64,000 nucleotides of DNA from Corynebacterium halotolerans YIM 70093 = DSM 44683 (GTDB lineage: Bacteria > Actinomycetota > Actinomycetes > Mycobacteriales > Mycobacteriaceae): NCBI RefSeq assembly GCF_000341345.1, contig NC_020302.1, forward strand, positions 848,075 through 912,074, read 5' to 3'. Of the stretch, positions 1 to 64,000 are shown in pieces. The notes under the pieces were generated by a model. It saw nothing but the letters and a program-made list of their open reading frames with translations. It was not told where the DNA came from and made no database searches. A program made the position numbers and the translations under genes. Positions within the stretch are counted from its first letter, which is position 1. Every line of letters begins with the position of its first letter.

Positions 1-822
1 GACAACCGTACTTTCGAGGTGCTCTCCCAGTGGGGCGTCGACCTCGTCGCCGCTCCGCAGTCGCTGGTTCCGTTCACCGTCGAGGAGTACAAGACCTCCG
101 AGGACATCATGGACATCGGCAACCACCGCGAGCCGGACCTCGAGGCCCTCACCGCGGCGCAGCCCGACCTGATCGTCAACGGCCAGCGCTTCAGCCAGTA
201 CTACGAGGACATCAAGGAGCTCAACCCTGACGCCGCCATCGTCGATTTCGAGCCGCGGGACGGTGAGCCGCTGGGCGATGAACTCAAGCGCCAGGTCACC
301 GAGCTGGGCAAGATCTTCGAGAAGGAGGACGAGGCCGAGCAGCTCGTCGCCGACTTCGACGCCGCCGTCGAGCGTGCCAAGGCCGCGTACAACCCGGAGC
401 AGACCGTTATGGCCGTCAACGTCTCCGGCGGTGAGATCGGCTACCTCGCCCCCTCCGTCGGCCGCACCTTCGGTCCGATCTTCGACATGCTCGGCCTGAC
501 CCCGGCCCTCGAGGTCTCTGACGCCACCAGCAACCACCAGGGTGACGACATCTCCGTGGAGGCCATCGCCGAGTCCAACCCGGACTGGCTGTTCGTGCTC
601 GACCGTGACGGCGGCACCAACACCCGCACCACCGACGAGTACACCCCGGCCCAGACGGTGATCGAGGAGAACCCGGCCCTGGCCAACGTGTCCGCCGTTC
701 AGGACGGCCGCGTCGAGTTCGCCCCGCAGGACACCTACACCAACGAGTCCATCATCACCTACACCGAGATCCTGAACCAGCTCGCCGACGCCTTCGAGGC
801 GGCCGGCGAGAACCAGGAGTAG
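1..822 (+). CDS. Siderophore ABC transporter substrate-binding protein (5' truncated)
   Basis: The gene is open from the first base of the window, so its start, signal peptide and lipobox are missing; 273 residues are visible. It matches the FecB/CeuA-type (BtuF-like) periplasmic binding fold. The visible N-terminal part reads VLSQWGVDLVAAP, followed by a region ending in LTAAQPDLIVNG, the usual first-lobe pattern in which a helix precedes a 'PDLI' strand. A second lobe contains SNPDWLFVLDRD. Two BtuC-type permeases and an ATPase follow on the same strand, giving a complete importer. By family, the protein should be a lipoprotein that captures ferric siderophore outside the membrane. The ligand cannot be read from sequence. 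No DtxR box is seen in the window; if iron control exists it would lie upstream of base 1. Confidence 0.85.
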   Translation, partial: DNRTFEVLSQWGVDLVAAPQSLVPFTVEEYKTSEDIMDIGNHREPDLEALTAAQPDLIVNGQRFSQYYEDIKELNPDAAIVDFEPRDGEPLGDELKRQVTELGKIFEKEDEAEQLVADFDAAVERAKAAYNPEQTVMAVNVSGGEIGYLAPSVGRTFGPIFDMLGLTPALEVSDATSNHQGDDISVEAIAESNPDWLFVLDRDGGTNTRTTDEYTPAQTVIEENPALANVSAVQDGRVEFAPQDTYTNESIITYTEILNQLADAFEAAGENQE

Positions 823-858
823 CACCAGTCGCGCAGGTGATCAGCCTCTGAGCCGACA

Positions 859-887
859 AACCCGGTGGCCGAAATGGGCCCCGGGTT
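859..887 (+). terminator. Hairpin between binding-protein and permease genes
   Basis: AACCCGG at 859-865 pairs with CCGGGTT at 881-887, and an inner GGCC/GGCC pair extends the stem to about 11 bp with a one-base bulge. No good U-tract follows. It may be a partial terminator or an mRNA-stabilising hairpin that keeps binding-protein transcripts more abundant than permease transcripts, a common arrangement in ABC import operons. Confidence 0.4.
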
Positions 888-945
888 CGTGTCTTGTGAG
901 GGTCACCTGAGAGACTGGAGGAAAACAAGCAGGGAAGGAGCGGCG

Positions 946-1938
946 ATGACCGCGACACAGCCGGTGGAGCCGCGGCAGGCGAGTACCAGACGGCGACTTT
1001 TTGACTGGCGGCTGCTGCTGGGGCTGGTCGTCGTGCTCGCGCTGCTCGCCGCCAGTCTGCTGACCGGGCAGTATGACGTCTTCGGTGCCGAGGACGGGGC
1101 GTCGATGTTCGCCATCACGCGGATCCCGCGGACCATCGCCCTCGTGCTGGCCGGCGCCGCCATGGCGATGTCGGGACTGGTCATGCAGCTGCTGACCCAG
1201 AACCGCTTCGTCGAGCCGACGACCACGGGCACCACGGAGTGGGCCGGTCTCGGACTGCTGTTCGTCATGTACTTCATCCCGGCGGCGACCATCCTGGAGC
1301 GGATGCTCGGCGCCGTGGTGTTCTCGTTCATCGGCACCATGGTCTTCTTCATGTTCCTGCGCCGGGTGACGCTGCGGTCGTCGCTGATCGTGCCCATCAT
1401 CGGCATCATGCTCGGTGCCGTGGTCAGCTCGGTCTCCACGTTCTTCGCGCTGCAGACCGACATGCTCCAGAACCTGGGCGTGTGGTTCGCCGGCTCCTTC
1501 ACCTCCGTGATCCAGGGGCAGTGGGAGGTGCTGCTGGTCGTCCTGTTCGTCGTGGTCGCAGTGTTCTTCTTCGCCGACCGGCTCACCGTCGCCGGCCTGG
1601 GCGAGGAGATCGCCACCAACGTCGGACTGAACTACAACCGCATGGTGCTCATCGGCACCGGGCTGATCGCGATCGCCACCGGCGTGGTCACCGTGGTCGT
1701 CGGTAACCTGCCCTTCCTGGGGCTGATCGTGCCGAATATCGTCTCGATGTTCCGCGGTGATGACCTGCGCTCCAACCTGCCGTGGGTCTGTCTGCTGGGC
1801 ATCGGCATCGTCACCGCCTGTGACCTGATCAGCCGCATCATCATCGCCCCGTTCGAGATCCCCGTCTCGGTGATCCTGGGAATCATCGGAGCGGTCGTCT
1901 TCATCTCCCTGATCGTGAGGCAGCGTCGCCGTGGATAA
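946..1938 (+). CDS. Iron-siderophore ABC transporter permease (FecCD/BtuC family), first subunit
   Basis: This 330-residue protein has a short cytoplasmic N-terminus, then many hydrophobic segments, starting with RLLLGLVVVLALLAASLL. The FecCD landmark ITRIPRTIALVLAGAAMAMSG falls at about residues 60-80, and the ATPase-contact region GEEIATNVGLN is near residue 225. GNLPFLGLIVPNIVSM is the typical late-helix motif. The ATG at 946 was chosen because AAGGAG ends 5 nt upstream; the open frame extends further upstream without a better site. The gene overlaps the next permease by 8 nt, suggesting translational coupling and a heterodimeric membrane channel. Confidence 0.9.
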   Translation: MTATQPVEPRQASTRRRLFDWRLLLGLVVVLALLAASLLTGQYDVFGAEDGASMFAITRIPRTIALVLAGAAMAMSGLVMQLLTQNRFVEPTTTGTTEWAGLGLLFVMYFIPAATILERMLGAVVFSFIGTMVFFMFLRRVTLRSSLIVPIIGIMLGAVVSSVSTFFALQTDMLQNLGVWFAGSFTSVIQGQWEVLLVVLFVVVAVFFFADRLTVAGLGEEIATNVGLNYNRMVLIGTGLIAIATGVVTVVVGNLPFLGLIVPNIVSMFRGDDLRSNLPWVCLLGIGIVTACDLISRIIIAPFEIPVSVILGIIGAVVFISLIVRQRRRG

Positions 1939-3085
1939 GCATTTTGACCGTTACGTCGAGAACATGGTGGACGAGGCCACCGCGGACGGTGTGGAGAACT
2001 ACCTGCGGGAGGAGCCCGCCGACGCCCGTCGCTATGAGCGCGTCGAGGAGTCCTGGCCGCAACCGACCACCCGGCCCGAGCCCGAGCGCAGTGCCGGCGC
2101 CTTCCAGACCGCGAAGGCCGCGCGTAAGTACTGGATCTTCCTGGGCAGCATGGGCGCCGCGGGCCTCCTGTTCGCCTTCGGCCTGCTGGCGTGGGGCAAC
2201 CCGATGCCGTTCGGCACCGAGCAGTTCTGGCTGATCGCTGAACGCCGCATGGACGCCGTGATCGCCATGGCGGTCGTGGCCCTGTGCCAGGCGGTGGCCA
2301 CCGTCTGCTTCCAGACGGTGACGAACAACCGCATCATCACGCCGTCGATCATGGGCTTCGAGTCCCTCTACACCGCGATCCACACCTCGACGATCTACTT
2401 CTTCGGCGCAGCGGGCCTGGTCGCCGCCCGCACGACCGAGACGTTCCTCGTCCAGCTGGTGCTGATGGTGGGACTGTCGGTCGTCCTGTACTCGTGGCTG
2501 CTGACCGGGCGTCACGCGAACATGCACGCGATGCTGCTCGTCGGCATCATCATCGGTGGCGGTCTCGGCTCGGTGTCCACATTCATGCAGCGCATGCTCA
2601 CCCCGAGCGAGTTCGACGTGCTCACCGCCCGGCTGTTCGGCTCCGTCAACAACGCGGACCCGGAATACTATCCCATCGCCATCCCACTCGTGCTCGTCGC
2701 CGCCGGGCTGATCTACCTCAACTCCCGCAAGCTCAACGTGCTGGCGCTGGGACGCGACACCGCGACCAACCTGGGGCTGAACCACAAGTTCCTGTCCATC
2801 GCCGTTCTCGTTCTCGTCGCCGTGCTCATGGCGGTGTCCACCGCGCTGGTCGGGCCGATGACCTTCCTCGGTTTTCTTGTGGCGACCCTTGCCTACCAGT
2901 TCGCCGACACCTACGATCACCGTTATCTGTTCCCCATGGCGGTGGTCACGGCCTTTGTGGTGCTCACAGGCTCTTATTTCGTGATGAACCACATCTTCTA
3001 CGCGCAGGGCGTCGTCTCGATCATCATCGAACTCATCGGCGGTTCCGTGTTCCTCTTCGTCATCCTCAGAAAGGGTCGACTGTGA
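1931..3085 (+). CDS. Iron-siderophore ABC transporter permease (FecCD/BtuC family), second subunit
   Basis: This 384-residue FecCD-type permease probably pairs with the preceding subunit. It has an unusually long, charged cytoplasmic N-terminal region of about 60 residues before the first membrane segment (KYWIFLGSMGAAGLLFAFG). The family motif for helix 2 appears as AERRMDAVIAMAVVALCQAV, and the ATPase-coupling segment as ALGRDTATNLGLN. Translation starts at GTG 1931 inside the end of the upstream permease gene. The stop overlaps the ATPase start as GTGA. The N-terminal extension has no recognised domain. Confidence 0.88.
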   Translation: MDKHFDRYVENMVDEATADGVENYLREEPADARRYERVEESWPQPTTRPEPERSAGAFQTAKAARKYWIFLGSMGAAGLLFAFGLLAWGNPMPFGTEQFWLIAERRMDAVIAMAVVALCQAVATVCFQTVTNNRIITPSIMGFESLYTAIHTSTIYFFGAAGLVAARTTETFLVQLVLMVGLSVVLYSWLLTGRHANMHAMLLVGIIIGGGLGSVSTFMQRMLTPSEFDVLTARLFGSVNNADPEYYPIAIPLVLVAAGLIYLNSRKLNVLALGRDTATNLGLNHKFLSIAVLVLVAVLMAVSTALVGPMTFLGFLVATLAYQFADTYDHRYLFPMAVVTAFVVLTGSYFVMNHIFYAQGVVSIIIELIGGSVFLFVILRKGRL

Positions 3086-3837
3086 TTACGCTGACCAATG
3101 TCCGCAAGGAGTACAACAGCGAGGTCTCCATTGGCCCCGTGAACCTGGAGATCCCCGCCGGCGGCATCACCTCGCTCGTCGGACCCAACGGTGCGGGCAA
3201 GTCGACGCTGCTGACGATGATCGGCCGTCTGCTCGGCATGGACTCCGGCGACATCAAGATCGCCCAGTACGACGTGTCGACCACGAAGTCGAAGGACCTG
3301 GCCAAGATCCTGTCCATCCTCCGCCAGGAGAACCACTTCATCACCAAGCTGACCGTGCGTCAGCTCGTGGGCTTCGGTCGCTTCCCGTACTCCCAGGGTC
3401 GTCTGACCGCCGAGGACGAGAAGATCATCTCCCGTTACATCGACTTCCTGCACCTGACCGAGCTGGAGGACCGCTACCTCGACCAGCTCTCCGGCGGTCA
3501 GCGTCAGCGTGCCTACGTCGCCATGGTCCTGTGCCAGGAGACGGATTACGTTCTGCTGGATGAGCCGCTGAACAACCTGGACATCGCCCACTCCGTCCAG
3601 ATGATGCAGCACCTGCGTTCCGCGGCGCAGGAGTTCGGCCGCACCATCATCGTCGTGCTCCACGACATCAACTTCGCCGCCCGGTACTCCGACTTCATCT
3701 GTGCGGTGAAGTCCGGCGAGATCGTGGAGTTCGGCACCCCGGAGCAGGTCATGCAGGATCACATCCTCACCGATATCTTCAACACCCCGGTCAAGGTCAT
3801 CGAGGGCCCGGACGGGCTGCTGGCCTGCTACCACTAG
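3082..3837 (+). CDS. Iron-siderophore ABC transporter ATP-binding protein
   Basis: A 251-residue ABC ATPase of the FepC/FhuC class. It shows Walker A GPNGAGKST (residues 34-42), signature LSGGQ (136-140), Walker B YVLLDEP (156-162) and the switch histidine in VVLHD (about 194). It energises the two permeases encoded immediately upstream. The GTG start overlaps the permease stop by 4 nt (GTGA), so the operon is tightly coupled. A very strong intrinsic terminator begins 23 nt after the stop codon. Confidence 0.95.
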   Translation: MITLTNVRKEYNSEVSIGPVNLEIPAGGITSLVGPNGAGKSTLLTMIGRLLGMDSGDIKIAQYDVSTTKSKDLAKILSILRQENHFITKLTVRQLVGFGRFPYSQGRLTAEDEKIISRYIDFLHLTELEDRYLDQLSGGQRQRAYVAMVLCQETDYVLLDEPLNNLDIAHSVQMMQHLRSAAQEFGRTIIVVLHDINFAARYSDFICAVKSGEIVEFGTPEQVMQDHILTDIFNTPVKVIEGPDGLLACYH

Positions 3838-3841
3838 GTAC

Positions 3842-4798
3842 ATGACTGATTGGCTCGACAGACACCAGGTAGTTCTCTACCTGGTGTCGATTTTTTTCGG
3901 ACTGCTGGTCTCCACCGTGCCGGAGGCCACGGTGTTGGGCGCGGCCGTCAACCCGGTGCTCGGACTGTTGCTCTTCGCGACCTTCCTCTCGGTTCCACTC
4001 ACCCGGCTCCGGATGGATCTCCGCTTCGTCGGCGCCCTCGCGCTGCTGAACTTCGTCCTCGTTCCGCTCGTTGTCTGGGTGCTCACGTTTCCGCTGCGTG
4101 ACGACGCCGTCCTGCTCACCGCCGCACTTCTCGTGCTGCTCGCGCCGTGCATCGACTACGTCATCGCCTTCACCGGCCTGGCGGGAGGCGCCCGCGAACG
4201 GCTGCTCGCCGCCACTCCGCTCCTGCTGCTGGCGCAGATGGTGCTGCTTCCGCTCTATCTCCGGCTGTTCATCGGACCGGAAATCGCCGGGGTGCTGTCC
4301 GCTGGCCCCTTCCTCGAGGCATTTCTCTGGCTGATCCTGCTGCCCCTCGGCGGGGCATGGCTCGTGCAGGTGATGGAATCGCGCTCCCGCATCGCGCGGG
4401 GCGTATCGATGGCCGCCTCCTCCGGAATGGTCGTGTTGATGATGGCCACGCTGTTCGTGGTGATCGCCGGCCATGCCGGGGGCGTGGGAGAGCGGTTGCC
4501 GGACCTCGGTCTCGTGATCGGCGTCTACGTCGCCTTCGCGGTGGCCATGAACGTCATCGGATGGGGACTGTCCCGGAGGCTTGGTTTCGGTACGGAGGAC
4601 CGGGTGGCCCTGACCTTCAGCGCAGTCACGCGCAACTCGTTGGTCATCCTGCCCTTCGCCCTCGCGTTGCCGGCAGGTTACGAACTAGCCCCGATCGTGG
4701 TCGTCACCCAGACGATGGTGGAACTGGTCGCGATGGTGGTGATGGTCCGGGCCCTTCCGGCGCTCTCCCAAAGAAAACGGATTTACCTGCGGATTTGA
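3842..4798 (+). CDS. Bile acid:sodium symporter / arsenite-efflux (BASS/Acr3-like) family membrane protein
   Basis: A 318-residue protein with about ten hydrophobic segments. Family-typical stretches include RHQVVLYLVSIFFGLL in helix 1 and LLLFATFLSVPLTRL near residue 45. A central APCIDYVIAFTGLAGG element (about residues 100-115) and a late SAVTRNSLVILPFALALP segment carry the polar residues usual for the substrate path. The substrate is uncertain: the subfamily contains transporters of organic anions and arsenite. ATG 3842 has no clear Shine-Dalgarno. A GTG at 3932 is preceded by GGAGG, but starting there would delete the conserved first helix. A terminator overlaps codons 7-19, so expression must come from read-through or a promoter not identified here. 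Confidence 0.75.
   Translation: MTDWLDRHQVVLYLVSIFFGLLVSTVPEATVLGAAVNPVLGLLLFATFLSVPLTRLRMDLRFVGALALLNFVLVPLVVWVLTFPLRDDAVLLTAALLVLLAPCIDYVIAFTGLAGGARERLLAATPLLLLAQMVLLPLYLRLFIGPEIAGVLSAGPFLEAFLWLILLPLGGAWLVQVMESRSRIARGVSMAASSGMVVLMMATLFVVIAGHAGGVGERLPDLGLVIGVYVAFAVAMNVIGWGLSRRLGFGTEDRVALTFSAVTRNSLVILPFALALPAGYELAPIVVVTQTMVELVAMVVMVRALPALSQRKRIYLRI
3861..3897 (+). terminator. Strong intrinsic terminator lying inside the next coding region
   Basis: A perfect 12-bp stem (3861-3872 with 3877-3888) has a TTCT loop and is followed two bases later by seven T residues (3891-3897). It ends the siderophore operon. It also lies wholly within codons 7-19 of the downstream membrane-protein gene, so the same DNA encodes part of that protein's first transmembrane helix. 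Confidence 0.92.
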
Positions 4799-4895
4799 TT
4801 TAAGTTCCGGCTCTGCGTACATTTAAGGACGTCGCCGAGAGCAGGTAGCCGAAAGGTTACAGAGCAGAAGCGACAATGAACTTCAGAACAACGAG

Positions 4896-4924
4896 TTGAC
4901 ACGTTCAACTCAATGCAGTAAGTT
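4896..4924 (+). promoter_or_regulatory. Candidate rRNA operon promoter
   Basis: A consensus -35 TTGACA (4896-4901) and a -10-like TAAGTT (4919-4924) are separated by the optimal 17 bp. The -35 box sits within the perfect inverted repeat GAGTTGA-CACGT-TCAACTC (4893-4911), which could be an operator or chance. Confidence 0.7.
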
Positions 4925-4983
4925 CGATCAAGCCGCTTTCGAGCAGTGACGGTACAAAAAGTTGCTGGTTCGGGGTGTGCGGA

Positions 4984-5010
4984 TGTTGTGTGAGAACTCA
5001 ATAGTGTGCC
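4984..5010 (+). promoter_or_regulatory. boxA-like antitermination element in 16S leader
   Basis: The segment contains TGTTGTGTGAGAACT, and the same 15 bases recur in the 16S-23S spacer at 7212-7226. Actinobacterial rRNA leaders carry this kind of boxA-like sequence, which binds NusB-NusE to prevent early termination. The role is inferred from position and repetition. Confidence 0.6.
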
Positions 5011-5400
5011 AATGTACTTTTTATTTTTGTCTGTGACGTTGGTTGTGTCGTTGGTTGCCCGGCCGGCCGGTCCCTGTGGGGATGGGTTGGTGGGTGCGTG
5101 CCGGGTGGCCTTGTGGAAATGGGGCCACTGTAAAGAAATGACACTGCCACTTGGTGGTGGTGTGTGTTTCCGGTGCGTGGACGTGCAACACAATTTGGTT
5201 GCGGATGCCGGCCCTTGTTTTCAGCCCCGTCGGGTGTGGGGGTCGGTGGAAGTTTATGCAGTAAAATTATTTTGGACAATCATGAGCGCCACGGCTTTCG
5301 GGTCGTGGTGTGCTGGTTGTTCGTTTTGTTGGGTTCGGGCTTTCTACGCCTGGAAACATCCCTTCTTGAGACGGGTCTTGTGCTTGTTTTGAGGTTTGTT

Positions 5401-10395
<4,995 letters not shown>

Positions 10396-10444
10396 ACCCC
10401 CACACGGGGATTGGATGTGCACCCACGCAACGAACCTGAAAACA

Positions 10445-10478
10445 TGTTCGCGTCCACTATGCAGTATCTGACACAACA
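10445..10478 (+). other. 3' strand of pre-23S processing stem
   Basis: This stretch contains CGCGTCCACTATGCAG and ends in ACACAACA, complementary to the spacer element at 7212-7244 with few mismatches. Position and complementarity mark it as the distal half of the RNase III substrate around 23S rRNA. Confidence 0.7.
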
Positions 10479-10510
10479 CGTCAGGACCCCACCACGGGGC
10501 CCCACGACTG

Positions 10511-10629
10511 TGTCGGTGGTTGATAGCGGCAGGGACACGCCCGGACCCATTCCGAACCCGGAAGCTAAGCCTGCCCGCGCTGATGGTACTGCACCCGGGA
10601 GGGTGTGGGAGAGTAAGTTACCGCCGACC
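10511..10629 (+). rRNA. rrf: 5S ribosomal RNA
   Basis: The gene is about 118 nt. The ends pair (GTCGGTGG with CCGCCGAC). The interior has the 5S hallmarks CCCGGACCCATTCCGAACC and GGAAGCTAAGCCTG. It lies about 115 nt after 23S and directly before the operon terminator. Confidence 0.95.
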
Positions 10630-10655
10630 AAAAACAAAACAACAACTAAATACAA

Positions 10656-10701
10656 GCCTGCAGGCTCGGAACCGATCACGGTTCCGGGCCTGCAGTCGTT
10701 T
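10656..10701 (+). terminator. rRNA operon terminator
   Basis: A long GC-rich hairpin follows the 5S gene. GCCTGCAGGCTCGGAACC (10656-10673) pairs with the segment 10680-10695 around a GATCAC loop, with short bulges, and is followed by TCGTTT. Confidence 0.85.
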
Positions 10702-10832
10702 CACCATCTGCCCACTCACCCCGTCCGACTGCCGGTGGCCCCGCCCACGGCCCAAGGGGCTCATCGCCCAGAACCCGGTAGGGTAGGGGACGCGATCAGT
10801 AACCGATGCGACCCGCGGACGAACGGAGGAGC

Positions 10833-11192
10833 ATGCTCACCACGGACGCTATCGCCGGCACCAATATCGTCACCGCCGCCTACAGCGGCTCGATCGGCAC
10901 GGAAGAGATGGAGCACCTGCGTTCCACGGTTCAGCAGGTCATCGACCGTGAGGGGAGCGTCCGGCTGCTGACCGAATTCGGAGACATCGAGCCTGGGCGC
11001 ATTGAACCGAAGGCCTGGATCGAGGATCTGAGGATGACCGGCATCCTGGGCGACATCGAGAAGATGGCGGTGGTCGCCGGTGCAGCATGGCTCCAGAAGT
11101 GGACGGAGCTGGCCGGAGGGCTGATCCCCGGTGAGGTGGAGACCTTCGACGCCGGACAGCGCGACGAAGCGAGGGACTGGCTGCGCAGCTGA
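10833..11192 (+). CDS. SpoIIAA-like (STAS-like) domain protein
   Basis: A 119-residue protein resembling the SpoIIAA-like (DUF3478) family. It has alternating strand/helix elements, including NIVTAAYSGSIGTEEMEHL early, a central VRLLTEFGDIEP strand, and MAVVAGAAWLQKWTEL before the end. In this family the domain is thought to bind lipids or act as a membrane-linked switch; the biochemical role is not established. The ATG at 10833 follows GGAGG with short 3-nt spacing. An upstream ATG at 10806 in the same frame would add nine charged residues and is less convincing. It stands alone between the rRNA operon and a convergent aminotransferase. Confidence 0.7.
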   Translation: MLTTDAIAGTNIVTAAYSGSIGTEEMEHLRSTVQQVIDREGSVRLLTEFGDIEPGRIEPKAWIEDLRMTGILGDIEKMAVVAGAAWLQKWTELAGGLIPGEVETFDAGQRDEARDWLRS

Positions 11193-11203
11193 CGCCCTCT
11201 CGG

Positions 11204-12382
11204 CTAGCTGGCGGAGCGGAGCCTGGACAGACGCCGGGCGGCCTCGCGCAGGGTGTCCTCCCGCTTGCAGAAGGCGAAGCGTACCTTGGTGCGCCAGGGG
11301 CCGGGCTCGTCGCAGAAGACCTGCACCGGAATGGCGGCCACGCCGATCTTCGCGGGCAGGTCGAGGCAGAACTCCACGCCGTCGGGGTAGCCGAGCGGGG
11401 AGATGTCGGCGACCGTGAAGTAGGTGCCGGCGGTGCCGTGGACCTTGAGGCCGGCCTCCCGCAGGGCGTCGCCGAGCAGATCGCGGCCGTCGGCCAGCGC
11501 GGTGACCATCTCCCGCAGCCAGGCGTCCTCGTGTTCCAGGGCGTGGGCCACGGCCGGCTGGAAGGGGGTGGCGCCGACGTAGGACATGAACTGCTTGGCC
11601 TTGAGCACGGCGTCGAGAAGCGGGGCGGGGGCGAGCGCCCAGCCGGTCTTCCAGCCGGTGACGTTGTAGGACTTCGCCGCCGAGGAGACGGTGACGGTGC
11701 GTTCGAACATGTCCGGCAGGGAGGCCAGGGCGGTGTGGGAACGACCGTCGAAGACGAGGTTCTCGTAGACCTCGTCGGAGAGCACCGTCAGATCGGCCTC
11801 GGCGCACAGTTCGGCCAGGGACAGGAGAGACTCCCGGGAGAACACGGCGCCGGTGGGGTTGTGCGGGGAGTTGACGATGATCATCGCCGTCTTCTCCGTC
11901 ACCGCGGCGCGCACGGCGTCGACGTCGACGGCCCAGGAGTCACCGTCGGACACCAGGGGAACCGCCACCCGACGCGCGCCCGCCAGCGCGATCGCGGCGG
12001 CGTAGGCGTCGTAGTAGGGCTCGAGGACGATGACCTCCGCTCCGGGTTCCACCAGGCCGAGGACGGTGGCGCTGATGGCCTCCGTGGCCCCGACGGTGAC
12101 GAGCACCTCGGTCTCCGGGTCGTAGGTGACGCCGTGGTCGCGGTGCCGCCGGGTGGCCACCGCCTCACGCAGGACCGCCATGCCGCGGCCGGGGCCGTAC
12201 TGGTTGTTGCCGCCGCGGATCTGTTCGCAGGCGATCTCGAGCATGCGGGCGGGGCCGTCGGAATCCGGGAATCCCTGGCCGAGGTTGATCGCCCCGTGCT
12301 CGACGGCCTTCGCGGTCATCGTGGCGAAGACCGTCTCGGCGAAGGGCTGCAGGCGGGTGACTACGCGGCTGTCGGGGCTCAT
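11204..12382 (-). CDS. Class I/II PLP-dependent aminotransferase
   Basis: A 392-residue fold-type I aminotransferase. It shows AINLGQGFPD near residue 35, VTVGATEAI (96-103), the cofactor-binding NSPHNPTG (171-178), LSDEVYENLVF (201-211) and the Schiff-base lysine K237 in SSAAKSYNVTGWK. A late VRFAFCKRED holds the substrate-carboxylate arginine. The closest families are the DapC-type N-succinyldiaminopimelate aminotransferases and methionine/kynurenine-type aminotransferases, so the substrate is not certain. The ATG at 12382 is preceded by TAGGCT ending 6 nt upstream and no Shine-Dalgarno, which suggests a leaderless mRNA. It lies 23 nt downstream of the DUF3239 gene. Confidence 0.85.
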   Translation of the reverse strand: MSPDSRVVTRLQPFAETVFATMTAKAVEHGAINLGQGFPDSDGPARMLEIACEQIRGGNNQYGPGRGMAVLREAVATRRHRDHGVTYDPETEVLVTVGATEAISATVLGLVEPGAEVIVLEPYYDAYAAAIALAGARRVAVPLVSDGDSWAVDVDAVRAAVTEKTAMIIVNSPHNPTGAVFSRESLLSLAELCAEADLTVLSDEVYENLVFDGRSHTALASLPDMFERTVTVSSAAKSYNVTGWKTGWALAPAPLLDAVLKAKQFMSYVGATPFQPAVAHALEHEDAWLREMVTALADGRDLLGDALREAGLKVHGTAGTYFTVADISPLGYPDGVEFCLDLPAKIGVAAIPVQVFCDEPGPWRTKVRFAFCKREDTLREAARRLSRLRSAS

Positions 12383-12405
12383 GGGCCCAGCCTACGCGGA
12401 CGGGC

Positions 12406-13044
12406 TCAGAGCACCAGCAGGTTGTGCTGGGTGGCCTTCGCGTCGTTGAGGCGCTTGCGGGCCTTCTCCAGGCGGTCCCACTGGTCCTGCGGGATGGCCC
12501 TGCGGGCGGTGGTGACCACGTCCTGGTCCGGGGTCCCCCAGGCGATGGGCATCGGGGTGATCTCGTCCCAGTGCTCCTGGTCGCGCATGCTGCGCCGGCC
12601 CTGCACCGCGGCGACGGGGATCTTCGTGCCCAGCTTCGGGGTCACGCCGTTGACACGGGTCACGGTGCGTACGGCGACACCCCAGCGCGGCGGCCGGTCC
12701 GGGTCGACGTTGGTGTTGACCAGGGCCAGGAGGACGAAATCGCGCGGGTTGACCTCGGCGATCACCGCCGGGGCCAGGGGATAGCGGTCGTAGAGGTCCT
12801 GGGCGGTGCCGACCTTCCGGGGCACGACGAACGCCAGGACGAAGGAGATGACGCCGAGGACGGCCGCGACCACGCCGACCAGCGGACCCCACGCGGCGTC
12901 GACCCAGAAGGCGAGCACCGCGGCGGCGACGAGGAACAGTACACCCAGGATCACGGCGGAGAGCTGCAGGCGCCTGGTGTCCCGGAGCATCTCGTTGTTC
13001 TTCTGCGCGAATTTCTCGTCGACCTCGAACTTGAAAACCTTCAT
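12406..13044 (-). CDS. DUF3239-family membrane protein
   Basis: A 212-residue corynebacterial protein of unknown function. The N-terminus is charged and cytoplasmic (MKVFKFEVDEKFAQKNN), followed by two adjacent hydrophobic segments at about residues 28-48 and 52-72. A soluble domain of about 135 residues, ending in ATQHNLLVL, completes it. The soluble part contains VIAEVNPRDFVLLALVNTNV, matching the DUF3239 core. The ATG at 13044 has GAAGAGGA upstream. No catalytic motif is visible. Confidence 0.75.
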   Translation of the reverse strand: MKVFKFEVDEKFAQKNNEMLRDTRRLQLSAVILGVLFLVAAAVLAFWVDAAWGPLVGVVAAVLGVISFVLAFVVPRKVGTAQDLYDRYPLAPAVIAEVNPRDFVLLALVNTNVDPDRPPRWGVAVRTVTRVNGVTPKLGTKIPVAAVQGRRSMRDQEHWDEITPMPIAWGTPDQDVVTTARRAIPQDQWDRLEKARKRLNDAKATQHNLLVL

Positions 13045-13097
13045 GCCGTCCTCTTCCGTCTCGTTCAGCCTATCCAGAATACGTTCCGCCCCGGTGC

Positions 13098-14765
13098 TCA
13101 GTTGAGCCGGTCGAGGGTGCCCAGGTCCTCGGCGTCGACGATGCGGTAGGCGTACCCCTGCTCGGCCAGGAAACGCTGGCGGTGGGCGGCGTACTCGGCG
13201 TCGAGGGTGTCGCGGGAGACCACGGAGTAGAAGTGGGCCTGCCCGCCGTCCTTCTTCGGCCGCAGGAGGCGGCCCAGGCGCTGGGCCTCCTCCTGGCGGG
13301 AGCCGAATGTGCCGGAGACCTGGATGGCCACCGCCGCCTCGGGCAGGTCGATGGAGAAGTTCGCCACCTTGCTCACCACCAGCACGGAGATCTCCCCGTT
13401 GCGGAACTGGTCGAACAGGGCCTCGCGCTTCCTGTTCGACGTCCGCCCCTCGATGATGGGGGCGTCGAAGCGCTCCGACAGCTCCTCCAGCTGGTCGAGG
13501 TAGGCGCCGATGATCAGCGTCGGCTGCCCTTCGTGCCGGGCCAGCAGCTTCTCGACGACGCGCAGCTTGCCGGAGGCGCTCGCCGCCAGGCGGTAGCGTT
13601 CACCCGTCTCGGCGGTGGCGTAGACCATCCGCTCGGACTCGCTCATGGTGGTGCGCACCTCGACGCACTCGGCCGTCGCGATGTAGCCGGCCGTCTCGAG
13701 GTCCTTCCATGGGGCGTCGTAACGCTTCGGCCCGATCAGGGAGAACACGTCGCCCTCGCGGCCGTCCTCGCGCACGAGTGTGGCCGTGAGCCCCAGGCGG
13801 CGCCGCGACTGCAGGTCGGAGGTCATGCGGAAGACCGGGGCGGGAAGCAGGTGGACCTCGTCGTAGATGATCAGGCCCCAGTCACGGGAGTCGAAGAGTT
13901 CCAGTGCCCGGTACTCGCCCCTCGTCTTGCGGGTGACCACCTGGTAGGTGGCGATGGTGACGGGGCGGATCTCCTTCTTCTCGCCGGAGTACTCGCCGAT
14001 CTCGTCCTCGGTCAGGGTGGTCCGTCGCAGCAGCTCGTCCTTCCACTGCCGGCCGGCCACGGTGTTGGTGACCAGGATGAGGGTGGTAGCCCGGGCCTTC
14101 GCCATCGACGCCGCACCCACCATGGTCTTGCCCGCGCCGCAGGGCAGGACCACCACGCCGGAGCCGCCCTCCCAGAAGGAGTCGGCGGCGTAGCGCTGGT
14201 AGTCCCGCAGCTCCCACTGCTCATGGGCGGTGGACAGGTCGATGGGGTGGGCCTCGCCGTCGACGTAGCCGGCCAGATCCTCGGCGGGCCAGCCCACCTT
14301 GAGCAGCTCCTGCTTGAGCCGGCCGCGCTCGGAGGGGTGCACGGCGATGGTTTCGGCGTCGATCTGTGCCCCGAGCATCGGCCTGATCTTCTTGTGGCGG
14401 GTCAGCTCCGCCAGGATGGCCGGCTCCTGCGACTCGAGGACGAGCCCGTGGGCGGGGTGCTTGTGCAGGGTGACGCGGCCGTAGCGGCTCATGATCTCGG
14501 CGACGTCGATGAGCAGCGGCTGCGGGACGGGGAAGCGGGAGTACCGCTCGAGGACGTCGACGACCTGCTCGGCGTCGTGGCCGGCGGCGCGCGCGTTCCA
14601 CAGCGCCAGCGGGGTGATGCGGTAGGTGTGGACGTGCTCGGGCGCGCGCTCCAGCTCCGCGAAGGGGGCGAGCGCGGCGCGGGCCTCCTCGGCCAGGGCG
14701 TGGTCGATCTCGAGCAGGACGGTCTTGTCGGACTGGACGATCAGGGGTCCGTCGCCGAATGCCAA
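13098..14765 (-). CDS. XPB/Ssl2-type DNA helicase
   Basis: A 555-residue superfamily 2 helicase. The N-terminal 110 residues form a Helicase_C_3-type domain (GPLIVQSDKTVLLEIDH...). Motor motifs follow: Q-like LRDYQ (187-191), Walker A CGAGKT (209-214), DEVH (302-305), GLTATLVREDG containing motif III, and the motif VI region RQEEAQRLGRLLR. By family it is a 3'-5' DNA translocase used in excision repair. Bacterial XPB is known in actinobacteria, but its cellular role is unclear. The start is TTG 14765 with GGAGG eight bases upstream; the next residues AFGDGPLIVQSD match the usual family N-terminus. Its usual companion, the helicase-associated protein at 17887-20181, is separated from it by an ABC/XRE cassette. 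Confidence 0.9.
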   Translation of the reverse strand: MAFGDGPLIVQSDKTVLLEIDHALAEEARAALAPFAELERAPEHVHTYRITPLALWNARAAGHDAEQVVDVLERYSRFPVPQPLLIDVAEIMSRYGRVTLHKHPAHGLVLESQEPAILAELTRHKKIRPMLGAQIDAETIAVHPSERGRLKQELLKVGWPAEDLAGYVDGEAHPIDLSTAHEQWELRDYQRYAADSFWEGGSGVVVLPCGAGKTMVGAASMAKARATTLILVTNTVAGRQWKDELLRRTTLTEDEIGEYSGEKKEIRPVTIATYQVVTRKTRGEYRALELFDSRDWGLIIYDEVHLLPAPVFRMTSDLQSRRRLGLTATLVREDGREGDVFSLIGPKRYDAPWKDLETAGYIATAECVEVRTTMSESERMVYATAETGERYRLAASASGKLRVVEKLLARHEGQPTLIIGAYLDQLEELSERFDAPIIEGRTSNRKREALFDQFRNGEISVLVVSKVANFSIDLPEAAVAIQVSGTFGSRQEEAQRLGRLLRPKKDGGQAHFYSVVSRDTLDAEYAAHRQRFLAEQGYAYRIVDAEDLGTLDRLN

Positions 14766-14867
14766 AGGGGGTGCCTCCAGGGTGGGAAGTGAAGTGTCGA
14801 CCCACGATTATCTCACCCGGGGGCCGAAACTCCATAGGAGGCGGATCACTTCCGTGTCACGTCCGCG

Positions 14868-16034
14868 TCACTTCCGGGTCAGTGCCTGCCGCCAGGTCAG
14901 CTTGCGGCCGTTGTTGAGGATGGCGTTGCGGTAGATGCGGGCGACCAACCAGATGACCCCGACGGTGGCCACCGCGAGGATGGTGTAGGAGGCGGCCAGG
15001 CCTGCGAGGCTGAGGTTGCCGCCCGCGTACTGCAGCGGGGCCACGGCCACCGAGACCGGCGGTACCCAGGCCAGTACCTGCATCCAGGTGGCGTCGAGCA
15101 CCTGCCAGCCGAACAGCGGGACGTAGGTGGTGGCGAGGATGAGGATGAGGATGGGCGTCTGGGTGGACTGCAGATCCTCGGTGCGCTGGACCATCGCGCC
15201 GGCCGCGGCGTAGAGGCTGCCGTAGAAGACCAGGCCGAGCATGAACCCGACGAGCAGGATTCCGATGATGCCCCACTGGAAGTCGACGCCGTCCAGCAGC
15301 CCGGAGATGTTCAGCGCCACGGCCGCGACCGTCACGATGAGTGCGGTGGCCGCCAGTCCGAACAGGGCGTTGCCGAGGATCTTTCCGGTGAGGAAGTCCA
15401 TGGGGCGCACGCTCGCCAGGATGATCTCCACGACCCGGGAGGACTTCTCCTCGGTGACGCGGCCGCCGATGTTGGCGGCGAAGAGCATGACGGTGAACAT
15501 CAGGATCATCACGCCGGCGAGCACCGTGACCACCGCTCCCAGCGACGTGCCGTCGCCACCGTCCCCGATGTCGACCGCCGTGACCGCGGACGGGGGAGTG
15601 GCGGCGGCGAACTCGCCCGCGTCGACGCCGACCGCCTCGAGCGCCGCAGCCGAGGCCCGGGCGGAGGTGATCTGGTCGACTGCGCCGAGGATCTGCGCTG
15701 AGGGGCTGCCCTCGGTCAGCAGATCCCAGCCGTGCCCGGCGGGGACGAGCGCTGCGTCGGCGTCGCCGTCGAGCACCGCGGCCTCGGCCTGTGCGCGGTC
15801 GTCGACGGCGGAGGCCTCGATTCCGGTGTCGGTGAAGGCGCCGGCCTCCATCCCGACGACGGCGAGGGCCGGATCATCGCCCTCCCGTCCGGTCAGCCAG
15901 CTGATGACCCCGATGCCGCCGATCGCGAGCAGGAGCGTGATGATGACGGAGATGATGATGCCCTTGTTGCGCAGGGCGACCTGGATCTCGCGGCGGGCGA
16001 CGGTGGTGATGGTGTGGGCCGATGAGTAACTCAT
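14868..16034 (-). CDS. ABC-2 type exporter permease (NatB-like)
   Basis: A 388-residue permease. It has one hydrophobic segment near residues 25-48 (GIIISVIITLLLAIGGIGVI), a large extracytoplasmic domain of about 130 residues, then five or so membrane helices. The NatB-type signature GGRVTEEKSSRVVEIILASVRP (about 190-212) precedes the helices SLAGLAASYTILAVATVGVI and neighbours. NatAB-type exporters extrude sodium or toxic molecules; the substrate here is unknown. The ATG overlaps the ATPase stop as ATGA, so the two form one translation unit. Confidence 0.85.
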   Translation of the reverse strand: MSYSSAHTITTVARREIQVALRNKGIIISVIITLLLAIGGIGVISWLTGREGDDPALAVVGMEAGAFTDTGIEASAVDDRAQAEAAVLDGDADAALVPAGHGWDLLTEGSPSAQILGAVDQITSARASAAALEAVGVDAGEFAAATPPSAVTAVDIGDGGDGTSLGAVVTVLAGVMILMFTVMLFAANIGGRVTEEKSSRVVEIILASVRPMDFLTGKILGNALFGLAATALIVTVAAVALNISGLLDGVDFQWGIIGILLVGFMLGLVFYGSLYAAAGAMVQRTEDLQSTQTPILILILATTYVPLFGWQVLDATWMQVLAWVPPVSVAVAPLQYAGGNLSLAGLAASYTILAVATVGVIWLVARIYRNAILNNGRKLTWRQALTRK

Positions 16035-16909
16035 GCCTGGACAACCTCCCGGAACAGTTCGGTCAGGTCGGGGACCCGGCGGGTGAAGGAATGGACGGGG
16101 CCGGCGGCGAGCGCGGCGTGGAGGACGGTTTGATCGTCCACGTCACCGACGTCGAGGACCACCCTGTTTTCTTCCTCCTCGACGACAGCGGTGCCAGCCG
16201 GGTACCAGCCGCGTGCCGGGGTGTGGACCTCGAAGAGGACGGGCCCGGAGGTGCGCAGGGCCTCGACGGTGCCCTCGGTGACCATCGAACCGTGGGCGAC
16301 GATCCCGATCCGGTCGCACAGGCGCTGCACGAGGTCGAGCTGGTGGGAGGAGAAGATGACCGGCACCCCGGCCTCGGCGCGCTCGACGAGCATCTGACTC
16401 ATGACCTCCACCGCGACGGGGTCGAGGCCGGAGAAGGGCTCGTCGAGGATGAGCAGCTCCGGGTCGTGGATGAGGGAGGCCGCCAGCTGCACGCGCTGCT
16501 GGTTGCCCAGCGACAGGTCGTCGAGGCGGTCGTCGAGCCGCTCGCCCAGTCCGAGGCGGGTGAGCAGGGCGACGGCGGAGTCGGCGGCGTCGGCCTTGCC
16601 CATGCCGTGCAGCTGGCCGAAGAAGGTCAGCTGGTTGGCGATCTTCTCCTTGCCGTAGAGACCGCGTTCCTCGGGCATGTAGCCGATGCGGCGGCGGATG
16701 TCGTCGCTCATGGATTCCTCGCCGAAGCGGACCTCGCCGGAGTCGGCGGAGAGCACTCCGAGGGCGATGCGCATGGTGGTGGATTTTCCGGCGCCGTTGG
16801 AGCCGACGAAGCCGTAGAGCTCGCCGGGGTGGACGGAAAACGTCATGTCGGTCAGGGCCTTCGTCTCCCCGAAGGTCTTGGTCAGATGGTCGATGTGGAG
16901 CGCGGGCAT
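16031..16909 (-). CDS. ABC exporter ATP-binding protein (NatA-like)
   Basis: A 292-residue ATPase with Walker A GSNGAGKST (36-44), a CcmA/NatA-type signature LSLGNQQR, Walker B LLILDEPFSGLD and switch FSSHQLD. A C-terminal accessory region of about 85 residues follows the motor, as in DrrA/NatA exporters. It is paired with the overlapping permease gene downstream and follows the small membrane-protein gene after 4 nt. It forms the core of a four-gene cassette controlled by the XRE-family protein at its head. Confidence 0.88.
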   Translation of the reverse strand: MPALHIDHLTKTFGETKALTDMTFSVHPGELYGFVGSNGAGKSTTMRIALGVLSADSGEVRFGEESMSDDIRRRIGYMPEERGLYGKEKIANQLTFFGQLHGMGKADAADSAVALLTRLGLGERLDDRLDDLSLGNQQRVQLAASLIHDPELLILDEPFSGLDPVAVEVMSQMLVERAEAGVPVIFSSHQLDLVQRLCDRIGIVAHGSMVTEGTVEALRTSGPVLFEVHTPARGWYPAGTAVVEEEENRVVLDVGDVDDQTVLHAALAAGPVHSFTRRVPDLTELFREVVQA

Positions 16910-16913
16910 GCGC

Positions 16914-17441
16914 TCACTCCTTTTCGGTCGTGTGGAAGGTCAGGGCGTAGCCGACCGCGGGCAGGGAACCGGCGACCAGGCCGATCATGAACATGGTGAG
17001 GGCGCAGACGACGGTCAGGCCGATCACCGTCAGGTGTTCGTGAAAGACGGTGCCGATGATGAGCACGACGAAACCGGCGCCCAGGAGCAGGTTGCTGAAC
17101 AGTCTCTGACTACGGCGACGCCAGGTGTCCAGCACGGAGCGCTCGTACTCGTCGAGCACGGTCTCCGGGGCGCTGTCCTTGATGTCGATGGCACCGCGCA
17201 GCAAGGTCCAGGCCACCATCATCGCCACGGTGATGGTGAGATGGAACCAGATGGCCGCACCCCAGAAGAGGGAGGCGAGCAGCGTGACGGGCAACAGCCC
17301 CACCGCGCTGAAGTAGCAGGCGATGAGGGCGCGGGTGGGACCGGGGCGCCGCCAGCGGTGGAACTTTCCGGAACCGCCGGTCACCCGCTGCCAGCGGGCG
17401 ATGCGGCGGTCCTCGGCGGTCGGGGAGGTGAGGGTGGGCAT
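16914..17441 (-). CDS. Small integral membrane protein of the ABC/XRE cassette
   Basis: A 175-residue protein with two hydrophobic hairpins: about residues 38-80 (ALIACYFSAVGLLPVTLLAS and WFHLTITVAMMVAWTLL) and about 117-165 (LLLGAGFVVLIIGTVF and ALTMFMIGLVAGSLPAV). An RRR-rich loop lies between them. No family function is recognised. It sits 3 nt after the XRE-family gene and 4 nt before the ATPase gene. Such membrane proteins often accompany YozG-like regulators and may sense the membrane or bind the regulator; that role is inference. Confidence 0.7.
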   Translation of the reverse strand: MPTLTSPTAEDRRIARWQRVTGGSGKFHRWRRPGPTRALIACYFSAVGLLPVTLLASLFWGAAIWFHLTITVAMMVAWTLLRGAIDIKDSAPETVLDEYERSVLDTWRRRSQRLFSNLLLGAGFVVLIIGTVFHEHLTVIGLTVVCALTMFMIGLVAGSLPAVGYALTFHTTEKE

Positions 17442-17444
17442 GGT

Positions 17445-17711
17445 TCACTCCTGCCGGGGGCGGTAGATCTCGGTGGACATGGGGGTGAATTCGGTGCGGG
17501 AGAAGACAGCTTCCACCGGCAGCTCGAAGACCTCACAGATGCGGAAGGCGAGGTCGAGGCTGGGGGAGTGGTCGCCGCGTTCCAGGGCACCGATGGTCTG
17601 CGGATTCACGTTGACGAGTTCGGCGAGCCGGGCGCGCGACATGTCCCGCTCCGCGCGCAGGACCCGGATGCGATTGTGGATCGTGTCCGCTGGCTTCTTC
17701 CTTGGGGACAT
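17445..17711 (-). CDS. XRE-family helix-turn-helix regulator
   Basis: An 88-residue single-domain regulator. The Cro/C1-type HTH covers about residues 12-66: IHNRIRVLRAERDMSRARLA, then VNVNPQTIGALERGDHSP as recognition helix and turn, then AFRICEVFELPVEAVFS. This is the short YozG-like class often found beside membrane-protein or transporter genes. It heads a same-strand cluster with a membrane protein and an ABC exporter, so autoregulation of that cluster is likely. The upstream region (17712-17757) is AT-richer than its surroundings and contains TTGACA on the minus strand, but no well-spaced -10. Confidence 0.85.
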   Translation of the reverse strand: MSPRKKPADTIHNRIRVLRAERDMSRARLAELVNVNPQTIGALERGDHSPSLDLAFRICEVFELPVEAVFSRTEFTPMSTEIYRPRQE

Positions 17712-17886
17712 ATGTTAAAGCGTTGTATAAACCCAACAATATGTCAATTGGAAAAGTGAGGTGTCCCGGAAGGAACCGACGAGGGGGAAGGGCCCCGGGG
17801 AACCGCAGGCACCACCCACCGGCCCTGCCGTGGCGCCGGGTCGAGGCCTGGGCGGGGCCGGTCCCGCCACCGGTGAGGAGCCACTC

Positions 17887-20181
17887 CTACCCCAGGATGA
17901 CCTCGGTGATCCGGTGGAGGGTGAAACGGTGCACGGTGCCGGTGGCCTCGTCGACGGCGTCGACCTGCCCGCCCGAGACCGTCACCGGCTTGACCGTCCG
18001 GTGCACGGCCACCCCGTGCTTGTCGACGAACCCGAGGGTCACCGTCCGCCCGCCCCGCGCGGCGGCCTGGAGCAGCCCGAGGGTCGCCGTGCCCTGGACG
18101 GTGTTGCCGCGGTCATCGGTGGCACGTTCACCCCGGGAGGCCGCGTCACCCCGGCGGATGGCCGACACCGCCGCGCGGATGCGCGACTCATCGAGCCCGC
18201 CGGTGGGCCGCGCGGGGATGTCGGGGGCCGGCAGGCGGGCCGGCTTCGGGCGGATGTCCAGGGCCGCGCCGGTGGCGTCCTCGGCCACCGGCTGGAACCC
18301 GGCCGCCCGCAGCTCCTCGATCACCCTCACCAGCGGTGCCTGCGCCACGGCCACGGTCGGGGCGATCACGTGCAGCGCGACCTTCTCCGCTGCCGGGGTG
18401 CGGGCGGCCTCCGCCAACAGGGCCGGATCGTCGCAGCGCAGATAGCTCATGGCCGGGCCACCCCGGAGGGTGCCGTGGCGGCGGGCCACGTCGTCGATGA
18501 GGTAGCTGATCGACTGCGGCACCTCGCCCAGGGAGTGATCCGTCAGCCAGTCGCGCAGCTCCCCGGCGGTGCGCCCGGTGTCCAGTGCGCGGCGCACCGA
18601 GGCCTCCGTGACCCGGTAGACACTGGCCAGACCCGCGGACTCCAGTTCGGCGAGCAGGTCGAGCTCGGCCTGCAGCCCGCGGGGCAGGGGGCCGGGGGCG
18701 AGGATGGTCATGTCGCCCTGGGGGATGACCCGTTCCACGGTGCCCGGGGTGACATCCGCGGCCACGGCCTCCGCATCCGCCACCGGATCGAGCAGGGCGC
18801 GCAGCAGGGAGGTCGCCGTGCCGCCGACCACCGCCCCGATCCACCGGGCCTCGGCGACGAGCTCCGTGGTCGTGCGCTCCGGCAGGAGGGAGGCGTGGAC
18901 GGGGGCGGTGAAGAACAGATCGTCGCGCAGCTGCCCGTCGGTGACCTCCACGCCCGGGGCCGGGCGGGTGAACTGGCCCAGCACCAGCGCGCGCTGCTCG
19001 GGCAGGTGGTCGCGCCGGGTGGCGGCGGTCAGCAGCCGGGCGGGATTGCCACGCTCGTCGGGGTCCCCGATGAGCCAGGCGGCCCACGGGGAGGACAGCC
19101 AGCCGCGCAGCAGTCGCAACCAGCGGGTGGCCAGGTCGGCCTCCAGCCACTCGTCGGCGGCCGCGGTGGGGGCGAGGTAGTCGGAGCCCTCGTCGTCGAC
19201 GGGCAGGGGAGTGGGTTCACCGCGGCCCAGCAGTCCGGCGCTGGTGGCCACGCCGACCAGGCGGTGGATGTCGCCCTCCGGCAGGCCGAGCTCCCGGGAC
19301 AGCGCGGTCACCGCCCGTACGCCCACCCCGCCCTCCTTGAGCAGCGGGACCGGGGTGGTACCCAGCCGGTCGAGCAGCCGGCGCAGGTGCCGGGCGACCT
19401 CCAGGCCGGCCCCGGCCCCGGCCTGATCGGCGCGGTCCCGGGCGCGGGTGTCGGCTGCGGTGTCCCCGCTCACCCGCGCCGAGGGCACGAGTGGGCGGGC
19501 GGCGGGCTCCTCGCCGCGCAGGGCGGCGCGCACCACCCGCGGCAGGCGGACGGTCTGGGCGTCGACGCGTGCGAGCAGGCCGGCCGCCAGCAGCTGGGGC
19601 ACGGGGCGGTCGGGATCGGCGTCCGGGGCGGCGTCGCGGGTGCGGCCCAGTCCACCGGAGTTGATCAGGGTGTCGAGGATGGCGCGCTGGTTCTTCGGCA
19701 GTGTCTTCAGCGCGCGGGCGGTCTCACCGGCGTCGGGGCCGGCGGTGTCGTCGAGCAGCTGCCAGTCGTGCGGCAGGGAGGGCATCGCCTCGCGGATGAC
19801 CAGCAGGGCGTCCGACTCCCCGTAGACCAGGGCCACGCCGCGCAGCCGGTCGAGCGCCTGCTCCACCTGCTCGGGGGAGGGCGTGCGGGCCCGGTCGACG
19901 ACGTGGGAGATGACCGCGTCCGCGGTGACGGGCTCGAGCTCCCCGCCGAGGTCGGCGGCGGCCTCGAGGGTGGCCAGCTCCAGGGCGGTGAGCGTGCGCA
20001 CCACCCGTCCGACGGAGGCGCGCAGCTGCAGGCGGGCCGCCAGCGGGGCGATTCCCGGGGGCAGGGGCAGGACGGCATCGGGCCGGGCACGCAGGAGCGC
20101 GGCGAGCTCACCGTCGTCCCGGCGGGCGAGCCAGGTGCGGAAATCGGGCCGGTCGGGGGTGGGGGATGCCGCGGAAGTCAT
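17887..20181 (-). CDS. Helicase-associated protein with Helicase_C_3 domain
   Basis: A 764-residue actinobacterial protein without a motor domain. The first 440 residues are helix-rich and winged-helix-like, with LVRRLRR/LLDRLGTTPV-type repeats. Residues about 480-570 (GDMTILAPGPLPRGLQAEL through ISYLIDDVARRHGTL) match the domain at the N-terminus of the nearby XPB helicase. The C-terminus (VTLGFVDKHGVAVHRTVKPV, then DAVDEATGTVHRFTLHRI) resembles a WYL-type beta module. This suggests an accessory partner of XPB helicase, loosely comparable to Bax1 in archaea; this is inference. The ATG at 20181 is 10 nt from a TAAGAT hexamer. The gene is divergent from the small gene at 20247. Confidence 0.78.
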   Translation of the reverse strand: MTSAASPTPDRPDFRTWLARRDDGELAALLRARPDAVLPLPPGIAPLAARLQLRASVGRVVRTLTALELATLEAAADLGGELEPVTADAVISHVVDRARTPSPEQVEQALDRLRGVALVYGESDALLVIREAMPSLPHDWQLLDDTAGPDAGETARALKTLPKNQRAILDTLINSGGLGRTRDAAPDADPDRPVPQLLAAGLLARVDAQTVRLPRVVRAALRGEEPAARPLVPSARVSGDTAADTRARDRADQAGAGAGLEVARHLRRLLDRLGTTPVPLLKEGGVGVRAVTALSRELGLPEGDIHRLVGVATSAGLLGRGEPTPLPVDDEGSDYLAPTAAADEWLEADLATRWLRLLRGWLSSPWAAWLIGDPDERGNPARLLTAATRRDHLPEQRALVLGQFTRPAPGVEVTDGQLRDDLFFTAPVHASLLPERTTTELVAEARWIGAVVGGTATSLLRALLDPVADAEAVAADVTPGTVERVIPQGDMTILAPGPLPRGLQAELDLLAELESAGLASVYRVTEASVRRALDTGRTAGELRDWLTDHSLGEVPQSISYLIDDVARRHGTLRGGPAMSYLRCDDPALLAEAARTPAAEKVALHVIAPTVAVAQAPLVRVIEELRAAGFQPVAEDATGAALDIRPKPARLPAPDIPARPTGGLDESRIRAAVSAIRRGDAASRGERATDDRGNTVQGTATLGLLQAAARGGRTVTLGFVDKHGVAVHRTVKPVTVSGGQVDAVDEATGTVHRFTLHRITEVILG

Positions 20182-20246
20182 GGTGTGGACGATCTTACGT
20201 CCGATTCAAGTTACGTTTTCCCCCCAGGTTTGGAAGAATGAACGGT

Positions 20247-20441
20247 ATGGCAAACATGGAGAAGAAGGGCTACGTCGATCCGGGCTGGCCGAAGTACATT
20301 CCCGGCGACGGGCATGCAATTACCGAGCAGATTTCCAAGCTGGCCGGCGCGTCCAGCCCCTACGGTGATGACACGGTGCTGCCGGTCCCGCCGGAGCAGC
20401 TGAGCTACGTCCACCCGTACACCCGTATCAGCCGGGACTAA
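20247..20441 (+). CDS. Small conserved hypothetical protein (64 aa)
   Basis: A 64-residue soluble protein, rich in glycine, proline and tyrosine, beginning MANMEKKGYVDPGWPKYIPG and ending SYVHPYTRISRD. No domain is recognised. Evidence that it is real: GGAAG ten bases upstream, corynebacterial codon usage, and a perfect 23-bp terminator just after the stop. In-frame ATGs at 20238 and 20256 are alternative starts. It may be an actinobacterial orphan; the function is unknown. Confidence 0.65.
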   Translation: MANMEKKGYVDPGWPKYIPGDGHAITEQISKLAGASSPYGDDTVLPVPPEQLSYVHPYTRISRD

Positions 20442-20451
20442 CCGGAACGGG

Positions 20452-20512
20452 CATCCCCCGGCGGCCCGCACACCTGACTGGTGTGCGGGCCGCCGGGGGA
20501 TGTTCTCTTTTC
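20452..20512 (+). terminator. Perfect 23-bp intrinsic terminator
   Basis: Positions 20452-20474 pair perfectly with 20480-20502 around the loop TGACT, followed by TTCTCTTTT. It ends the small gene at 20247-20441 and faces the rpf1 terminator. Confidence 0.92.
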
Positions 20513-20546
20513 CGGGCCCGGGCTCTGAGCGCCGGCCGGCGGAAAC

Positions 20547-20583
20547 GACGGAAGCCTCCGCGGACCATGCGGAGGCTTCCGTC
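20547..20583 (-). terminator. Terminator downstream of rpf1
   Basis: A 15-bp perfect stem (20547-20561 with 20569-20583) with a 7-nt loop lies 30 nt past the rpf1 stop. On the minus strand the stem is followed by GTTTCC, a weak U-tract. Confidence 0.75.
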
Positions 20584-20612
20584 ACCCGGCCCGGTGCGGG
20601 CCGTGCGTGGTC

Positions 20613-21460
<848 letters not shown>

Positions 21461-21868
21461 ACCGGGACTTATCCGGTAGGATCTGTGTTGCACGTGTTCT
21501 CGCGGTCCGACCGGCACCCCAGACAGGGCTCGGCGTTGGGCGCCGGATGCGGTTTCGCGTCGTGTCCGCGGCTCAGACTAACGGTTTGTAACGTTTGTGT
21601 CACGCTAAAGACACGAAACGTGATGAAATTTCGGCCCTTCTCCGTTTTGCCCCTGGGTCCTCCCAGCTCATGGCGTTACAACATGGAGATGTGATTTACC
21701 TCTCACCGTGGCCGTGGGGCGACGGGGACGGGCGGGGCGTCTGCTGTCGCGGGCTTGCCCGGGCGGGTATAATTATTTCTTCACGCGTTCCCCCAGGGAG
21801 AGGGACGCCGGCGCCTCCGAGAAGCTCGGCGACGCCGATGGTTGCGGACACAGGAAGTGGTGATCATC
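21461..21868 (+). other. Divergent control region between rpf1 and the cspB-like gene
   Basis: About 400 bases without a supported protein gene. It should hold the rpf1 promoter on the minus strand (not pinned down). A hairpin-forming repeat near 21590-21620 (ACGTTT-GTGTC with GACAC-GAAACGT) and the cspB TATAAT box are also here. Confidence 0.6.
21768..21773 (+). promoter_or_regulatory. -10 box of the cspB-like gene
   Basis: A perfect TATAAT occurs in an otherwise GC-rich stretch, about 95 nt before the GTG start. No good -35 lies 17 bp upstream. The predicted leader of about 90 nt is in keeping with the long, structured leaders of cold-shock genes. Confidence 0.55.
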
Positions 21869-22252
21869 GTGCCGATCGGCAAGGTGAAGTGGTACGACGT
21901 CGACAAGGGGTTCGGCTTCGTCTCCAACCCGGGGGACGAGGACGTCTACGTCGGCAAGCAGGTGCTGCCCGAGGGCGTCGAGGAGCTCGTCGCGGGGCAG
22001 CGGATCGAGTTCGACTTCGCCGCGGGCCGACGCGGCCCGCAGGCTCTGCGCGTCAAGGTGCTTGACACGCCCCGCCGCCGCCCCGTCCACCGGCACAAGC
22101 CCGAGGAGCTCAACAGCATGGTCTCCGACATGATGACGCTCCTGGAGGGACAGGTGCAGCCGGCGCTGGCGGCCGGCCGCTACCCGGACCGCAGGACCGG
22201 CCGCCAGATCGCCGAGATCCTGCGCGCCGTGGCCAAGGAGCTCGACTCCTAG
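21869..22252 (+). CDS. cspB: CspB-like cold-shock protein with C-terminal extension
   Basis: A 127-residue protein. Residues 1-65 form a cold-shock domain: the RNP1-type motif is GFGFV in [20 protein letters not shown], and the start VKWYD is typical. Instead of ending at about 67 residues it continues with a conserved basic and helical tail ([20 protein letters not shown], then [13 protein letters not shown]), as in C. glutamicum CspB. The domain binds single-stranded RNA or DNA. GTG 21869 was chosen because it gives the family N-terminus (M)PIGKVKWYD; GTGs at 21857 and 21860 are alternatives. AGGAAG lies 11 nt upstream. Confidence 0.88.
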
Positions 22253-22266
22253 CCCCCGGCAGACCC

Positions 22267-22320
22267 ACGGAAAGGGCCCGGAAGGAATTGGCGTCCGCCA
22301 TCCTTCCGGGCCCTTTCCGT
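22267..22320. terminator. Bidirectional terminator between cspB-like and DUF2771 genes
   Basis: A perfect 20-bp stem (22267-22286 with 22301-22320), with a further short inner stem in the loop, lies between two convergent genes. T-tracts are poor on both sides. Confidence 0.8.
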
Positions 22321-22333
22321 TCCCGCGGCCGAC

Positions 22334-22888
22334 CTACTCCTGGTTCAGTGCCTCGTCCGGGTTCTCGTGCGTGCTCAGCGACCAGATCGTGGTGTAGGGC
22401 GTCTCCACGCCCTCGTCGTCGTGGCCGATCATGACGGAGGAGACCTCCACCACGACCAGGCGCGGGCGCTCCGTGGAGTCGCCGACCGGGTCGACGGAGC
22501 CGGGGATCTCGACCTCGGTGGTGTCGTGGGGGCCGTGGAGCTGCTGGTTGTTGGCGGCCGGATCGTCGTAGATCATCAGCAGCTGCCAGTCGTGGTTGTG
22601 GATCGGCTCCGGCAGCTCGAGCTTCAGCGTCTCGTCGGGACCGACGGGCAGGTTCGGCACCTCACCCTCGGGGCACTCCACGCCGGGTTCGCACACCAGG
22701 TAGGGGGAGACCTCGATGGACTCGTCCCCCACGGAGGCGGTGACGGTGACCTCCTCGGGCTCCGGGCCCGGGCGGTTGTTCCACCAGTTCTGCACCAGCA
22801 CGGTGGCCACCACGACGATCACGACCGCGATGATCAGCGCGAGGATCTGCAGCAGCGACTTCTTCTTTGCCTGTCTACGGGTGGCCAT
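22334..22888 (-). CDS. DUF2771-family exported/membrane-anchored protein
   Basis: A 184-residue protein with a basic N-terminus (MATRRQAKKKSLLQ), a single hydrophobic segment ILALIIAVVIVVVATVLVQ at about residues 14-33, and an acidic extracytoplasmic domain. It matches the DUF2771 family of Corynebacteriales, whose function is unknown. It contains two cysteines (PYLVCEPGVECPEG), possibly a disulfide. The ATG at 22888 follows a TAGGAT hexamer by 8 nt, consistent with a nearly leaderless transcript. The reading frame remains open far upstream, but that part lies across the next gene. Confidence 0.75.
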   Translation of the reverse strand: MATRRQAKKKSLLQILALIIAVVIVVVATVLVQNWWNNRPGPEPEEVTVTASVGDESIEVSPYLVCEPGVECPEGEVPNLPVGPDETLKLELPEPIHNHDWQLLMIYDDPAANNQQLHGPHDTTEVEIPGSVDPVGDSTERPRLVVVEVSSVMIGHDDEGVETPYTTIWSLSTHENPDEALNQE

Positions 22889-22899
22889 GGCTCCCCATC

Positions 22900-23730
22900 C
22901 TAACCAGCGGGCACCAGCTCGACCTCGTACAGGTCCGGCCACCGCTTGCCGCCCAGCAGGAAGCGCCCGGTGCCGGGCACGTGCGCGATGCCGTTGAGCA
23001 CGTGGTCGGGGTCGGGGGTGGCGTTGTTCGGCAGCGTGGAGGCGTCGATGACGCCCGTGACCGCACCCGTCGCGGCGTCGATACGCAGGATGTCGGTGCT
23101 GAGGAAGACGTTGGCGTACACCTCGTCGCCGACGCACTCGAGTTCGTTGACCCCCTGGACCGGCTCGCCGCCGAGCGTGACCCGGAACCGGTCGCGTTCG
23201 GCGAAGGTCTCCGCATCCAGGCGGCGCAGTTGGTCGGTGCCGTCGGACATGATCAGCTCGTCCCCGCGGGCGCACAGTCCCCAGCCCTCGCCCGGATAGT
23301 CGACCCGCCCGGTCTCCTCGAGGGTGTCGGCGTCGCGCCGGAACGCCACGCCCGACTGCCAGGTCAGCTGCCAGAGGTGGTCGCCGACGCGGGTGAGGCC
23401 CTCGCCGAAGAACTCCGGAGCCAGATCCGCGGAGGCCAGCTTCTCGCCCTCGAGCGTGCTGCGGTAGACGCGGGACTCGCCCCGCTGCCCCGTGCCCACC
23501 AGCAGGGCGCCGTCCTCGTCGACCTCGAGTCCCTGGGTGAAGCTGGTTTCGTCGAAGGGGTGGATGTCGACGATCTCGACGCTGAGCCGCTCGACGTCCG
23601 CCTCCCGCAGGGTCTCCGCGGCCGGGCCGGCGGAGGTGGAGGAGCCTGTCACGGGGCCGGTGGGCGAGCACGAACTTAAGGTCGCGGCGGCGAGGGCGGA
23701 GGCGGTCAGCAGGACGAAACGGGAACCCAT
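22900..23730 (-). CDS. Lipoprotein of the glutaminyl-peptide cyclotransferase (glutamine cyclotransferase) family
   Basis: A 276-residue putative lipoprotein. The signal RFVLLTASALAAATLSSC ends in a lipobox with C21. The mature part is a beta-propeller of the plant-type glutamine cyclotransferase family: HPFDETSFTQGLEVDEDG, FFGEGLTRVGDHLWQLTW, GWGLCARGDELIMSDGTD, ELECVGDEVYANVF and HVLNGIAH are the successive blade motifs. By family it would convert N-terminal glutamine of exported peptides to pyroglutamate. The start could be ATG 23730 or the in-frame ATG 23739. It is 38 bp from the divergent DUF3027 gene. Confidence 0.85.
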   Translation of the reverse strand: MGSRFVLLTASALAAATLSSCSPTGPVTGSSTSAGPAAETLREADVERLSVEIVDIHPFDETSFTQGLEVDEDGALLVGTGQRGESRVYRSTLEGEKLASADLAPEFFGEGLTRVGDHLWQLTWQSGVAFRRDADTLEETGRVDYPGEGWGLCARGDELIMSDGTDQLRRLDAETFAERDRFRVTLGGEPVQGVNELECVGDEVYANVFLSTDILRIDAATGAVTGVIDASTLPNNATPDPDHVLNGIAHVPGTGRFLLGGKRWPDLYEVELVPAG

Positions 23731-23768
23731 ACCCCTCATCCTGCCGTACATGGCCCATAATGAGAGGG

Positions 23769-24545
23769 ATGTCATCCATGAACCGCCGTAGAAAGGCCTC
23801 CCCCGAGAACGCGCGCCGGGCCCGGAACCGCAACCGGTCCGGGGGCCGCCACAGCAACCCGCTTCTCGACGCCCACGCCGTCGACGTCGCCCGGGCCGCG
23901 CTCGAGGAGCTCGACGAGGGCGGGGTCGGCGAGCACATCGGTGTCCAGGCGCTCGGCCACAATGTGGCCACCCACCGTTTCGCCGCCGACGTGCCCGGCT
24001 ACAGCGGGTGGGAGTGGAACGCCGTGCTCGCGTGCGCCTCCGGTTCGCGCTACGTCACCGTCAATGAGGTCGCCCTGGTGCCCGCCCCCACGGGTGAAGC
24101 ACTCCAGGCCCCCGCCTGGGTCCCCTGGGCCGACCGCATCCGCCCCGGTGACCTGGGCCCCGGCGATCTCATGCCCCCGGCCCCCGACGACGAGCGCCTG
24201 ACCGACGACCCCCGCGACGCCGTGCCCACCGAGGGCCGCGAGACGAAGCGGATGCTCTCACGGCGCGGGCTGCAGGAGGCCCTGCAGCGCTGGCGCACCG
24301 GCGACTTCGGGCCGACGTCCGAGTTCGCGGAGAAGGCCACCCTGCACTGCGCCACCTGCGCCTTCTACCTGCCCGCGGGCGCACCGGTCGGGAAGAATTT
24401 CGGGGTGTGCGTCAACGAGTTCTCGGCCGACGGGCACGTCGTGCACGCCACCTACGGCTGCGGCGCCCACTCCGACACCCCGGCCGACCTGATCGTCGAC
24501 GAAGACGGGCCCACCGCCTTCGACGATGAACGGCCGATCTTCTAG
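23769..24545 (+). CDS. DUF3027-family protein
   Basis: A 258-residue actinobacterial protein. The N-terminus is very basic (MNRRRKASPENARRARNRNR), followed by ALEELDEGGVGEHIGVQALG and HRFAADVPGYSGWEWNAVLA, the hallmark DUF3027 block. Near the C-terminus a four-cysteine region (TLHCATCAFYL and CVNEF/GCGAH) may bind a metal. Function unknown. Start ATG 23769 is exactly 7 nt after CATAAT (23756-23761), so a leaderless message is likely; ATG 23778 with an upstream GAGAGGG is the alternative. Confidence 0.78.
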   Translation: MSSMNRRRKASPENARRARNRNRSGGRHSNPLLDAHAVDVARAALEELDEGGVGEHIGVQALGHNVATHRFAADVPGYSGWEWNAVLACASGSRYVTVNEVALVPAPTGEALQAPAWVPWADRIRPGDLGPGDLMPPAPDDERLTDDPRDAVPTEGRETKRMLSRRGLQEALQRWRTGDFGPTSEFAEKATLHCATCAFYLPAGAPVGKNFGVCVNEFSADGHVVHATYGCGAHSDTPADLIVDEDGPTAFDDERPIF

Positions 24546-25246
24546 ACCTCCTCGGCCAGCTCCCACATCCGCCCGTTGATCTCCCGGTGGGTCGGGGCAC
24601 CCGCCCGCGGCCTCCCACCGGTCCGCGGCGGCAGCACCGAACCGTATTCCAACCAGCCGGTGACCAGGCGCACCCCCTCGGAGGAGTTGAGCGCCCAGGT
24701 CTCGGTGGTGCGCAGCATCGGCATACCCAGACCCTCCGGGTGCTCGACGACATCCACCCCGGATTCGGCGAGCAACGCCAGCGCGGCATCCAGGGTGACC
24801 GAATACGAGGTGCGCGGGTGGGCGCTGATGTGCGCGGTGCCCTCATCGAGACACAGCAGGGCGGACAGCACGCCGGAGACGACGGCGCCGCGCTCGTCGA
24901 TGAGCAGTCCCTCGTCGGCCCCGCTCTGCCGCAGCCGTGCGAGCCGCTGGACCTGCCAGCCCAGGTCGGGTCCCTTGTCGGTGGGGCGGAGGCGCTCGTC
25001 GGGGATCCCCTCGGCGTCGACGATGATCTCGTCCTCGGGCCGGATCGTCGGGCGCGGGTCCAGGGAGACGGTCGCCCCGACCGCCTGAATCAGGGGCAGA
25101 TAGAGCCCGGGGCCGAGGTCGCGCAGTTCACCGCGCAGCTGACCGATGCGGACGGGGGAGACGTTCCCGGCGTCGCGCAGCCGATCCAGGTGCTCGGTGA
25201 GATTGGCGACGCGGCCGTCGCGCATGAGGAAGGTCGAGGCATACAT
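24542..25246 (-). CDS. Class IV aminotransferase-fold protein (PabC/IlvE-like)
   Basis: A 234-residue protein of fold-type IV PLP enzymes, the size of 4-amino-4-deoxychorismate lyase. Visible elements are LRPTDKGPDLGWQ with the presumptive cofactor lysine, SGADEGLLIDERGAVVSGVL in the cofactor-binding region, and a late MLRTTETWALNSSEGVRLV. The family-typical 'EG' step after the G-x-V motif reads VVSGV, so the usual glutamate is replaced by serine. Enzymatic activity is therefore uncertain. It converges with and overlaps the end of the DUF3027 gene by 4 nt. Confidence 0.7.
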   Translation of the reverse strand: MYASTFLMRDGRVANLTEHLDRLRDAGNVSPVRIGQLRGELRDLGPGLYLPLIQAVGATVSLDPRPTIRPEDEIIVDAEGIPDERLRPTDKGPDLGWQVQRLARLRQSGADEGLLIDERGAVVSGVLSALLCLDEGTAHISAHPRTSYSVTLDAALALLAESGVDVVEHPEGLGMPMLRTTETWALNSSEGVRLVTGWLEYGSVLPPRTGGRPRAGAPTHREINGRMWELAEEV

Positions 25247-25399
25247 GTCCGGTCTCTCTTTGCTGTCCGCCTTAGAATCTACCGCTCCCGGGCGTCCCAG
25301 GCGGGCAATGGTCTAAATTTTGAGGAAAAGCCCGCGAGGTGAGACTCTAGGCGCTGTCAACAACTCAATCACCAGGATCGTGACAAGGGGAAACGCACA

Positions 25400-26884
25400 A
25401 TGACCACCGGTGTGCAGAAACCGACGGAACCGGGGGGCCCGGGGCAGCGTGGCGCCCTCGACCGCTTCTTCCAGATCACCGAGCGCGGCTCCACCACGGG
25501 CACCGAGATCCGCGCCGGCGTCGTGACGTTTTTCGCGATGGCCTACATCATCATCCTCAACCCGCTGATCCTGGGCACCACCGAGGACGTCAACGGTGAC
25601 ACCCTGGGCATCCCCCAGGTCGCGGCCGTCACGGCCCTGGCCGCCGGCGTGATGACCATCGCCTTCGGCCTGATCGCCCGGTACCCCTTCGGCATCGCGG
25701 CGGGACTGGGTCTGAACACCCTGGTCGCGGTGACCCTGGTGGCGGGGGAGGGGCTGACCTGGCCGGAGGCGATGGGCCTGGTCGTGATCGACGGCATCAT
25801 CATCGTGCTGCTGGCGGTCTCCGGCTTCCGCGTCGCGGTGTTCAACGCCATCCCGCAGTCCATGAAGGCCGCCATCAGCGTCGGCATCGGCATGTTCATC
25901 ACCATCATCGGCCTGGTCGACGCCGGCTTCGTGCGCCGCATCCCCGACGCGGCCAACACCACTGTCCCGGTGACCCTGGGCATCGACGGATCGATCGCCT
26001 CCTGGCCCACCCTCGTGTTCGTCCTCGGGCTGATCATCTGCGGCATGCTCGTGGTCCGCAATGTCCGCGGCGGACTGTTCATCGGCATCCTCGCCACGAC
26101 GATCATCGCCATCATCATCGAGACGCTGGCCGGCGCCGGCCCCGCCGTCGACGACGAGGGCAACGCCAACCCGCAGGGCTGGAACTTCGCGGTGCCCGGC
26201 CTGCCGGACTCCCTCGGCGGACTGCCGGACCTGTCGCTGGTCGGCGCGGTCGACCTGGTCGGCGCCTTCACCCGCGTCGGCGCAGTCGCCGCCTCGCTGA
26301 TGGTCTTCACCCTGGTGCTGGCCAATTTCTTCGACGCCATGGGCACCATGACCGCCCTGGGTAAGCAGGGCAACCTGACCGACGAGAACGGCAACCTGCC
26401 GGACATGAAACGGGCCCTGGTCGTCGAGGGAACCGGCGCCATCGTCGGCGGCGCCGCCTCCGCGTCCTCCCAGACGGTCTTCGCGGACTCGGCCGCGGGC
26501 GTCGCCGACGGTGCCCGCACCGGCCTGGCGAACGTCACCACCGGTGTGCTGTTCCTGCTGGCCATGTTCCTGACCCCGCTCTACGAGATCGTGCCCATCG
26601 AGGCGGCCTCCCCCGTGCTCGTGATCGTCGGCGTGATGATGATGAGCGGCGTCCGGGAGATCGACTGGACCAAGTTCCACATCGCCATGCCGGCCTTCCT
26701 GACCATCGTGATCATGCCGTTCACCTACTCGATCGTCAACGGCATCGGGGTCGGCTTCATCACCTTCGCGATCATGGCGGTCGCCGCAGGCAAGGGGCGC
26801 CAGGTCCACTGGATCATGTGGCTGATCTCCGCGCTGTTCGTCCTCTACTTCGGCATCGACCCGATCATGGCGGCGATCGGCTAG
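25400..26884 (+). CDS. NCS2-family (AzgA/PbuG-type) purine permease
   Basis: A 494-residue protein with about 12-13 membrane segments. Family landmarks are TTGTEIRAGVVTFFAMAYII near residue 35, AARYPFGIAAGLGLNTLVAV-like sequence near 100, and the paired half-helix motifs GTMTALGKQGNLT and VEGTGAIVGGAASASSQTVF (about 320-360). These match AzgA-like transporters of adenine, guanine or hypoxanthine rather than UraA types. The leader (25247-25399) shows no purine riboswitch. The ATG has AAGGGGAAA upstream. A good terminator follows. Confidence 0.88.
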   Translation: MTTGVQKPTEPGGPGQRGALDRFFQITERGSTTGTEIRAGVVTFFAMAYIIILNPLILGTTEDVNGDTLGIPQVAAVTALAAGVMTIAFGLIARYPFGIAAGLGLNTLVAVTLVAGEGLTWPEAMGLVVIDGIIIVLLAVSGFRVAVFNAIPQSMKAAISVGIGMFITIIGLVDAGFVRRIPDAANTTVPVTLGIDGSIASWPTLVFVLGLIICGMLVVRNVRGGLFIGILATTIIAIIIETLAGAGPAVDDEGNANPQGWNFAVPGLPDSLGGLPDLSLVGAVDLVGAFTRVGAVAASLMVFTLVLANFFDAMGTMTALGKQGNLTDENGNLPDMKRALVVEGTGAIVGGAASASSQTVFADSAAGVADGARTGLANVTTGVLFLLAMFLTPLYEIVPIEAASPVLVIVGVMMMSGVREIDWTKFHIAMPAFLTIVIMPFTYSIVNGIGVGFITFAIMAVAAGKGRQVHWIMWLISALFVLYFGIDPIMAAIG

Positions 26885-26904
26885 CAGCCTGCCGTCCTCC
26901 CGGC

Positions 26905-26945
26905 CCCGGCCCCGCGCTCCCGCAGCGCAGGGCCGGGTTCTTTTT
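26905..26945 (+). terminator. Terminator of the NCS2 permease gene
   Basis: A 14-bp GC-rich stem (26905-26918 with 26924-26937), with one mismatch, is followed by TTCTTTTT. Confidence 0.88.
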
Positions 26946-26978
26946 CCCGCCTCCCGCCGCCGGACTACGCTGAACACC

Positions 26979-27815
26979 ATGCCGCGCACCCGCATTGCCG
27001 ACCCCGCCGACCCCCGGCTCGACGACGTCCGCGACCTCAACCACTCCGACACCCGCCCCGACCTGCCGGGCGGCAAGGGGCTGGTGATCGCCGAAGGCCC
27101 CCTGGTGGTCTCCCGGCTGCTCGAGTCACGCTTCCCGGTGCGCCGCCTGGTGGGCTTCCCCGGCAAGCTCGACGCCTTCCTCGACGAGCACGACGTCCCC
27201 GCGGACCTGCCCGTCCACGAGGTCTCCCGCGAGACCCTCGCCGAGGTCGCCGGCTTCGACCTGCACCGCGGCCTGCTCGCCGCCGCCGACCGGGCACCGG
27301 AACCGGCCCTCGACGACATCCTGGCCGCCTCCCGCACGGTCGTCGTACTGGAGGGCGTGGGCGACCACGAGAACATCGGCTCCATGTTCCGCAACGCCGC
27401 CGGCATGGGGGTCGACGCCGTCCTGTTCGGCAACGGCTGCGCCGACCCGCTCTACCGCCGCTCCGTGCGCGTGTCCATGGGGCATGTCCTGCGCACCCCC
27501 TTCGCGCATCTGGGGGGTACCTTCACCACCTGGCAGCGTTCGCTGAGCCAGCTGTCCGACCACGGCTTCCGGCTGGTCTCGCTGACCCCGGACGCGGCGG
27601 CCGAACACCTCGCCGACGCGCTCGTCGACGACCGGGACCGCCCCTGGGGGAAGGTCGCGCTGCTGGTCGGCGCGGAGGGCCCGGGCCTGACCGAGCACGC
27701 CATGCGGGCCACGCACGTGCGCGCCCGCATCCCCATGGCCCCGGGCACCGATTCCCTGAATCTGGCCACCAGCGCCGCGATCGCCTTCTACGAGCGGCAG
27801 CGTTCCCTGCGTTAG
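26979..27815 (+). CDS. TrmH/SpoU-family RNA 2'-O-methyltransferase
   Basis: A 278-residue protein. The N-terminal substrate-binding domain includes KGLVIAEGPLVVSRLLES. The SPOUT catalytic domain has the three motifs: NIGSMFRNAAGMGVD (motif 1, about 127-141), LLVGAEGPGLTEHA (motif 2) and IPMAPGTDSLNLATSAAIA (motif 3), forming the knotted SAM site. It methylates ribose in tRNA or rRNA; the exact target cannot be read. The ATG at 26979 follows TACGCT by 7 nt with no Shine-Dalgarno, so the message is probably leaderless. Its stop overlaps that of the convergent gene by 4 nt. Confidence 0.9.
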   Translation: MPRTRIADPADPRLDDVRDLNHSDTRPDLPGGKGLVIAEGPLVVSRLLESRFPVRRLVGFPGKLDAFLDEHDVPADLPVHEVSRETLAEVAGFDLHRGLLAAADRAPEPALDDILAASRTVVVLEGVGDHENIGSMFRNAAGMGVDAVLFGNGCADPLYRRSVRVSMGHVLRTPFAHLGGTFTTWQRSLSQLSDHGFRLVSLTPDAAAEHLADALVDDRDRPWGKVALLVGAEGPGLTEHAMRATHVRARIPMAPGTDSLNLATSAAIAFYERQRSLR

Positions 27816-28684
27816 GGGCGGTCGGAGTGGCGCAGCTTCTCGTCGAGGTACTCCCGCGCCGACTTCAGCCGCCGCACCAGGCCGCGGCCGGCGCGCCGGG
27901 CGGCCTGCGTCGAGGCGTCGGCCAGGCGCGCGAGTTCGGCGCTGCGCGGTGAGGGCCCCTCCTCGGAGTGGTCCTCGTAGTCGTCGTAGTCCCCGCGTCC
28001 GGCACCCAGCCCCAGCTTCGCGGCCGCCGCGCTGGCCAGCTCACCGACGTCGCGGTGGCGGGCGTGCGGGGGTTCGCCCACCTTCGGCTCGGGGCGGCCG
28101 TCGACGGCGTAGGCGACGATGTTGATGTCCGGGCCTTCGGGGGAGATGTCCACCCCGAGCCACGCCCGCTGCGCCTCCGCGACGAGGTCGACGGGCTCGA
28201 AGGGCAGGGAGATGCCACCCATCCGGTCGGCGCGTTCACCGGCCCAGTAGGGGCTCTCGAAGGGGTGCGGCAGTCCGCTGTCCTCGAAGAGCTCGTGGCG
28301 CAGGGCGCACAGGGAGCGCTTGAGCTCCCCGCCGTGCCAGTGCGCGAATCCGCCGTAGCCGGTGCCTTCGTTGACGGCGAAGGCGTAGACGTCGGCGGCC
28401 GGCAGGGAACCCAACAGCCGCGGGTCCAGCTCCGACAGCCGTGGGGTGTCTTCGAGGACGGTCTGCACGACCGTCACCCCGGGGAAACCGGCGATGTAGA
28501 ACTCGCCGGTGGAGGCCTGCGCGGAACGGTTGAGCGGGAACTGCCCGATCGGGGTGATCGGCCACGCCGGGTTGAGCTGGGCCAGGTACTTGCGGCCGAA
28601 GCCGCGGTCCGCCCTCGGCTCCGCCGCCAGAACGCGGGCCGGATCAGCGGTGGTGACGAACCACAGGGTGACGACTGCGTCCAC
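27812..28684 (-). CDS. DUF6928-family protein
   Basis: A 290-residue actinobacterial protein of unknown function, matching the family now called DUF6928. It starts MDAVVTLWFVTTADPARVL, then EFYIAGFPGVTVVQTVLED, VYAFAVNEGTGYGGFAHWHG and WLGVDISPEGPDINIVAYAV. The last 80 residues are charged and of low complexity (DYDDYEDHSEE), ending in a basic helix. It is 12 nt downstream of sepH and so probably cotranscribed with it. No catalytic motif is evident. Confidence 0.7.
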   Translation of the reverse strand: MDAVVTLWFVTTADPARVLAAEPRADRGFGRKYLAQLNPAWPITPIGQFPLNRSAQASTGEFYIAGFPGVTVVQTVLEDTPRLSELDPRLLGSLPAADVYAFAVNEGTGYGGFAHWHGGELKRSLCALRHELFEDSGLPHPFESPYWAGERADRMGGISLPFEPVDLVAEAQRAWLGVDISPEGPDINIVAYAVDGRPEPKVGEPPHARHRDVGELASAAAAKLGLGAGRGDYDDYEDHSEEGPSPRSAELARLADASTQAARRAGRGLVRRLKSAREYLDEKLRHSDRP

Positions 28685-28696
28685 GGGTCGTCCTCC

Positions 28697-29824
28697 CTAG
28701 TTCCGCGGGCGCTTGGTGTTGGTGCGCACCCCCAGCAGGACGTCCTCCCAGTGCGGGGTCACCGCCTTGCGGCGCCGCTTCGCGGGGGACTTCTGCGGCT
28801 GCTCCTCGACGTCCCCGCCCTCGGTGCGGTCCGTGGATTTCGGCGCGGGGGCCTCCCCGCCGTCGTCGGCCGTGGGGCCGGTGTCCTCCGCCGGGGTGGC
28901 ACGGTCGTCGCGGTCGGGGGCGTCGTCACGCGGATGGGTGGGGTGGACCTCGTCGTCCTCATGCTCCTCGTAGTCCTCGTAGTCCTCGTCGAGGTCCTCG
29001 GCGTAGCGGGCACCCCGCCCCACGGAGGTCAGCGTGCGCACCGGCTGGATGAAGTCCGGGTCGGTCAGGTCGGCGGCGACGGCGTTGCGGGCCTCCGCGG
29101 TCGGCGAGGAGGTCGAGTGGTGGTAGGTCCACTCGGCGGAGTTCTCCGACAGGCCGGCGGTCCAGGACACCCGGACCACCCACTGGCTGCCGGGCTCCTT
29201 GTAGGCGTCCCATTCGGCGTCGGCGAGGTTGTGGCCGCGGGCGGCGAAGGCGGTGGCGAGCATCTCCCACAGGGTCAGCTTCGCGGGGCCGTCCTCGCGG
29301 ACGGGGTGGGCCTGCCGTGCCAGCTGGGCGATGCGCTCGCGCTCGAGCAGCACCGGGTGGGCGAACGCGTCCACCCTCGACTCCATGACCCCCATCTTCT
29401 CGGCGAGCTCCTCCACCGAGGCGCCGCCCCGGATCCGCTCCTGGATCTCACGGGGACGCAGCGACAGGGGAGCAGTCAGCCGGGGATCAGGGGTGGGCAG
29501 GCCACGCTCGACCAGGCCGGCGGAAGGGGTGCCCCCGGTGGGCGCTGCGGGAGCCGCGGGAGCTGCCGACGGCTCGGCGTCTGAGGCGTCCGGGGTGACC
29601 TCGGCGGACGTGGCGGGCTCGGTGGGTTCGGGAACTGGCTCGGTCTCCCGGGGCCCGGGCCGACCGGTGGACTGCTGCGGCTCGTCGCGGGGCACCGGGG
29701 AGGTGCCGGTCAGCGCCTCACGCAGGGTGTCGTCGACGGCGACGAAGAACTGCTCGCCGTCCTCGGCGCGCAGCACCAGGGAGGTCTCCGTCGATTCACT
29801 GTTGACGAGGAACAGCTCACGCAT
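28697..29824 (-). CDS. sepH: Cell division protein SepH
   Basis: A 375-residue protein. The N-terminal 60 residues (MRELFLVNSESTETSLVLRA, then EDGEQFFVAVDDTLREAL) and the HTH-like part ERIRGGASVEELAEKMGVME (about 129-148), followed by WEMLATAFAARGHNLADAEW, match SepH (DUF3071). In Streptomyces and mycobacteria SepH binds FtsZ directly and stimulates its assembly. The C-terminus has a long acidic stretch followed by a Lys/Arg-rich tail (SPAKRRRKAVTPHWEDVLLG), a conserved end. The ATG at 29824 has AAGGAG eight bases upstream. The DUF6928 gene follows after 12 nt. Confidence 0.88.
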   Translation of the reverse strand: MRELFLVNSESTETSLVLRAEDGEQFFVAVDDTLREALTGTSPVPRDEPQQSTGRPGPRETEPVPEPTEPATSAEVTPDASDAEPSAAPAAPAAPTGGTPSAGLVERGLPTPDPRLTAPLSLRPREIQERIRGGASVEELAEKMGVMESRVDAFAHPVLLERERIAQLARQAHPVREDGPAKLTLWEMLATAFAARGHNLADAEWDAYKEPGSQWVVRVSWTAGLSENSAEWTYHHSTSSPTAEARNAVAADLTDPDFIQPVRTLTSVGRGARYAEDLDEDYEDYEEHEDDEVHPTHPRDDAPDRDDRATPAEDTGPTADDGGEAPAPKSTDRTEGGDVEEQPQKSPAKRRRKAVTPHWEDVLLGVRTNTKRPRN

Positions 29825-29872
29825 GCGTTCTCCTTCGGGCCTGCGGGATGGTCCAGTCCAGCCTAACGCAGA

Positions 29873-29904
29873 CATGCGCCGAACCGGGGGAGGTTCGGCG
29901 CATG
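29873..29904 (-). terminator. Terminator downstream of serC
   Basis: A perfect 13-bp stem (29873-29885 with 29892-29904) lies between the serC stop and sepH on the minus strand. The U-tract is weak, so some read-through into sepH is possible. Confidence 0.6.
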
Positions 29905-29942
29905 GTCATGCGGTGTGAGCCGTAGTGAGCAGCGGTTTAGTG

Positions 29943-31103
<1,161 letters not shown>

Positions 31104-31462
31104 TCAGGTGGAGTGAGGTCAGAACGCCCCTCACTCTAGTCCCATGGGGGGTGGGGAAGAGAAGAAACGGGGGGAGGGGGGAGCGCGCTGCTTGCGGTGA
31201 CATTCGAGGTAACGCCGGCGAATTAACTGGGGGTGACCAGTGGGAGGAAAACTTGTTGTCCCCATCACAGCATTTGCTAAACTGTGTCGTGGTCCACCAG
31301 GGCCGCGGCGGGCGATTTTCTGTGCGAGCAGCGCAAAAGTCCTGTGGTGGCACGCGGACGTCCCGGCAGGGGCCCGGAATAACTGCACAGTGAACGGCGG
31401 AACCGAAAATCCCCGCCCGCCGTCCGGTGGGCGGGGGACATCGTACTTCCGTCAACCCCATA

Positions 31463-31475
31463 GTGATAGCGTCAC
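31463..31475. promoter_or_regulatory. Inverted repeat upstream of gltA, candidate operator
   Basis: GTGATAGCGTCAC is a perfect dyad GTGA-N5-TCAC, directly before a TAAACT hexamer (31477-31482). It resembles a GlxR site but has a 5-bp rather than 6-bp spacer. The binding protein is unknown. Confidence 0.35.
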
Positions 31476-31539
31476 CTAAACTGAACCTTGGCTCACCCGT
31501 CATGGGAACTGGTGTGGGGCGTCACTTCCTCCATGTGGT

Positions 31540-31569
31540 CCCCATCGGCGGATGACCCCCGATGCGGGG
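31540..31569 (+). promoter_or_regulatory. Hairpin in gltA leader
   Basis: CCCCATCGG pairs with CCGATGCGGGG (one bulged C), ending 21 nt before the gltA ribosome site. No U-tract follows, so it is not a terminator. It may affect mRNA stability or translation. Confidence 0.4.
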
Positions 31570-31602
31570 CAAGGTCGACAACGAAGTTTCGAAAGGTAAA
31601 TA

Positions 31603-32895
<1,293 letters not shown>

Positions 32896-32952
32896 GCGTT
32901 GATTTCGGCGCCCCACCGGGCCGCGACACGTCCGGTGGACGGCGAACCCGAA

Positions 32953-33009
32953 CGGCCGGATGCGTCGTGACCCCTTTATACTGGGGCGCGACGCGTCCGG
33001 CCGTTTTTT
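32953..33009 (+). terminator. gltA terminator
   Basis: A long stem built from CGGCCGGA...TCCGGCCG and inner CGTCG/CGACG and CCCC/GGGG arms is followed by six T residues (33004-33009). The loop contains TTTATACT, which looks like a -10 but has no -35. Confidence 0.88.
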
Positions 33010-33068
33010 CATGGTCGAACCCGACATCAGAAGTTTCACCGAAGAATCATCCAAGGAGAACATCCCTC

Positions 33069-33428
33069 ATGGAAAAGCCGCAGATCGAAGCCCAGACCGG
33101 CCCCGCGCCGCAGGAGCTGGTCTCCGTCGACCTGGTCGTGGGTGAGGGCGACGAGGCGCAGCCGGGTGGCCTCGTCGAGGTCCACTACGTCGGCGTCGAC
33201 TACGAGTCGGGCCAGGAGTTCGACTCCTCCTGGGACCGTGGCCAGTCCATCGAGTTCCCGCTCACCGGACTCATCGCCGGCTGGCAGGAGGGCATTCCGG
33301 GCATGCGCGTGGGTGGTCGCCGTCAGCTGACCATCCCGCCGGAGAAGGCCTACGGCCCGGCCGGCGGCGGGCACCCGCTGTCCGGCCGCACGCTGGTCTT
33401 CATCATCGACCTCATCAGCGTCGGCTGA
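33069..33428 (+). CDS. fkpA: FKBP-type peptidyl-prolyl cis-trans isomerase
   Basis: A 119-residue single-domain FKBP with no signal peptide, so a cytoplasmic prolyl isomerase/chaperone. Conserved pieces are GGLVEVHYVGVDYESGQEFD, SSWDRGQSIEFPL, LIAGWQEGIPGMRVGGRR, LTIPPEKAYGP and TLVFIIDLISVG, matching the active-site pocket of FKBP12. AAGGAG lies about 10 nt before ATG 33069. It follows gltA, an arrangement conserved in C. glutamicum, but a strong terminator between the genes argues for separate transcription. Confidence 0.93.
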   Translation: MEKPQIEAQTGPAPQELVSVDLVVGEGDEAQPGGLVEVHYVGVDYESGQEFDSSWDRGQSIEFPLTGLIAGWQEGIPGMRVGGRRQLTIPPEKAYGPAGGGHPLSGRTLVFIIDLISVG

Positions 33429-33446
33429 GTCGGCTCCCCCGACACA

Positions 33447-33488
33447 CGACGGCCCCGCCACCACTCCGGTGACGGGGCCGTCGCCGCT
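33447..33488 (+). terminator. fkpA terminator
   Basis: An 11-bp stem CGACGGCCCCG (33447-33457) pairs with 33473-33483, followed by CCGCTTTT. Confidence 0.8.
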
Positions 33489-33556
33489 TTTCCGGGCCGG
33501 GGTACCACGGGGGATAACCCGGCACGCGGAGGGCCCGGGGCGGGCACAATGGAACC

Positions 33557-34420
33557 ATGAACATTTCTGCCGTCCCCACCGTGACCCTCAATGACGGAAC
33601 CGAGATGCCCCAGATCGGCCTGGGCACCTGGAAGCTGCATGACGACGAAGCCGTGCGCGTCGTGCGCGAGGCCATCGCCGCGGGCTACCGGCACATCGAC
33701 ACCGCCGCCCTCTACGGCAACGAGGAGGCGGTCGGCCGCGGCATCCGCGACGCCATCGCGGCCGGTGACGTCACCCGGGACGAGCTTTTCGTCACCACGA
33801 AGCTGTTGAACGAGGATCAGGGGTCCCAGCGCGCCCAGGAGGCCTTCCGTGAGTCCCTGGGACGGTTGGGGCTCGAATACATCGACCTGTACATGGTGCA
33901 CTGGCCCTGGCCCCAGCGTGGGCTGTACGTGGAGAGCTTCGAGGCGATCGCGAAGCTCCAGGGGCTCGGTGTCGTGCAGTCCGTGGGGGTGGCCAACTTC
34001 TACGAGGAGGTGCTGCGCGAACTCATCGAGCGCACCGGGGTGTTTCCCGCTGTCAACCAGGTCGAGCTGCATCCCGGCTTCTCCCAGGCCGGGCTGCGCG
34101 CCCTCCATGAGGAGCTGGGCATCGTCACCGAGGCCTGGGCCCCGCTGGGCCGCGGCATCGTGCTGATGAACCCGGTCCTGGACGATATCGCGATCCGGGT
34201 GGGTAGGACCCCGGCGCAGGTCGCGCTGCGTTGGCTGCTGCAGCTCGGCTGCTCGGCGGTGCCGAAGACCGCTCATGCGGGGCGACTGGCGGCCAACCTG
34301 GATCTGGCGTCCTTCAAGCTCACCCGCGACCAGATGGACGCGATCACCGCGCTCGACGACGCCGCGGGCTTCGGCCGCATCTTCGCCGACCCGCGGGAGT
34401 ACCCGGGTGAGGTGGGGTGA
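33557..34420 (+). CDS. Aldo/keto reductase (2,5-diketo-D-gluconate reductase-like)
   Basis: A 287-residue NADPH-dependent oxidoreductase with a complete catalytic tetrad: D48 and Y53 (HIDTAALYGNEE), K82 (TTKLL) and H115 (MVHWPWP). The later blocks VGVANFYEEVLRELI, FPAVNQVELHPGFSQ and the cofactor-binding VPKTAHAGRLAANLDL are standard for AKR5-type enzymes. The physiological substrate is not predictable. ATG 33557 follows CACAAT by 6 nt, suggesting a leaderless transcript. Confidence 0.92.
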   Translation: MNISAVPTVTLNDGTEMPQIGLGTWKLHDDEAVRVVREAIAAGYRHIDTAALYGNEEAVGRGIRDAIAAGDVTRDELFVTTKLLNEDQGSQRAQEAFRESLGRLGLEYIDLYMVHWPWPQRGLYVESFEAIAKLQGLGVVQSVGVANFYEEVLRELIERTGVFPAVNQVELHPGFSQAGLRALHEELGIVTEAWAPLGRGIVLMNPVLDDIAIRVGRTPAQVALRWLLQLGCSAVPKTAHAGRLAANLDLASFKLTRDQMDAITALDDAAGFGRIFADPREYPGEVG

Positions 34421-34540
34421 CGGTATGGGGCCGGCCGGGGTGGGGCGGTTTCGGCGGGGGCGGTCGTCCGTTGTGTACCGGGTCGGGCGGGACATTCTTC
34501 AATCGGAGTGAAGAAATCGCCCATAACCTTAGCCAGCTCT

Positions 34541-34577
34541 GCAAAGTTCCTTGCACTTGCAACAGCGAAGTTTGCAA
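34541..34577. promoter_or_regulatory. Two RamB-like motifs upstream of mctBC
   Basis: GCAAAGTT (34541-34548) is the reverse complement of AACTTTGC. AAGTTTGCAA (34568-34577) is one base off the RamB-type core ACTTTGCAA. RamB and RamA control acetate-related genes in C. glutamicum and have been linked to mctC, so acetate/carbon control is plausible here. Confidence 0.45.
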
Positions 34578-34588
34578 TCTTGGCAGAA

Positions 34589-34604
34589 TCGGGAAAGTTC
34601 CCGA
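34589..34604. promoter_or_regulatory. Perfect palindrome upstream of mctBC
   Basis: TCGGGAA-AG-TTCCCGA is a perfect 7-bp inverted repeat about 100 bp before the mctB promoter. It has the size and symmetry of a dimeric regulator site; the protein is unknown. Confidence 0.4.
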
Positions 34605-34702
34605 ACGGGGGTGGCTGGCCATCTGGCGAAAGTCCAGTTAATCGGGGTTTGCGGGGGTGATATTCGGAAATTCTCAGGGAGTTTCGAGCTTTAGCTTCGA
34701 CC

Positions 34703-34730
34703 TTGCAATGTGAGGCAGGTAACTTAAGTT
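34703..34730 (+). promoter_or_regulatory. Candidate mctBC promoter
   Basis: TTGCAA (34703-34708) and TAAGTT (34725-34730) are 16 bp apart, giving a leader of about 115 nt before mctB. The leader carries the small hairpin TCCCCGG-ATATT-CCGGGGA (34813-34831). Confidence 0.5.
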
Positions 34731-34852
34731 AGCAGCACAAAGTGTGATCGTCCGCACAAGATGTCAGGAACTGTGTTCTGAATCCTGTCGTGGAGGTCGC
34801 CAGCTGATCGATTCCCCGGATATTCCGGGGACCGAGAGAAAGAGAGAAGAAA

Positions 34853-35194
34853 GTGAGCTCGACTCCAACGGTCCGCAGGGAACGGCGGCAGCCCACCTCG
34901 CAAGAATTCCAGGACATGCAGGCCAGCCCCCAGTTCGGGAAGCTGCGCAAGACCTACCGGTCCTTCACCTTCCCTATGTCGGTGGCGTTCTTCATCTGGT
35001 ACATCGCCTACGTTCTCACCGCCACGTACTTCCCTGAGCAGATGGGACAGCCCTTCCTGGGGCTGAACGTCGGTCTCTGGCTGGGGCTGGCCCAGTTCCT
35101 GACGACCTTTCTCATCACCTATATCTATGTGGTTTACGCCAACAAGAACATTGAGCCGCAGGCGGCCGAGATCCGCGAAGAGATGGAGGGCTAG
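34853..35194 (+). CDS. mctB: DUF485 membrane protein MctB, partner of MctC
   Basis: A 113-residue protein with two membrane helices at about residues 43-62 (MSVAFFIWYIAYVLTATYF) and 73-98 (VGLWLGLAQFLTTFLITYIY). The N-terminus has the DUF485 pattern SPQFGKLRKTYRSFTFPMSV. Such small proteins are cotranscribed with SSS-family carboxylate permeases (YjcH with ActP in E. coli; MctB with MctC in C. glutamicum). The start is GTG 34853; the ribosome site is weak (AGAGAAGAAA). mctC starts 3 nt after the stop. Confidence 0.9.
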   Translation: MSSTPTVRRERRQPTSQEFQDMQASPQFGKLRKTYRSFTFPMSVAFFIWYIAYVLTATYFPEQMGQPFLGLNVGLWLGLAQFLTTFLITYIYVVYANKNIEPQAAEIREEMEG

Positions 35195-35197
35195 ACA

Positions 35198-36841
35198 ATG
35201 AACACCACCCACCTGGCCCAGGAGGCCAGCACCGGTAACCCGATTCTCAACATCGCCGTCTTCGTCGTCTTCATCGTCGTCACCATGACCGTGGTCATGC
35301 GGGCCGGCAAGACGACGAAGGAGGCCTCCGACTTCTACACCGGTGGCGCGACCTTCACCGGCACCCAGAACGGCCTCGCCATTGCGGGTGACTACCTCTC
35401 CGCGGCGTCCTTCCTCGGTATCGTCGGCGCGATCGCGCTGAACGGTTACGACGGCTTCCTCTACTCCATCGGCTTCTTCGTCGCCTGGCTAGTGGCCCTG
35501 CTGCTCGTCGCCGAGCCGCTGCGTAACGTCGGTCGCTTCACCATGGCGGACGTGCTGTCCTTCCGCCTGCGCCAGAAGCCGGTCCGCATGGCCGCCGCCT
35601 TCGGCACCCTGTTCGTGACGCTGTTCTACCTCATCGCCCAGATGGCCGGTGCCGGTTCCCTGGTCTCCGTCCTCCTGGACCTGCACGGCTTCGCCCAGCA
35701 GGCCACCGTCATCGCGGTCGTCGGCGTCATCATGATCGCCTACGTCCTCATCGGCGGCATGAAGGGCACGACCTACGTCCAGATGATCAAGGCGGTCCTC
35801 CTCGTCGCTGGTGTCGGCGTCATGACGGTCCTGTGCTTCGTCGCCATCCGCGGCGGCATGGGCACCCTCCTGCAGGAGGCGGTCAACACGCACGCCGCCT
35901 CCGACGCCATCCAGGCGGCCGGCTACGAGCCCGAGGCCATCCTCCAGCCGGGCCTGAAGTACGGAAATACCGCGATGCAGCAGCTCGACTTCGTCTCCCT
36001 GGGCCTGTCCCTGGTGCTCGGTACCGCCGGTCTGCCGCACGTGCTGATGCGCTTCTACACGGTCCCGACCGCCCGCGAGGCACGCAAGTCCGTCACCTGG
36101 GCCATCGTTCTCATCGGCTCCTTCTACCTGATGACCCTGGTCCTCGGCTACGCCGCCGGCGCCCTCGTCGGTCCGGACCGTATCCTCAGTGCCCCCGGTG
36201 GTGCGAACGCCGCGGCCCCGCTGCTCGCCCTCGAACTCGGTGGCAGCATCTTCATGGCGCTGATCTCCGCGGTCGCCTTCGCCACGGTCCTCGCGGTCGT
36301 CGCCGGCCTCGCCATCACGGCCTCCGCCTCCGTTGGCCGTGACATCTACGACGCCGTACTCCGCGACGGCAAGTCGTCCGAGGAGGAGCAGGTCCGCGTC
36401 TCCCGTATCACGGTCGTCGTCATCGGCATCGCGTCCATCATCCTGGGCATCCTGGCCATGGAGCAGAACGTCGCCTTCCTGGTGTCCCTGGCTTTCGCCA
36501 TCGCCGCCTCCGCGAATCTGCCGACCATCCTGTTCTCCCTCTACTGGAAGAAGTTCAACACCACCGGCGCCGTGGCCTCCATGTACACCGGCCTCACCGC
36601 CGCCCTGGTCCTCATCTTCTTCTCCCCGGCGGTCTCCGGTGCCGAGACCGCCATGGTTCCGGGCGCCGACTGGTCCTTCTTCCCGCTGACCAGCCCGGGC
36701 CTGGTGTCCATCCCGCTCGCCTTCCTGGCCGGCATCATCGGCACCTACCTCGGTAAGCCGGACAACCTGGACCACCTCGCCGCCGAGATGGAGGTCCGCT
36801 CCCTCACCGGTGTCGGTGTCGAGGCCCCGGTCGACCACTAG
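35198..36841 (+). CDS. mctC: Monocarboxylate (acetate, pyruvate, propionate) permease MctC
   Basis: A 547-residue sodium:solute symporter (SSS/ActP) family transporter with about 13 helices. Typical pieces are ASDFYTGGATFTGTQNGLAI and GDYLSAASFLGIVGAI near the N-terminus, the YVLIGGMKGTTYVQMIKAVL core, GTAGLPHVLMRFYTVP and ISAVAFATVLAVVAGLAITA. Order and context match C. glutamicum MctC, shown there to take up acetate, pyruvate and propionate. Close to gltA, it supplies substrate for acetyl-CoA metabolism. The gene lies 3 nt after mctB. Confidence 0.93.
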   Translation: MNTTHLAQEASTGNPILNIAVFVVFIVVTMTVVMRAGKTTKEASDFYTGGATFTGTQNGLAIAGDYLSAASFLGIVGAIALNGYDGFLYSIGFFVAWLVALLLVAEPLRNVGRFTMADVLSFRLRQKPVRMAAAFGTLFVTLFYLIAQMAGAGSLVSVLLDLHGFAQQATVIAVVGVIMIAYVLIGGMKGTTYVQMIKAVLLVAGVGVMTVLCFVAIRGGMGTLLQEAVNTHAASDAIQAAGYEPEAILQPGLKYGNTAMQQLDFVSLGLSLVLGTAGLPHVLMRFYTVPTAREARKSVTWAIVLIGSFYLMTLVLGYAAGALVGPDRILSAPGGANAAAPLLALELGGSIFMALISAVAFATVLAVVAGLAITASASVGRDIYDAVLRDGKSSEEEQVRVSRITVVVIGIASIILGILAMEQNVAFLVSLAFAIAASANLPTILFSLYWKKFNTTGAVASMYTGLTAALVLIFFSPAVSGAETAMVPGADWSFFPLTSPGLVSIPLAFLAGIIGTYLGKPDNLDHLAAEMEVRSLTGVGVEAPVDH

Positions 36842-36875
36842 ACCGACAGGGTTTCCCACCCCGACCGACCAATGT

Positions 36876-36906
36876 GCCGCCCTCGCGCAGACCGCGCGAG
36901 GGCGGC
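36876..36906 (+). terminator. Hairpin after mctC
   Basis: A 13-bp stem (36876-36888 with 36894-36906) follows mctC. No T-run follows; instead a TATGAT box begins 3 nt later and serves the next gene. Confidence 0.55.
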
Positions 36907-36922
36907 AGTATGATGTGCAAAC

Positions 36923-37774
36923 GTGTCATCAAGCTCCGCCCGGGGTCGTGGAAACCGCCGCCGAGGTTTTCCCGCACTCACGATTGTCCTCGTCGCCGTC
37001 CTGGTCCTCGCCCTGGCCGCCATTCCCCTCGTCTTCCTGCAGGGCTACTCCCGCGGCGTCGAGACGGGGGGCCGGGCCACCGGACAGGCCGCCTCCCGGG
37101 ACAGCGCCCTGCCGACCCTGCCCGGGGGAGCGCGCGTCGGTTCGGGTCAGGACTTGGGCACCTTCGTCGAGAATTCCACCGGCTCCCAGGTCAGTTTCCA
37201 CCGGCTGTCCGACGGTCACCGCACCGGCACCGCCACCGAGCGCTTCGCCCGCCCGGCGCTCAGCCTGGTCAAGCTCTACATCGCCGACCATGTTCTCGAG
37301 CACGGCACGTTGGCGGAGCAGTACGCGGCGATCGCGATGATCAGCTCCTCCGACGATGGCACGGCCTCGGAGCTGTATGAGAAGTACCCTGATTCCATCG
37401 GGGAGACCGCACGCAAGTACGGGCTGATGTCCACGCGCGGGGACGAGCGGTGGGGCTACTCCGTGACGTCGACCTACGACGTGGTGAGCTTCGTCTCCCA
37501 GCTCATGGAGGAGGACCCGACCTCGCCGATCCTCGTCGCCATGGCTCAGGCCAGCCCCGTGGCCGCGGACGGGTACGGCCAGGACTTCGGCACCTCGGTG
37601 CTGCCCGGGGTGATCGGCACCAAGTGGGGCTGGTCGGATGGCCGGGAGCTGCACTCCTCGGTTTCCTTCGGGGAGGACTTCGTCGTCGCCGCCGCCGTCA
37701 CCGGCTCGGCGGACGATCTGACCGCCCTCGTCGAGGAGCAGCTCACCGACGAGGTGGCCGCCGCCAGCCGGTAG
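36923..37774 (+). CDS. Membrane-anchored serine hydrolase of the beta-lactamase/PBP fold
   Basis: A 283-residue protein with an Arg-rich cytoplasmic start, one hydrophobic segment at about 18-40 (PALTIVLVAVLVLALAAIPL) and an extracytoplasmic domain. The order and spacing of active-site motifs fit class A beta-lactamases: S114-LVK (SxxK), S143-DD (SDN-like, in SSSDDGTASELYEKY) and K234-WG (KTG-like, in GTKWGWSDG). No omega-loop glutamate was assigned. It could be a peptidoglycan-related hydrolase rather than a drug-resistance enzyme. GTG 36923 lies 8 nt after TATGAT, so the mRNA is probably leaderless. It converges with a Tat-exported wall-type protein. Confidence 0.7.
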   Translation: MSSSSARGRGNRRRGFPALTIVLVAVLVLALAAIPLVFLQGYSRGVETGGRATGQAASRDSALPTLPGGARVGSGQDLGTFVENSTGSQVSFHRLSDGHRTGTATERFARPALSLVKLYIADHVLEHGTLAEQYAAIAMISSSDDGTASELYEKYPDSIGETARKYGLMSTRGDERWGYSVTSTYDVVSFVSQLMEEDPTSPILVAMAQASPVAADGYGQDFGTSVLPGVIGTKWGWSDGRELHSSVSFGEDFVVAAAVTGSADDLTALVEEQLTDEVAAASR

Positions 37775-37790
37775 GGGAGGGCAGCGGAGG

Positions 37791-38690
37791 TCAGCCGCGG
37801 AGGAACTGGTTGACCACGGCCTCGATCTGCGGGCCGGAGATCGAGGAACCGCCGGGAACGCCCGGTACGTTGAGGTTGATGTCGGGGATGGACGACGGGG
37901 CCGGAATGCCGGACAGCGGGTTCGGGGCGTCCTGGCCGGGGGTCCACTGGCCCCAGTCATGGGCGTAGACGTTATTGATGTCGACCGTGATCCCGTCGAT
38001 CATCCGCTGCTGGGCGATCGGCAGCTGGTGAATGGTGGTGCGCGGGTGGATGCGGCCGCCGGAGCCCCAGTCGTGCATCCAGAAGAACTCGCCGATGCCG
38101 TCGTTGATGGCCCAGTCAATGACGTGGTAGTTGCCGTACACGCCCGTCTGATAACCAGCCAGGCTCAGCGCCGCCTGGAAGGCCTGCAGGTACGGGCGGA
38201 TCAGGCCGGTGTACTGGGCCCAGGTGGGGTTGTCGTCGATGGCGACGTAGATCGGGCGGCCGGTGGGTCCGCCGGCCGCCTTGTGCAGCGCGATGGCCTG
38301 CGGCGCGTGCTCGGCGGCACCGAGGGCGCCCCGCTTCCAGTCGGCGGTCTCGGCGCGGCCGAACTGGTAGACGGACGCGGTCTGCAGCCCGTGGGCGGCC
38401 ATCGCCTGGGTCTCACCCAGGGTCACCGGCTTGCCCAGCATCCACTCCGCGCCGGGGCGGCGCTGGGAGACATACCGGACGGCGCCCAGGTGGCCTGCGT
38501 TCCTGACGGCGGCGGCACCGGGGACGCCGGCCGAGTAGTCGATGACGGTGCCGAGAACGGGGCCGAGGGCGTGGGCGGCCGGGGCGTTCCGGGTTGCGGC
38601 GGCACCGATGCCACCGGCGGCCACGGCGACGGCGGCGGCGCGGAGCAGGGACCGGCGGCTGAGAGAGCGGGTGGGGTGGTCAGAGGACAT
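37791..38690 (-). CDS. Tat-exported DUF1906 glycoside-hydrolase-like protein
   Basis: A 299-residue protein with a twin-arginine signal (SLSRRSLLRAAAVAVAAGG) and a cleavage region around APAAHA. The mature domain is of the DUF1906 / Rv2525c-like type: GTVIDYSAGVPGAAAVRN, VRYVSQRRPGAEWMLGK, ALHKAAGGPTGRPIYVAIDD, GYQTGVYGNYHVIDWAI and FFWMHDWGS. This TIM-barrel family is related to lysozyme-like glycosidases. In mycobacteria Rv2525c is Tat-exported and affects the cell wall. A Pro/Gly-rich linker and short C-terminal helix end the protein. ATG 38690 has GGGAG upstream. Confidence 0.85.
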   Translation of the reverse strand: MSSDHPTRSLSRRSLLRAAAVAVAAGGIGAAATRNAPAAHALGPVLGTVIDYSAGVPGAAAVRNAGHLGAVRYVSQRRPGAEWMLGKPVTLGETQAMAAHGLQTASVYQFGRAETADWKRGALGAAEHAPQAIALHKAAGGPTGRPIYVAIDDNPTWAQYTGLIRPYLQAFQAALSLAGYQTGVYGNYHVIDWAINDGIGEFFWMHDWGSGGRIHPRTTIHQLPIAQQRMIDGITVDINNVYAHDWGQWTPGQDAPNPLSGIPAPSSIPDINLNVPGVPGGSSISGPQIEAVVNQFLRG

Positions 38691-38844
38691 GCGGAACTCC
38701 CGGGCGTGATGGGGGCGACTGTTGCGGACCACAGTGGCCACAGCAGGAACGTGGATAACAAAGGTCACGGTAGCAATCAGCCTTGCCCGTCGCCAGAGTT
38801 GGCCGGGATTTGCGGTGGAAACCTCACCCACCCCGGCATACGTA

Positions 38845-38885
38845 AGGCCCCGCCTCGAGGGAGTCCATCCGTCGAGGCGGGGCCT
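38845..38885 (-). terminator. Terminator downstream of tRNA-Arg
   Basis: A perfect 14-bp stem (38845-38858 with 38872-38885) lies 11 nt past the tRNA on its strand. The U-tract is short. Confidence 0.7.
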
Positions 38886-38895
38886 GTGGTCGTGG

Positions 38896-38968
38896 TGCCC
38901 CAGAGAGGAATCGAACCTCCGACACCGGCTTTAGGAGAGCCGTGCTCTATCCACTGAGCTACTAGGGC
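38896..38968 (-). tRNA. tRNA-Arg (anticodon CCU)
   Basis: The minus strand forms a full cloverleaf of 73 nt. The acceptor stem is GCCCTAG with CTGGGGC, the D arm contains TAGCTCAGTGGATAGAGCA, the anticodon loop is CTCCTAA (anticodon CCT, reading AGG), and the T arm is GGAGG-TTCGATT-CCTCT. The 3' CCA is not encoded. AGG is a rare arginine codon in such high-GC genomes. Confidence 0.96.
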
Positions 38969-39086
38969 AGGCGCTGTGCGGCTAGTTGTCTAGGGTACCC
39001 GACGAGAGGGAAGTCTCGGAAACCGGGAGCATGCGCACTAGTCTGAGGAGGAACGCTCTTTTCCTTCCCCAGAAAGGACCACCACC

Positions 39087-39362
39087 GTGGCCCATCACCA
39101 GCAGACCTTCACCGACGTGCAGCGCCGTGAGATCACCGCTGAGATCGTGACCAGGGACGGCGTCCCGGTGCTGTCTGTGGAGAAGACGGTGCCGGGCGGC
39201 TCCTCGAAGCGACTGCTCCTGCTCAACAAGGTCGACGCCAAGCAACTCGCCGGCCTCCTCGACGTCTACCTCAATCAGGTCTACTCGATGGAGCTCGCCG
39301 GCCTCAACGCCAGCCTGGGACCGGAGGACATGCTCGCCCTCTTCGGCGAGGACGACGACTAG
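39087..39362 (+). CDS. Small conserved hypothetical protein (91 aa)
   Basis: A 91-residue soluble protein starting MAHHQQTFTDVQRREITAEI. It has a beta-rich N-terminal part (IVTRDGVPVLSVEKTVPGG), a helix KVDAKQLAGLLDVYLNQVYS and an acidic end (LALFGEDDD). No known domain is recognised; no membrane segment. The start is GTG 39087, with AAAGGA eight bases upstream. It lies between tRNA-Arg and the convergent sugar dehydrogenase gene, whose stop it overlaps by 4 nt. Confidence 0.65.
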   Translation: MAHHQQTFTDVQRREITAEIVTRDGVPVLSVEKTVPGGSSKRLLLLNKVDAKQLAGLLDVYLNQVYSMELAGLNASLGPEDMLALFGEDDD

Positions 39363-40483
39363 CTCACCGGCACGACCAGCAGCCGGTCATCGCCCTCGCG
39401 GGGGTTGCCCCGGCCGTCGGTGTTGTTGGTCAGCACCAGCAGATCCCCCTCGGGGGAGACGGCGACGTCGCGCAGGCGCCCCAGCTCCCCGCCGAAGAAC
39501 TGCTGCTGCCGTGCCGGATCGTTGGTGTCCACGGCGCGCAGCACGTTGCCACGCAGGTTGGCGCTCATCACCGTGTCACCGGTGACGGCGATACCGCTCG
39601 GGCTGGCGTCGGCGGTGTTCCACCAGGCGACGGGATCGATGTGCCCTTCCCCGCCCCCGGGGCCCTCGGCGGCGGGCCAGCCGTAGTTGCCGCCCGGGGT
39701 GATGATGTTGAGTTCATCCCAGGTGCTCGCCCCGAACTCGGAGGCGTAGAAGGTGCCGTCCGCGCCCCAGGCCAGACCCTGCACGTTGCGGTGGCCGAGA
39801 CTGTAGACGGGGGAGCCCGGGAAGGGGTTGTCTTCCGGCACCGAACCGTCCGGGGTCACCCGCAGAATCTTGCCGGCCAGCGACTCCGGGTCCTGCGCCA
39901 GCGCGGGTTCGGAGGAGTCGCCGGTGGAGATGTAGAGCATCCCGTCGGGGCCGAAGGCCAGGCGCCCGCCGTTGTGGGTGGTGGCCGAGGGAATGCCCGC
40001 CAGGATCTCCTCCTCCGCGCCGAGCACGGGGCCCTCCGGGGAGTCCTCGAGCAGGTGCCGGGTCACCCGGTTGCCGTCCGGGCCAGTGGCGTAAGAGTAG
40101 AGGAAACCATCCGCGACGGCCAGGCCGAGCAGCCCGCCCTCGCCGCGGGCCACGACGTCGTCAAGCGTGCCGACGACGCGGGTGCCGCCGTCGGGAAGCA
40201 CCTGCAGGATGCGTGCGGTGTCGCGTTCGCTGAGCAGGATTTCGCCGGCGTCGGTCAGCGCGATCGACCAGGGGGCCTGCAGCCCCGTGGCCAGATCCCG
40301 CGGCTCGCCCAGGCGAAGCAGCGTCTCCTCCGATGACGAGGAGCCCGATGAACTGGACGAACCCGTGGAAGCCGTGGAGGACACGGCCGTGGCGGAGTTG
40401 CCGGGCTCGGCGGCGCAGGCGACCGCGAGCGGCCCGGCCACCAGGAGAGGGAGAAGGGCACGGAAGACGCGGGGTCGGCTCAT
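39359..40483 (-). CDS. Lipoprotein PQQ-dependent sugar dehydrogenase (glucose/sorbosone type)
   Basis: A 374-residue putative lipoprotein: signal FRALLPLLVAGPLAVAC with lipobox LAVAC, then a Ser-rich linker of about 25 residues (TGSSSSSGSSSSEE). The rest is a six-bladed beta-propeller of the GSDH family, with GLQAPWSIALTDAGEILLSE, GEGGLLGLAVADGFLYSYA, THNGGRLAFGPDGMLYISTG, YSLGHRNVQGLAWGADG and GGNYGWPAAEGPG. The His and Arg residues that bind substrate and PQQ in sGDH are present in TTHNGGRL and GHRN. Actual PQQ use is uncertain, as corynebacteria are not known PQQ producers. ATG 40483 lies 7 nt from TATTGT. Confidence 0.85.
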   Translation of the reverse strand: MSRPRVFRALLPLLVAGPLAVACAAEPGNSATAVSSTASTGSSSSSGSSSSEETLLRLGEPRDLATGLQAPWSIALTDAGEILLSERDTARILQVLPDGGTRVVGTLDDVVARGEGGLLGLAVADGFLYSYATGPDGNRVTRHLLEDSPEGPVLGAEEEILAGIPSATTHNGGRLAFGPDGMLYISTGDSSEPALAQDPESLAGKILRVTPDGSVPEDNPFPGSPVYSLGHRNVQGLAWGADGTFYASEFGASTWDELNIITPGGNYGWPAAEGPGGGEGHIDPVAWWNTADASPSGIAVTGDTVMSANLRGNVLRAVDTNDPARQQQFFGGELGRLRDVAVSPEGDLLVLTNNTDGRGNPREGDDRLLVVPVS

Positions 40484-40503
40484 GCCCCCGACAATAGCCG
40501 GTT

Positions 40504-40791
40504 TCAGGCCGTGAGTTCCTCGAGCTTGCGGCGCACGGCGGAGGCCTCCGGGTTGGTGGCGTGGGAGCCGTCGGAGTAACGGACGGTGGGCACGACCCGG
40601 TTGCCGTCGTTGACGGACTCGACCCAGGCGGCGGCCTCGTCGTCGGCCTCCACGTCGATGAGCGTGTAGGGGGTCTCCGTGCGGTCCAGGCGCTTGCGGA
40701 GGTTCTTGCAGAAGGGGCACCAGTCGGTGACGTAGATGGTCACGTGCTGCTGCTCGGTGGTGTTCCCGGTGTTCTCAGTGTTCTCGGCCAT
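40504..40791 (-). CDS. mrx1: Mycoredoxin/glutaredoxin-like protein
   Basis: A 95-residue thioredoxin-fold protein. After a low-complexity start, HVTIYVTDWCPFCKNLRKRL carries the redox pair C25-P-F-C28. RVVPTVRYSDG has the cis-proline, and DGSHATNPEASAVRRKLEEL follows. Size, sequence and position match mycoredoxin 1 of C. glutamicum, which reduces mycothiol-protein mixed disulfides. The ATG shares one base with the folA stop (TAATG), so it is translated with thyA and folA. Confidence 0.85.
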   Translation of the reverse strand: MAENTENTGNTTEQQHVTIYVTDWCPFCKNLRKRLDRTETPYTLIDVEADDEAAAWVESVNDGNRVVPTVRYSDGSHATNPEASAVRRKLEELTA

Positions 40792-41339
40792 TATGCGGCC
40801 TCCTTTCTCTCGTACCGCAGAAAGCGGTATTTCAACGGTAGTTCGCTGCCGGTGTTCTCCCCGACGGCGAGCCGACCCCGCTCGGAGGTCAACCAGTCGG
40901 TGTCGGAGACCATTCCGAACTCGGCGGGGATCTCCGGGGCGTGGACGGCCCGGTCGCCGAGCGCCTCGCCCAGCTGGACGCCCACGAGGGTGATCTCCAG
41001 GACGTCGACCTCGTCGATGGTGGCGGCGTAGACCTGCCCGCCACCCATGATCCACACCTCGGGGGAGTCGGGCAGGAGGGTGGGATCGGGTAGGTCGCCG
41101 ACCACCCGCGCCCCCTCGGACCAGTCGCCGGCCTCCCGGGTGGTCAGCACGTAGTTGATCCGCCCGGGCAGCGGCCGGAACCGCTCCGGCAGGCTCGTCC
41201 AGGTGCGCCGCCCCATGATCACGGGGTGGCCGGTGGTGATCTCGCGGAAGTGGGCCAGGTCCTCGGGGAGGTGCCAGGGCATCCCGGATCCGTCGCCGAT
41301 GATGCCGTCGAGCGACTGGGCCCAGATGGCGCCGAGCAT
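40791..41339 (-). CDS. folA: Dihydrofolate reductase
   Basis: A 182-residue DHFR that regenerates tetrahydrofolate after thymidylate synthesis. Motifs: [20 protein letters not shown] at the N-terminus, MPWHLPEDLAHFREITTGHP containing the substrate-binding acidic residue, VIMGRRTWTSLP, and WIMGGGQVYAATIDEVD, the NADPH-binding GG pair. The ATG overlaps the thyA stop by one base (TGATG). With thyA upstream and mrx1 downstream it forms a tightly packed operon. Confidence 0.95.
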   Translation of the reverse strand: MLGAIWAQSLDGIIGDGSGMPWHLPEDLAHFREITTGHPVIMGRRTWTSLPERFRPLPGRINYVLTTREAGDWSEGARVVGDLPDPTLLPDSPEVWIMGGGQVYAATIDEVDVLEITLVGVQLGEALGDRAVHAPEIPAEFGMVSDTDWLTSERGRLAVGENTGSELPLKYRFLRYERKEAA

Positions 41340-42145
41340 CAGACCGCGACCTTGCCCTTGATCAGCGGGTGCGGGTCGTAGCCCACCACTGAGATGTCGT
41401 CGAAGGTGTAGTCGAAGATGCTGTCCGCCCTGCGCAGCTCGAGCTGCGGGTAGGGGCGCGGTTCGCGGGTGAGCTGCTCGGCCACCTGCTCGCGGTGGTT
41501 GTCGTAGATGTGGCAGTCGCCGCCGGTCCAGATGAACTCCCCGACGTCGAGCCCGGCCTGCTGGGCGAACATGTGCGTCAGCAGGGCGTAGGAGGCGATG
41601 TTGAAGGGCACGCCGAGGAACATGTCCGCGCTGCGCTGGTAGAGCTGGCAGGACAGCTTGCCGTCGGCCACGTACAGCTGGAACAGCAGGTGGCACGGCG
41701 GCAGGGCCATGTTCTCCAGCTCGGAGACGTTCCAGGCGGAGACGATGTTGCGGCGCGAGTCCGGGTTGTTCTTCAGCGTCTCCAGCGCCTGCGCGATCTG
41801 GTCGATGTGACGGCCGTCGGGGGTGGGCCAGCTTCGCCACTGCACGCCGTAGACCGGGCCGAGCTCGCCGTCGGAGTCGGCCCACTCGTTCCAGATGCGG
41901 ATGTTGTTGTCCTGCAGCCACCGCACGTTGGAGTCGCCGCGCAGGAACCACAGCAGCTCGCCGACCACCGAGTGGAAGTGCACCTTCTTGGTGGTCAGCA
42001 GGGGGAAGGAGTCGGCGAGGTTGTAGCGCAGCTGGGCACCGAACACACTGGTGGTGCCGGTGCCGGTGCGGTCGCCCTTCTCCGCGCCCTCATCGACGAT
42101 GCGGCGCAGCAGGTCCTCGTAGGGGGTGGGGATGGAGGCTGTCAT
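41339..42145 (-). CDS. thyA: Thymidylate synthase
   Basis: A 268-residue ThyA that makes dTMP from dUMP and methylene-tetrahydrofolate. The catalytic cysteine is C151 in [13 protein letters not shown]. Also seen are the phosphate-binding [12 protein letters not shown], the [20 protein letters not shown] block and GDCHIYDNH. It leads the thyA-folA-mrx1 operon. ATG 42145 follows TACAGT by 7 nt (intervening CGGGGGC), a probable leaderless start. Confidence 0.97.
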
Positions 42146-42172
42146 GCCCCCGACTGTACCGCCCGATGCCGG

Positions 42173-43660
42173 TTATGCCCCGATCTCCCAGGTGTGCACC
42201 GGTTCGCCGGTGGCCTGGTGCTTCAGGTACAGCTGCAGCGTCTCCGCCAGGGCGGCGCGTCGTTCGGGGGAGTCGGGGACCGTGGCACGGGGATCGAGGG
42301 CCTTGAGGGTGCGCAGCTGCCAGGTGGCCCCGTTCCGACGGGTCCGGGCACGCTCACCGATGATGCCGAGGTAGCGGTCGATCAGCTCCTCGTCGACCTC
42401 CAGCGACCGCAGGCCGGCGCGCGCCTGGTCGAGCAGGTGTCCACCGATGAGCTCGGCGACGTCGAGCCGGCCGAGCGTGGGCCAGGTCAGGCGGGAGAAC
42501 AGCCCCGAGCGGGCGCCGGCGAGGAAGTTCTGCTCGGCCTCGGGGAAGGTCAGCCGCGACCACACCGGTCGGGTCTCCTCCGCGAGGTACTTGACCAGTC
42601 CGTAGTAGAAGGCTGCGTCGGCGACCATGTCGACGACGGTCGGCCCGGCCGGCAGCAGGCGGTTCTCCACCCGCAGGTGCGCCAGATCCTCACTGGGGGC
42701 GTAGATGGGGCGGTTCCAGCGCCATACCGTGCCGTTGTGGAGGTTGAGGTAGTGCAGGGCCGGGGAACTGCCCTGCATCATCGGGGTGCCGGAGGCCTCC
42801 CGGGGTTCCGGGATCAGCGGGGAGAAGTAACGGACGTTCTCCTCGAAGAGATCGAACACGCTGGTGATCCAGCGTTCGCCGAACCAGACCCGGGGACGCA
42901 CCCCCTGGGCCACCAGTTCCCGGGTGCGGGTGTCGATCGACTGGGTGAAGACCGGGATGCGGCTCTCGTGCCACAGCTTCCGGCCCAGGAAGAGCGGGGA
43001 GTTCGCGCTCAGCGCCAGCTGGACCCCGGCGATGGCCTGGGAGGCGTTCCAGGCGTCGGCGAAGCGGTGCGGGGCCAGCTGCAGGTGCAGCTGCATGGAG
43101 GTGCACGTCGACAACGGCGCGATGTCGGCGAAATCGTGGAGGCAGTGTTCCTTACCGGAGAGGTCGATGCGCACGAGCTCGCCCCGGCTCTGCATGACGG
43201 AGTTGTTCAGCGCCCGGTAGCGGTTCTCCGGGGTCATCCACTCCGGGTCCCCGAGGAATTCCGTGGTGACGGTCGGCAGGGTACCGACCATGGCGACATT
43301 TGCGCCGGTCGCGGCGGCGGCCTTGTGCACCTCGTCGAGGCGGGCGGTGATCCCGTCCTGCAGGATCTGCAGCCCGTCACCGGCCACGCTCAGGGGCGGG
43401 TGGTTGAGCTCGACGTTGTAGCTGCCGACCTCCGACTGGTATTCGTCCCCGAGGTTGGCCAGGACCTCCCGGTTGAGCCGGAGTGGCTGCATGTCCGCGT
43501 CGACGAGATTGAGCTCCAGTTCCAGGCCGATCGTGCCCCGGTCGACGAACTCGGCCTTCTGGAGGTGGTGGTCAAAGAGTTCCAGGTCCGCCCCGAGCCG
43601 TTCGCGGTACTTCGTCCGCTGCTGGGGGGTGTAGTGCTGTGAGGATACGGCGTCGCCCAT
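42173..43660 (-). CDS. GCS2-family glutamate-cysteine ligase-like (carboxylate-amine ligase) protein
   Basis: A 495-residue protein of the GCS2/YbdK superfamily. Family motifs are FVDRGTIGLELELNLVDADM near residue 36, then VGSYNVELNHPPLSV, TSMQLHLQLAP, ALSANSPLFLGRKL, and the late HLRVENRLLPAGPTVVDMVA, together building the ATP/glutamate site. Corynebacteria use mycothiol rather than glutathione, so the true acceptor amine is unknown. The start at ATG 43660 follows TATCTT by 6 nt (intervening GGGGGC). The frame is open further upstream, but that part lacks family similarity. Confidence 0.8.
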   Translation of the reverse strand: MGDAVSSQHYTPQQRTKYRERLGADLELFDHHLQKAEFVDRGTIGLELELNLVDADMQPLRLNREVLANLGDEYQSEVGSYNVELNHPPLSVAGDGLQILQDGITARLDEVHKAAAATGANVAMVGTLPTVTTEFLGDPEWMTPENRYRALNNSVMQSRGELVRIDLSGKEHCLHDFADIAPLSTCTSMQLHLQLAPHRFADAWNASQAIAGVQLALSANSPLFLGRKLWHESRIPVFTQSIDTRTRELVAQGVRPRVWFGERWITSVFDLFEENVRYFSPLIPEPREASGTPMMQGSSPALHYLNLHNGTVWRWNRPIYAPSEDLAHLRVENRLLPAGPTVVDMVADAAFYYGLVKYLAEETRPVWSRLTFPEAEQNFLAGARSGLFSRLTWPTLGRLDVAELIGGHLLDQARAGLRSLEVDEELIDRYLGIIGERARTRRNGATWQLRTLKALDPRATVPDSPERRAALAETLQLYLKHQATGEPVHTWEIGA

Positions 43661-43706
43661 GCCCCCAAGATAGCCACATTTCGGGCGCGGGCGGCGGCGG
43701 GCGAGG

Positions 43707-44465
43707 TCAGTAGCGGCCGTGGGCCTCGAGATACCCGGCGGCCAGGGCCAGGATGTCATCGGCCACCTCGGGGCGGCAGATGAGCAGGTCCGGCAGGTAG
43801 GTGTCGCGGTTGTTGTAGCTCAGCTCGGTGCCGTCGAGGCGGGAGCAGTGCAGCCCGGCCGCCCGGGCCACGCCCACCGGGGCGGCCGAGTCCCACTCGT
43901 ACTGGCCGCCGGCGTGGACGTAGGCGTCGTAGTCGCCCAGCAGCACGTGCATGGCCTTGGCGCCGGCGGAGCCGAGGGGGACGGTCTCGAAGCCCAGCTT
44001 CCCGGCGATGTGATCGGCCACCTGCGGCGGGCGGTTGTGGGAGATGGTGATCTTCCGGGCGAACGGGCCGGAGACGGCGCGCGCCTCGTCGGAGTGGAAG
44101 ACCACGCCCAGATCCGGCAGGGCGACGGCCGCGTGCGTGGGCTGGCCGTCCTCCACCAGCGCGATGTGCACGGCCCAGTCCTGGCGGCCGGTGGCGAACT
44201 CCTTGGTGCCGTCGAGCGGGTCGATGATCCAGACCCGGTCCTTGCTCAGCCGCTTCGGGTTGTCGGCGGCCTCCTCGGAGAGGAAACCGTCCTCGGGGCG
44301 GTGCTGCTCGAGAACGCGCGCGATCCAGTTCTGGGCGAGGTCGTCACCGGCGTCCCCGAGGTTGCGTCCGCGCAGCAGTCCGACGGTCCGCACGCCCTTG
44401 AGGATATCGCCGGTGCCCTGCGCCAACAGGGAGGTCAGGCGGGCGTCGTCAATCTGGGCAGTCAT
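43707..44465 (-). CDS. cysQ: Inositol monophosphatase-family 3'(2'),5'-bisphosphate nucleotidase (CysQ-like)
   Basis: A 252-residue magnesium-dependent phosphatase. The metal/substrate motifs are LSEEAAD, WIIDPLDGTKEFATGRQDW and EWDSAAPVGVARAAG. The GTKEF version of the second motif is typical of CysQ, which hydrolyses 3'-phosphoadenosine 5'-phosphate produced in sulfate assimilation, rather than of true inositol monophosphatases. ATG 44465 follows TACAGT by 7 nt. It is divergent from lhr with only 34 bp between start codons. Confidence 0.88.
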   Translation of the reverse strand: MTAQIDDARLTSLLAQGTGDILKGVRTVGLLRGRNLGDAGDDLAQNWIARVLEQHRPEDGFLSEEAADNPKRLSKDRVWIIDPLDGTKEFATGRQDWAVHIALVEDGQPTHAAVALPDLGVVFHSDEARAVSGPFARKITISHNRPPQVADHIAGKLGFETVPLGSAGAKAMHVLLGDYDAYVHAGGQYEWDSAAPVGVARAAGLHCSRLDGTELSYNNRDTYLPDLLICRPEVADDILALAAGYLEAHGRY

Positions 44466-44472
44466 GTCACCG

Positions 44473-44494
44473 ACTGTACCGCCCCGGTTAGAGT
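44473..44494. promoter_or_regulatory. Divergent -10 boxes of cysQ and lhr
   Basis: ACTGTA at 44473-44478 is TACAGT on the minus strand (7 nt before the cysQ ATG). TAGAGT at 44489-44494 lies 5 nt before the lhr ATG. Each -35 region must lie within the other gene, so the two promoters probably interfere. Confidence 0.55.
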
Positions 44495-44499
44495 TGGGC

Positions 44500-47400
44500 A
44501 TGGCCAAAAACATCCTCGAGCGCTTCCGTCCGCAGGTGGCCACCTGGTTCGAGGAGGTGTTCGCCGCCCCCACCGCCGTGCAGGACCGCGCGTGGCAGGC
44601 GATCTCCGGCGGCGGCAACGCTCTCGTCGTCGCGCCCACCGGCTCGGGCAAGACCCTCGCCGCGTTCCTGTGGGCCCTGAACTCCCTGGTGGAACGGGAG
44701 GGGCAGACCGCCCTACCGGTGGGCGGGGACACCGGAGCCGGTGGCCACGGCGGGGTGAAGGTGCTCTACATCTCCCCGCTCAAGGCACTCGGCGTCGACG
44801 TCGAGAACAACCTGCGCGCCCCGCTGACCGGCATCGCGCGCGTGGCCGACCGGCTGGGACTCGACCAGCCGGACGTCTCCGTGGCGGTGCGCTCCGGTGA
44901 CACCCCGCAGGCCGAGCGCAACCGGCAGGTCCGCCGGCCCCCGGACATCCTCATCACCACGCCCGAGTCCGCCTACCTCATGCTGACCTCGAAGGCCGGC
45001 GCCATCCTGAAGGGCGTCGACACCGTCATCATCGACGAGATCCACGCGCTGGCCGGCACCAAACGCGGCGTGCACCTGGCCCTGACCCTCGAGAGACTGG
45101 AGCGCCTGGCGAACCGACAGGTCCAGCGCATCGGCCTGTCCGCGACGGTCCGCCCGCTCGACACCGTGGCCAACTTCCTCGGCGGCGACCGGCCGGTGGA
45201 GATCATCGCCCCGGCCTCGGAGAAGAAGTGGGAACTCAACGTCCACGTCCCGGTCGAGGACATGTCGGATCTGCCCGTGCCCGAGGAGGGATCCACCATC
45301 GGCGAGGCCGTCATCGACGACCCCCTCGGCCTCACGACCCCGCTCGACGACGCACCCCCGCAGGAGTCGGCTCTGCCGGCGCAGAAGTCCATCTGGCCGT
45401 TCATCGAGTCCGAGGTCTACGCCGAGGTGATGGGGGCGCGTTCCACGCTGGTCTTCGTCAACTCCCGCCGCACCGCCGAGCGTCTGACCAGCCGACTCAA
45501 CGAGCTCTACGCCCTCGAACACGACCCCGACTCACTCTCGCCCACGCTGCGTCGCGACCCCGCACAGCTGATGAAGCAGGTGGATGTCGCCGGCAAGGCG
45601 CCCGCGGTCATCGCCCGCGCCCACCACGGCTCGGTGTCCAGGGACGAGCGCGCCATGACCGAGCAGCTGCTCAAGGAGGGCGCGCTCAAGGCCGTGGTGG
45701 CCACCTCCTCGCTGGAGCTGGGCATCGACATGGGGGCGGTCGACCTGGTCATCCAGGTCGAGTCGCCGCCCTCGGTGGCCTCCGGCCTGCAGCGGGTGGG
45801 TCGCGCCGGGCATTCCGTCGGTGCGGTGTCGGCCGGGTCGATGTACCCGAAGCACCGCACCGACCTCGTCCAGTCCGCCGTCACCGTCGAACGGATGCGG
45901 GCGGGACTGATCGAGGAGCTCAAGGTGCCGTCCAATCCACTGGACGTGCTCGTCCAGCAGACCATCGCGGCGGTCGCGGTGGAGGACCTCGACGTCGACG
46001 AGTGGTACGCGGCCGTCCGCCGCGCCTGGCCCTACCGAGATCTGGCCCGCGACGTCTACGACTCCGTCATCGACCTGGCCTCCGGGGTCTACCCGTCCAC
46101 GGATTTCGCCGAGCTGCGTCCCCGGGTGGTCTTCGACCGCGTCACCGGGGTCATGTCCGCCCGGCCCGGCGCGCAGCGCGTGGCGGTCACCTCCGGGGGC
46201 ACCATCCCGGACCGCGGCATGTTCGGGGTGTTCCTCCTCGGCGGGGAGGGCACCCCGCGCCGGGTGGGCGAGCTGGACGAGGAGATGGTCTACGAGTCCC
46301 GCGTGGGCGATGTGTTCACCCTGGGTGCCACGAGCTGGCGGATCGAGGACATCACCCGCGATCAGGTGCTGGTGACGCCGGCGCCGGGGCACACCGGCCG
46401 CCTGCCGTTCTGGACCGGCGATCAGGCGGGCCGACCCTTCGAGCTGGGTCAGGCACTGGGGGCCTTCCGCCGGGAGGTCCACGGTGATCCGGACCGTGCC
46501 GGAGGGCTGGGTCTGGACGGCAATGCGCGACACAACCTGGTGGCCTATCTTGCCGAGCAGGCGGAGGCGACCGGCATCGTGCCGGACGAGCGGACCCTGG
46601 TGCTCGAGCGCTTCCGGGACGAGCTCGGCGACTGGCGCGTGGTGCTGCACACGCCCTTCGGCCGGGGCGTCAACGCGGCCTGGGCGCTGGCCGTCGGCGC
46701 GCGGGTGGCGGAAACCACGGGCATGGACGCGCAGGCGGTCGCAGGTGACGACGGCATCGTCCTGCGCCTGCCGGAGGGGGAGCAGGAACCCGACGCCTCC
46801 CTGTTCCTCTTCGACGCCGACGACATCGCCGACCTGGTCACCGAGCAGGTGGGCAATTCCGCGCTGTTCGCCTCCCGCTTCCGGGAGTGCGCCGCCCGTG
46901 CCCTGCTGCTGCCGCGGCGCAACCCGGGCAAGCGCGCGCCCCTGTGGCAGCAGCGCCAGCGGGCCGCCCAGCTGCTGGACGTGGCGCGCAGGTACCCGAG
47001 TTTCCCGATCATCCTGGAGACCGTCCGCGAGTGCCTCCAGGACGTCTACGATCTTCCGGCCCTGACGGGGGTGTGCCGCGATCTGGGGCACCGCCGCATC
47101 CGTATCGCGGAGGTCACCACGGAACAGCCCTCCCCGTTCGCCTCGACGCTGTTGTTCAACTACACCGGCGCCTTCATGTACGAGGGTGATTCTCCGCTGG
47201 CGGAGAAACGCGCCGCGGCACTGGCCCTGGATCCGTCGCTGCTGGCGAAGCTGCTGGGCACCGTTGAATTGCGCGAGCTGCTGGACCCGGAGATCATCGC
47301 GGAGGTCCACACCCAGCTGCAGCGCACCGCCGAGGGCCGCCGGGCCCGGACCTCCGAGGAGCTGGCGGATGTGTTGCGCATCCTCGGCCCGGTGCCCGTC

Positions 47401-49299
47401 GAGGAGCTTCCCCTGCACTGCGAGTTCGACGATCCGCGGGCCGTCGCGCGCGCGAACCTCGCCGGCCGCGTGATGGAGGTGCGCATCGGCGGGCGGGAGC
47501 ACCTGGCCCAGGTGTCCGATGCGCCCCTGCTGCGCGACGGCCTCGGCGTGCCGGTCCCGCCCGGCGTGCCCGCCCAGGTGGACACGGTCGTCGACGCCCT
47601 CGACCAGCTCACCGGCCGCTGGACGCGCACCCGTGGCCCCTTCACCGTCCGGGAGCTGGCGCACGCCTTCGGGCTCGGGGTCGGTGCCGCGCACACGGCG
47701 CTGCGATCGCTTCTCGACGCCGGGCAGGTCGTCGAGGGCCGTTACCGGCAGGGCGTGGAGGAGCAGGAGTACTGCGCCGCCGAGGTGCTCAGGATCATCC
47801 GCTCCCGTTCGCTGGCCGCCGCCCGCGCGCAGACCCGGCCGGTCACCCAGTCCGCCTTCGCGCGCTTCCTGGTCGACTGGCAGCAGGTCGCGCCCGTCGG
47901 CCAGCGGCCGGTGCTGCGGGGCGCCGACGGCGTGTTCACCGTCCTGGAGCAGCTGGCCGGGGTGCGCCTGCCGGCGAGCGCCTGGGAGTCACTGATTCTG
48001 CCCGCCCGGGTCGGCGACTACACCCCACTGATGCTCGATGAGCTGACCTCCTCGGGTGAGGTGCTCATCGTCGGCGCGGGCACGGCCGGGACCCGGGATC
48101 CGTGGCTGATGCTGCTGCCGGCCGACTACGCCGCCCAGCTGGCCCCGCCGGTCGAACCGGAAGGGATGACCGGCGTGCAGGAGTCCGTGCTGGGAATTCT
48201 GCGCCGCGGGGGTGGTTTCCTCTTCTCCGACCTGCTCGCCGAGGTCACCGGCGAGGACCTCGGGCTGATCGACGGCCAGGTCACGCCTGAGCAGCTGCGC
48301 GAGGCGCTGTGGGGGCTGGTGGAGGCCGGGTTGGTCAGCCCCGACGGTTTCGCGCCCGTCCGGGCCCGGCTGGCGGGAGGCGCCACCGCCCACCGCACCA
48401 AGCGCCGCCCGGCGCGCTCGCGGCTGCGCATGGGGCGCACGAGCTTCGCGCAGGAGACGCGGGCGTCGAGAGGCACCACCCCGCCCGACATGGGCGGACG
48501 CTGGGCGCTGAGCGTCCCGGCGGCCACGGATGCGACGACCCGCTCGCTGGCCCACGGTGAGGCGTGGCTGGACCGCTACGGCGTGGTCACCCGCGGTTCG
48601 GTCGTGGCCGAGGACGTACTCGGCGGGTTCGCGCTGGCCTACAAGGTGCTCTCCGGATTCGAGGAGTCCGGCAAGGCGATGCGCGGCTACCTCGTCGAGG
48701 GGCTCGGCGCGGCGCAGTTCTCGACGCCCGCGGTCATCGACCGGCTGCGCGGACTCAATGACACCCCGGATGTGCAGGGCTGGCCCTCGGGGGCGGCCGA
48801 ACCGGCCGGGCACGTGCTCGCCGCCGCGGACCCGGCCAACCCCTACGGCGCGGCGCTGCCGTGGCCGGACAAGGGGCCCACCCGGGGTGCCGGCGCGCTC
48901 GTCGTCCTGGTCGACGGCCTGCTGCTCGCGCACGTCACCCGGGGCGGACGCACCTGCACGCTGTTCCTGGACTCCCTGCCCGCCGGACTCGAGGCCGGGG
49001 ACGGGGAACTGGTGGGGCTGGTCGTCCACGCGCTGTCCGACGCCGTGGAGCGCGGGCTGATGACCCCGCTGACCGTGGAGAAGCTCAACGGTGCGCCCGT
49101 CTTCGAGTCCCCGCTGCTGCCGCTGCTGCGGGAGGCCGGGGCCGGTGTCACGCCGAAGGGGGTGCGCATCGGCGGTCGCACGGCCGCCCCACGCTCGCCC
49201 ACGCGCGGACGCAGCGTGACGGAGGCGATCGAGGACCTGAGTTTCGATGACCCGCCGCGGGACAGCCCGCCGCGGTTCGCCCCGCGCCGCCGCCGGTGA
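44500..49299 (+). CDS. lhr: Lhr-type ATP-dependent DNA helicase (long form)
   Basis: A 1599-residue superfamily 2 helicase, the full-length form found in actinobacteria and gamma-proteobacteria. Motifs: Q-type TAVQDRAWQAI, Walker A APTGSGKT (45-52), VLYISPLKALGVD, TTPESAYLMLTS, DEIHALAGTKRG, GLSATVRPLDTVA, SSLELGIDMGAVDLVIQVES and QRVGRAGHSVGAVS (motif VI). The remainder carries the winged-helix and Lhr-specific beta-barrel domains and a large C-terminal region. Mycobacterial Lhr is a 3'-5' translocase that unwinds RNA:DNA hybrids and is induced by DNA damage. nei follows, as in mycobacteria. The start is ATG 44500, 5 nt after TAGAGT. Confidence 0.95.
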   Translation: MAKNILERFRPQVATWFEEVFAAPTAVQDRAWQAISGGGNALVVAPTGSGKTLAAFLWALNSLVEREGQTALPVGGDTGAGGHGGVKVLYISPLKALGVDVENNLRAPLTGIARVADRLGLDQPDVSVAVRSGDTPQAERNRQVRRPPDILITTPESAYLMLTSKAGAILKGVDTVIIDEIHALAGTKRGVHLALTLERLERLANRQVQRIGLSATVRPLDTVANFLGGDRPVEIIAPASEKKWELNVHVPVEDMSDLPVPEEGSTIGEAVIDDPLGLTTPLDDAPPQESALPAQKSIWPFIESEVYAEVMGARSTLVFVNSRRTAERLTSRLNELYALEHDPDSLSPTLRRDPAQLMKQVDVAGKAPAVIARAHHGSVSRDERAMTEQLLKEGALKAVVATSSLELGIDMGAVDLVIQVESPPSVASGLQRVGRAGHSVGAVSAGSMYPKHRTDLVQSAVTVERMRAGLIEELKVPSNPLDVLVQQTIAAVAVEDLDVDEWYAAVRRAWPYRDLARDVYDSVIDLASGVYPSTDFAELRPRVVFDRVTGVMSARPGAQRVAVTSGGTIPDRGMFGVFLLGGEGTPRRVGELDEEMVYESRVGDVFTLGATSWRIEDITRDQVLVTPAPGHTGRLPFWTGDQAGRPFELGQALGAFRREVHGDPDRAGGLGLDGNARHNLVAYLAEQAEATGIVPDERTLVLERFRDELGDWRVVLHTPFGRGVNAAWALAVGARVAETTGMDAQAVAGDDGIVLRLPEGEQEPDASLFLFDADDIADLVTEQVGNSALFASRFRECAARALLLPRRNPGKRAPLWQQRQRAAQLLDVARRYPSFPIILETVRECLQDVYDLPALTGVCRDLGHRRIRIAEVTTEQPSPFASTLLFNYTGAFMYEGDSPLAEKRAAALALDPSLLAKLLGTVELRELLDPEIIAEVHTQLQRTAEGRRARTSEELADVLRILGPVPVEELPLHCEFDDPRAVARANLAGRVMEVRIGGREHLAQVSDAPLLRDGLGVPVPPGVPAQVDTVVDALDQLTGRWTRTRGPFTVRELAHAFGLGVGAAHTALRSLLDAGQVVEGRYRQGVEEQEYCAAEVLRIIRSRSLAAARAQTRPVTQSAFARFLVDWQQVAPVGQRPVLRGADGVFTVLEQLAGVRLPASAWESLILPARVGDYTPLMLDELTSSGEVLIVGAGTAGTRDPWLMLLPADYAAQLAPPVEPEGMTGVQESVLGILRRGGGFLFSDLLAEVTGEDLGLIDGQVTPEQLREALWGLVEAGLVSPDGFAPVRARLAGGATAHRTKRRPARSRLRMGRTSFAQETRASRGTTPPDMGGRWALSVPAATDATTRSLAHGEAWLDRYGVVTRGSVVAEDVLGGFALAYKVLSGFEESGKAMRGYLVEGLGAAQFSTPAVIDRLRGLNDTPDVQGWPSGAAEPAGHVLAAADPANPYGAALPWPDKGPTRGAGALVVLVDGLLLAHVTRGGRTCTLFLDSLPAGLEAGDGELVGLVVHALSDAVERGLMTPLTVEKLNGAPVFESPLLPLLREAGAGVTPKGVRIGGRTAAPRSPTRGRSVTEAIEDLSFDDPPRDSPPRFAPRRRR

Positions 49300-49576
49300 G
49301 CTGAACTGGGCGGATCGGGGAAGGTGATCTGCGGCACCCCCGAAGTGAGGGTAACTGCCCACTGGAGTGGGAGACCTCGGAAAGAAATTTGACGGAGAAA
49401 ATCTAGTATCTGGAGCGGGGGTTGCAGAGGCCGTCACGGTCTTTCCCCCGGTGCACGATGCCTGCCCCGCGTCGGGAGGAAGACCGCGGCTTCCGTAGTA
49501 AGGGGGACCCGACGGGCGCCGGAACGGGCACCGGGGAAAGACCGTGGCGGGTCCACGAGCGGGTACCTTATGGTCC

Positions 49577-50401
49577 ATGCCCGAAGGTGATTCCGTCCTC
49601 CAACTGTCCCGGCGTCTGCAGTTCATGGTCGGTCGCGAGGTGGTGGGAACCTCCCTGCGCGTGCCGTCCGTGGCCACCATAGACTTCACCGGCACACACG
49701 TCGATCGGATCTGGCCCTATGGCAAGCACCTGTTCATGCAGTTCGGCCGCCGCGTCCTCCACACCCACCTGAAGATGGAGGGCACCTGGTCCATCCAGCT
49801 CAAGGGCGACCGCTGGCGCAGGGCCGGGCACACCGCGCGGGTGGTGCTCGACCTCGAGGGGGCACCTCACCCGCGCCCCATCGAGGTGGTCGGCCACGAC
49901 CTCGGCCTGGTGGAGGTCTTCGGCGTCGACGACTACCACGACCGGGTGGGCCATCTCGGCCCCGACGTCCTCGGCGAGGAGTGGGAGGCCGGTGGCCGGG
50001 CGGAGGCGCGGCGGCGTCTGCTCGCGCGGCCGTCGCGACCCGTCGGCACCGCGCTGCTCGACCAGAAGAACCTCGCCGGGGTGGGCAACGAGTACCGCGC
50101 CGAGATCTGCTTCCTGTGCGGGGTGCATCCGGCGACGCCCGTCGGCGACGTCGACATCGACGAGATCCTCGATGTCACGCGCCGGGTGATGTGGGACAAC
50201 CGGCTCGCGCCCCTGCGGGTGACCACCGGGGTGCGCCGGGCGGGGGAGAGCACCTACGTCTTCGGCCGCAACCACCGGCCCTGCCGGCGCTGCGGGAGCC
50301 TCATCCGGCAGGATTTTCTCGGTGGCGTCGACCGCGGGGGCGACCCGGACGAACTCGAGCGGGTCATCTGGTGGTGCCCGGTGTGCCAACCGGGGGCATG
50401 A
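49577..50401 (+). CDS. nei: Fpg/Nei-family DNA glycosylase (endonuclease VIII-like)
   Basis: A 274-residue base-excision glycosylase. After Met removal the N-terminus is PEGDSV, with the catalytic proline and glutamate as in Nei. The conserved lysine lies in THLKMEGTWS. The helix-two-turn-helix segment is LLDQKNLAGVGNEYRAE. The C-terminal zinc finger has four cysteines (CRRCGSL and WWCPVCQ). It removes oxidised pyrimidines. It follows lhr after a 277-nt gap; ATG 49577 lies 7 nt after TACCTT. A further TAGTAT near 49408 could be a second promoter. The stop abuts the stop of the convergent dedA gene. Confidence 0.93.
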   Translation: MPEGDSVLQLSRRLQFMVGREVVGTSLRVPSVATIDFTGTHVDRIWPYGKHLFMQFGRRVLHTHLKMEGTWSIQLKGDRWRRAGHTARVVLDLEGAPHPRPIEVVGHDLGLVEVFGVDDYHDRVGHLGPDVLGEEWEAGGRAEARRRLLARPSRPVGTALLDQKNLAGVGNEYRAEICFLCGVHPATPVGDVDIDEILDVTRRVMWDNRLAPLRVTTGVRRAGESTYVFGRNHRPCRRCGSLIRQDFLGGVDRGGDPDELERVIWWCPVCQPGA

Positions 50402-51118
50402 TCAGCCGCGGTGACGACGGGAACCGCTGTCGGAGGATTCGCGGTCGTCGTCGGTGTCCCGGGTCTGCTCGTCGCCCTGTTTGCCCTGTTTGCCCTGCTT
50501 GCCTTGTTTGCGGCGGCGGGCGCGCACCAGCAGGAAGACGAACACGGCGACGAGCGCCACGGCGAGGAGGATGTACACCACGGTCGAGTACTGGTCGATG
50601 TACCCGGACACGACGTCGTAGCTCTCGCCGAGCCACATGCCCAGGCCGATGAGTACACCGTTCCACAGCCCCGAGCCGGCCAGTGTCAGCAGTCCGAACT
50701 TGAGCGGGTTCATGCGGTCGACGCCCGCGGGGATGGAGATCAGCGAGCGCACGCCCGGCACGAGCCGGCCGAAGAAGACGGACCACGGTCCGTAGCGGTC
50801 GAACCAGTGCAGGGCCTTGTCGACGTCCTCGGACTCCACCAGCCACATCCGGTCGGCGATGCGCCGCAGCCGGTCGGCACCGATCGCCGCCCCCAGCCAG
50901 TAGAGCAGGAAGGCGCCGATCACGGAGCCGGCCGTGGCCCACAGGAACGCGGAGAAGACATTGAGCTCACCGACCGAGACGGTGAAGCCCGCCAGCGGCA
51001 GGACCACCTCGGAGGGGATCGGCGGGAAGAGATTCTCCAGCAGGATGGCGATGCCGACCCCGGGGCCGCCGAGAACCTCCATGAGTGAGACAATCCAGTC
51101 GACGATGGAGTTGAGCAC
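50402..51118 (-). CDS. DedA-family membrane protein
   Basis: A 238-residue protein with the DedA/SNARE-associated fold. Landmarks: IAILLENLFPPIPSEVVLPL (helix 1 and reentrant loop), GSVIGAFLLYWLGAAIG, and FFGRLVPGVRSLISIPAGVDRM with the conserved arginines. DedA proteins act as lipid scramblases/flippases and support proton-dependent envelope homeostasis. The C-terminal cytoplasmic tail contains four copies of K-Q-G followed by acidic residues. GTG 51118 has GGGAAGG upstream. Confidence 0.88.
   Translation of the reverse strand: MLNSIVDWIVSLMEVLGGPGVGIAILLENLFPPIPSEVVLPLAGFTVSVGELNVFSAFLWATAGSVIGAFLLYWLGAAIGADRLRRIADRMWLVESEDVDKALHWFDRYGPWSVFFGRLVPGVRSLISIPAGVDRMNPLKFGLLTLAGSGLWNGVLIGLGMWLGESYDVVSGYIDQYSTVVYILLAVALVAVFVFLLVRARRRKQGKQGKQGKQGDEQTRDTDDDRESSDSGSRRHRG
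50474..50509. repeat. Four 9-bp tandem repeats in the dedA 3' end
   Basis: Four units of GCCCTGTTT (third unit GCCCTGCTT, fourth GCCTTGTTT) run in tandem. On the minus strand they encode K-Q-G repeats in the DedA tail. The unit length is a multiple of three, so copy-number change would keep the frame. Confidence 0.85.
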
Positions 51119-51222
51119 GGTGGAGCCTTCCCGGATCAGGTGCAGATGCGGCCATCATACTGCCGCAGACGCCTGATCGGTGCCTGGCAGAACGTCCCCG
51201 AGTCCGGTGCCAGTTTCCTGTG

Positions 51223-51789
51223 TCAGCTTCCGTCCTCGAGCTCGCGCATGCGCTTTGCGGCGTGCTCGACGCGGGCCTTGCGGTTCTTCTCCTCGATCTC
51301 CTTGAGCTCGGCGTAGGTCTTCTGGTCGGAATCGGAGAACCGGTAGATCAGGCGGGGCAGCGACATGGTGACCACCAGCGACGGCCACACCATCCACGCC
51401 CAGTTCACGCCGACGGCGAACTGGAGGATGAGGAACACCAGCAGGGTGACGCCGAAGATCGCCCCGTCCATGTTCTCGACTTTCCTGCCCCGGTTCCTGA
51501 TCTGCTGCATCTCCCGCAGCTCGGCGTCGTGCGCGGACACGGCGCGGCCCGGCTCCTGCGGGGTGACGGGGAGCAGCGCCTGGAAGCCCTCCGGGTCCGC
51601 CCGGAAGGGCAGGCCCCCGGGCAGGTCGGAGAAGAGCGGCCGCAGCTCCCCGACCGTGCGGGCCGTCGTGGCGGCCCGGGTGCGCTCGTCGAACTCGCCG
51701 TCGTCGAGGCGCCCGTCCGTGTAGTGGGTGGACAGCGCCTGCAGGGCATGGATGCGGTCGGAGTCGCTCAGGCGCAGGTGATCATCCAT
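51223..51789 (-). CDS. DUF1707 protein with two membrane helices
   Basis: A 188-residue protein. Residues 5-58 are the DUF1707 (SHOCT-like) domain: LRLSDSDRIHALQALSTHYT, then DGRLDDGEFDERTRAATTAR. Two hydrophobic stretches follow at about 108-125 (GAIFGVTLLVFLILQFAV) and 129-146 (WAWMVWPSLVVTMSLP). A basic coiled-coil-like tail (KEIEEKNRKARVEHAAKRM) ends it. Function unknown; DUF1707 proteins are abundant in actinobacteria. ATG 51789 lies 7 nt after TAACTT, which suggests a leaderless mRNA. Confidence 0.83.
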   Translation of the reverse strand: MDDHLRLSDSDRIHALQALSTHYTDGRLDDGEFDERTRAATTARTVGELRPLFSDLPGGLPFRADPEGFQALLPVTPQEPGRAVSAHDAELREMQQIRNRGRKVENMDGAIFGVTLLVFLILQFAVGVNWAWMVWPSLVVTMSLPRLIYRFSDSDQKTYAELKEIEEKNRKARVEHAAKRMRELEDGS

Positions 51790-51984
51790 GACACCAAAGT
51801 TAGCGCTCGCCGTCCCGCCGCGTCGGCGTCTTCGTTAACTGGTCCTCGACGTGGACCCCGCGGAGCGTGCCCGTCAGCAGCAAGCCGCGAGGTCGTCAAC
51901 CGCGTGGTCAGGGCCGTCAGGACCGGATGTCGGATGGTCACCGCCGCACGGGTACTCCGGTCCTGTTTTCGCTAGCGTGGACCC

Positions 51985-52398
51985 ATGAAGCTCATCCTCA
52001 ACCTCATCTGGTTCGTCTTCGGTGGTTTCTTCCTCGCTCTCGGCTACTTCCTCTTCGGCATCATCGCCTGCATCCTGATCATCACCATCCCCGCCGGCGT
52101 GGCCTCCTTCCGCATGGCCTCCTTCGCCATCTGGCCCTTCGGCCGCTCCGTCATCCAACCGGTGGAGGGGGCAGGGGGACTGTCCACCGTCACGAACGCC
52201 ATCTGGTTCGTGATCGCCGGGCTGTGGCTGGCCATCGGCCACATCACCACGGCGGCGGCGCAGGCCATCACCATCATCGGCATCCCGCTGGCGATCGCGA
52301 ACATCAAGATGATCCCCGTGACCTGCTTCCCCTTCGGCAAACAGATCGTGCCCTCCGACCAGATCCCGTACGGCTATGAACCGATGGTCAAGCTGTAG
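51985..52398 (+). CDS. yccF: YccF-family inner membrane protein
   Basis: A 137-residue protein with two copies of a hydrophobic hairpin: NLIWFVFGGFFLALGYFLFG with FRMASFAIWPFGR, then NAIWFVIAGLWLAIGHITTA with IKMIPVTCFPFGKQIVP. The duplicated N-x-I-W-F...P-F-G pattern is the YccF (DUF307) signature. Function unknown. ATG 51985 follows TAGCGT by 6 nt. The methyltransferase GTG directly abuts its stop codon, so the second gene depends on this one. Confidence 0.88.
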   Translation: MKLILNLIWFVFGGFFLALGYFLFGIIACILIITIPAGVASFRMASFAIWPFGRSVIQPVEGAGGLSTVTNAIWFVIAGLWLAIGHITTAAAQAITIIGIPLAIANIKMIPVTCFPFGKQIVPSDQIPYGYEPMVKL

Positions 52399-53031
52399 GT
52401 GATCCGGGAAGTACTCGCGGCCCTCAACGCCCGACACCCCTGGAGCCACAACGACCACTTCCATCCCTGACTCCTGCGGTCGCTGCCGCCGGTGCGGGGA
52501 GCCGCGCTCGACGTCGGTTACGGGGAAGGCCGGCTGGTGCGCCGGCTGGCCCCGCACGTCGGGCAGGTCACGGGCATCGACACCGACCCGGCGATCATCG
52601 ATGCCGCGCGGGCCCGGGGTGTGCCCGCCAACGCCGCCTTCCGGGTCGGCGGGTTGGCGGAGGTGCGCGGCCGCTTCGACGTCGTCACCATGGTCGCGGT
52701 GCTCCACCACCTGCGGGCCCGCGAGGCCCTGGAGCAGGTCGTCGGGTTGCTCAACCCCGGAGGGCGCTTCCTCTGCGTCGGGCTGGCGCGTGTCGACGGC
52801 GCGGTCGACCTCGCCTGGGACGTGCTCAACGCCGCGACGAATCCGGTGATCGGCGTCCTCAAACACCCGCGGGTCAACCGCGGGGCGATCGCCGAACCCG
52901 CCTTCCGGACCGTTGAACCCACGCTCGCGCTGGATGAACTGCGGACCGTGGGCGCCGAGGTGATGCCCGGGCTGCGGGTGCGCCGCCGGCAGGGCTTCCG
53001 CCACACCCTCAAGTGGACCCGGCCGGGGTGA
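52399..53031 (+). pseudogene. SAM-dependent methyltransferase gene with an in-frame TGA stop
   Basis: From GTG 52399, immediately after the yccF stop, the frame reads VIREVLAALNARHPWSHNDH FHP, a typical N-terminus for small actinobacterial methyltransferases. It is then interrupted by TGA at 52468-52470, where relatives of this kind would be expected to carry a sense codon. The same frame continues without a stop to 53031, through motif I (LDVGYGEGRLVRRL), the acidic TGIDTDPAIIDAARARG and VTMVAVLHHL. Either the gene is a recent pseudogene, a shorter product of 179 residues starts at GTG 52492, or the base call is wrong. A start at 52492 would remove the helices ahead of motif I. Confidence 0.75.
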
Positions 53032-53041
53032 TGCCCCCGGC

Positions 53042-54445
53042 TCAGAAGGGTGGCGCGTCATCCTGCTCCTCCCTGATCATCCGGGGCGGGTGCTGTCCGG
53101 CCGGTCCGGGGCGGGGCCCCTTCCGGCTCTGCTCCCGACGCCGGGCCTCGGCCTTCGCGCGGGCGCGTTCGTGGCGGCGGGCGCGGCGCTGGCTCAACGT
53201 CTGCACCCAGCGACGCTGCTTCGGTGCCAGCGGCCCCTCCGCCTCGTCGACCACCCACCGACCGTCGGCGAAGAGCCAGATCACGTCGCCGGTGTGGGCG
53301 TCGAGCGCGTAGTGGACCTGGCCGTCCGACTTCCGGTTGTGGTGGTGCTGGCACAGGCACACCATGTTGGCGGCCGCCGTGGGGCCGCCGTCGCGGTGGT
53401 TGATCCGGTGGTCTTTCTGAGAGTAGACCGCCGGCCGGTTGCAGCCGGGCCAGCGGCAGGTGCCGTCGCGGCCCTCCAGGTAGGCCCGGATGGCCGGGTT
53501 GGGCCGGTAGCCCGCCACCTCCGCCTCGGCCGCCTCGGCCATGTCCCGGACCTTGGCGGCCATCTCCACCGCGCGTTCGGTGCATTCCCGGTCCAGCCAA
53601 CCGACGGGCTGGAGGAAACCGGGGGCGTCGTCGACGTCGTGGGCGAGGTAGACGTCGAGGACCACCTGGACCTGGATCTTCTCCAGCAGGAGAGCCGTGA
53701 GGGCCCGGGCGAAGCTGCAGCCGTGCTCGGTGGCGTAGGTGCGCACGGCCTTCTCGACGCTCGCGTAGGTCAGCGCATCCAGGCGGAACTCAGTGGTCAC
53801 CGAACCGTCGGCGTCGGTGTGGGAGCGGTAGGAGTTCGACGCCCGGGATTCCTCGGCGTCGTCGACGCCTTCAGGCTCATCCGGGTTCTCTGCGTCCTCC
53901 ATGCCCGCAGTGTCCTCCGTTTCCTCGATCTTCTCCAGCATCCGGATCACTCCCCGGATCTTGCGGGTGATCGACGCCGGGGTGGGCAGCAGCGGGTTGG
54001 GACGGGTGGGGGAGAGGTGCTCGGTGAGGATGTCGTCGAGGGTTTCCCAGAAGAAGGGGTCGTCGTAGAGGTCGGTCGACAGTCCGATCAGCGCCTCGTC
54101 GATCTTTCTCAGGTGGAACATGTCCAGGTGGTGCAGCTCCTCGACCAGCTCCCGCAGGGCGGGCAGTTTGTCGAGGGTGTCCAGGGCCTCCAGATTCGAG
54201 GCGATGAAGCGCGGGGAGCTGCCGATCGAACGGGCCAGGCCGGCGGCGACTGTGGTCCAGTCGCGTTCGTCGGCGTGAAAATCCGTGGGCATGCACGCCC
54301 GCCAGGACTTGTATTCGGCCACGCGTGCTAAACGACGCGTCGCCGCCAGTGGGTCCGAGGTGGAGCAGACGGAGAAGTAGGCTTCAGGGGCATTCGTACC
54401 GGTAATGGGAAAGATCACCTCCCTGGAAGGTGGTCGGTTCGTCAT
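53042..54445 (-). CDS. DUF222/HNH endonuclease-domain protein (13E12-repeat type)
   Basis: A long DUF222 region (AYFSVCSTSDPLAATRRLAR through SFARALTALLLEKIQVQVVL) is followed by an HNH nuclease module: GTCRWPGCNRPAVYSQKDHR, INHRDGGPT and MVCLCQHHHNRK. The C-terminus is very basic and disordered. The family is multicopy in Corynebacteriales and mycobacteria (REP13E12-like); its role is unknown. The start is uncertain. ATG 54445, ATG 54505 and GTG 54517 are in frame but lack ribosome sites. The best Shine-Dalgarno in the region (GGGAGGTGATC, 54423-54413) precedes an ATT codon at 54406, which would give a family-like N-terminus. Confidence 0.8.
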   Translation of the reverse strand: MTNRPPSREVIFPITGTNAPEAYFSVCSTSDPLAATRRLARVAEYKSWRACMPTDFHADERDWTTVAAGLARSIGSSPRFIASNLEALDTLDKLPALRELVEELHHLDMFHLRKIDEALIGLSTDLYDDPFFWETLDDILTEHLSPTRPNPLLPTPASITRKIRGVIRMLEKIEETEDTAGMEDAENPDEPEGVDDAEESRASNSYRSHTDADGSVTTEFRLDALTYASVEKAVRTYATEHGCSFARALTALLLEKIQVQVVLDVYLAHDVDDAPGFLQPVGWLDRECTERAVEMAAKVRDMAEAAEAEVAGYRPNPAIRAYLEGRDGTCRWPGCNRPAVYSQKDHRINHRDGGPTAAANMVCLCQHHHNRKSDGQVHYALDAHTGDVIWLFADGRWVVDEAEGPLAPKQRRWVQTLSQRRARRHERARAKAEARRREQSRKGPRPGPAGQHPPRMIREEQDDAPPF

Positions 54446-54545
54446 GGCTGTGAAGCAGTTCGAACACCAGATCATGTGTTCGATTGCCAAGTTAGGACAT
54501 GCCATGGACACGACCACCCCCGCGGGGGTGATTCACATGAATAAA

Positions 54546-54580
54546 CCCCCGCGAGCAGGAGGACTTCCTGCTCGCGGGGG
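54546..54580 (-). terminator. pgi terminator
   Basis: A perfect 15-bp stem (54546-54560 with 54566-54580) lies 33 nt beyond the pgi stop and is followed on the minus strand by GTTTATTC. A separate palindrome (ACCCCCGCGGGGGT) lies next to it. Confidence 0.88.
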
Positions 54581-54613
54581 CCGACGCCGTCGAACGCGGC
54601 GTCGATAAGCGTT

Positions 54614-56251
54614 CTAGCGCTGCGAGCGGTACCAGCTGATCAGCGCGTCGGTGGAGGCGTCGCCGGAGTCGGGCCCCTCCTCGCCGGAGACGGCCGCGGC
54701 CAGTGACTTGGCCTGTTGCTTGCCCAGCTCCACGCCCCACTGGTCGAAGGAGTTGATGTCCCAGATGACGCCCTGGACGAAGGTGATGTGCTCGTAGAGC
54801 GCGATCAACGCGCCGAGCACGGCCGGGGTGAGCTCCTCGGCGAGGATGGTCGTCGAGGGGCGGTTACCGGGCATGACCTTGTGCGGAACGAGCGCGGCAT
54901 CGACCCCCTCCGCCTCGATCTCCCCGGCCGTCTTTCCGAAGGCCAGTACCTTGGTCTGGGCGAAGAAATTGCCCATGAGCAGGTCGTGCATGGAACCCTC
55001 ACCGGTGGCGGTGGGCAGGTCCTCCTTCGGACGGGCGAAGCCGATGAAGTCGGCCGGCACGATGCGGGTGCCCTGGTGCATGAGCTGGAAGAAGGCGTGC
55101 TGACCGTTGGTGCCCGGCTCGCCCCAGTAGATCTCACCGGTGCCGTACTCCACGGCCCCGCCGTCGCGACGCACGGACTTGCCGTTGGACTCCATGGTCA
55201 GCTGCTGCAGGTAGGCGGGGAAACGTGCCAGGTCCTGGGAGTAGGGGAGTACCGCGTGGGTGTCCGCGCCGTGGAAGTTGGCGTACCAGACGCCCAGCAG
55301 CGCCATGAGCACGGGCACGTTCTGGTCGAACTGCGTGGAGCGGAAGTGCTCGTCCATCGCCCGGAAACCCTCGAGGAAGCGCATGAAGTCCAGGGGGCCG
55401 ATGACCGCCATGAGCGACAGGCCGATGGCGGAGTCGACGGAGTAGCGCCCGCCCACCCAGTCCCAGAACGGGAACATGTTGGCGGTGTCGATGCCGAACT
55501 CGGCGACCTTCTCCGCGTTGGTGCTCACCGCGACGAAGTGCTTGGCGACGGCCGACTCGTCCCCGTCGAAGGCGTCGAGCAGCCAACGCTTCGCGGCGTG
55601 GGCGTTGGCCAGGGTCTCCTGGGTGGTGAAGGTCTTGGAGGCCACGATGAACAGGGTGGAACCCGGATCGAGCTCATCCAGGACCGAGACCAGGTCCGCC
55701 GGATCGACGTTGGAGACGAACTCCGCGGTGATACCGGCGGTGGCGTACGAGCGCAGTGCCCGGGTGGCCATGGCCGGGCCCAGATCCGAGCCGCCGATGC
55801 CGATGTTGACCACCTTCTTGATGGTGTGGCCGGTGTGGCCGAGCCAGTTGCCCGAACGCAGCGCGGAGGCGAAGTCGCGCATCCGGCCGAGCACCTCGTG
55901 GACGTCCGCCGCGACGTCCTGACCGTCGACGCTCAGATCCTCCTCGACCGGCAGCCGCAGCGCGGTGTGCAGCACCGCACGGTCCTCGGTGTTGTTGATG
56001 CGCTCGCCGGTGAACATCTCCTCGATCCGCTCGCCCAGCTCCGCCTTCTTGGCCAGCACGACCAGAGCGTCACGGGTCTCGTCGTCGATGAGGTTCTTCG
56101 ACAGATCCACATGCAGCCCGGCGGCGTCGAAGGTGTACTTCTCGACGCGCTCCGGGTCGGAGGCGAACAGCTCGCGCAGAGTCTGGGTCTGCTTCTGCTC
56201 GAAGTGGGTCTCGAGATACTTCCACTCTTCCGAAGATGTCATGTCGGCCAT
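54614..56251 (-). CDS. pgi: Glucose-6-phosphate isomerase
   Basis: A 545-residue phosphoglucose isomerase that interconverts glucose-6-phosphate and fructose-6-phosphate. Key blocks are [35 protein letters not shown] with the phosphate-binding residues, [19 protein letters not shown], the catalytic [19 protein letters not shown] and [17 protein letters not shown] 56251 ([10 protein letters not shown]) has AGGAG eight to nine bases upstream and gives the family N-terminus. An upstream open extension overlaps the divergent gene and is rejected. Very similar to C. glutamicum Pgi. Confidence 0.97.
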
Positions 56252-56378
56252 GGCGACGGCTCCTATTGCTGCGTTAACGGACTCAACCTTTCCCACGAAT
56301 GTAGTGAAGAACCTCCCCCGTCGCCGGGTATCCGGCTTTTCGGTGCCACGGACACGCATCGGGGGCACAATGGGGGCC

Positions 56379-56699
56379 ATGAGCATTGTCAAGATCAACG
56401 CATTGTCCGTGCCTGAGGGCTCCGGCGAGGAGCTGGAGAAGCGCTTCGCGGCCCGCAAACACGCCGTCGACTCCTCCCCGGGCTTCGAGGGATTCCAGCT
56501 GCTGCGCCCGGTGGCGGGGGAGAACCGTTACTTCGTGGTCACCCGCTGGGCCGACCAGGCATCCTACGAGGCGTGGCGTGACGGCGACGCCCGCGCCGCC
56601 CACGGCGAAGGCGAGGGGCAGCAGCCGCGCAAGCCTGTGGCCTCGGGCGCCGAACTCCTCGAGTTCGAGGTCGTGCTCGACTCCACGAAAGAAGATTAA
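56379..56699 (+). CDS. Antibiotic biosynthesis monooxygenase (ABM)-domain protein
   Basis: A 106-residue protein with the dimeric ferredoxin-like ABM fold: [20 protein letters not shown], then [19 protein letters not shown] and [20 protein letters not shown]. The layout resembles IsdG/MhuD-type haem-degrading enzymes, but haem binding is not proven by sequence; quinol monooxygenases have the same fold. ATG 56379 lies 7 nt after CACAAT, a probable leaderless start. The aldehyde dehydrogenase gene follows after 17 nt. Confidence 0.8.
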
Positions 56700-56716
56700 G
56701 GAGTAAAGGTGGGGGC

Positions 56717-58204
56717 ATGACCTCCACCGACTCCGCCACTGACATTGACCTGAAGAAACTGATCAATGACACCCCGAAGGGCCTGTTCATCGACGGCGAG
56801 TTCACCGCCGCCGAGAACAAGGAGACCTTCGAGGTGATCAACCCCGCCGACGGGGACGTGCTCGCCGAGGTGGCCTCCGCCTCCGAGGCCGACGCCCGTC
56901 GCGCGCTGGATTCCATCTGTGCCGCTCAGGACGGGTGGGCCGCCACCCCGGCGCGGGAACGCTCCGAGATTCTGCGCCGGGCCTTTGAGATCCTGCGGGA
57001 GAACAGCGAGGAGCTGGCCTACCTGCAGTCCCTCGAGCTGGGGCGCGCACTGCCGGATTCCCGCAGCGAGGTGACCTACGGCTCCGAGTTCTTCCGCTGG
57101 TTCGCCGAGGAAGGCGTGCGCGTGCGCGGCGACTACCGGCATTCGCCGGCCGGACACTCCCGCATCGTGGTGCACCGCCAGCCGGTCGGCCCCTGCCTGG
57201 CGATCACGCCGTGGAACTTCCCGTTGGCGATGGGAGCGCGCAAGATCGCCCCGGCCCTGGCCGCCGGCTGCACCATGATCATCAAGCCGGCCTCGAAGAC
57301 TCCGCTGACCATGCTGTTCCTCGCGCAGGCACTCAAGGAGGCGGGCCTGCCCGACGGGGTGCTCGCCGTCGTGCCGACGGGCAGCAGCTCGAATGTCTCC
57401 GCCCTGCTTGACGACGCCCGCCTGCGCAAGCTCACCTTCACCGGCTCCACGGAGGTCGGCCAGATGCTCGCCGCGAAGGCGGCGGAGCACTCGATGAACG
57501 TCAGCCTCGAGCTGGGCGGCAACGCCCCCTTCGTGGTGCTCGAGGACGCCGACCTGGACACCGTGGTCACCGCGACCGTCACCGCGAAGATGCGCGGCGG
57601 CGGGCAGGTCTGCATCGCCGCCAACCGCTTCCTGGTTCATTCCTCACTCAAGGACGAGTTCATCCGGCGCACCTCCGCCGAGCTGGCGAAGTTCACCCTC
57701 GGCCGGGCCACCGACCCGGACGTGGACTTCGGCCCGCTCTCCGGAGCCGATCAGCTGGAGAAGGTCTCCGGACTCGTCGATGACGCCGTGGAACGCGGCG
57801 CCACCCGGCACCTGGGCGGCGAGCTGCCGGAGGGCCTGACCGAGGGCGGCTACTACTACCCGGCCACGGTCCTCAGCGATGTCCCGGTGGAGGCCGAGAT
57901 CTCCTCGGCCGAGATCTTCGGCCCGGTGGTGGCGGTGACCACCTTCGAGACCGACGAGGAGGCGGTGGCGTTGGCCAACGACACGCCCTACGGGTTGGCG
58001 GCCTACCTGTTCTCCGAGAACCTCACCCGCGTGTTCGACGTGGCCGAGCGCATCGAGGCCGGCATGATCGCCGTGAACAAGGGCGCGCTGTCCGATCCGG
58101 CCGCCCCTTTCGGCGGAGTCAAGGAATCCGGCAACGGGCGCGAGGGCGGCTTCGAGGGCATCGAGGAGTACCTGGAACCGAAGTTCATCTCGCTGCCGCT
58201 GTAG
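56717..58204 (+). CDS. NAD(P)-dependent aldehyde dehydrogenase (succinate-semialdehyde dehydrogenase-like)
   Basis: A 495-residue ALDH. Motifs: PVGPCLAITPWNFPLAMGAR with the catalytic asparagine, KPASKTPLTM and TFTGSTEVGQ in the Rossmann part, the general base E in LELGGNAPFVVL, the catalytic cysteine in GGQVCIAANRF, and EIFGPVVAV. It resembles GabD-type succinate-semialdehyde dehydrogenases. The residue after the cysteine is Ile where Thr is common. ATG 56717 has a GGTGGGGGC leader. It is cotranscribed with the ABM gene, which could supply a carbonyl substrate. Confidence 0.88.
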   Translation: MTSTDSATDIDLKKLINDTPKGLFIDGEFTAAENKETFEVINPADGDVLAEVASASEADARRALDSICAAQDGWAATPARERSEILRRAFEILRENSEELAYLQSLELGRALPDSRSEVTYGSEFFRWFAEEGVRVRGDYRHSPAGHSRIVVHRQPVGPCLAITPWNFPLAMGARKIAPALAAGCTMIIKPASKTPLTMLFLAQALKEAGLPDGVLAVVPTGSSSNVSALLDDARLRKLTFTGSTEVGQMLAAKAAEHSMNVSLELGGNAPFVVLEDADLDTVVTATVTAKMRGGGQVCIAANRFLVHSSLKDEFIRRTSAELAKFTLGRATDPDVDFGPLSGADQLEKVSGLVDDAVERGATRHLGGELPEGLTEGGYYYPATVLSDVPVEAEISSAEIFGPVVAVTTFETDEEAVALANDTPYGLAAYLFSENLTRVFDVAERIEAGMIAVNKGALSDPAAPFGGVKESGNGREGGFEGIEEYLEPKFISLPL

Positions 58205-58207
58205 CTG

Positions 58208-59014
58208 CTATACCAGCGGTTCCACCGCCCACGACCCGGGAAGTTGCGGCTCGGGTAGCAGTACGGACGGATCGTGACCGTAGTCGAGCACCAGTCGGGC
58301 CCGGTGCAGACGGCGGGCGAGCGGGAACACGGCGGGCGAGGAGGGCCCGGCGACCACGCGTCGAGTCTCCGCGAGCCACAGGGGTCCGGCGACGGCGTCA
58401 TCGTCCACGCGCACCGGGGAAGGGGAGGAGGACAGCAGAGCCGGATCCCCGGCGTCCCGCACCGCGCGGATGAGCCGGGAGTACTCGGCGGACAGGGCGT
58501 CCTCCTCTTGCTCCGCGGCCATCAGATGCAGCGTGACCAGCCACCGCGACGCTGGCACCGGTGGGGTGGCGGCGGGCTCCTCCGGGGTGGGATCCCACCG
58601 GGGAGCGGCACCGGTCCACGCCTGGCCAGGCACGAACGGCTCGACGTCCACCGCACTGAGGAAGCCGGGGAACGGATCGGGTCCGGCATGGTCCGCGAAG
58701 AACAGCTTCTCGTGGACCTCCTCATCGAAGTCCGGATTGACGCTGATGACGCAGTGCACCGTGAACAGCTCGAGGGACTCCGGTTCGGGGATGTCGCAGC
58801 GCAGTGCCTCATAGACGGCCGTGCAGCGCAGGTCCCACAGAAAGAACTCGTTGTCCTCCGGGGTGGGGAGACCGGAGATGAAGTGGATCCGGGCTTGTTC
58901 CGCCGGGATCCCGTTCAGCCGCTCGACGTAGAGTTTCTGGGCCCGGGCCAGCCGGTCAGGATGAGCAACGAAGGTCGTGGTGGCCAGGCGCGTGGGCCAG
59001 GGGGAGTCAGGCAT
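58208..59014 (-). CDS. Hypothetical protein cotranscribed with a PD-(D/E)XK-type protein
   Basis: A 268-residue soluble protein not recognised as a known family. It starts MPDSPWPTRLATTTFVAHPD, has ELFTVHCVISVNPDFDEEVH and ASRWLVTLHLMAAEQEEDAL segments, and ends LPGSWAVEPLV. Tryptophan- and proline-rich, with no signal peptide or membrane helix. Its ATG overlaps the upstream nuclease-like gene by 8 nt, so the two proteins are probably made together. It converges with the aldehyde dehydrogenase gene, leaving only 3 nt. Confidence 0.65.
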   Translation of the reverse strand: MPDSPWPTRLATTTFVAHPDRLARAQKLYVERLNGIPAEQARIHFISGLPTPEDNEFFLWDLRCTAVYEALRCDIPEPESLELFTVHCVISVNPDFDEEVHEKLFFADHAGPDPFPGFLSAVDVEPFVPGQAWTGAAPRWDPTPEEPAATPPVPASRWLVTLHLMAAEQEEDALSAEYSRLIRAVRDAGDPALLSSSPSPVRVDDDAVAGPLWLAETRRVVAGPSSPAVFPLARRLHRARLVLDYGHDPSVLLPEPQLPGSWAVEPLV

Positions 59015-59483
59015 GACGCCGCCCGGGTATCCGCTCCGTCGCGGGAACCTCGGCGTTGAGCTTCCGGAGTCTGCTCAGGCTGATGATCGCAGCACCGTTG
59101 TTCTGGAACCGACCCAGCTGGGAGTGCACCCGGTCATATGGGCCGTTGTAGACGACCTCGTGTTCGAGATCGGGCTCCTTCGACAACTTCAGGACAATCA
59201 ACGATGCGGCGACACCATCAGAGGTCCGTCGGATGGCGACGCCAGAGGTCCCGTAGGTGGCCTTGATCTCCACCGTGCGGCCGTCCGGGGTCAGCGCATC
59301 GTGGCCGGCGGTGGAGGCGTTGACCAGCGCGACGTCGAAAAGCGTCGCCGCAGTGACCTCCCCCAGAGAGCCGACGAGGTGGCCGTCGGGGGTGAACTTC
59401 CGCCCCGGGTAAAGTTCCTCGAGCTGATCGACGATCGCGTGCAGCTCGCTCACCAGCTGACCAGTGCGTGCCAGGCGCTCCAT
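59007..59483 (-). CDS. PD-(D/E)XK nuclease-like protein (DUF6998-like)
   Basis: A 158-residue protein. HLVGSLGEVTAATLFDVAL carries E42; HDALTPDGRTVEIKATYG gives the metal-ion motif D67-x4-E72-x-K74, typical of PD-(D/E)XK nucleases. Later strands are AASLIVLKLS and AAIISLSRLRKL. I could not place it in a characterised family; nuclease function is inferred from the motif only. ATG 59483 lies 4 nt after the chorismate mutase stop and overlaps the next gene by 8 nt, so it is the middle gene of a three-gene unit. Confidence 0.7.
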   Translation of the reverse strand: MERLARTGQLVSELHAIVDQLEELYPGRKFTPDGHLVGSLGEVTAATLFDVALVNASTAGHDALTPDGRTVEIKATYGTSGVAIRRTSDGVAASLIVLKLSKEPDLEHEVVYNGPYDRVHSQLGRFQNNGAAIISLSRLRKLNAEVPATERIPGRRHA

Positions 59484-59487
59484 TGGC

Positions 59488-59796
59488 TCAGCCCAGCCGA
59501 CCGCGCCCCAGCCGCAGCAGAATGGCGGCCAGCGCCGGGCCCTCCTCGCCGAGTTCGTCGCGGAACTGGTTGATGATGGCGACCTCACGGGTGTGCACCA
59601 GGCGGGTGCCGCCCGAGCCCATGCGGGTGCGGCCGATGGCCTGGGAGACCTCGGTGCGGCGCTTGACCGCCTCCAGGATCACGCGGTCGAGGCGGTCGAT
59701 CTCCTGGCGGTATTTCTGGATCTCCGCGTCCGAGAGCGGGTCGTCGGTGCCGGAGGGCATCCGGATCTCGAAGTTCTGGTCAGCGGCGTCGGTCAT
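59488..59796 (-). CDS. csm: Chorismate mutase (AroQ type)
   Basis: A 102-residue all-helical chorismate mutase that makes prephenate for phenylalanine and tyrosine. The core reads IQKYRQEIDRLDRVILEAVK, RRTEVSQAIGRTR, VHTREVAIINQFRDEL and ALAAILLRLGRGRLG, with the active-site arginines in helices 1 and 2. The position next to pcrA and near pgi matches C. glutamicum csm. ATG 59796 lies 7 nt after CACAAT, a probable leaderless mRNA. A PD-(D/E)XK-like gene follows after 4 nt. Confidence 0.92.
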   Translation of the reverse strand: MTDAADQNFEIRMPSGTDDPLSDAEIQKYRQEIDRLDRVILEAVKRRTEVSQAIGRTRMGSGGTRLVHTREVAIINQFRDELGEEGPALAAILLRLGRGRLG

Positions 59797-59905
59797 GGGT
59801 GTTATTGTGCCACGCACCCCGCCGTTTCCGGGCTTCGGCGGGGGTTGGGTCCCCACGTCCGTGGAATCGGTCGTGTCCACCGCGCCTAGTAGGTTGTTAG
59901 TCATC

Positions 59906-62329
59906 ATGGACAGCTCAACCGCATCGCCCTTCACCTCCTCCCGCAACCCGGACTCCTTCGGCTCCGACGCCGACCTGACCGCAGGTCTGAACGAGCAGCA
60001 GAAGGCCGCCGTCGAGCATTCCGGCACCCCGCTGCTGATCGTCGCCGGCGCCGGCTCCGGCAAGACCGCCGTGCTGACCCGCCGCATCGCCCACCTGCTG
60101 CGCCACCGTGGGGTCGCGCCCTGGCAGATCCTCGCCATCACCTTCACCAACAAGGCCGCCGCCGAGATGCGCGAGCGCGTCGCCGGGCTCATCGGACCGG
60201 CGGCCGAGCGGATGTGGGTGGCCACCTTCCACTCCATCTGCGTGCGCATCCTGCGTCAGCAGGCCCAGCTCGTGCCGGGTCTGAACACGAACTTCACGAT
60301 CTACGACGGTGACGACTCCCGCCGTCTGCTGACGATGATCGCCAAGGACCTCAACCTGGATCTGAAGAAGTTCACCGCGCGCACGCTCAACAACGCGATC
60401 TCGAACCTCAAGAACGAGCTCACCGGGCCCGAGGAAGCGCTCGCCGACGCCGAGGCGACGAAGAACCCCTTCGAAACGACCGTCGCCAAGGTCTTCGAGG
60501 AGTACCAGCGCCGCCTGCGCTCGTCCAACGCCGTGGACTTCGACGACCTGATCGGCGAGGTCGTGCGGATCTTCCGCGAGCACCCGCAGGTCACCGAGTA
60601 CTACCGGCGCCGCTTCCGCCACGTGCTCGTCGACGAGTACCAGGACACCAACCACGCCCAGTACGAACTCGTCTCCACGCTGGTGGGCACCGGCCCGGAG
60701 GCCGCTGAGCTGTGCGTGGTGGGTGACTCCGACCAGTCGATCTACGCCTTCCGTGGCGCGACGATCCGCAATATCGAGGAGTTCGAGCGCGACTACCCGC
60801 AGGCCACCACCATCCTGCTGGAGCAGAACTACCGCTCCACCCAGAACATCCTCAGCGCCGCCAACGCGGTGATCTCGCGCAACGACGGCCGCCGGGAGAA
60901 GAACCTGTGGACCGCCCACGGAACGGGCCCCGAGATCGTCGGTTACGTCTCCGACAACGAGCACGACGAGGCGCGCTTCATCGCCTCCGAGATCGACGCG
61001 CTCGTCGACAAGGGGCGTTCCTACTCCGATATCGCGGTGATGTACCGCACCAACAACGCCTCCCGTGCGCTCGAGGACGTATTCATCCGCGCGGGCATCC
61101 CCTACAAGGTCGTCGGCGGCACCCGCTTCTACGAGCGCCGCGAGATCCGTGACGTCGTGGCCTACCTGCGCATCCTCGACAACCCCGATGACACGGTCAG
61201 CCTCCGGCGCATCATCAACACCCCGCGCCGCGGCATCGGCGACCGGGCCCAGGCCTTCATCAACCTCCACGCGCAGAACAACGGGGTGAGCTTCGGCGCG
61301 GCGCTCGTCGACGCCACCAACGACAAGGTGGACCTGCTCGGCGCGCGTGGGCGCAACGCCGTGGTCAAGTTCGTCGAGATGATGGACGGCCTGCGCAACG
61401 AGATGCCGACCCTGGTCAACGAGGTCACCGGCATGCCGGACCTGGGTGAGCTGATCTCCCGGATTCTCGACGCCACCGGGTACCGGGCCGAGCTCGAGGC
61501 CTCCAACGATCCGCAGGACGGGGCGCGGCTGGACAACCTCAACGAGCTGGTCTCCGTGGCCCGCGAGTTCTCCTCCGAGGCCGCCAACCAGGTCGCCTAC
61601 GAGGAGATGGACGGCGGGCAGGTTGAGCTCGACGAGGGGGAGGCCGCACCGGGCAGCCTCCAGGCCTTCCTGGAGCGGGTCTCCCTGGTGGCCGACGCCG
61701 ACCAGCTGCCCGACAACGAGCAGGGCGTGGTCACCCTGATGACCCTGCACACCGCCAAGGGCCTGGAGTTCCCGGTCGTGTTCCTCACCGGCTGGGAGGA
61801 CGGCCAGTTCCCGCACCTGCGCGCGCTCGGCGATCCGAAGGAGCTGGCGGAGGAGCGCCGCCTGGCCTACGTGGGCATCACGCGCGCCCGGGAGCAGCTC
61901 TACCTCACCCGCGCGATGCTGCGCTCCTCGTGGGGCAACGCCGTGACCAACCCGCCGAGCCGCTTCCTCGGCGAGATCCCGGGTGAGCTGATCGACTGGC
62001 GCCGCGAGGAGCCCGAGAACTCCTTCTCGGACGCGTGGGGCACGGGCGGCACGGGCGGCAGGGGCGGTTCCGGCTTCGGCGGTGGCGGCTGGGGGAGCGC
62101 CCCGAAGCGCGGCACGCCGAAGCGAACGGAGCGCAGCATCCCGACCCGGCCGAAGAACAACAACCTGCAGCTGGACGTCGGCGACCGCGTCAACCACGCC
62201 AAGTACGGTCTGGGCACCGTGCTGTCCTCCGACGGTTCCGGGGCGCGCGCCACCGTGACCATCGACTTCGGCACCTCCGGCAAGGTGCGTCTGATGCTCA
62301 TCGGCGGCGTGCCGATGGAGAAGCTCTAG
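59906..62329 (+). CDS. pcrA: ATP-dependent DNA helicase PcrA/UvrD
   Basis: An 807-residue superfamily 1A helicase for replication and repair. Motifs: LNEQQKAAVEHSGTPLLIVA then AGAGSGKTAVL (Walker A), ITFTNKAAAEMRERV (Ia), VDEYQDTNHAQYEL (II), VVGDSDQSIYAFRGA (III), EQNYRSTQNIL (IV), VTLMTLHTAKGLEFPVVFL (V) and RRLAYVGITRAREQLYL (VI). The C-terminal tail has a Gly-rich linker and a Tudor-like module (LDVGDRVNHAKYGLGTVLSS), which binds RNA polymerase in other PcrA proteins. ATG 59906 is the first Met of the conserved N-terminus; a TAGGTT hexamer lies 10 nt upstream. Confidence 0.96.
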   Translation: MDSSTASPFTSSRNPDSFGSDADLTAGLNEQQKAAVEHSGTPLLIVAGAGSGKTAVLTRRIAHLLRHRGVAPWQILAITFTNKAAAEMRERVAGLIGPAAERMWVATFHSICVRILRQQAQLVPGLNTNFTIYDGDDSRRLLTMIAKDLNLDLKKFTARTLNNAISNLKNELTGPEEALADAEATKNPFETTVAKVFEEYQRRLRSSNAVDFDDLIGEVVRIFREHPQVTEYYRRRFRHVLVDEYQDTNHAQYELVSTLVGTGPEAAELCVVGDSDQSIYAFRGATIRNIEEFERDYPQATTILLEQNYRSTQNILSAANAVISRNDGRREKNLWTAHGTGPEIVGYVSDNEHDEARFIASEIDALVDKGRSYSDIAVMYRTNNASRALEDVFIRAGIPYKVVGGTRFYERREIRDVVAYLRILDNPDDTVSLRRIINTPRRGIGDRAQAFINLHAQNNGVSFGAALVDATNDKVDLLGARGRNAVVKFVEMMDGLRNEMPTLVNEVTGMPDLGELISRILDATGYRAELEASNDPQDGARLDNLNELVSVAREFSSEAANQVAYEEMDGGQVELDEGEAAPGSLQAFLERVSLVADADQLPDNEQGVVTLMTLHTAKGLEFPVVFLTGWEDGQFPHLRALGDPKELAEERRLAYVGITRAREQLYLTRAMLRSSWGNAVTNPPSRFLGEIPGELIDWRREEPENSFSDAWGTGGTGGRGGSGFGGGGWGSAPKRGTPKRTERSIPTRPKNNNLQLDVGDRVNHAKYGLGTVLSSDGSGARATVTIDFGTSGKVRLMLIGGVPMEKL

Positions 62330-64000
62330 GTCTCCCGGTACTCCGGCTCCCCACGTCGGCGGTGGAACAACCCGCCGACGGCCGCGGCCGCCAGCGGAGT
62401 GACCACCGCCAGCACGAGCACGATCCACCAGTCCACCCGGACGAAGCCGGCCTCGCCGACCTCGAGCACCGCGCCGTTGATGTCGGTGACCGTGCGGGTA
62501 GCGCCCAGCCAGGAGGCCAGGTAGGCGGCGACGAGTCCCGTGACCGTCGCCACGCCCGCGAGCAACCCGGCCAGCACCGCGGACGTCCGCGACGCCAGCG
62601 ACGGGTCGGCGCCGAGGGCGTCGAGCAGCGCGAACTGACGGCGTGACTGCGGGGCCGACAGGGCGAGCGCCAGGGCGACCACCACCAGGACGATCAGGCC
62701 CAGCACCCCGGCGACCACGACGCTATAGCCCGGGAACGACCAGTGCTCCACCGTGTAGCTGACCTGGACACCGTAGGTCTCCTCCGCCAGGGTCTCGCGG
62801 ATATCACGCTGGGTGGCGTGATCCAGTCCGCCGGAGGGCAGCAGCGTCGTGCCGAGGTAGACCGGCTCGATCCCCAGGGCCTGCGCCGCCTGCGGGCTCA
62901 CGATCCGGCCAGGGAAGAGCTCCGGCAGGACCGCGTGCACCGGGAGGGTGGCTGAGCCCAGGACGACCGGTTCCTGCTCCCCGCCCACTTCACGCACCTG
63001 GAACTCCGCCTCCCCGGATGTCTCGCCGGTGCGCATCAGCACCGCCGGTCCCCGCAACGCCTCGGCGGCCGCGGCGCGTTTCCCCTCGTCCATCCCGGAG
63101 AACAGGGAGAGGATTTCCGGTCCGGCGATCAGCGCCTGGGCGTCCACGCCACCGAGTGCACCGGAGACGGGGGCGTGACGACGGTCGGGTAGGCACAGGG
63201 CGGCGGCCCCGGAGTCGGTGCGCGGATCCGATCCGTCCGGGGCGAGCAGGGTACCGCTCTCCTCGTCGTACATGCAGTGCTGCTGCCCGACCCGGTGCAG
63301 CTCGATCCACGGGACCGAGCTGCGGCCGAAGGGCAGGCCGTAGAGGTCGATGCTCTCGGCCGGGCCGACCTTGGAGCGGGCGAGTTCGACCGCCGGAGCG
63401 AGGTCCTCCTCGCTGAACTGCCCCGCAGACCCGAACGTGGGGGAGACGGTCAGTGCCTCCGGCCGGTAGACGGAGGCGTTGAGCGCCTGCGTGTGTGTCT
63501 GATTGGTCTGTTCGGTGGTGATGACCGTGAGTGCGATGAACACCAGGGCCATCAGCGCGGCCACCACCGGGACTGAACGCAACGACTGTCGGCCGGCATT
63601 TCGACCGGCAAGCCGCAACGCCAGGGGAGCTGAACGGGTGATGCGCCCTAACCCCCACACCAGCACGGGCGCCGTGGCTGCCAGCGAGAGGAGGAACAAC
63701 AGCAGCAGCACCGGTTCAAGGTCGTGGAGCAGCCTGCGGTCCGACTGCCCGCCGAGGACGCTCCCGGCCAGGAACCAACCCAGGACGATGATCACCAGCG
63801 CCACCGGGCCGACCGCCATCCAGGGCCGCCAGCCACGCATCCGGTCCGGGGTGGCCCCCTGGATGCCGGCGCTGATCGCCGCCCGCGCGGCGAGAACAGC
63901 CGGCAGGAAGGCGGCCAGCACGGAGCCGAGCACCGCGAAGCCCCAGGCCGCCACGACCGGAAGCCAGGGGACGGTCACCGGCCAACCGGGATTCTGCACC
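62326..64000 (-). CDS. FtsX-like ABC transporter permease (N-terminus outside window)
   Basis: The C-terminal 557 residues or so of a MacB/FtsX-type permease; the gene runs off the right edge. Visible are paired hydrophobic stretches at its start (AAWGFAVLGSVLAAFLPAVL and AVGPVALVIIVLGWFL), LLLLFLLSLAATAPVLVWGL, then RLAGRNAGRQSLRSVPVVAA (the coupling element at the start of the second half). A large extracytoplasmic domain of over 200 residues follows, and three final helices (VVVAGVLGLIVLVVVALALA onward). It probably pairs with an ATPase gene beyond the window. Its stop overlaps that of pcrA by 4 nt. Confidence 0.8.
   Translation of the reverse strand, partial: VQNPGWPVTVPWLPVVAAWGFAVLGSVLAAFLPAVLAARAAISAGIQGATPDRMRGWRPWMAVGPVALVIIVLGWFLAGSVLGGQSDRRLLHDLEPVLLLLFLLSLAATAPVLVWGLGRITRSAPLALRLAGRNAGRQSLRSVPVVAALMALVFIALTVITTEQTNQTHTQALNASVYRPEALTVSPTFGSAGQFSEEDLAPAVELARSKVGPAESIDLYGLPFGRSSVPWIELHRVGQQHCMYDEESGTLLAPDGSDPRTDSGAAALCLPDRRHAPVSGALGGVDAQALIAGPEILSLFSGMDEGKRAAAAEALRGPAVLMRTGETSGEAEFQVREVGGEQEPVVLGSATLPVHAVLPELFPGRIVSPQAAQALGIEPVYLGTTLLPSGGLDHATQRDIRETLAEETYGVQVSYTVEHWSFPGYSVVVAGVLGLIVLVVVALALALSAPQSRRQFALLDALGADPSLASRTSAVLAGLLAGVATVTGLVAAYLASWLGATRTVTDINGAVLEVGEAGFVRVDWWIVLVLAVVTPLAAAAVGGLFHRRRGEPEYRET

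Follow-up and report, generated by a model that had tools for sequence, protein, structure and literature searches.

The window, a stretch of 64,000 nucleotides from Corynebacterium halotolerans YIM 70093 (a genome of 3.22 Mb in two contigs, with a chromosome of 3,135,752 bases), holds on its minus strand a compact group of three genes. These are csm, encoding a chorismate mutase of 102 aa (59488-59796; NF005894, E=2.6e-45; TIGR01808, 5.7e-35); a DUF6998 gene, encoding a predicted PvuII/BisI-type PD-(D/E)XK nuclease of 158 aa (59007-59483; assigned by PF22522, an AF2 model and the NhoI/Eco15I fold); and the P1 gene (58208-59014), the 268-aa product of which belongs, by BLAST, profile and internal repeat, to a two-domain Corynebacterium family that may be of an orphan immunity-like kind. 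Four nucleotides separate csm from the DUF6998 gene (59484-59487), and the DUF6998 and P1 genes overlap by 8 nt (59007-59014); the open reading frame coordinates and the NF005894 match thus agree with the packed layout described in an earlier, sequence-only reading of this DNA. The group is flanked by genes for an aldehyde dehydrogenase and for a UvrD/PcrA helicase, both named by sight.

A -10-like element, TGGCACAAT, lies at 59804-59812 on the minus strand, placed for a leaderless csm start, with 7 nt between its end and the csm ATG; its function as a promoter is suggested by motif conservation. In 18 of 19 csm loci compared, TGGCANNAT stands immediately upstream of the csm start, in a comparison in which the alignment of the 19th row, and of a few more, begins within csm, so that exact distances are available for part of the loci. 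This conservation makes a shared leaderless promoter plausible, and the leaderless housekeeping promoter of the sequence-only reading is to be taken as plausible and unproved. The csm gene itself was found in 199 of 201 Corynebacterium genomes. The DUF6998 and P1 genes are probably transcribed from the conserved csm promoter, on the presumption that all three genes are co-transcribed. Both accessory genes have relatives elsewhere and so are not chance reading frames, and both have a lower GC3 (0.81 for the DUF6998 gene and 0.84 for the P1 gene) than the neighbors pgi, aldh, csm, pcrA, and an FtsX-like gene (0.89-0.95). As a side observation, TGGCACAAT upstream of csm is conserved within Corynebacterium and could serve as a marker of leaderless promoters.

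The profile search called for in the sequence-only reading places the 158-aa protein in a named family, PF22522 (DUF6998), which it matches at full length (model positions 2-136 of 136; E=3.4e-44; 150.5 bits against a curated cut-off of 27) and which is described solely as a family of unknown function. The name DUF6998 was absent from the literature searched, and among the matches listed for BisI together with Corynebacterium there were unrelated word matches alone. An AF2 model of the protein, made from an alignment of six rows (the protein itself plus five relatives from viral contigs), has a mean pLDDT of 85.2, with an average of 65 over residues 31-40. When this model was searched with Foldseek, rows 1 to 11 were all Eco15I or NhoI (Eco15I_Ntd, 2.1e-4; NhoI, 7.5e-4), at 13-24% identity, and PvuII came next at E 0.033. 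VIA-align gave the same order, with Z scores of 11.5 for both NhoI and Eco15I (140-142 residues), 9.8 for PvuII, and at most 8.4 for other folds; the likeness to PvuII spans model residues 2-143 and includes the N-terminal helix. Judged from the model and the alignments, the 158-aa protein has both its fold and an E/D/(E,Q)xK active site in common with the BisI family enzymes NhoI and Eco15I_Ntd.

A single-sequence search with the 158-aa protein does not reach Eco15I significantly (E=0.57). The profile of 12 DUF6998 proteins, here called A2, does so at E=1e-6 in the PDB, with a weak match to NhoI (0.34). The PADLOC models of methyl-directed nucleases (mREase_II) match 11 of the 12 proteins at E<=1, with 2.2e-8 for the best and 1.7e-4 for the window's protein. 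An hhalign comparison of DUF6998 with an alignment of actinobacterial BisI-like proteins gave 97.7% (E 1.6e-12); the latter are clear BisI relatives (Eco15I, 1.9e-43; NhoI, 1.7e-41) and were recruited through weak, low-scoring PF22522 matches of the phylum search, so that both groups were met via the same Pfam model. In a viral structure library the best E was 1.7e-3, and the matches were restriction endonuclease-like proteins and unnamed phage proteins. The assignment to a PD-(D/E)XK-type protein made in the sequence-only reading is borne out, with an intact active site and with fold and profile closest to restriction enzymes of defense.

The catalytic residues, all encoded on the minus strand, can be followed through the alignments. 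E42 (codon at 59358-59360), the acidic residue of helix alpha-1, is E in 12/12 of A2 and aligns with the Eco15I Glu; D62 (59298-59300), the "PD" aspartate, here in HD, is D in 12/12 and aligns with the Eco15I AD; E72-I73-K74 (59262-59270) make up the (D/E)XK motif, in which K74 is invariant (12/12) and position 72 is E in five proteins and Q in seven. The catalytic motif is therefore D62-x9-E72-x-K74. The D-x4-E-x-K motif of the sequence-only reading is literally present (D67-E72-K74), although no more than 8 of the 12 family members have an Asp at position 67. A fold lacking a nuclease site, which that reading had named as grounds for dropping the idea, is not what the model presents, as the NhoI/Eco15I fold comes with E42, D62, E72, and K74 kept.

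Excerpts of the BisI paper give as catalytic residues the alpha-1 Glu, the Asp of WD or AD, and QVK or QIK, the last being the form that the (D/E)XK motif takes in Eco15I/NhoI, and give (H/R)(V/I/T/M) as the BisI-family residues touching the inner methyl groups (PMC11347163). As far as those excerpts go, this dipeptide precedes an N-A, N-G, or R-G step, and the chain numbering of Eco15I and NhoI agrees with that of the paper by constant offsets. Counted from the alignments, the methyl-contact pair is H134-V135 in the Eco15I chain and H141-V142 in the NhoI chain. The motif occurs in none of the 12 DUF6998 proteins; the window protein has Q127-N128 (codons at 59100-59105, minus strand) in its place, and it also differs from the BisI enzymes in having E for Q in (D/E)XK. 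G114-P115 is present in 12/12 where Eco15I has I-P. On these alignments, DUF6998 appears to have kept the cutting machinery and changed the methyl-reading machinery. Because the BisI methyl-contact dipeptide is missing, we regard DUF6998 as a sister group of the BisI family rather than a member of it, probably with a similar mode of action. In excerpts of a study of distant BisI homologs, Esp638I and RdeR2I recognize other sites and are still m5C dependent (PMC8281217).

The DUF6998 gene is sporadic in its distribution. It was found in 2 of 201 Corynebacterium genomes, in a single one of 14 named controls (Bacillus subtilis), in 19 of 396 genomes of the phylum search (18 over the cut-off), in 11 plasmid records, and in five distinct putative viral contigs; a tblastn search with the 158-aa protein gave no match at 1e-5 in 50,697 phage records. 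These counts support a rare, accessory gene and not a housekeeping one, and the universal conservation that the sequence-only reading had set against its own proposal was not observed. The neighbors of the gene elsewhere are mixed, many of them without a link to defense; they include, on a plasmid of Roseomonas, a type ISP enzyme and, at other loci, DUF2326 and toxin-antitoxin genes. In the second Corynebacterium genome (G164), a protein 64% identical is encoded directly behind csm, and the next gene is for a methyltransferase of the general small-molecule type. Separately, the putative viral contig L132 carries at 2904-6453 an hsdM gene (Pfam), an hsdS-like gene (by sight), and a DUF6998 gene apparently overlapping the hsdS-like end, which has the look of a type I system to which a small PD-(D/E)XK nuclease has been added.

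P1 was said in the sequence-only reading to be of no known family, and the searches agree: there was no match over the cut-off in Pfam and none at E<=10 in NCBIfam, PADLOC, PHROGs, or the PDB, a MORF-domain match (E 0.15; 12.4 bits, cut-off 27) being at chance level. Relatives occur in 36 of 201 Corynebacterium genomes by BLAST and in 48 of 201 by profile, single-domain matches included; ten named Corynebacterium records carry them, and a scan of genome contigs with P1 alone gave no relative. An order-level search of 298 genomes found the family in only two, both Corynebacterium, so no member outside the genus was met in the genomes sampled. The protein consists of two related halves (hhalign internal repeat, E 2.6e-5, probability 75%), and its N-terminal domain (residues 8-124; 58643-58993, minus strand) is homologous to stand-alone proteins of 119-158 aa. 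Three csm-linked members (G085, G018, and G019) retain just the first half as an open frame, and in G085 the similarity continues past a stop. The P1 structure model is poor (pLDDT 52.1), and its best Foldseek E is a weak 0.036, with several ferredoxin-like folds among the rows. We had suspected that P1 repeats the fold of a neighboring monooxygenase-like gene; no result supports this, and the P1 model is poor.

What else lies in the slot behind csm? We compared 79 csm loci, namely, the window, 6 picked as carriers, and 72 from a ranked csm list, and found none of the three gene types (DUF6998, P1, or methyltransferase) in 71, P1 in 4, DUF6998 with P1 in the window alone, and, in one locus each, DUF6998 with a methyltransferase, P1 with a methyltransferase, and a partial methyltransferase match by itself; as carriers were included on purpose, 8/79 overstates the frequency of filled slots. 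Over the whole set of 201 genomes, csm has P1 next to it in 6 and DUF6998 in 2. A tree of the helicase from 19 genomes puts G164 and G019 together (support 100/100), with the genome of the window on another branch. G019 has a gene of the 268-aa family in its slot where G164 has DUF6998. On this evidence the slot was occupied on more than one occasion, or was occupied and later vacated. Two independent accessory genes share the place behind csm.

A lead on P1 comes from its smaller relatives. The P1 profile also finds 25 single-domain matches, several of them in one genome (G188). A model built from 21 single-domain proteins has P1 as its only match among 425 window open reading frames (E=2.2e-9), in a test that excluded P1 from the model but is less independent than this suggests, since the 21 proteins had been recruited by a P1-containing profile; hhalign of this model with the P1 N-domain alignment gave 98.7%. 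Fifteen of the 25 matches are at most 200 nt from a gene for a secreted-like protein of ~110 aa with two invariant Cys and a signal-peptide-like start (judged by eye), and 14 of them follow it immediately in the same orientation, with 14-37 nt between the matched parts. Neither Pfam nor NCBIfam has a family that the secreted protein matches over the cut-off.

We speculate that P1 is an orphan immunity-like protein and that its N-domain family neutralizes the small secreted corynebacterial protein, a tentative idea that we think possible without thinking it probable. Besides the adjacency in 15/25 and the several copies in G188, genomes with a single-domain relative tend to have the secreted protein (11/15 genomes; Fisher p=1e-7, uncorrected for relatedness). 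The 37 main-group matches (34 two-domain, P1 included, and 3 csm-linked reduced) have a secreted-protein gene within 10 kb in 0/37 cases, as is the case for orphan immunity genes; the absence of such a gene fits other roles equally well. Against the idea, 31 of 46 secreted-protein matches have no P1-family neighbor in the profile list (one of these, in G022, has a weaker one), the main group shows no link at the genome level (6/36 genomes; p=0.80), and the toxicity of the secreted protein is itself putative. P1's own genome has no secreted-protein match, and P1 is thus without the adjacent toxin gene by which an immunity protein would be recognized. By analogy, the arrangement of the single-domain genes fits a small putative toxin with its immunity protein, and P1 an orphan of that kind. 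The nearest known counterparts are orphan immunity genes and acquired interbacterial defense clusters, which in the papers listed concern mostly type VI secretion; the likeness is that P1 is a solitary member of a family with single-domain relatives beside a secreted-protein gene, and the difference is that P1's relatives match no known immunity family in Pfam or NCBIfam and that the toxin is putative. The P1 family points to a candidate antibacterial protein secreted by Corynebacterium and to the matching immunity protein.

The genes just described form an undescribed Corynebacterium cassette, in which a ~110-aa protein with the core TVKCQVV...GNPIVGFVYGNHP...HKRHC directly precedes a single-domain P1 relative (L211:5126-5982, L212:5514-6276, L214:5610-6798, L217:4718-5524, L221:4788-5559, L223:2927-4117 and 5592-6307, and L224:5075-6230); in L214, L223, and L224 it is preceded by a further apparently secreted protein of ~145-160 aa. 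At L209:9503-11567 there are four small genes (142-149 aa), three of which match the P1 profile and the fourth of which looks alike; as in immunity arrays, the row adjoins a degenerate copy of the secreted-protein gene (E 0.00098).

Returning to the nuclease, we searched for a methyltransferase that might protect the host. The neighbors of the gene are csm, P1, the aldehyde dehydrogenase gene, and the UvrD/PcrA helicase gene, with no adjacent cognate methyltransferase of the sort that marks a type II restriction-modification system. Of three families searched (PF00145, PF01555, and PF02384), none has a match in the window; the C5-cytosine DNA methyltransferase family PF00145 has none in the host genome, and the host's one PF01555 and two PF02384 matches lie outside the window. 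We also considered and rejected a DNA-methyltransferase partner at other loci: the genes beside DUF6998 match small-molecule-type Pfam models, Methyltransf_23/12/25/11 in G164 and Methyltransf_24/_3 on a Tsukamurella plasmid, and no DNA-methylase family. A methyltransferase gene similar to that of G164 is present in G019, which has no DUF6998. With no accompanying cognate methyltransferase, the nuclease most likely depends on a modification that the host lacks, an argument from absence over three families. We therefore think it rather probable that the 158-aa gene encodes a solitary, most likely modification-dependent PD-(D/E)XK restriction nuclease, carried as accessory cargo behind csm.

In this model, the nuclease would act as a homodimer of the PvuII/BisI fold, Mg2+ would be held by E42, D62, and E72, and, together with K74, the enzyme would cut both strands of incoming DNA in a defensive role. 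The host would be spared because cleavage would require a base modification that host DNA does not have, of the 5-methylcytosine type or another, and the site or modification read would differ from the Gm5CNGC of BisI. The DUF6998 gene would have been gained as cargo in the csm slot and be read from the conserved csm promoter, and the P1 gene would be an independent accessory gene of that slot and no subunit of the nuclease. If this is true, DUF6998 gains a likely function, as nucleases of scattered occurrence akin to the BisI enzymes, and may yield new cutters specific for modified DNA.

Could the enzyme instead be a plain restriction or DNA-processing nuclease that is independent of modification, has a non-BisI specificity, and is kept harmless by a distant methyltransferase or by low expression? 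The loss of (H/R)(V/I/T/M) in 12/12 DUF6998 proteins may mean that the need for methylated DNA is lost as well, leaving an ordinary or low-specificity nuclease. PvuII, a cutter of unmodified sites that acts with a cognate methyltransferase, follows not far behind in fold similarity (Z 9.8); PF01555 and PF02384 methyltransferases are available elsewhere in the host; and on one viral contig a type I hsdM and an hsdS-like gene accompany DUF6998. However, no PF01555 or PF02384 methyltransferase adjoins the window's nuclease gene, a difference from PvuII in that no cognate methyltransferase was found for the 158-aa protein, and the profile matches (Eco15I and PADLOC mREase_II) favor the modification-dependent branch. 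We consider a plain nuclease unlikely.

A broader proposal joins both genes: the csm slot would collect stand-alone defense genes on a leaderless promoter, here a BisI-sister DUF6998 nuclease that reads another modification or site and a two-domain orphan immunity protein, P1, directed against a so far undescribed family of small secreted corynebacterial two-cysteine toxins, the producers of which would carry a single-domain immunity gene directly behind the toxin gene. Taken whole, this is quite unlikely.

Are the DUF6998 and P1 genes, then, a pair? The sequence-only reading saw in them the best candidate for an unknown two-component system and suggested checking whether they co-occur. Their common strand and 8-nt overlap, and the fact that both occur less often than csm and have a lower GC3, would suit a two-gene defense system of nuclease and P1. 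Nonetheless, the two occur together in only 1 of 201 Corynebacterium genomes, that of the window; the P1 family occurs without DUF6998 in 35 genomes and DUF6998 without the P1 family in 1. The P1 profile has no match in 38 loci from other DUF6998 searches, P1 lies behind csm without DUF6998 in five other genomes, and P1 relatives away from csm stand alone, e.g., behind gyrB, between pnp and dapB, or near a dicarboxylate-transporter-like gene (by sight). On this distribution we reject a conserved pair, the genes showing no linkage across genomes, and a two-gene system is highly improbable. Weaker still, despite the tight packing behind csm, is the idea that either gene serves aromatic amino-acid synthesis with csm, which we deem exceedingly improbable given that 71 of the 79 csm loci have no DUF6998, P1, or methyltransferase gene behind csm and that in other bacteria DUF6998 is carried by plasmids and viral contigs.

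Two further observations concern what follows csm. In L086, L087, and L088, the csm-linked P1 relatives consist of the first domain only, and in L086 and L087 the matched start overlaps the csm end. In nine other loci (L151, L157, L170, L185, L190, L193, L198, L201, and L204), large genes on the same strand lie 48-193 nt behind csm; they belong to a family of 361-362 aa starting MDTRNIIKHSDPIRHDD and to one of 448-488 aa starting MNAVL, transporter-like by eye.
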